A stretch of DNA of 30,684 nucleotides from Chromera velia. Taxonomy: Eukaryota > Sar > Chromeraceae. The translations under genes and the position numbers were made by a program. Location: the NCBI GenBank assembly GCA_018398765.1, contig JAHBMJ010001453.1:1-30684 (forward strand). The letters are read 5' to 3'. Positions 1 to 30,684 of this stretch are shown in pieces; the stretch's first letter is position 1, and each line of letters begins with the position of its first letter. The notes beneath the pieces are model-generated. The model saw nothing but the letters and a program-made list of their open reading frames with translations. It was not told the DNA's origin and made no database searches.

Positions 1-537
1 CCCCCCCCCCCGCAATTGAATTCCTGTTCGGAATCCTAGACCAAGACCTGCCTGCGTCGTTGTTGTGAATTCAAGGAACCCCACTGGTTTCCTCTGACAT
101 CCGCTAACAATCCCTGACTCTTTTTCTTAGCATTTGCATCAAAGTCGTAAGTTGACTCACAACAAACGTACCAAACACTACCATACATAGAGTTGCATGC
201 ATATTTCTAGATCGAATATTTATGAGTCTAGTTATGATTAGAAATCTGAAAACCTAGCTAAAAACCATGCAATTTAATCTTTATTTCCTTTTAGCTTAAT
301 TATCTCACGCAGCGTGTTTTTATATTTTTATGAACAAGAAATCTTTAATCCTAGAAGAAACCTAGAAGCTCTTCAATTATAAGATGAACAAAACTTAATT
401 TTTTTTTTTTTTTAAGAATAAACTTTTCTAGAAACTTTTAAAGTTTAATTGCTGCCTTATGTATGTTAGTTCACAGTTGTAACAGAGAAAGACCTAGAGT
501 CACATGCTCCATAATTTTGTGCATTTGGGTGGATCAT
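1..537. other. AT-rich intergenic sequence, no gene seen
   Basis: The window opens with a run of C and then AT-rich sequence with many A and T runs. No coding segment, RNA gene or repeat family could be supported before the transposable element that starts at 538. The 7 bases GGATCAT at 531-537 are the left target-site duplication of that element. The opening C run may be an assembly edge and does not look like a telomere repeat. Confidence 0.5.
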
Positions 538-1275
538 AGTGCTAGGAAAAGGTTCAAGGTTCAAGGTTCACTTCGAAGTAATGAACCTGAATCAGGTTCA
601 AAAACAGGTTCAAAAACAGGTTCACTTTTAATTAATAGAAACCTCATTTTTTCATGTTATTTTATGCCTTTAAATTAGGTTTTAATCCATTTTTAGAACG
701 TTTTATTATAGAATCTATGCCTTAGTAGTGTTTTTAAATAGTTTAAATCAATATTTACGCTCATATTAGGTGCCAGTCTCAAGTTATTCACTGTTTATAG
801 TCGAAAATTAGTAATCAAAAAAGCCTGAAAAAATTGGAAAATGTCATAATTAAATTTATATGATCATATCAATCATGATAATTTAGTCAATATAAGACCA
901 TCACAGCGTTTTTTTCTTTCTTTCATCTACTCACCGGTTACCCCGCGGCCCCCGCTCCCTGTTAAGTTACGTATACTTCTTCACTTCTGCAACCGTCAGC
1001 ATGAGTTTTCATGCTGACATATGATGCTGACATATGCTGACATGCGTCTGTCCGATACAATAGATTGAACCGGCTGGGGACAGTTGCTGTACACGCGGCT
1101 CCAGCTCCTTATTTCACCTATATCGGCCGCGGGCGGCGCGGGTCTGGCCGGCCTTATGCCAGTGGCCACGCGTCTGGCCTCCAAAACAGGTTCAACAGGT
1201 TCAAAACAGGTTCAACAGGTTCACTTTTTCAGATTTGAACCTTTTCTCAATGAACCTTTTCCCAGCCCTAGCACT
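538..1275. mobile_element. Non-autonomous TIR element (hAT-like MITE), 738 bp
   Basis: The ends are perfect inverted copies: AGTGCTAGG at 538-546 and CCTAGCACT at 1267-1275. The flanks carry a perfect 7-bp direct repeat, GGATCAT, at 531-537 and 1276-1282, which is a target-site duplication. Just inside each end is a cluster of the heptamer AGGTTCA in both orientations (about 550-625 and 1190-1265), often spaced as CAGGTTCAAAA. Subterminal repeats of this sort are typical of hAT elements, where transposase binds them, and hAT ends often start C/TAGNG. If the preceding base (T537 on the left, C on the reverse complement at right) belongs to the terminus, the ends read YAGTG, but the duplication then fits less well. 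The interior has no transposase frame, so the element depends on another copy. The superfamily is inferred; the repeat and duplication are seen directly. Confidence 0.75.
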
Positions 1276-1282
1276 GGATCAT

Positions 1283-2939
1283 CATATCGTGAATTTATAC
1301 AGTGACCAATATAGTTGAATATCTCGCTTATTAAATGTCGGATACCTGATAAATGTATATACTAGGCTCGGATTCAATGTATATTATATTTCAGACAAAA
1401 CGCTAATATAATATAATATAATATAAACTTAATGTAATATAGAAGATAAAGATTGGATTCAAGGTAATGAGTCAGAGAATGAAGATCCGGCTTGTAAAAT
1501 ATAATGATGATGCGTCTCTTTGCTTGATAAAACGTTTTTTAAAAAGGATTCAGAGGGAGGTTGCTCAGTCCAGATGATAAAGATGGTTGAATTAATAGAG
1601 AAAGAAAAACAAACACGGACAAATTTATATCCATGTTAATATTATGTTTTATATATATATATATATGATGAGGTGACTTAACCCGCCAGCCATCGTGTCC
1701 CAATGGCAAAGGGCAGTCTGTGAGTATTCATGTCATATTGCAAGCTAGGAGCGTGCTAGCGAATGCTCACCTAAAGCGGCCGCCGAACTTTAGGACTACT
1801 AGCTAGCAGAACACTGCTCCCCTAGATCGATCAGTCCGGTCCTAGGCATGCAACAATAAGGGCACTGGCCTTTTGGGCATCCTTTTGAAGAAGAAACGAG
1901 AAGTACCGCCTTACCAGGCCTACTCCTCAGCCTGCCCTACCCCCCTATCCCCTCGGGCTTCCTGTCTCTCTCCATGCTTATACACTTCTTCTATTGACAT
2001 ATGCTCCAGTCGCCTATACTAGAGATCACTCAGTCTCCCCCGCGGCCCCTCCGTTCGGACACAAGTTGTCAGACGGTGAATCGGATCGTCAATCAATTTC
2101 TCCTAACTTTTCTCTTCATAGGCTTTGCAAATTGATTCAACCCTCCCCCCATGGTTTCCCTCCCCTCCAACAATGGCGCACAGCAAAGGGCGGAAAACTG
2201 CCCCGGGGGAAGACAAAAACTGCTTAGGGAGAGGTTCTGCCAAGGCGCAGACCATGAGCCCCCCCTCCCCTCCACCAAGCTTCCGAGAACCAATTTTGCA
2301 AAGCGTTGGCTACTACTATTCTCCTTCTGATATTCGGTCACGCTCCCATGCATTCCTTGTCTCCTCTGCCTCCCCCCTCTCCTTTCTGTGATGGAGACCG
2401 GGTTTACCCAGTCCCCCATCCATTCGTTCACCTCTCTGTTTCTTGCTCCCCTTCTTAGCTTGCTATTTGATGTTCTGAAATCGATCTCATCTGGTTCACC
2501 TTCCAGGAGGGCAGGACTGACGGGTTGCACAAGCTTCTTTGCAGACCCCGACCACACCCTTAACTCCCCCCTCCTGTGGTATGCCCACAATGCTTGAGGC
2601 AAAGCCAATCGAGCAAGAGAGAGACTTCTCAAATACCCCCCCACTCTAACACTGAGAATCTCTCTCATGGGCTTCAGCCCAATGGCTGTAAAGGTGGGAA
2701 ACACAAAAAAATTCTAGGATAGACGGAGAGACCAACGTACAAAACGAAGCTGGAGGGAGTCTAAGCATCGGATGTCAGATTCTTAAATGGGGAGAGCTTC
2801 AAAGGAATAGGTGGCGGCGGGCTTTCACATCCCCTTAAAAAGGGACATACGACTGTGAGGGGAGAGCATACTTATTGATGCATACAGACCCATAGCCCCC
2901 GAAGCCTAGTGCATATATCTGATTCATAATCTTAAGTTC
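1283..2939. other. Intergenic sequence with microsatellites; no supported gene
   Basis: This stretch has an AT-rich left part with a TAATA-type array near 1404-1426 and a TA array near 1652-1667, then a GC-richer, C/T-rich part from about 1680. The minus strand of 2093-2704 is open for 203 codons. Its composition (Arg, Ser, Gly), lack of any recognised motif and lack of splice-site context do not support a gene, although a decayed one cannot be excluded. No RNA gene was recognised. Confidence 0.4.
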
Positions 2940-3230
2940 TACTTTGAGGGGTTGGCGCTGGTGAGTGCTTGCAGAGGTTCAAGGCTCCTCAGGGGTTGAT
3001 GGCACTGAGGTAGTTCAAGTCGATCCCCAGTGACAGACTCGATCCATGTCAGAAGCATGGAGATTTTTTGCGATTGGATGATCGTTTTGATTTCATTGTA
3101 GTCTTCTAGAAAGTCTTTCAGAAGTTTTTCATCTGATTTTGATCGAATTGCAAAAGGCCAACATCTGTATGATACGGGACGTTAGCATCGTACATCTTCT
3201 TTCTTTGATAATATTATTTAAAAGGGGGAT

Positions 3231-3301
3231 AGCGAGGATTGAACTCATGACCTTCTGCTTGTTAGTACTGACTGCGGCTGTATGATAACTACTAGGTCAT
3301 G
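3231..3301 (-). other. tRNA-like segment with A-box and B-box-like motifs inside the LTR
   Basis: On the minus strand GAGTTCAATCC (plus 3236-3246) closely fits the Pol III B box GGTTCRANYCC. TGACCTAGTAGTT (plus 3287-3299) resembles a tRNA A box of the CTAGTGGTT type. The two motifs are 40 bases apart, as in a tRNA. The acceptor and T stems do not pair well, so this is not a functional tRNA. It may be a fossil tRNA or tRNA-derived SINE head taken into the LTR, or an internal promoter. The same segment is in the other LTR at 12146-12216. Confidence 0.45.
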
Positions 3302-3410
3302 AAAGTAAACGACGCGCACAATCTTCTTTTGCTTAGTATTATTTTTGATTTAATTTTTGAACTAAAACTGATTCATTTAATTTCTATCGATCTTCTTTCT
3401 ACTTCTTTCT

Positions 3411-4315
3411 ATTGCGACCGCTACCGGCAATGACCCTTCACTGCCGGCAATTGCCGGTCTGCCGGCAATGGACATTTCTGACTTAATCACTCCAAAAAAA
3501 AATATAGTAAAAAAATGAGTCTCAAAACAAAAATTTTTTGCCTGCGGTGCAGTTGCTACAAAATGCTTTTAAACTCTTTTATAAGCGATCATAGCATTCT
3601 TACAGCCTCTTGATAATTAGTTTTTTAAAAAAATATATAAAATATAAAAAATATTGAAAAAAATATGAAAAAAATATATTTATTATTTATGTACTCAAAC
3701 GTGACAACGTGTTACGGTATCACTGTGTCAGTCTGTCACTTAGTACCTAAAAAAAGAACGAATATCTTATTTTTATGCTTCAATCTGTGCTTGCTAGTGC
3801 TCGCCCTGCAGAAGCTGCTTGGTTCACTCTAACTCTGAGTCTCTGAGAGAGTTCAAGCAGATTAAGGAGAGAACGGTCACTCACTCGTTTCCAGTCTGCC
3901 AACGACTCGCCACTGGGCCGACGGCACTCATCAATTTGACTTACAACATCTGTAAACATATCGCAAAGCACACTGGCCATAAAAGTATCCCTCTTAACGA
4001 CTCATTGAATCTTAGATATGGCCTTAAGCCTAGCCTTAAGCGGGTTATAGGAGGTATGAAGCACCTCCATGTGCACCTATAATCGGAGTGTGTAAAACCA
4101 TATACGGACTGTCACAGTGTTTAAACCTATAAACAGACTGTGTACAGTGTACATAGACCAACCCAGTAGATAATGACTTATAGATTTTATTATTGAACTC
4201 TAACTTTCTCTGCCATTGACTGCTAGTCACTTTGCCGGTGGCGACAAGCTCTGCCGGCAATTGCTGTCCTGCCGGCAATCGCTCTTCTCTGCCGCCGAAA
4301 AAAAAAGTAACCCTG
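3411..4315. mobile_element. 905-bp insertion of unknown class in the left LTR, TTTCT duplication
   Basis: Comparison with the right LTR, where the sequence runs uninterrupted as TTCTTTCTAGCTATG, shows that 3411-4315 is inserted. TTTCT is present on both sides (3406-3410 and 4316-4320), a 5-bp target duplication. Each end carries several copies of the palindrome TGCCGGCA or TTGCCGGCAA: left at about 3424-3476, right at about 4232-4280. The right end has a run of nine A residues shortly before the junction (near 4299-4307). Terminal inverted repeats are not clear and the ends are not TG-CA, so the class is unresolved. No credible protein is encoded. Confidence 0.7.
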
Positions 4316-4321
4316 TTTCTA

Positions 4322-4344
4322 GCTATACTTAAGCAGTGTATAGC
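4322..4344. other. Hairpin at the LTR terminus (left copy)
   Basis: GCTATAC (4322-4328) and GTATAGC (4338-4344) pair as a 7-bp stem around a 9-base loop. In the right LTR the stem is GCTATGC with GCATAGC (12327-12349). The A-T pair has become G-C by changes on both sides, so pairing is kept. Being the outermost bases of the LTR, this inverted repeat may also matter for end recognition. Confidence 0.5.
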
Positions 4345-4345
4345 A

Positions 4346-4358
4346 TTTACCCCTTTCT
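4346..4358 (-). other. Polypurine tract of the LTR element
   Basis: On the minus strand AGAAAGGGGTAAA lies directly before the first bases of the left LTR (TGCTATAC). Retroelements use such a tract to prime plus-strand DNA synthesis, and its position and strand match the minus-strand gag. One T interrupts the purines. Confidence 0.6.
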
Positions 4359-4478
4359 AAAATTGAGATTCCACACTCGATTTGTGCATGATCTTATCTC
4401 ATAGCATTCGCCCTTTTCTATGTCTTTTCGTGCTTTTCTGTGCCTTTATGGTTTTCTGATGTACCAACAGCCCCTCTC

Positions 4479-6066
4479 CTACGCGTGCGGCGGCGGTCTC
4501 AAAAAGGTACCGGCATGCCCATGAGCATCATTCAGCTCGCATGTATGGCTGAGGAAAGCGCCGGGGTCCTTCATGCAAATAGGCTTATATAGCTGCGACA
4601 TGTCATGCAATGCAACACGTGCAATGCAACATATATTTTTCGGCTGGGGCGTGTTTCTCATTTTCGATTGGAACATTTCGATAAAAAAATTTCTATGAAC
4701 TTTTACGAAGCAAATGGTATGATTGACCCCTCTTTCGATGCTCGGATTTAACTGCAACATGTTTGTTACTCTTGATGCATCCCTGACGACTCTCTCTTAG
4801 AGCATCAGTTTTCTCTTCTTCATGAGTCTCCCTCACTTCAAAGCGGTGTTGTTCTTCCGTCTCCTTTAACTTCGTTCCTATTCTGCAATCACTTCGTCTG
4901 GTCCCTGTTTGGAACCTCGACCTCGCTTTTGTAGCGACTCTCTGATTGGCCACTGTCTCTCGAGGCCCTCATCTTGAAGTTTCCGGTCAGGTTGAGCACT
5001 CTATAGACTTGATCGTTCCTCTTCTTGAAAAGCTTGGCGTCGATCTTGTACTTGGACTTGTTCAAGTTATCCTCAGTCTCCCTTGTCCTTATGCTTGCAG
5101 ATGCTCTCCATGTCCTTGTTCTTCAACTTTTTCTACATCGCCACATCCACCTCGCCTCCATCTTGTCCTTCTTCGTGTTTATGTTCTGACGCAAGGCGAT
5201 CCTCCTCCGTCTCCGACCTCTTCTATATCGCCACATCCTGGGCAAGGATCAGTATGCCTACATCTACGGCAAGGATCATTATACCTACATCTATGGCAAG
5301 GATCACGATGCCTACATCTATGGCAAGGATCATTATGCCTACATCCACAGCAAGGATCACGATGCCTACATCCACGTTGCCCCTGTTGTCGTTGTCCTTG
5401 CCCCTCTGGAACCCGATGTCTCTTTCCGTCTCCATGAGCCTCATCCGCTTCGACATCGGTTTTGTCCACTTCCTTGTTCTCCTCTTTAGAATCCTTCCAG
5501 CAACTTCTCATCACTGCTGCATGCTTCTATGTCATTGCTTTGATCTCCTGGGTGGTGTTCATGTCGTTCATCTCCATCTCCTCGGTCTTGGTCGTCTATT
5601 TACGCCCTTGCGCGCGGGGCGGTAGCGTTCTTCGTGCTCCTTTTTATCTCGATGTGGCCTCCCTGTGGCTCCCATCAACGACCTTCTTCTTTGTCTCGTC
5701 TTTCCTCCTGTAGGGGGATCTTTGGCATACGACAGAGAGTGGCTCGGGAAGAGGAGTCAGTCTATTCATGCAAGGTAGTGACTCAGTTGTTCGATGTTAA
5801 GTTTGCTGCGAGGTCGCGTTTTGCACTTCTCTCTCTCTATTTTGTTTGAAAGAGCTTGTCGGCTTTATACTTTCTTGACAGACTGTCTTCCCGTGTTTTT
5901 GCTGTCTGGCTTTGATTGGCTTGTCTCTGCACCATTCACCATTTCGTTCAATTTCGCCTAAAATTTCGCTGAATTGATTTTTTTTCTTCTGTGATTTCAT
6001 TTGCCTGCTGGTCGTCTTGTTCTGTTTGTTTGGCTCCCCCGCCATCCCATCTACTCTGAAAAACAT
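4479..6066 (-). pseudogene. Decayed Lys/Glu-rich frames in the 3' half of the LTR element
   Basis: The minus strand holds several short open frames in different registers: 5797-6066, 5179-5514, 4693-4953 and 4479-4760. Their products are hydrophilic and rich in Lys, Glu, Arg and Gln. The plus strand here is strongly pyrimidine-rich, as in the gag region, so the coding-like strand is minus throughout. This could be the remains of a second structural protein or a duplicated gag-type segment. None of the frames contains a recognisable protease, reverse transcriptase, RNase H or integrase motif. I cannot name a family. Confidence 0.25.
5237..5378. repeat. 27-bp minisatellite, about five copies
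   Basis: The unit GGCAAGGATCA followed by YTATGCCTACATCTAT repeats with a 27-base period. Because 27 is a multiple of three, every frame that is open reads as a 9-residue repeat. On the minus strand one frame gives VDVGIVILA-type units and another gives CRHRDPCHR-type units; the plus strand gives ARITMPTSM-type units. The minus frames lie in the decayed part of the LTR element, and which, if any, was ever translated is unknown. Confidence 0.7.
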
Positions 6067-6243
6067 TCATTCAAGTGTGCATATGCGAGCGGACGATTTA
6101 TATGCGAGTTTTTTATATAAAGCGAAGTAACTGTTTGGTATAGCGTCTGGCTTCCTCTTGTTCTTCTTCCTCGATCTCTAACTTTTAGTTGAAAGTGAGT
6201 GTGTTCACAACTTCTCATCGAGCTTATTTTAAGATTTCTATTG

Positions 6244-6455
6244 GGGTCGGAGGCCCAGCACTGGTGCTATTGCTGCCGTTATATATGATGGGGACAGAGG
6301 CCTAACACCGGGGTTTTGCTGTTTGAGCAGCTTTTATTTGTGTGTGAATGAATGTGTATTTGTATTTATGTGAAGGATGAGTACTGATGACAGAGGCTCA
6401 GCACAGGTAACAGGGCCTATTACTGGGGACAGGGGCCCAGCACAGGCACAAAGCC
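6244..6455. repeat. Four dispersed imperfect copies of an AGGCCCAGCACAGG motif
   Basis: Related 16-base blocks occur near 6249, 6296, 6392 and 6432 (forms GGCCCAGCACTGG, GGCCTAACACCGG, GGCTCAGCACAGG and GGCCCAGCACAGG), each preceded by GTCGG, GACAGA or GACAGG. Spacing is irregular (36-96 bases). They lie inside the LTR element and have no assigned function. Confidence 0.35.
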
Positions 6456-7163
6456 AATCTACCTCTTCCCTGGGAGGTCCTGGTGGTATGAGTGGCCAAC
6501 TCATCCACTGGAGGACCTTTACTGCGCATACGTATACGACTTGGCTTGCAAAGAGCTCGTGGGGTCGGAGGCCCGTTGAATTTGTGTGCCCGGCAGGTCA
6601 GTGTTATCTGCTTTTGTTCATTCATGCAGTCACCGAGTCAGTGTGGTGCTGCCCCAGGGAGGGTATGTGTATGTAGGTGCGGGTGAGTGGATGAATGAGT
6701 ATGAGGATGTGTGAGTGTATGGATGTTTTGTTTTCATTCATTCTTTTTAAGTATTTAGGGGATCATACACTTGGTCTTATTGTCGATGTATTTGTCTTGC
6801 TTTGCATTTTTTGTGCCCTTTATTTTATTTAATTGGTCATGTTCAATCAATCAGGTATTTATCCATTCATCCCTTGTAACAGTTCATTTGACCATTTGTT
6901 TGTAAGTGTTCATCTTGTCTGTCTTTTCTCTCTGTTTCTGTGGTTTCGTTTTTTTTTTTTTTGACTTACGCACGACTTTTGTACTCCTTTAGTGCCCGCA
7001 CCTTTCGTGGCTTTTTCCAGTTCTGGTTATTTCTGGTTGTTGACGGTGCTTGCTCTGACTCTTGATCTCCCATTGTCGATATCCTTATTAAGAACGTAGT
7101 CGATGATGATTTCATTTTTCCATGTCTGCAGGTCTTCAGTTCTAGGCTCTTCGATCCCTGATT

Positions 7164-7278
7164 ATGTCTGCCTTCCCCACAGCAACTCCAGAAGTGAGAG
7201 TACCGGGAGCCATCCGCCGTTTCACGATGGTCAACGTGAACTGTCCTCCTGTGATTGGGGGTGCCAGCTCCTTCGGAG
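7164..7278 (+). other. Exon-like open segment antisense to the LTR element
   Basis: A plus-strand ATG at 7164 opens a coding-looking stretch (MSAFPTATPEVRVPG and onward) that ends at a strong donor, GGAG|GTGAGT, at 7278/7279. A possible acceptor, ATGCAG, lies near 7523, and joining them in phase gives a short tail with a stop at about 7580. The total would be under 60 residues with no recognised domain. It could be a fragment of a host gene captured by the element, or chance. The rest of 6066-8230 shows no gene. Confidence 0.2.
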
Positions 7279-8229
7279 GTGAGTGTTCCCCATTCTGTTC
7301 CATATATTCTTTTGGATGTAGTGCCAGCGTCTCACTCGGCCTTTTTAGTCTCTCTTCTGTGTCACAGTGTGTTGCTTTTGTTTCATCTTCCCCCTCCTAC
7401 GCTATGATATTCTCTTTTTGATCTGTCTTCTTTCTTTAACTACTGAGTTTCCCTTCTTGCTCTCTAAGAATAGCGGCTCCCTTTCTTACAATTTGCTCTG
7501 CCTCAAATTACTGAATGAATGCAGGGCAGTCGCAGTCTTCAACTTTGATCCACCATAATTCGTTTGGGCATCCTTCATAGGTGAGGAAGTATTGCACCTT
7601 CTGTCTTTCTCTCTCTTTTTTTTTTTCGACCACTTCTCTCACTTTGTGAACGGATTCTTTTTCTTATCACGAGTCTGTCTGGCCTTGAAGAACGCGTACA
7701 TTTCAAGCGCATGCAAGTCAAACAAAATGTTGTCATCAAAGAAGAGATGTAAAACTTGATTTTCCTGATTCTCTGTAATTTTAAAATCGAACAAAAAAAA
7801 GAGACGAGTCTTTCGTTCTCTAGTTTGTTTTCTCCCTTGCTTTCGATTAAGAGAGGTGAAAAAATGACCCTAAAGGACGGGTTAGCTATCGTTAGCTGCT
7901 GGCGGACATGATCATGTACTATGATGCATGATTCACCACACGTCTGCTGTCCATCACTGCAGGTACGATCATGCTGCGATCAAAGAAACGGAGAGCTCTA
8001 CCCTTTGTGAGTTCAGATAGATACGTATGACTGCTTCCATTTAGTGCTTCTTGTTGTCGTTTTTCTATCTTTTCTTTCCCCTTTCTCCCCTCCCCCGTTT
8101 CTTTTTCTCTCCGTCTTCTTGAGTGTTCCTTGCTCTTTCCAGTCTTTCTTCTCTACTTCTTTCTCTCATGTTAGGGTCTGTTTTTTCTGAGACTGGAAGA
8201 CGTGACTCAATTTTGTTTCAAGTCCCTTT

Positions 8230-9685
8230 TTAGTCTTCTATATGCTGGTCTAGCATGTCCTTTGTTTCCACAGTATGCGCTTCGCAGTCTGGTGGCAGAG
8301 TGCACCTGTCACCTTCGTCAGGGGCCGAACCTCCGTATCTTATGCAAGTGGCGAAGCCTTGTGTGGACACTGCTGCAGATGCTTGCTGAAGGACCGTGTT
8401 GATTAACGAGGAGATGTGTTGTCCTGTGAAGGGTAAGGGCTCTTCCTGTTGGCTCTCGGTGAGTCTGTCCCCTTTTATCATTTCAACTTTTGTTTTTTCG
8501 ACTGCCATAACCTTTTTGGGTCTCTCAGTTCTCCTATTGTTGTGTGAAATCAGTTCTGCTAGCCCAACTAATTTGTCGAATGAGTTGTATTGCTTTTGTC
8601 TGAGAATAGACTTTGCGATTTTGTCGAACAGTCCTCTCCAGAATTTTTTTATCAATCTTTCATCCTCAGTCGACGAATTTGCCTGTTGACAAAGGGAAGC
8701 GTACCTGTCTGCGTACTCCTGAATTGTCTCTCCTTCTCTTTGCTGCAGGTTGTCTAAGCTGTCTTCTGCCTTCTCTACATGTGGTACCTTGAGTCCGAAC
8801 TTCGAGAAGAAGGCGTCTTTCAGGTCTGACTCAGTGATGGTCTGCATTTTGTTCATTAAATTTTTCTTATCAGATATGTCTGTAAACCAGTCGAGTGCAT
8901 TTCTTTTCAATAATTTTTGGATATAGAATAGAGTTTGGGTGATGTTCCATTGGAAAGCAGCGGCATTCATCTCGAAAGCTCTCTAGAAGTTCCGTACGTC
9001 TTTTCTTTCTCCTGAATATGCATTGATGTCTGCTTTGATTAGGGGGTTGTAGAAGTGGTTTGGGGTTAGTAGCAGTGGAGGAGTCGGTAGTAAGGGAGGC
9101 AGAGCAGCTTTTTATGTGAAAGAGGGAAAGGGTATCACCATACTGAGCTATCTGCTGTTGTTTCCTTTACAAGTACTTTGTCCATGTTAAGCACCAATTC
9201 AAATTCTCCTTCTTTTGTTGGTTTGAATGTGACTCCTTCTTTTGCTAATTCCTTTAAGATAGATGAATTCTATTTCTGTACTTGCATGGAACCGGCTGAC
9301 AACTTTTTCTGCGCTTTATCGGTCTGTTGATCTATCATTTCTTCATCTGATTCTCCTTCACTCTCTTTTCCATTTCTTTTCTTTTTATTACTTTCCCTCC
9401 CTTTTTCATTCTCTTGTGTTTCGTTTTCTTCCATTTTTTCGTCTTGGCTCTCCACTTCCTTTTCTAGCTGTTTCGATCCTTTTTCTTATTGTTTCAATTC
9501 TTGTTATTCGAAGATTTCCCCTTTTCCTTCTTTTTTAGTGGCTCCTTAATTACTTTTTTGGGTTTTTCAGCAAGCTGAAGAGACGCGTCCATTTCGTAGA
9601 ATTCGTCAGGGTTGCTTTTCTTGTTTTTTTCTAGTACTTTTTGTCGCTCCGTCAGTTTTTTCTTGGGCTGAGGCTTTGGAGCCAT
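8230..9685 (-). pseudogene. Retrotransposon Gag, disrupted
   Basis: This is the structural protein of the LTR element, which would form the particle that packages its RNA. The 246-codon frame at 8230-8970 has the retrotransposon Gag (Retrotrans_gag type) pattern: ALDWF near its residues 26-30, a KFG segment about 35 residues later, then E-x-I-QEYADRYASLC, FWRGL, and a tail of basic and polar residues. The same frame continues upstream with GERKDVRNF before a TAG at about 8982-8984, where Leu would be expected. Further upstream, Lys/Glu-rich N-terminal pieces lie at 9270-9455 and 9494-9685 (start MAPKPQPKKK), in registers that need frameshifts to join. No CCHC zinc knuckle is seen at the C-terminus. 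At least one stop and one frameshift make it non-functional as it stands. Confidence 0.7.
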
Positions 9686-9744
9686 ATTTGGTTCTCCCCT
9701 TTTAATGCTATGCCTTACGCAGAAAGATGAGTGTAGTTTACTAT

Positions 9745-10105
9745 CAGATAGAACGTGTGAAATTCATAGAAAGGGCAGGGCTTCGCCGCTCGCAGAAGAA
9801 TAGACAAAAGTCAAATTCACTCTGAGACTCAGGTAGAATGCGTAGAATTCACAGAAAGGGCAGGGCTTTGCCGTTCTCACAAGAATGAAGAAAAGTCAAA
9901 TTCACTCTCAGGTAGAATATGTAAAATTCACAGAAAGGGCAGGGCTTTGCCGTTTGCAGAAGAATGGAGAGAGGTCAAATTCACTCTCAGGTAGAATGCG
10001 TAAAATTCACAAAAAGGGCAGGGCTTCGCCCTTCTCATAAGAATGAAAGAAAGTCAAATTCACCCTAGAATGTGTGAAATTCACGAAAAGGGCAGGAATG
10101 GGGAT
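9745..10105. repeat. Tandem repeat of 74-85 bp, about 4.5 copies, in the LTR-element leader
   Basis: Copies share GTAGAATGYGTRAAATTCAC, then AGAAAGGGCAGGGCTTYGCC, then AGAATGRA and GTCAAATTCACTCTCA. The GGGCAGGG block recurs at about 9774, 9859, 9937, 10016 and 10090. Each unit contains the palindrome GTGAATTTCAC or a close variant. They lie just upstream of the Gag start in the minus orientation, in the untranslated leader. Confidence 0.8.
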
Positions 10106-10124
10106 CCGGTTCTGTTTGATTTCG

Positions 10125-10335
10125 GCAGTGCTTCGCGGTGTGGTTCTGTTCGGTGCAGAATTTTGGCAGGGGACAAGAAATCGGGCTCCTTCAGAAATCT
10201 TGGTAGCGCTTCACGGTGTGGTCCTGCTCGAGTCGGCTACGGAATTTTGGCGGAGGATGAGAAGTGGGGTTCCGTCAGAAATTTTAGTAGCGCTTTGCGA
10301 TGTGGTCCTGCTTCTTCTCCTTGCAGGTACAGGAC
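10125..10335. repeat. Second tandem repeat, about 80 bp, 2.5 copies
   Basis: The block AGYGCTTCRCGGTGTGGTYCTG recurs near 10128, 10204 and 10289, and each of the first two is followed by GAATTTTGGC and then TCAGAAATTTT. It directly adjoins the previous array but has a different unit. It also belongs to the leader of the LTR element. Confidence 0.7.
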
Positions 10336-10562
10336 ACCAAAAGGTAAGTTGCTAGGTAAGTTGAGGTTTGAGTTAATGGCTCGCAGGTGTGGGCTCCTGT
10401 AGTAAGGGTGTAGGTGATCACAGCGTTTTAGTTTCCTCTGGGTGAACCTTCTCTGGACAAAGAAGGTAGTCTGCATTGCTTGCAGAATGGTAGTTGTTCA
10501 GCAGAAAAATCAAAGGTTGGTCTCTGTTCGCTCAGCTCCTTGATCTTGTTGATCTCAAGCTA

Positions 10563-10572
10563 GGCGTCACCA
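10563..10572 (-). other. Candidate primer binding site
   Basis: Fifteen bases inside the end of the right (5') LTR the minus strand reads TGGTGACGCC. A tRNA primer site must start TGG, the complement of the CCA end, so a tRNA ending GGCGTCACCA would fit. The distance from the LTR is larger than the usual 0-10 bases, and I have no tRNA set to test against. Confidence 0.3.
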
Positions 10573-10612
10573 CGTGTTAAGGTCTATATACTTTGAGGGG
10601 TTGGCGCTCTTA

Positions 10613-11848
10613 CCCTACCATCTAGCAACGCTTAACAACGAGGTGAATCGCCTCTACATGTTGAGGTTCAGTACTTCATCTAAAGAGGTCTTGCAAAAAT
10701 GAATAGCATTACTATGTCTAGGTTACTAACTTCGTCCAAGACCGCCGCGCATCAGGTTATCAACCTAGACTAGGTTTGTCATGCATCTAATGAATGACAG
10801 TCTAATATTGATGGTAAGCAGTCTTATATCTAGTATCATCTAGTCTAGCATTCATGAAAGGATGCCTAGCATTTTTAAATTCAGTCATACATTATGTTTA
10901 TAGCATTTATGAATGTTGTTGAATGTTTTATAGATATTATATGGTATTATGATAGCCTAATTTATTTGCAATTTATTCTTCGATACACTTGTAGCATCAA
11001 GTTCACTCTTAGGTTCATTCTGCCTAATCACTTGAGTCTTCGTCGCTAGAAGCCCCCCCTTCTTCGTCAAAGTGATCAGATAATTAAATAAACTTCTAAT
11101 TTACCAAATTCATGCCAATGACAGAACTCATGGGTAAGAAAGCGAAATACGGCAAGAGATACCTTCCACGCCTTTATTAAACGCACATTGCATGCAAGCA
11201 GCTCATAACTTTCTTCGCCTCTGTATGAAATATATTTAATCTAGTTGGCGCATCGCTTTCTTTCTTTTGGAAGACGTTTCATCTTTTTTATATCCTCTCC
11301 ACAAAGGACGGTAGCTGCATCATCTTCATGGAGTTGGAGGGGATTGAGAAGACTTTTGTGGGCTTCTTCTATCTTTCACCGATTAAGAGACCACTAATGC
11401 ATTTTCAGATCCCAAGAAGAAGAAAAAGAAGAAAAAGAAGAAGAAGAAGAAGAAGAAGAAGAAAAAGAAGAAGAAGAAGAAGAAGAAGAAGAAGAGGAGG
11501 AGGAGGAGGAAGAGGAAGAGGAAGAGCAAGATGAAGGAGAAGACTGCTGGTCAGAAACAAACAAAACCTTTGCAAAAAAACACCAGCGGTATGTTTTGAC
11601 ACCTTTTTTTTTGTTAAACATTTTTACTAGGATGCTGGGCATTATTGTTTGGTTGCCTAGCATTTAATTTAATGCTTAGTGGTCTAGCATTTTTGATTCG
11701 CCTCCCCATATGCAAGGTCCACGCATGATGCAAGACAGTTGCTGACAATGTTATCAACTATGACATGTAGAGGCTAATTATTCATGTATGACCTGATATA
11801 TAGAGGCGATTCACCTCATTGTCAAGCGTTGCTAGACGGTAGGGTGAG
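10613..11848. mobile_element. TIR element nested in the right LTR, about 1.24 kb
   Basis: The ends are 47-base inverted repeats with four mismatches: CCCTACCATCTAGCAACG (from 10613) against the reverse complement of 11802-11848 (CCCTACCGTCTAGCAACG). Each contains the near-palindrome GAGGTGAATCGCCTC. CTTA borders both ends (10609-10612 and 11849-11852). It could be a 4-base (or TTA 3-base) target duplication, or on the left the first bases of the repeat, since the right repeat also reads CTCA there. The left LTR at 2954-2970 is the empty site. There is no transposase frame; the interior is AT-rich and holds a GAA array. A PIF/Harbinger origin (TTA target) is possible but unproven. Confidence 0.7.
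11409..11535. repeat. GAA/GGA trinucleotide array
   Basis: About 125 bases consist of GAA with occasional AAA, changing to GGA and GGAAGA near the right end. It lies inside the nested TIR element. The poly-Ser, poly-Leu and Arg/Lys frames it creates on both strands are artefacts of the repeat. Confidence 0.9.
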
Positions 11849-12145
11849 CTTATGAGTGCTTGCAGGGGTTGAAGGCTCCTCAGGGGTTGATGGCTCCTCA
11901 GGGGTTGATGGCGCTGAGGTAGTTCAAGTCGATCCCCAGTGACAGAATCTGACTCGATCCATGTCAGAAGCATGGAGATTTCTTACGATTGGACGATCGT
12001 TCTGATTTTATTATAGTCTTTCAGAAAGTCTTTCGGAAGTCTTTCATCTGATTTGGATCGAATTGCAAAAGGCTAACATCTGTATGATACGGGACGTTAG
12101 CATCGTACATCTTCTTTCTTTGATAATATTATTTAAAAGGGGGAT

Positions 12146-12216
12146 AGCGAGGATTGAACTCATGACCTTCTGCTTGTTAGTACTGACTGCGGCTGTATGA
12201 TAACTACTAGGTCATG
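12146..12216 (-). other. tRNA-like segment in the right LTR
   Basis: This is the second copy of the segment at 3231-3301 and is identical to it over the core. The B-box-like motif is at 12151-12161 and the A-box-like motif at 12202-12214. Strong conservation compared with the rest of the LTR suggests either chance or retained function. Confidence 0.45.
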
Positions 12217-12326
12217 AAAGCAAGCGACGCGCACGATCTTCTTTTGCTTAGTATTATTTTTGATTCAATTTTTGAACTAAAACTGATTCATTTAATTTCT
12301 ATCAATCTTCTTTCTACTTCTTTCTA

Positions 12327-12349
12327 GCTATGCTTAAGTAGCGCATAGC
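12327..12349. other. Hairpin at the LTR terminus (right copy)
   Basis: GCTATGC (12327-12333) pairs with GCATAGC (12343-12349) around a 9-base loop. It corresponds to 4322-4344 with a compensated A-T to G-C pair. Confidence 0.5.
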
Positions 12350-12350
12350 A

Positions 12351-12637
12351 ATAATTTAAAACATCGCTTCAATGTATGCACTTAAACACTGTGAAAGTGT
12401 GTCAACTGTGCTTGCCATTGCATGAACGGTGATCAATTGTGTTGTCAGACTAAGTAGCAACAACTGCTTATTCATAGGCATAAACGGAAAATGATCCGAG
12501 TCGGCCGCTGTTATGGGTCGACTCCCTTCGATCGAAACTGCTGTGCTCGTCACGTTGCGGTGACATGTACATACAGCCTTTGCAAACTTATTTGCGCTGA
12601 GTGCATAATTAAGTTGAAGTACCACCGATGCAGATCA
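12351..12637. other. Gap between the LTR element and the secreted-protein gene
   Basis: The first part is AT-rich and the rest mixed. It should contain the 3' untranslated region of the minus gene that ends at 12638. No other feature was recognised. Confidence 0.4.
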
Positions 12638-14595
12638 TCACGCCCAGTCGAAACTCGAACAGCTGGCCTGTGAAAGGCGCACAACCTGTTTATCAACTTT
12701 TGTTTTTCCCCTCTGAACAGAGGCCGCTCCCGTCTTCGGATCAACCGAAACGCCCTCAGGCGGTTTCTCCAAGGAGAGGGTGCTCACGGCATTTGACGCC
12801 TCGTCAGCCAATTCCGGTTTCTTCATTTCCACCCTGGCGACAGATTTCATACCGTTGGCGTCACAGATGAATTCTGCAAATTTGACTTTCTTAAGGTTGT
12901 CTCCGAGACTGGCCTCGACCAGCTTTCGGAGGACCGTCAATCGCTTCACTGCCAAAGGACGCCAGACTTCGTTTTTCCTGTCTTCCTTCTCGGCTGCCAT
13001 TTTGGTGCCATAGCTACCGACGAGAGAGACGAAGATGTCGGGCATATCAGTTTGGGCCTTTTCGAATCCTGTTTTTGCTTTTGCAATCAGAGCATTGACC
13101 TTCGTCATCCTCTCGGTGAATTGGGCCATCTGAGGCAGGGAAGGCGCGCAATGCAACGGATAGAAAGTCTTAGAGATAAATCCATTCCAAATAAAATTTG
13201 AAGAGAGAAGTACTCTTTTATATAGATACACAACACTGAATGCAGTGGGGGATGAATCAGCGGAGCTGCAGAAACCAGCAGTCTCTTTCCCTCTGTCTGT
13301 GCAATAGGTCAGTGAAGTGCTTTCCTCTCGTCGCCTTTCTTCAATGAACCCATGCTTCAATATGAGTTCCAGCTCACTCACATAAATCCACTTGGAAAAA
13401 AACTCATCCATGCAGTCAACCAAAAAATTCATCACGAAATGCCCATTTTTCTTTTGATCGTCACTTCCACTCCCTTCACAGGCCGAATTGCGCGATTGAA
13501 AAATAAAAAAAGCGCATGAATCACGCCTCGCACCGTTAGGTATTCCCTCGCCTCAGACTTCTCTCTGTTGATGGTCACATTGTCCTCCTCAATCTGCATT
13601 TTTCAGAGAAAAAACAAATTGCAGCACTCACTTCATGACTGTCACCCACCTGAGACTTCTTCGTGTCGATTGTCACTCCATCCTCCTCCCCTGCCTTGAG
13701 GCCTTTGAAGGCGATGGCCTCAAAGGCTTCCTGCATGCTGGCCACAATTGGCTGGATGACGGTCTTCTGGATGACCTCCTTTGTGTTCACAAAACTTTTC
13801 AGGTCACTGCAGGACAAACACCCTCCAACCTCGCCTCCTGCACGCAGGAGAGGAAAAGAGGAGAGTGTATACCGGAAGTCATCTACACAAAAGCTTGGCA
13901 GAAGTGTAGAGAGAGGCATGCATGTAGGGTAATTTGTTTTAGTTGAGACTCTTTGCATGCATGCTGGTACACCCACCCCACCACCTGAATGCAGACCGAC
14001 CGATGCAGATTCCTCCTGGCGCCTCTTTCCGCTCGTCCTGGAGTCCCTTGATGACTCTCTTCCCGTTCCCAATGCGCGCAATGGACTCCTGTTTGTACTG
14101 CAGCACAGCACCTAGCATGTTGTCCACCATAGTGGGGCAGAGGGACGGACATGTGGTTTTTGTTGAAGCCTCGCACGTGGAGATCATCTCTGCTCTCTTT
14201 GTCCTCTTCTTCCCCGCATCGATAGCGTCTCCATTCAACAGTGTGCTCGCGAGGGAATAGACTGCATGGGACTGTTTCATATAGGGGGACTTGAAGGGAG
14301 TGCAGGTCGCCACACAGGCGTCAAATTTTTCCTTCAACCCAGGGGTGTTGTTGATGTACGCCCTTCTCTGATTGATGGCCTCCCGGCTGCCGTCGTAGAA
14401 CCACTCCAGGTCGAATGCACCCACAGTCCCGGATCGAAGGAGAGAGTCCAGGAGGTCCCCGCACTCATTGCATACACCTTCGCTCAGTCGGGCCTCTCTA
14501 CGCTGGAACTGAAGACCCGTGGAGAAGCGGAAGAGGACGGAAAGTGAAATGAAGACTGCAAGGATGCAGAGACGGCAAAGTCTTTGAAGTCCCAT
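12638..14595 (-). CDS. Predicted secreted Cys-containing protein, four exons, 439 aa, unknown function
   Basis: Exons on the minus strand are 14595-13985, 13806-13650, 13593-13534 and 13129-12638, with junction phases 2, 0 and 0 all agreeing. The introns (178, 56 and 404 bp) start GTGGTG, GTGGGT and GTGCGA, and end CTGCAG, ATGCAG and CTCAG. The start MGLQRLCRLC is chosen over an upstream in-frame Met because it opens a hydrophobic signal sequence (residues 8-22) ending near TGLQ. Eight further Cys follow in exon 1, including C42-x2-C45, C94-x3-C98 and C149-x3-C153, as expected for disulfides in a secreted domain. Residues 204-256 and the C-terminal 160 residues are helical and charged, without Cys clusters. 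No family was recognised. An alternative exon 2 donor (GAA|GTGAGT, ending at 13632) also keeps the frame. Exon 4 begins with ATG at 13129, and a TATA-like sequence lies upstream in intron 3, so it could be a separate 163-aa gene. Confidence 0.6.
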
Positions 14596-15195
14596 TGGAG
14601 CAACTCTGGAGTTGGGCTTGATCAAAGACTGTAAGGCAAGGTCGTCGTTGGTCAAAGGATGTAAACCGATAGACTTTGAGCATCAAAGTACTTCCTTCTT
14701 TGGGACTACAAGACGGTTCCGGATCGTGAAACCGTCGTTGGCATTCTCTGATCCATGCAGTCGGTCAATCGATGCATATATATATATATATATATATATA
14801 TACGTATACAAACGATTTGCATGTATATATGCAAAAATGCATGCATATTTTCGCGCGGTTTAATTGCATTTTTGTTCATGCATGCATGCATATACATGCA
14901 TGCAGTTAATTATAATTTTTTTCTTAAAAAAAAGGAAAATGCATGCATGCGTCTCTGCATGGCCTCATTGTTGCATGATCGAAGTGAGAGGTCTGACCAT
15001 GCACTTAATTCACAGAGAGAGAGGCAGAAAAAAGAAACAGAAGAAGATTACCGCACCTCTCTGTTATCCTTTTCCCTTCCGTTGTCTTTCTTCGATCAAG
15101 TCGATCTGTTCCCATCGTCCGTGAACTGTTGCCGTACGGTTTCTTTCAAAGGCCAAAACACTCATATAAATCGAATCCCCGGTCGATCCTTCAAG
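14596..15195. promoter_or_regulatory. Shared divergent promoter region with a TGCATGCA cluster
   Basis: The 600 bases between two outward-facing genes contain five TGCATGCA octamers (starting at 14838, 14879, 14883, 14897 and 14940), a TA array near 14776-14803, and A and T runs. TGCATGCA is bound by an ApiAP2 factor in Plasmodium; a similar role here is inferred. A TATA-like CATATAAAT lies at about 15170, 25 bases before the plus-strand start codon, which would leave a very short leader if used. A further TGCATGCA is in intron 1 of the minus gene (13954). Confidence 0.5.
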
Positions 15196-16053
15196 ATGCG
15201 TTTTCTCCCAATCCTCTCTTTAGTCTTCCCTCTGAGCGCCCATGGCCTCCAGCTAGGCACAGGGCAGAGGAAGCAGAGCAAGGGGAAAACAAAGAACAAG
15301 TCGAGCATGGATGTTGATGACCTGACTGGCATGATGGGCGGTCTGTCTGTCAACACACCCGTAGACGACCTCACAGGAATGATGGGAGGACTCACTGTCA
15401 ACGGTCCTGGAGACTCGATGATGACAGACGAGCCTGGCACGACGTCCCCATTCTCCGACCCCCCCTCCCACGGCGGCATGTCTGCAGGGTACGATCCTGA
15501 GATGGAAGAATTGACGAAACAAATGGAGAAGATGACTCTGAAGACAGACGAGCCCCCAAAGAAGAGGAAGACAGCGTACCCCACAGACATGGAGACGGAA
15601 GATGAGCCCTACTCCATTGCCCGAAACCGTCCGAGACGAGGGCCCCGGGTTGACTACACGAAGTACTTCGTGGACGAAGACGGCGAATTCGACTACGACC
15701 ATGAAGACACCAACGATCCTGACTTCACCCCCTCTGTTGCCAAAAGAGCCAAAAAATCGTCTTATGAATGCCCCACCGTAACCATCGGCTCGGCCCAATA
15801 TTTCCAGATGCTGGCATTGGACCCCCGTCTGTCCCTTCAAGAGGGGGAGGCGGCGCCAAAGATCGACGCCTCTGCATGCAAACCGAAGTGCAACCCCGAG
15901 AAGACCCTCCCATGCGGAGATAAGTGCGTGCGTCTGAATCAGAAGAACACCCCCGAGTGCCCCACGGACCCCAGCCTCTTCTACGGAGGGGCATGCAACA
16001 AGAATTTTGTCAGGGAGCCCCCCAAGAAAACGAGGGGAAGAAAATCGAAGTAA
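15196..16053 (+). CDS. Predicted secreted protein with tandem DDLTGMMGGL repeat and C-terminal Cys cluster, 285 aa
   Basis: This is a single open frame. The start at 15196 is chosen because it opens a signal peptide (MRFLPILSLVFPLSAHG, cleavage near residue 17). The frame is open further upstream only through the TA microsatellite. Residues 41-53 and 57-69 are a direct repeat of DDLTGMMGGL-S/T-VN. A helical segment follows (EMEELTKQMEKMTL, 102-115), then a basic PPKKRK (120-124), an acidic stretch rich in Asp and Glu (155-177), KRAKK (183-187), and a Cys-rich domain: C192, C228, C232, C240, C244, C255 and C267. The tail is basic (PPKKTRGRKSK). The combination of a signal peptide with nuclear-import-like clusters is odd. 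If translation began at Met38 the product would lack the signal and could be nuclear. No family was recognised. Confidence 0.7.
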   Translation: MRFLPILSLVFPLSAHGLQLGTGQRKQSKGKTKNKSSMDVDDLTGMMGGLSVNTPVDDLTGMMGGLTVNGPGDSMMTDEPGTTSPFSDPPSHGGMSAGYDPEMEELTKQMEKMTLKTDEPPKKRKTAYPTDMETEDEPYSIARNRPRRGPRVDYTKYFVDEDGEFDYDHEDTNDPDFTPSVAKRAKKSSYECPTVTIGSAQYFQMLALDPRLSLQEGEAAPKIDASACKPKCNPEKTLPCGDKCVRLNQKNTPECPTDPSLFYGGACNKNFVREPPKKTRGRKSK

Positions 16054-17352
16054 TTCATCTACCTAAAATCGACACGGACAAAAGGTCCATGTTTACGAAA
16101 GACCCACGGAGGAAAACAAAGTCAGGGAGAAAGGTGAACAGCACGGAAGGGATCCGGCTGGAGAGCGACAGAAGAATTCAAAGAAGTCGGAATTTATGGG
16201 GAGAACCCCATTGGTACACTTGTCTTTTGGGCCCAACTTCCAGAAGAGTCATTTGACATTCCCCACTCATTGAACCTTCACTACATGCGACTCAAAGTTC
16301 TGAGAACACCGCACTTCCTTCAGTTCAAAGCGAAGTAAGGTGTCAGTCGTGCCTGCCGTCTCAAGTTTGGTGTTGCTCAATTGAACTGAATGGTCATTTT
16401 GTTTGTGGGTTAACTATCTACGTTGGGATGGACGCGTGCACCTTGCATGAGCCAGGCAAGCGCAAGCGTACGCACGCAGACGTGCAGAGCAAAGATGAGG
16501 GAAGGTCAGCTCAGAGCCTGAGCGCTCCGATGCTGGTCGGATGAGTCGAATGCGTGTCTGAGTACTGGCAGTTAATCTCATGCGTGCTCCGAGACCGTGA
16601 CACCGGCCTTAAATCCATCAATCACAGAAACTAACTTTTGAAGCTCAATACAGCAGTGACAGAAGCGTATTGGTCTAAACATAAAAGAGATGTTCTTCTT
16701 ATTTCTTAAAAATATAATTAATGCAACTTTGAAATTTTTTTGTTCTTTTGTAGATTTACAGTCTGACGTACAGATTTTTGAAAGTTTTTAAGAAGCTAGT
16801 AATTATAAACTTATAGTTTCGTCAATAAATTTGATGATATCCTGTATGTACACTAAAAATTACTTTAATAAAAGGTTCTACTCTTAGTAAACCCCAGACC
16901 TAGTTACACCGTGACTGTAAAAGAGTTGATTTGAATATAATAGTACAACTCATGATCGATATCATATCATTGATAGTTATTAACTCAGAATTTAACTGAA
17001 AATGTAAAGTTTCATATTCGGTTTGATGCAATGGTGAGCAATGGTACATTATTCAACTTAACTGACGTATATAACTCACCATAAATAACTGTTCTAGTAA
17101 ATATTTGAAGCTAGGTTCCAAATGTTTCAAACTCAATTGCCACTTGATTTGCTTGGCAATGCTAGCTAAACGCTATCAGGCTTCAAAGTTAGCATTCCAA
17201 ACCACATACCTAGCCATAAACCTAGCGGCCCTAGCCATGCACACCGTGACGATTCGTTGTCTACGTACCTTTGGAGAAAAGCGTAGAGGTGGCTCGACCG
17301 ATTATGGGGGGGTCATTTCAAAAAGAGACGCAAAACGCATGCATTGTTGACT
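16054..17352. other. Intergenic sequence, no gene seen
   Basis: The 3' flank of the secreted-protein gene grades into an AT-rich tract (about 16600-17100) and then the 3' flank of the Pop4 gene. Short open frames are present but have no codon bias, splice sites or motifs. No repeat or RNA gene was recognised. Confidence 0.4.
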
Positions 17353-19302
17353 TTACTTTGGGGTTGTCATTTGCACAGAGCCCCTAGCCTTAGGCTTGAC
17401 TTTCGATCGCATCGCTGCCCTGTGGAGGAAGTGCTGGCCGTGCAGAAGAAATCGCCGAGTCCCTACCTGCAGCGATTAATTAGCACAAACAGCGTTTTTG
17501 CCGTCCAGAGCATTTCTTTTTAAAATGAAAATTCTTTCCGTCAAGAGCACACATGCAGTCTGAGGGAAAGAGATACAAGGAGCGACGGCAGGCAAAGAAA
17601 AGCAAGGGTTCACGCGAGAAAGCGTAAGCGACTGCATGTCCTCAACATAGCAAGCAGAGTGCATGTCTTCATAAGGATTCGGTGAGTGTCTGAGCGAGGT
17701 GAAGCAGATGGAACAGGCATTGAATGAGGGAGGTACCACGGAGACAACAAAGAGGTCCCGTCCGAAGAAGCAAAAGAAAATTTGTATGAACCAGAGAGGG
17801 ACAAGGAAGGAATGGAATCCCTGCATGTGATCTCTGGAGTCGTCACTTCCTTTCCTCCCTCGTTCATTTCTGTCAATGCCCTCCCTCTTCTCTGTTTCTT
17901 TTCCCTTCCCTTCCTCTCTCTCTGTCTTCTTCAAATCTTCTTCCTCACTTCTTTCTTTCATCACTTGTGTCGCTCCTTCGCTGTCTTTCTTTGGTTTCAT
18001 TGTGTCTTGCCTTATTCAGATAGTTCAGCCCCCCTTTTTTCTCAAAATCCCCTCTCCCGAACATCGATTCTCTTAGTCCATAGCACTATCACACCACACA
18101 TTAATATCATTGCACGTCATCTCAGAGCAGCAGATCTGTAGTTCTCCACGCAATCACCTTTGCTGGAGCCCTCCATTCCCCTTCCTTTTGTCCTGGGCGC
18201 ATGGCCGTACCCTCCGCTTCCCTGTCCCATGCAGAGTTAGTTGGCTGACGCACGCACTTACGTACCTGCACTGCAAAAACGGAGGGCTCCTTCAACAGAA
18301 TTCGCAGACGGTTATCTCGAGAGATCACCTGCATGAATCGGTGGATGGATTGATGCAACAATTAGATAGTCTCAGTAAGTCAGTCAGTCAGTCAGTCAGT
18401 CAGTCGGTCAGTCAGTCAGTCAGTCAATCAGTCAGTCAGTCAAGGAGGTCGGTCCGAAGAGAGGCACGCAGGCAGGCAGGCAGGCAGGCAGGCAGGGAGA
18501 GAAGGTGGCAGTGGAGCAGTCACGCAGATTGGCAGTGACGCAGTGTGCTTCTCGATCTGCCGGCAATTTATCGCTCGGTTTGCTCGTTGACTGCTAGAAT
18601 CACTGTCAGACTGTCTGACTCAATGCCTTTCTCACTCGCCCTCTGACTGCCTGGTTTCCACACCGTCTGCCTGCCTGCTTGCCTGACTTGAAACGTCTGT
18701 TCCGTCTCTTTGAGAAGAATTCCCGAGGCCCCGATCAGAGAAGGCACCTTGGAGCTCTCAACTGTCAAAATTGCCCCGTGGAGGTCCCCTCCCAACAGTC
18801 TGGTCGCGCTCTCAGTGTCGCTCTTTGCGTCTGCTATCAAGTCTGTTGCGTATTGGGACCAGAGCTGGTGCAAAGCTTCGTATTCAGAAAAGGGCACAGA
18901 AGGGTCAAGGTCATGTAGACCCCGTCTGCGTATTTCAGTGTTACTCAGCTTCAGACGCGTAGCCGGTTTACGGCTTTCCGGGACCTTTGGGAGCACAAAC
19001 CTCCCCCCTGAGGCATCGTCTGTCAGTGGATCGACTGTCGCTGCAGATTTTCGAATGTTATCCAGTCTAAGAGGCCGTCCCGCCACTTGGGTCAGAAAAG
19101 ACCTCTGCGCCTTGTTAGCCTCCCCTTTTGGGTTGACTGAGAGAAGAAACTTCTCGGCGGCCTCCGGGGGGCCCAGGCCTTGGGGGTGGAGGGGGGCGTA
19201 GACGGGATGGGTCCCGGCAGGCGGGAGGGCGGGGGGAGTGGGGGAGTTTCGGCCCTTTGCGTCTTTTGAGCCGTCTCCCTTCCTTTTCCTTTTCTCGGAC
19301 AT
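17353..19302 (-). CDS. POP4: Ribonuclease P/MRP protein subunit Pop4 (Rpp29), three exons, 263 aa
   Basis: Pop4/Rpp29 is an RNA-binding subunit of nuclear RNase P, which removes tRNA 5' leaders, and of RNase MRP, which cuts pre-rRNA. Exons are 19302-18688, 18328-18266 and 17466-17353, all joined in phase 0; introns are 359 and 799 bp. The start MSEKRKRKG begins a basic, Pro-rich N-terminal extension. The family core begins near residue 141 with YEALHQLWSQYATDL, then GGDLHGAILTVESSK (171-185), PSLIGASGILLKET (187-200), and across the intron DNRLRILLKEPSVFAVQ (210-226). The short last exon supplies the Sm-like fold's last strand and signature, LHGQHFLHRAAMRSK (234-248), then VKPKARGSVQM. These match the order and spacing in human RPP29, which is about 220 residues; the extra length is at the N-terminus. 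The first donor, CAA|GTCAGG, is weak. The gene is head-to-head with the putative plastid-protein gene, 853 bases apart. Confidence 0.88.
18372..18496. repeat. CAGT and GGCA tetranucleotide arrays in Pop4 intron 1
   Basis: About 16 CAGT units with two imperfect ones (18372-18441) are followed by six to seven GGCA units (18469-18496). On the minus strand the intron itself starts GTCAGGCAAGCAGGCAGGCAG, a separate short array of the same type that runs directly from the splice site at 18687. Confidence 0.9.
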
Positions 19303-20155
19303 CCCAAATGGAGGCCAAAAAGTGATGCGTGGTCTGCTGAGTAAACGCTCCCGTGGAAGGGGAATAGCCACAGCGTCTCCTCTGCACGTCTATCTTTTCT
19401 TGTGCCTGCGTTTGTTTGTACAAAGCTTCTCACTGCGCTTACTTCTTCCTTCTCTAGTCCCGTAAGCTGCTCACACAGATTACAGGATCGAGGAGGAACG
19501 AACAGCCAAGGCAGCCAGGCAATCCACCGAGTGGGCACTGAGAAGACAATCTGAGGGAGACGGAGACGGGCAAGTTAACCTTTCCACGTATTTATTTCTG
19601 CATGGGTGCACAGGGTGAGAACAAATGGTGGAAAGCGATAAAGAAACCGGAAAAGTAAACCACAAGTCTGAGAGAGGACTGGAAGCCGGTCTCACTTTGA
19701 GGTGTGTACACACGTGTAGACATCGTGTAGACGGACAGCACTGAGAGAATCGATTGCATCATTGCAGAGATTAGTGAGAGATTTTTTTGGTGAAAGCGGT
19801 GCGCTTCGTGCGCGTCTCTCACGCCCGCGATTGAACAACATGTGAAGCAACAGTTGGCGGCTAGGAAAAGCACCATACTTCCTCACGCACGGATGCAAGA
19901 ACTTTTCTCCTGCCATCCGTCCAGTTCGCATTCTCAAGGTCGTATGTTAGCATTCTAGCTTGCCTACTGAAGTAGAACTTCAAGCAGACCCTGCCTGGTG
20001 AAGGAAACGTTTTAGTTGGTACATTTTTTTTTCATCTTTCGTGCGCTGCGCCCCGCTGTCTCTTTTTTGGTGGGACTAGCAGCAGGGCTGCGCTGTTGAT
20101 TGTCGTGTGAACGGGTGGGGGAGAACCGCAGTAGGGTTGCACTTTGGCAGGCACC
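19303..20155. promoter_or_regulatory. Divergent region between Pop4 and the putative plastid-protein gene
   Basis: The 853 bases must hold the promoters and 5' leaders of both genes. No TGCATGCA site, clear TATA box or conserved open frame was found. Several short frames overlap on both strands but none has a recognisable product. Confidence 0.4.
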
Positions 20156-21338
20156 ATGTGGTTTCTGTGTTCGTCTGTCTTTTTGTTTTTGAGTATATGG
20201 CAACCACGTGCGTTTGCCTTTCTCTTAAGACGGGACCCCATCTCCCTCTCTCCACACCGACGGCGCCAGTTGCCTCGGATTCCTTTTTCGTCTGAATTTG
20301 AGGAGGGGGACAGAGTGGAAAGCCTTCCACGGACAGTTCTGAAGGCAACACACCGAACAGGTATTGCGGTTCCAGAGGACGTGCGCCTGTTCGGACTCTC
20401 AGCGTTGAATCACCAGGAGACGGACGAAGCCTATGCGTACGCATGGCAGACGGAAATGCAAGTGTGGATGCCAGGCATCTTCCCAGATGAGATTGAGTGG
20501 AAATTCATCGCTTGGCCTGGCAGAAAGGGTCCCATGTTCTACGTCAACTTCCCTAAGAACTCAATCGTCAAAAGATGGGAGTACGATAACTTCGTCAGTT
20601 GCTCCTCCCGTTCTTCCTTCCTACGCTTGGCTGCCCTCTCGCCTCAACAGACGCCCCTTACCCGGTCTGCTACACACACATGCGAAGGCCTGCCTGGCCG
20701 AGTGCTCGGGAGGGTACAGAAAGAATACTTCTATGTCCGCTTGCGTCGCCTTCCTGTGTATTGGCGGGTTTGGTCACTGGCTTTCAAAACATCTGTTCCT
20801 GCTCTTTTTTCTTTGTGGTCTGCCTGCGCTTTCCTCTGGCTAGCTATCCCACGGGGCCGCAAAAGTCTCCATACGCCCCTCTCTCTCTGCCTATCCATCT
20901 ATCTATCTATCTTTCTACCGATCTATGTATCGGTTTATCTGCGTGTGTGTCTTGGCATGTGCAAAGGTCCAGCTCTCCGACTGTGTGTCTCCCCCGTCCC
21001 TCTGTCTTCCTTCCTGTCTACCCAATGATCTACGCGGATTTTTCTTTCTTTCAAATTTCTCCTGGTGGGTCTGCAGACGGGTCTACGAAAGCGTCTCAAC
21101 GCAGTGGGTGTTCAGAAGGGATTTGCACGGATGCAGAGAGCGTACTGCTTCTCAAAGTGAGTCCTTGGAGGTGGGGGATGGGGGGCACTGTGTAGGAAGA
21201 AGGGAATGGGAATTCTGTGAGAGAAACGCGGAAGAAGAACAACAAAGAGGAAAGAAGAGAAGAAAAGAGAGACGGAGGGAAAGGGCAGGTGTGGACGTGT
21301 GAGGGGGGGCCTCCATGTCTCTTTTGTTTGTCTTTCTC

Positions 21339-21370
<32 letters not shown>

Positions 21371-23767
21371 AGCTGTCTCTTTTCTGTACGTCTCGCTGTG
21401 TGTCAGACACACAGAGAGGTTGAAGAGTGGCGAATAACTTCAAAAAAAAACAGGCAAACAAGAGTCCGGAGAAGCATTGAATGCGTAGCCCGTGGAAGAC
21501 AGAATGAGTGCCCCTTCTCCCCTCTGAAATCCTTCGGCCATCCGTCACTCTCTCTCTCTCTACCTTTTTGTGCAGACAGACACACCCGCTTCGCCTCACT
21601 TTGTCCGGTCTGCCCGAAAGACCTCTTTTCCTTCCTTGTATTTCAATTCAATCGGCATTGGAGTTTCCTTGTCTGTCTGTACAGCTTTTCTGATTCTGAT
21701 TCTTCTGTCTGTTGGTATTCATGCAGTGACGCGGTGATCGAGAAGGCTGTGTGCGTTCTTTCCGGTGGCGTCTTCAAGCTGTTGGTGCCCTACAAAGTTG
21801 ATCACGAGAACGATTTGAAACAATTGGAGGCCGACGGGGGACTCGTCCCTCCTCTCTACAGTCAGTCAGCAAGCAAGGACGCAAGAATGCCGTACGTTGC
21901 CATCGATCGACTCATTCATTCATTCATTCATTCATTCATTCACCCATTCATTCATTCATCAAACCGCCCTAGTTGTTTTTGTGAACCGGTCGGTGGCCTG
22001 CCGATTTAAAAAAGAGGGAAGGAAGTGAGGGGAGCAAGAGGGAGGACGTGGACTCTCGTCTTTTGTTCTGTCTCGAATGTGTGTGTGTGTGTGTATGTGT
22101 GTGTGTGAGTGAGTGAGTGTGTGTTTCTCATTGCCTCTACTTTGATTTTCATGCCTGCCTGCTTACTGTCGCGTTGCAGCCCCAGACGATGACGAAGACC
22201 CTGAGGAAAAATACGAAATAGCCAAGCAAGAAAACATCGATGTGGTGAGTCAGTGAATTTGATACCAAGGCCCTCTTCTCCTCAGACGCACAGACAGAAA
22301 ATCTGGGTAAATGCGTGCAAGAGCGTTTCATTTCAGATCATATCCGACAAGGGTTCTGCTCCGTATGGTGCATTGTGTGCACAATTGTTTTTCTCTTCGT
22401 TGCCTCCCGTCCTCTTGTCTGCTTTGATGATTGTCTGGTGTATGTGTATGTCTCGGGAAAAGACAACAACTTTTGCATGACTCGGAGCGTGTATTGATTT
22501 CCTTCCGCTTCTTCTTCAAGTCCTTCCTGTGTGGGCAAATTGCTCCACCCCTTTCCCCCTCCTTTCTCTTTGCATTCAGTACAAGATGGTGAAACATAAA
22601 GCAGACACACTGAAAATGCATGCTTCTCCCGTACGAATTGTGTCCATGTCCTTTCCCTTCTCCCTTCCTTCCAATCAATGAGCGACATGAAGAGAAAAAC
22701 CGACAGCGTATTCAGGTCCTTCTGTACGAAGTCACTCCCTCTCTCCCCCCTTCTCCCGCAGTACAAGAAAGAGGCCGACGAGTTGTGCGCAGCCCGAGAG
22801 AAGGAGATAGAGGACGACTGGCAGGACATGGTTGAGAAGACCCAATTCCTCAAACCGCCCACCGACCTGCCTCCAATCAACATGGAGACAGAGGTCAACA
22901 AGGAGAGGTCAGTAACTGAGTGAGTGAGTGAGTGAGTGAGTGAGTCAGAAATGGAAAGAGAAGACAGAAGTCATCACGCAGAGGTAGCACATAAGTAATG
23001 ACAGTGAAAGGGAAAGCGAGAACAACAGCTGGAGAGTGCAGACGGAGATGTGCACTCATGGAGTGGAAATATGGCGAAAATTTCGAATGTGAATGTACTT
23101 GAACGGGCCCAGACAAGCAGAAGGAGCGAAATGTATGCTTACTTACTTGATCTAGGCCGACAACTGATCGGTCGATCGATTCCCTCTCATGGTAATGGGG
23201 ATCTTGACGTGATTGCATGGTCGTTTGAAGGGTACACGTGTGCATGTCATTTTCTTCATGTGGAGAGAAAGGGGGGGCACACAGAAAGCGGAAAGAAAGA
23301 GGGATGTAATACATCGGTGCAATCAATCGTCTTTCCTGTCTCTCCTGCTGCCCGGAGCTTGCTGATATTTTTTCGTGTGTCTTTCCCTGGAATTTTGGTC
23401 TGGTCTGGTTCTTTGTGTGTTCTCTCTCTCTGTTTGCTGATGTGACTTTCGCGACTCTTTTCGCTTTGTTTATTCGCGTTTGTTCTTTTCCCTTTCTTCT
23501 CTTGTCTTCAGGTATGCGAAGATGAGGGCGGAGCAGTTGGAGGAGGAGAGACAGGCGATCGAGCTGGCACGGGCAAAGGCGGCGGCCTACGCGAAGATGA
23601 AGGAGGAGGAGGCGGAGAAGAAGAGGGAGGAGGAGAGGAAAAGGGCAGAGGAGAGAGCGGCAAAGAAGAAAGAGGCAGAGGTGCAAGCTGCAGAAGCAGC
23701 TGCTGCAGAAGCAGAAGGAGGGGAAGAAGGAGAGGAAGCGGCGGAGGCTCCAGAGGGAGAGCCGTAG
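20156..23767 (+). CDS. Putative plastid-targeted protein of unknown function, six exons, 372 aa
   Basis: Exons are 20156-20593, 21077-21156, 21727-21860, 22180-22244, 22762-22907 and 23512-23767; phases 0, 2, 1, 0 and 2 all agree. Donors are GTCAGT, GTGAGT, GTCAGT, GTGAGT and GTCAGT, and acceptors end GCAG or TTCAG after pyrimidine tracts. The start MWFLCSSVFLFLSIW opens a signal peptide; cleavage after PRAFA (residues 17-21) would leave Phe22 first, followed by LLRRDP and RRR. Phe at +1 and a basic transit region are the hallmark of plastid import in algae with complex plastids. The central part (about 88-217) looks like a folded domain, with aromatic motifs such as AWQTEMQVWMPGIFPDE (96-112) and WKFIAWPGRKGPMFYVNFP (115-133). 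An acidic linker (DDDEDPEE) and a long Glu/Lys/Ala coiled coil (about 240-350) follow, ending in an Ala/Glu tail. I recognise no named family. Confidence 0.7.
21341..21369. repeat. GA dinucleotide array in an intron
   Basis: About 14 GA units lie in intron 2 of the putative plastid-protein gene. They produce false Arg/Glu and Ser/Leu frames on the two strands. Confidence 0.9.
21911..21960. repeat. ATTC tetranucleotide array in an intron
   Basis: About 11 units of CATT, one of them imperfect, lie 50 bases into intron 3 of the putative plastid-protein gene. Confidence 0.9.
22077..22122. repeat. GT and GAGT arrays in an intron
   Basis: A GT run with one TA interruption is followed by GAGTGAGTGAGT and then more GT. 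It lies in intron 3, upstream of exon 4 of the putative plastid-protein gene. Confidence 0.9.
22917..22947. repeat. GAGT array beginning 9 bases after a 5' splice site
   Basis: Intron 5 begins GTCAGTAACT at 22908 and continues as about seven GAGT units, so the array shares the 4-base period of the donor sequence. Confidence 0.9.
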
Positions 23768-25738
23768 CTTTTTTTTGCTCTCTCGCAGTCAGAGGGACTG
23801 TCTGTCTGTCTCTTCAATCAGTCGATCCATGCGTTTGGTTTGGCACCGTCTTGTTTCCTCCGACGCGTTTCCTTTTGTTCCCTTTGGTTGCTCCTTATCG
23901 TCGGCATCCCTACAGACAGACAGAACCACGCACGCGCTGACAGGCCCACAGTGTTCCTTTTTGTTTCCTCAACACCCCGTGGAGGGCCGGAGCACAACAG
24001 CTCATGCAGCTCGCATAGCTGAGAGAGCCCAGAGCCCTCAGTCACTGCCTAGAAAAGAGCCAGGCTGAGTCTGTACGCCTTTCCGCCTCCGCATTCTTGT
24101 TTTGTTTTCGATGCCCTTCTCGGCAAGAAGTTGTGCCTCCCCCAAAAGAAAATTTGCATGAGAGGAAGAGAGAGAAAGAAAGAGATGAACGAACAGACAG
24201 ACAGACAGACAGACAGACAGAGGGTCTTTGCAGGGCTCTGCGCATTTTCCCCCCTCCCTCCCATGCGTACGTCACACAAGTGTAATTCAATGCTTTGCCC
24301 TGCAGACGGACAGACAGCATTCGCGAGTCTGCCTGTCTGAGTGGTTGCTTTTTCGAGGGAGGGAGGGGAGCGAAAGGAGTGGGCCACTTGATGCGTGACC
24401 ACACGAGTAGACAGGAAGGCAGGCAGGCAGAGAGATGAAAAGATAGATAGATAGGCAGGCAGACAGAGAGATAGGATGCACACACAGGTTGGCACAGAGA
24501 GGCATGTAAACAGACACACACACAGAGAGAGGGGAGGGGGCCTTGAGGTTCGGTGTTTCTTCTGCATGTGCGGGTGAGTGCCTTGATCTATCGATGCCCC
24601 GGCCAGCTGGTTTTGCTTGAATCAGCAGCAGCGAGAGGCAGGAAAGCAGCTCAGAGAGGCGTTTATTGGGAGCATGCGCGGGGGGGGAATGGCCTTCCTT
24701 GGATGGAGTCTGCATGCGGCCGCTGATCGAGCATTTGGCCGTCCGTTTGGGGATTCGGGGGCGTCTGATTGACGTCTGTTGAAAGAGATGAAGGGTGATA
24801 AAGAGAATGGGTTGAGGGAACGCTGAAGGTGGAAACATCGGTACAGATAAAGAGACGCAGGGTTCGATTGAGTGGGGCAGGCGGGCAGTCCCGCCGCTGG
24901 CCGCAGAGCACACCGAAAACATTTTTCTTGTTTTTTACTGTTTCAAAATTTCAGATGTGCACATGCATGATATAATGGATTCATTGATTAATTCGTTCAG
25001 CGATGTACGTACATTACCTTGTATACAATTAAGCACTGCAATAAGCAGCATAAGCAGTAGTATATGATACATTGCAATGTTTTCACTAGTGCTATATATA
25101 CTAGTGCTTTCATTTTTCCATATTTTTTAAAAAAAAATATCATACATTTGATTCTTATATACATTTCTGATTATTTCTTACATTTTTTGCTTTTAGACTC
25201 TTTTATGTTAAAATCAATTTAATCAAATTAAATCAAATTTTGAACTATAACAGTATAGTTTAACTGAGTTTAACATAGTGAATTTATGATTTAAAGTTTA
25301 AGAACTTGAAGTCTTGTGAAATTTGATGTTTGTGTTTGTTCTGAACCACTTCAATTCATATATGTCTCGTCGCTGGTGGTGCAAGTATGCATCTTAACAC
25401 CAAAAAAGTGTAGTCGGTATGTTTATCTTACGATTGTCCTAGATTTTCTTTGGTACTACTTTGTTAGCATCGATGGAAGGAGATTCATGCAAGCCACGGC
25501 ATGTTTCATTGATTGAGAAACGGGTGGAAATTGTGCAATGTGTGGCTGCCTCTGCTGGTAGAGGAGTGGGGGAGAATGAAAAGAAAGTCTGAGAGATGAT
25601 CGCTCTTATTTCGTCGTTCCAGCCTCTGGCGGGCATGAGGGCGGTTGAGGAGTGTATAGCCAAATTAGAGAGAGTTCGTGTTGACATGTGTTAATGGATC
25701 AATGCGCTAGGTCAACAAACCAACATTACATATCATGC
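23768..25738. other. Intergenic sequence with microsatellites; no supported gene
   Basis: The left part (to about 24930) is GC-richer and has ACAG units at 24194-24223, GGCA units near 24415-24430 and GATA units near 24440-24460. The long minus-strand frames here (for example 24287-24922) owe their Cys, Leu, Ser and Val content to these arrays. From about 24950 the sequence is AT-rich. No RNA gene or conserved frame was recognised. Confidence 0.4.
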
Positions 25739-25746
25739 CCCGTGGT

Positions 25747-26872
25747 TAGTGACCATGTTTGATTTGATTATATTTGATTTGATTTAATTTGTTTTGATTT
25801 GAGCTTCAACCTCAAATATTTGATATTTGAGGTAAGATTTGAGGTTAACCTCTTAAGGTTCCTCACTGAGTCACTGACTTACTGTCACTCTGATCATTTT
25901 TCTCATGACAATAGTTATCAGAACATTTCTGATATATGTTTCAAAAATTTAAAAAAATATATATAAAATTATAACTTATCAGTTCCATAAAAAAAATATG
26001 CCTATGTGGCAGTGTATATACACTAGTCACTGAGACTCACTCTAGTACCAATAGAGATTAAGAACGTAAAATTGATAGATTTGAAATTGTATATGACTTT
26101 TTGTTGATACGATAAAGTTAGAGCACGTACCAAAATTGAGGTGACAATCACTCAGCTTTATAGCACTTCCTTTTCCTCTTCTTCATGATCACTTTCTTCC
26201 AGGAGTGGGTGCTCCTGGGCTTCTATTCGGTTGCGGAGAGATGACAACGGGGTGAGACGGAGAACCGCGCACACCTTTGCTATTGCTGTTGGTGTTGGAA
26301 CCATCCTGTTTCTGGGCAGCTAAGTATCCAGAGTTGGTAAGTTCAGCTACCCTCTGTGCCGCGCCAGGGCCGACAACAAGCTCTTTATGTTAGAGGTGAA
26401 TATAGAGAGGTCGGTAGCCTTCCTCACCCGGAGTGATGACTTTCTCAGGAGGGGGAAGTTTCCCCCAAGCCTTCTCAGCATTTGCGTCTGCGGCCGCCTC
26501 CTTTAGTTTCAAATTGGTCCTCACCAGAAAAGTCAACACAGCTGTTCGGGAAAATGTTCAGCTGATCGGTTTACCTCTGCATGAAGTAAAAAGGGGTGAA
26601 ACGTCAATTTCAGTGCAGCTCAAAACGTTTTTTTTTTGAGAGCAAACCATCAAGATTTAGGTTTTTTCATTTAAATCAGCATGCATGACGGATCGGTACT
26701 TGCAAAGTTTTTTCGGGATCTTCATATTTGAGGTTGAAAGTCATATTGATCAAATATTTGATCGTATTTGATAGGTCTTTAAACACTAGGTCCTCCCTGA
26801 CTGGATATTTCATTTAAGCTCAAGCCCTACCTCAAATCAAATCAAATCAAATCAAATCAAACATGGTCACTA
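25747..26872. mobile_element. hAT-like TIR element, 1126 bp
   Basis: The ends are perfect 23-base inverted repeats starting TAGTGACCATGTTTGATTTG, at 25747-25769 and 26850-26872. They are flanked by imperfect 8-base direct repeats: CCCGTGGT at 25739-25746 and CTCATGGT at 26873-26880, which differ by two transitions. An 8-base duplication and ends of the form TAGNG are hAT features. TTTGA/TTGAT repeats extend inward from both ends, and the block TTCAACCTCAAATAT recurs in inverted orientation further in. No intact transposase is present. Confidence 0.75.
26189..26557 (-). pseudogene. Decayed open frame inside the hAT-like element
   Basis: The minus strand keeps one frame for about 120 codons with a single internal TAA, then ends at TGA (26189-26191). 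The readable parts include LKLKEAAADANAEKAWGKL, PPPEKVITPGEEGYRPLYI, then after the stop VVGPGAAQRVAELTNSGY and a Ser/Asn/Pro-rich tail. This stretch is GC-richer than the rest of the element. It might be a transposase remnant or captured host sequence; no family was recognised. Confidence 0.35.
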
Positions 26873-28159
26873 CTCATGGTTGGCCAGAGCCTAAGTAGTG
26901 GCTCACCGGCTTTAACCGCCTCAATTCATTGACAGACAATGCTGCTAAATCTGTTTAAAAGTAATGCAAACTAACTCGAGTCGAATGTCTAGGCTTGAAT
27001 GTGCATCAAGAATTTACTAACCGGCCGTGGGCAGTGAATTGCGGGGAAAGTTCCCCGGGAAACTTACAATGTATCAATTATTATCAATATTAATTATTAA
27101 AATGATAAATCCGTATCCTTCAGCTTAATTATCCTAATACCAATCAAGTCTAATCAAACCTCCTAATTAATGATCTCAATTAATTAAGATTCGATTAAAA
27201 GTTGGAATGCATCTAGAAATGGATTGAATATAAATCAGAAACATGCAAACTAAACAACAAGAAAGTTAATCATAATTTACATTAAAGATTAATGAAGAAC
27301 TTGAATTGAGGTTTTTAGTAAAGGGCTTTCAGCACGTTATTTAAATTGCTTGATTTAATATTTCAATCTTACCATCGAATTGCTAGTCAAATTATTATAA
27401 AATGACGAGCATGCATTCACTACTAGGATAACTACTTTACTTCATATACTGCGCTGGGCAGCAGCTACGTAGGAATGATATGTACACTCTTCATTTATCC
27501 TAGCGTTTATCACACAGTGCGTCACATATTCATAAATGCATGCTTTCTAATGCTTTGATGTATTTTGACATTGAACCTAGCATTGAACAGCCCGGAACCC
27601 GCCGGACTGACAGCATATGAGATCTCATACCTATCAATCATTCACAACAAAATGCACAAAAATGCCCCAGTGCCTCTGAGTTTTTCTCTGCTTCTTTTTC
27701 ACAAATCCGTGCGTCTGCGAATTTTCTTTTGTCTGTTTCTATGAATGAGAAAGAGTCTGAATGACGATGCAGTGGGCTGTACAGTATCTGCCAGCCTACC
27801 GATCGATGTATCTACTTTCCAAGCTGCAATGTCTGTCTCTCCTGTCTCTGTACACACGAATCCTTGAATTGATCGCGCATCCACAGTTTTCATACAGCTG
27901 TACAGAATAAAGGAAAGAATGAGACACCCTACTCATGAAGTGCTCTCTCTCCCTTCAGATGCAAAGGTGAAGTATGCACGCATGGCACTAACTCGCGCCC
28001 ACAGGCAGCAAAGGACCGAGCTCCCGAGTGCACCAAAAGGCGCATCAAGAAAAAGAAAAAAGATAAGAGAAGGACCCAACGCTCCCCTGATTTACTCCCT
28101 CGTTCCCCTCCCTCCCTTTCTGCCCCCACCCCCCTTCCCCTCTCTCTCTCTGTGCGTCT

Positions 28160-28166
28160 CTCTCCT

Positions 28167-28220
<54 letters not shown>
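28160..28220. repeat. CT array followed by GT array
   Basis: About 13 CT units run into about 15 GT units. The His/Thr and Arg/Glu frames crossing it are repeat artefacts. Confidence 0.9.
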
Positions 28221-28229
<9 letters not shown>

Positions 28230-28529
28230 GGGTGGATGGATGGATGTGTGGCACAGAGATCAACAGGCAAGAGGCTAGGAGAGCAAGGCATACAAATGAT
28301 GAGGAGGAAAAGAAGCAATTCCTCCTCTGCCCGCCAACCCCAACCGCACCATTGAACGTGCAGAAGGCCTTCTTGTAGAAGCACCCCACCCCTTCTGAAT
28401 TCGTGACCTCCGAGATGCCTCTTTACTGTTCGTGCCTCCCTTCTTGTTACACAAAGAACTGCCCCAGGAGACAAGAATGATGCCCTCAACAACTCCCTGC
28501 CTAGCTCTGTCCATTCTCAATCCCCAGCG

Positions 28530-28632
28530 TTTCTGTCTGCCTGTCTGTCTGTTCGTCTGTCTGTCTGTGTCTGTCTGCCTGACTATCTGTCTGTCTGTCT
28601 GCCTCCCTGACTATCTGTCTGTCTGTCAGACT
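28530..28632. repeat. CTGT tetranucleotide array, imperfect
   Basis: CTGT units are interrupted by CTGC, CTGA and TCGT variants over about 100 bases. It lies just downstream of the minus-strand NYN gene's stop. Confidence 0.9.
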
Positions 28633-28839
28633 GTCGTCACGAACAGCCAACAGAAACTCTTTCCTTCCTTGCAACCCCGAGACAACGACCCCCTGCCCTC
28701 TGTCGACCTCTTCGGGAGAGGAAGAAAAGAGAGAGGGACCGCAGCTTCCGCCCTTTTCTCTCTCTTTATCTCTCTCTGCTCCCCATCTCTGGCTCTTTTC
28801 CGCGATGAAAGAAGAGAGATGAGAGAGCCCCGGTCGAGA

Positions 28840-29838
28840 TCAGTACTCCCCAGAAGCTAAGTACCTGCGCTTTAGCTCGGCCACCTCTGGCAGCTCGTTG
28901 ATGTACGTGATAGCCCAGAGTCCCCCTATATTCTTCTGCGATGCATGCGACACGTCCTCACCCAAAGTGCGACGGTCGGGCGCTGCAACGTAAATGAAGC
29001 AGGGGGCGTCAAGCTCGTGCCCGATTGTGCTGAGAGTTGCGCTGAAATCTCCATCGCCACTGACAAGGAGAATGTTGTTTGCACTTGGAGTGCAAGCTGC
29101 CATTTTTTCGAACAGCACTTCTGCAATTACAGTGTCGACATCTGCCTGTATCTGCCCTCTGTCAATCACCCCCCCATCATTCGTATAAACAATGTCCGTA
29201 TCGCAGAACTCACAAACGACCCCCCGTGACTGGAGTCTCTTCAGAAATTCCTTTCGTTTTTGGTGCTCGTGGGTTTTCTGGGTGGGTCCGAAGAACTGCT
29301 GCGTTATCTCATCATCCTCATACTCTACCTGTGTGTCTACCCATACAATGCCCTCCACTCGCATCTCGGGCGGTTTCGTTTGTTCTGCAGATGCAGAACC
29401 AGACGAGGAAGGCGAAGACGCGGGAACGGGGGAACCAGTGGGGACGGGAGAAGAGGCGGCGAAAGCAGCCAACTGGGCTGCTTGGAGATCGAGCGGAATG
29501 GGTGCACCTGCCATCGGGTGACCCAGTCCATAGACGGTGGCAATAGCGGGGGGCGAAGCGGCAGGTTCGCCGGGGGAGGGCTGCGAAAAAACGACCAAAG
29601 AAGCGGGAGCGAGGGGAGGGTTCTGACCTCCCACCCTTCCTCTGCCATACAATCTCGTCTGTCTGCCTCTCCTCTCTGAGCCAAGTTTACGCAACAGAGC
29701 GGGAAGAACAATGTCGACGAGATCGTCCGCATCCAGAAGACCAAAGACGTTCTCGAGGTTGGCATACAGGTTGTGGCCGTCTATGATGACAACCACTCCC
29801 TGACCCTCACTCTCATCCTCAAGATCGATCGTCGGCAT
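28840..29838 (-). CDS. NYN/PIN-like domain protein, 332 aa, intronless
   Basis: NYN domains are PIN-like nuclease folds that usually cut RNA with a metal bound by acidic residues. The first strand and its Asp are clear: GVVVIIDGHNLYANLENV (residues 14-31, Asp20). Later come VWVDTQVEYEDDE (165-177), a strand-helix pair with CDTDIVYTNDGG (212-223), the helix QADVDTVIAEVLFEKM (231-246, acidic D233 and D235), and the family hallmark LLVSGDGDFSATL (257-269, D262 and D264). The last strand is APCFIYVAA (278-286). A Pro/Ala/Ser-rich segment (about residues 71-160) sits between the first helices and the second strand; it is in frame and lacks convincing splice sites, so I treat it as an insert. The start Met is followed by only 15 residues before the first strand. 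No targeting signal is seen. The RNA target is unknown. Confidence 0.85.
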   Translation of the reverse strand: MPTIDLEDESEGQGVVVIIDGHNLYANLENVFGLLDADDLVDIVLPALLRKLGSERRGRQTRLYGRGRVGGQNPPLAPASLVVFSQPSPGEPAASPPAIATVYGLGHPMAGAPIPLDLQAAQLAAFAASSPVPTGSPVPASSPSSSGSASAEQTKPPEMRVEGIVWVDTQVEYEDDEITQQFFGPTQKTHEHQKRKEFLKRLQSRGVVCEFCDTDIVYTNDGGVIDRGQIQADVDTVIAEVLFEKMAACTPSANNILLVSGDGDFSATLSTIGHELDAPCFIYVAAPDRRTLGEDVSHASQKNIGGLWAITYINELPEVAELKRRYLASGEY

Positions 29839-30684
29839 CGGTCACTTTGCTCAACTCTCTGCCTCCTCCTGTGGCAAGTCACAATGCTGCACGAGAGTTC
29901 GGTACAAGCAACAGGAGTTCTGAATTGGGCAACCAAGCTGTGGTTGAGGAAACAAACATACACAGCTGGGAGGAAGCTAATGGTCAGTGAGAAGGGATCA
30001 CTCAAGAAAGTGAGAAGATGAAACCAGACTGACAGATCGAGACGGAACGACACAATAACGTTCAGAAAGAGCAGAATGAATGGCGCTTCCCTTCCGTCTA
30101 CATGCTGCTGCACCTTCTGGAAAGTATGGCCAAAAGAGTCTCCAGACTATATATTATGGCAATAATTGTGCTCTTCACCGTGTGCATGCATGCAAATGGC
30201 CCCGGAAAGCGAAGCGGGGGGCGCTTAGAAAACAGAAATACCCCAGCCCACGTGCATGCACGCTGTCTTTCGGCAAAAATCTGACGCAAGCAAGCTTGCG
30301 AACGGCCCCGGAAAGCAAGAAAAAATTGCAACTGCATGGTTGACGCATGCTATATATATAGGCATAATAATATAGCTGCTTGAAGTGGATTGAAGCCACA
30401 TAGAAAAGTGCACTCACATGCAGTCAGGAGGGGGATAACCCGGATATATGTAAAACTTCATTTGTTTTCTAAAAAATACTGTAGAATACGGCCTGGACTA
30501 AACCTATAAACAAATTTATCAACAATTTTTATAACTTGTTATCATTAAAAAAACCTCACTGCAAACTTTTAAGACTTAATCAAGAAATGACTCTTAATGA
30601 CTCCTTAACGCTCACTATGGTTTCATTTATTATGTCTCAATCTTCAAAGTACGTTCACTGCGTTGAGTTCATCTGTTTGAAGAT
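29839..30684. promoter_or_regulatory. Upstream region of the NYN gene with TGCATGCA sites, then AT-rich DNA
   Basis: Three TGCATGCA octamers lie at 30183, 30187 and 30253, about 350-420 bases upstream of the start codon. The block GGCCCCGGAAAGC occurs twice in direct orientation (near 30198 and 30304). From about 30340 the sequence is AT-rich with no recognisable gene. Whether the motifs serve the NYN gene or an unseen gene to the right cannot be told. Confidence 0.35.

Follow-up and report, generated by a model that had tools for sequence, protein, structure and literature searches.

A pol-less Ty3/gypsy-type LTR retrotransposon with a tRNA-like LTR segment in Chromera velia

The window, the whole 30,684-nt stretch of Chromera velia DNA that was analysed (contig JAHBMJ010001453.1), very probably contains a non-autonomous LTR retrotransposon of the Ty3/gypsy type, now dead, which belongs to a pol-less form and carries a tRNA-derived segment in its LTRs. 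The element lies on the minus strand and derives from a single integration, and a ~500-bp repeat, present twice, forms its LTRs (Table 1). Each LTR was later hit by a different DNA transposon, a hAT-type element on the left and an inverted-repeat element on the right. The first-pass annotation had proposed one LTR element with two different later insertions, and the window and its genomic relatives agree on this.

Borders, target duplications and later insertions

Across 446 aligned positions the two LTRs agreed at 419 (94%), with one 6-base gap, and their short outer pieces, aligned separately, also matched. Where one LTR has its insertion the other has none, so each is the empty site of the other's insertion, as had been claimed. 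The earlier borders, 2940–12350, enclosed one element, but its left end is at 2930. We placed the LTR borders ~10 bp further out because the relatives share sequence to 2932 and end in TTAACA. The element has TG/CA ends, except that the left outer end has mutated to TC in the window, where relatives have TG.

Table 1 Features of the retrotransposon in the window (positions of the forward strand).
Feature	Position	Strand	Basis
Target-site duplication ATAA, left copy	2926..2929	.	Flanks the whole element
Left LTR (3' LTR of the minus-strand element), split by insertion	2930..4345	-	LTR alignment, relatives
tRNA-like segment, left LTR	3220..3299	-	A box 3289–3299, B box 3236–3245, T-run 3220–3223
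hAT-type non-autonomous DNA transposon, 904 bp, within left LTR	3412..4315	.	Family ends CAGGGTTGC/GTAACCCTG, 8-bp duplications
3' region, pol site to 3' LTR, also in pol-bearing relatives	4346..7647	-	Genomic matches
Polypurine tract AGAAAGGGG, adjoining left LTR	4350..4358	-	Sequence of window and relatives
Second, upstream polypurine tract, ~61 nt away, decayed in the window	4411..4419	-	Comparison with relatives
Open frame with protease remnant, resembling part of the C3462 protease frame	7575..7979	-	Protein likeness judged by eye; DNA match
Location of the ~4-kb loss (RT, RNase H and integrase), common to the pol-less form	7648..7793	-	Genomic matches spanning it
Gag piece, 250 aa stop to stop	8230..8982	-	Pfam Retrotrans_gag, E = 7.1e-9
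Tandem repeats of ~79–85 bp, leader upstream of gag	9724..10069	-	Repeat finding, relatives
Primer binding site TGGTGACGCC, 2 nt from LTR	10563..10572	-	Complementary to the 3' end of tRNA-Trp(CCA) plus CCA, same genome
Right LTR (5' LTR), split by insertion	10575..12350	-	LTR alignment, relatives
Inverted-repeat DNA element, 1,240 bp, within right LTR	10609..11848	.	51-bp inverted repeats, 90% complementary
tRNA-like segment, right LTR	12135..12214	-	A box 12204–12214, B box 12151–12160, T-run 12135–12138
Target-site duplication ATAA, right copy	12351..12354	.	Flanks the whole element

The suggestion that an LTR tool would probably miss this pair was not supported. A plain repeat finder sees it, and the ATAA copies lie at most 60 bp from both ends of the uninterrupted 446-bp match, within the 60-bp tolerance for target duplications that passages of PMC4501334 give for structure-based LTR finders. 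The ATAA duplication, the missing pol and the tRNA-like LTR had been overlooked in the first pass.

Target duplications had a constant length of 4 bp in four of the five LTR pairs examined (window, C164, C3769 and C4015), those of the relatives being ACGG, ACAC and GATG. The fifth pair, C3462, had no flanking duplication, and its left LTR adjoins another interior. No interior was recognised to the left or right of 11 of the 38 LTR copies from fetched loci; seven of these 11 were solo LTRs with perfect 4-bp duplications, a class that the first-pass annotation had recommended looking for.

The repeat could instead be an independent, tRNA-headed SINE or MITE that was inserted twice by chance around a gag remnant. 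Its partly tRNA-like sequence and the 11 copies without an adjoining interior would fit, but the same repeat forms LTR pairs around homologous gag-bearing interiors in four other contigs (C164, C3769, C3462 and C4015), against the possibility, raised earlier, that it never flanks such an interior. Further, the primer binding site and polypurine tract are located exactly at the repeat borders, the 4-bp duplications flank pairs or solo LTRs, and in C164 as in C3769 two copies of the repeat enclose a single interior and are themselves bracketed by one duplication. We consider this explanation extremely improbable.

The left insertion, described before as 905 bp bounded by TTTCT, is 904 bp long. 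TTTCT is only part of the 8-bp TTTCTAGC, since the family of this insertion makes 8-bp duplications: of nine other loci examined, the 3' end was matched in four, and all four had the duplication (three perfect, one with a single mismatch). The left copy of TTTCTAGC has lost GC, along with the terminal CAGGG of the inserted element. The 8-bp duplications and CAGGG-type inverted ends are what we take to be a hAT signature. The 1.24-kb inverted-repeat element reported in the right LTR was recovered as such; among the examined copies of its family, none had a clear target duplication.

Interior and the pol-less form

The minus-strand gag and the polypurine tract next to the left LTR were found where they had been annotated. 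A further gag piece lies upstream in another frame, thus the gag of the window is broken. Compared with 46 tRNAs, the primer binding site matched tRNA-Trp(CCA) best, with 10 nt, the runner-up reaching 7 nt; the relatives have a primer binding site as well. For the twin polypurine tracts we found no usable precedent in the portions of open-licence literature consulted. One solo LTR (L010) begins at the junction of the upstream tract. Between 4946 and 5640 no frame, antisense included, stood out for coding signal.

The window element kept gag and a protease remnant, and its RT, RNase H and integrase are gone. The pol deletion was spanned in a single match by 28 of 43 rows, window included, and thus exists in at least 28 places; at the at least 27 other places the identity was 78–87%. 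Related RT (identity ≥82%) was found at no fewer than 16 loci of the same genome. The deleted element apparently outnumbers its likely helper, these counts being lower bounds that may also be inflated by duplicate contigs. Two LTR loci (L020 and L038) had an identical outer flank, and some contigs may therefore be duplicates or alleles.

The pol-bearing relatives, in the same genome, have homologous LTRs, leader, gag and 3' region. They measure 12.8–13.2 kb, within an overall range of 7.4–13.2 kb. In C3462 the order is gag, PR, RT, RNase H and IN, as in Ty3/gypsy, with PR judged by eye; the best PDB match of its RNase H piece was Ty3 (E = 7.5e-10).

The pol-less C164 and C3769 carry their own target duplications, indicating that the deleted form itself has moved. 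Its RNA would have depended on the enzymes of pol-bearing relatives for packaging, for reverse transcription primed by tRNA-Trp, and for integration. Alternatively, the window element might have integrated with a full pol and lost it only afterwards, and relatives that have pol along with homologous LTRs and flanking interior do exist. Against this stand the recurrence of the same junction elsewhere, the separate duplications of C164 and C3769, and the gag comparison, in which no pol-bearing copy among those compared was nearer to the window than C164. Loss after integration is therefore highly unlikely.

In a gag tree of six rows, the four pol-less rows were separated from the other two with support 100/100. 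Pol-less L016 yielded too short a gag piece for inclusion; this piece was closer to the pol-bearing copies (0.88–0.89) than to the pol-less copies (0.85–0.88). LTR trees were built from 39 of 40 rows (L045 left out), and a smaller one from 18 of those 39; L014 and L019 carry uncertain labels. The pol-less copies did not form a single group in these trees, although an AU test with the 18 rows did not reject one pol-less clade (p = 0.106). Pol-less L024 had a leader 94% similar to pol-bearing L030 and 85% to pol-less L023, while its gag was 86% similar to L030 and 92% to L023. This contrast may reflect exchange between the two forms, but is no more than suggestive, as the tree splits are compatible.

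The dN/dS of gag was 0.53 between window and C164 (bootstrap 0.31–0.93) and 0.77 between window and C3769 (0.42–1.47). The apparent selection within the pol-less form failed the wrong-frame control for window and C164, where three of five wrong frames gave 0.43–0.62 and the other two 1.03 and 1.33. Between window and pol-bearing C3462 the true frame was the lowest of six (0.35 versus 0.52–0.91), a result that need not concern the pol-less branch.

The tRNA-like LTR segment

The tRNA-derived segment was also present in the LTRs of the 12.8–13.2-kb pol-bearing relatives. An A box (at most one mismatch) and a B box (no mismatch) were found in 29 of 40 LTR copies, 0 of 40 reverse strands and 3 of 1000 shuffles. 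Allowing one B-box mismatch raised this to 39/40 copies, but also to 35/40 reverse strands and 84/1000 shuffles. A T-run followed 10–12 nt past the B box in all 35 scored copies, compared to 8% of control positions; the scoring omits the five of 40 copies without a match to the B-box pattern used.

Aligned to the genome's own tRNAs, with 200 shuffles per copy as control, L009, L012, L021 and L016 scored 38, 41, 39 and 34 (shuffle maxima 30, 31, 31 and 29), and the window LTRs 32 (maxima 30–31). The score of L031 (23) did not stand out, and that of the C164 LTRs was (29) not above the best C164 antisense stretch (30). Rfam made no tRNA call on the left LTR and one relative's segment, nor did ARAGORN at default settings on the window and 40 LTR copies. 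With ARAGORN relaxed, the calls listed were weak and scattered over the two strands, and were not used as evidence. Conservation of the tRNA-like stretch did not exceed that of the remaining LTR (192 of 392 windows were as conserved).

The LTRs of both forms would trace back to an ancestral LTR into which a tRNA-derived segment carrying A box, B box and T-run was incorporated. Most likely, a Pol II promoter would still drive the full transcript, the segment being a relic or a side promoter for a short RNA. That it is a working Pol III unit, making a short RNA from each LTR, is possible though on the unlikely side: the boxes are in tRNA order and the T-run is regular, but the copies are homologous and count as few events, extra conservation is lacking, and the tRNA score is weak in several copies. 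A wider scenario, which we regard as rather doubtful, has an autonomous Ty3/gypsy element acquiring a tRNA gene in its LTR and retaining it when the pol-bearing and pol-less forms diverged. Such an LTR would contain both a Pol II promoter, for genome-length RNA, and a Pol III short-RNA unit, and Helenus-like mini-elements could arise by loss of the interior.

Relation to known elements

The pol-less form resembles TR-GAG, plant non-autonomous LTR retrotransposons with GAG, which in the sections consulted of PMC10552921 share LTRs, PBS, PPT and gag without pol. As in TR-GAG, gag is present, pol is absent and the form moved as such, two pol-less relatives having their own duplications. It differs in its protease remnant, the likely pol-bearing partners in the same genome and the tRNA-derived LTR segment.

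According to excerpts of Kojima 2024 (PMC10886601), Helenus elements are TRIMs with tRNA-like LTRs, sharing with our element A and B boxes in the LTR, PBS, PPT and solo LTRs; their animal members also have 4-bp duplications and Gypsy-type partners. Helenus elements measure 311–1263 bp and code for no mobilisation protein, whereas the elements here are 7.4–13.2 kb long, with gag and in some cases pol, and the tRNA-like LTR is common to the pol-bearing relatives. Cassandra TRIMs likewise have a piece of a Pol III gene within the LTR, but it is 5S rRNA instead of tRNA, and they are short with no coding interior.

The same excerpts propose SINE insertion into a mini-element LTR as the origin of mini-elements whose LTRs derive from tRNA or 5S, state that the partner of Cassandra is not known, and argue that such elements are unlikely to share a long part of the LTR with an autonomous partner. 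We found no description of a tRNA-derived LTR segment on gag/pol-carrying elements in the open-licence literature, as far as its text was available. Long examples may exist undescribed, since quite a few LTRs in Repbase are similar to a portion of a tRNA (Kojima 2024, as excerpted). Here the segment occurs on gag- and pol-carrying elements and on a pol-less form alongside, so that a single genome allows the study of another route to such LTRs. A Culex gypsy element has tandem tRNA copies at the PBS, a different arrangement as far as described in extracts of PMC3286476.

The LTR pair and its limits

The first-pass annotation had read one LTR element with two different later insertions, and this core reading was right. 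A direct repeat pair of ~500 bp lies ~8.9 kb apart, with 419 of the 446 aligned positions identical between both window copies. The left copy is split by 904 bp and the right copy by 1,240 bp, and the left-right comparison in the window bore out that each copy is free of the insertion found in the other. The pair was real; its proposed outer border was too short, similarity of the relatives continuing to window 2932. The sense-strand LTR in relatives with clean ends was TGCTAT...TTAACA, and these ends, applied to the window, gave the LTR limits in the table. The further claim, that tools for uninterrupted LTR pairs would probably miss the element, was unsupported.

Features of the element, its surroundings and its relatives
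Feature	Sequence	Coordinates	Remark
Element	window	2930-12350	minus strand
Target duplication	window	2926-2929 and 12351-12354	ATAA, flanks of the element
Left LTR	window	2930-4345	
Right LTR	window	10575-12350	
Twin polypurine tracts	window	4406-4419	upstream tract decayed
27-bp tandem repeats	window	5226-5387	3' region
~79-bp tandem repeats	window	9724-10069	leader
~79-bp tandem repeats	locus L013	3933-5044	leader
Solo LTR	locus L010	2002-2516	ACGC at both flanks
LTR with interior on either side	locus L012	2046-2101	
Inverted-repeat element	window	25740-26879	46-bp ends

Duplications of 4 bp also flank the relatives on contigs C164 (ACGG), C3769 (ACAC) and C4015 (GATG). When the flanks were compared for the relative on C3462, no duplication was found, because its left LTR adjoins a second interior. 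LTR divergence (K2P) was 0.050 for the window body, 0.052 for C164, 0.047 for C4015, 0.026 for C3462 and 0.016 for C3769.

Searching the 177.8 Mb assembly with the left repeat (best 40 of 168 candidates scored) gave at least 42 rows; 39 were in other contigs and represented 38 places, since a single place was matched by two rows. Among 38 LTR copies in the fetched loci, 11 had a recognised interior on neither side. Solo LTRs with clean target duplications, which the annotation had proposed to look for, made up seven of the 11, all with perfect 4-bp duplications. The other four comprised one without a clear 5' end, one followed by primer-site-like sequence and two with unequal flanks. Two LTRs, at loci L012 and L016, had interior on both sides, thus tandem LTR-interior-LTR-interior arrangements occur.

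Interior, pol deletion and priming sites

The expected minus-strand gag was detected as Retrotrans_gag (E 7.1e-9). It is broken, with a main open piece of 250 aa and a further upstream piece in a different frame. Between the window LTRs, no RT, RNase H or integrase frames were found. In C3462 these genes occupy, in Ty3/gypsy order, ~4.1 kb between the equivalents of window 7793 and 7647. A search with this junction (best 40 of 54 candidates scored) spanned it in one match in at least 28 of 43 rows including the window, i.e., in at least 27 other places; the other 15 rows were partial, and several came from pol-bearing elements, in which the match is broken into two parts. RT at ≥82% identity was present at no fewer than 16 loci, two of them partial. 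The pol-less elements of C164 and C3769 each have their own target duplication, showing that the deleted form moved as such.

For gag of the pol-less form, dN/dS was 0.53 (bootstrap 0.31–0.93) between the window and C164, where three of five wrong frames yielded values similar to the true frame, 0.77 (0.42–1.47) between the window and C3769, and 0.59 (0.28–1.57) between C164 and C3769. A six-row gag tree, from which pol-less L016 was left out for its shorter gag piece, placed the four pol-less rows together on one side with full support; the L016 piece was nearer to pol-bearing copies. The pol-less rows were not one group in the LTR trees (39 rows, some labels uncertain; 18 rows), but the 18-row data did not reject a single pol-less clade (AU p 0.106). 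The leader of pol-less L024 was much closer to pol-bearing L030 than its gag was, a contrast in sequence that hints at possible exchange between the two forms.

The leader, from the primer binding site (PBS) to gag, carries ~79-bp tandem repeats whose copy number varies among elements. In the 3' region, 27-bp tandem repeats hold several frames open on both strands, and no frame gave a coding signal in the part covered (4946-5640).

The PBS lies 2 nt from the right LTR, with 10 nt complementary to the 3' end of the organism's own tRNA-Trp(CCA) plus CCA. Among the 46 tRNAs of the genome compared (from 40 fetched stretches out of 52 listed tRNA matches), the next best reached 7 nt. A polypurine tract (PPT) adjoins the left LTR border, as annotated. 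A second PPT, 61 nt upstream of it, was found at six relatives' loci, two of which (L020, L038) may be duplicates. The solo LTR of L010 starts at the upstream tract's junction and has matching flanks, which suggests that either PPT is able to define where the LTR ends, so that LTR length may depend on the choice of PPT.

LTR, PBS, PPT, leader and 3' region are common to both forms. On the best reading, the pol-less form would be transcribed by Pol II and replicated in trans by enzymes that its pol-bearing relatives supply. As a dead non-autonomous retrotransposon, the window element is ordinary; the part worth following is a tRNA-derived LTR in a family bearing gag and pol.

A tRNA-like segment in the LTR

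Between and including its A and B boxes, the LTR sense strand resembles a tRNA gene, and a T-run comes after them. The top local score of 40 LTR copies against the 46 tRNAs was 43 (L017). Seven copies were controlled with 200 shuffles each: scores against shuffle maxima were 38/30 (L009), 41/31 (L012), 39/31 (L021) and 34/29 (L016), the window LTRs scored 32 and 32 against 30 and 31, and L031 scored 23, below its maximum of 31. The C164 LTRs reached only 29, and other stretches on both strands of C164 and the window gave 17–30.

An A box (up to one mismatch) together with an exact B box was present in 29/40 copies, 0/40 reverse strands and 3/1000 shuffles. Allowing one B-box mismatch recovered 39/40 copies, but also 35 reverse strands and 84/1000 shuffles. 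TTTT followed 10–12 nt past the B box in all 35 copies scored, the five without a B-box pattern match being omitted, versus 8% of control positions. Since the copies share one ancestor, these counts reflect one capture that was kept, not many events. The stretch was no better conserved than the remaining LTR (192/392 windows as high), and neither Rfam nor default ARAGORN called a tRNA in it; both results would count against a function of the segment.

The same A and B boxes were found in the LTRs flanking pol in C3462 and C4015. Helenus elements, as described by Kojima 2024, are mini-elements of 311–1263 bp with tRNA-like LTRs (PMC10886601), whereas here such an LTR sits on pol-bearing elements of 12.8–13.2 kb. 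tRNA-like LTRs can thus ride on long elements. The same paper argues that, given the weak processivity of Pol III, Helenus and its autonomous partners are unlikely to have a long LTR stretch in common (PMC10886601), an argument that the long elements here would not refute if the segment is a relic.

The inserted DNA transposons

The family of the left insertion has ends resembling CAGGGTTGC and GTAACCCTG. A matched 3' end was present at four of nine further loci inspected, and 8-bp duplications flanked the element at each of these four (three perfect, one with one mismatch); ends and duplications of this kind are the hAT signature. In the window copy the first five bases are missing, as are two of the duplication. 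The right insertion is part of a small inverted-repeat family, with both ends present in four other contigs and no clear target duplication in the copies examined. The other inverted-repeat element of the window has ends that are 89% complementary. Its family is large and young, with many matches at 96–98% identity among the best 40 of 740 candidates scored.
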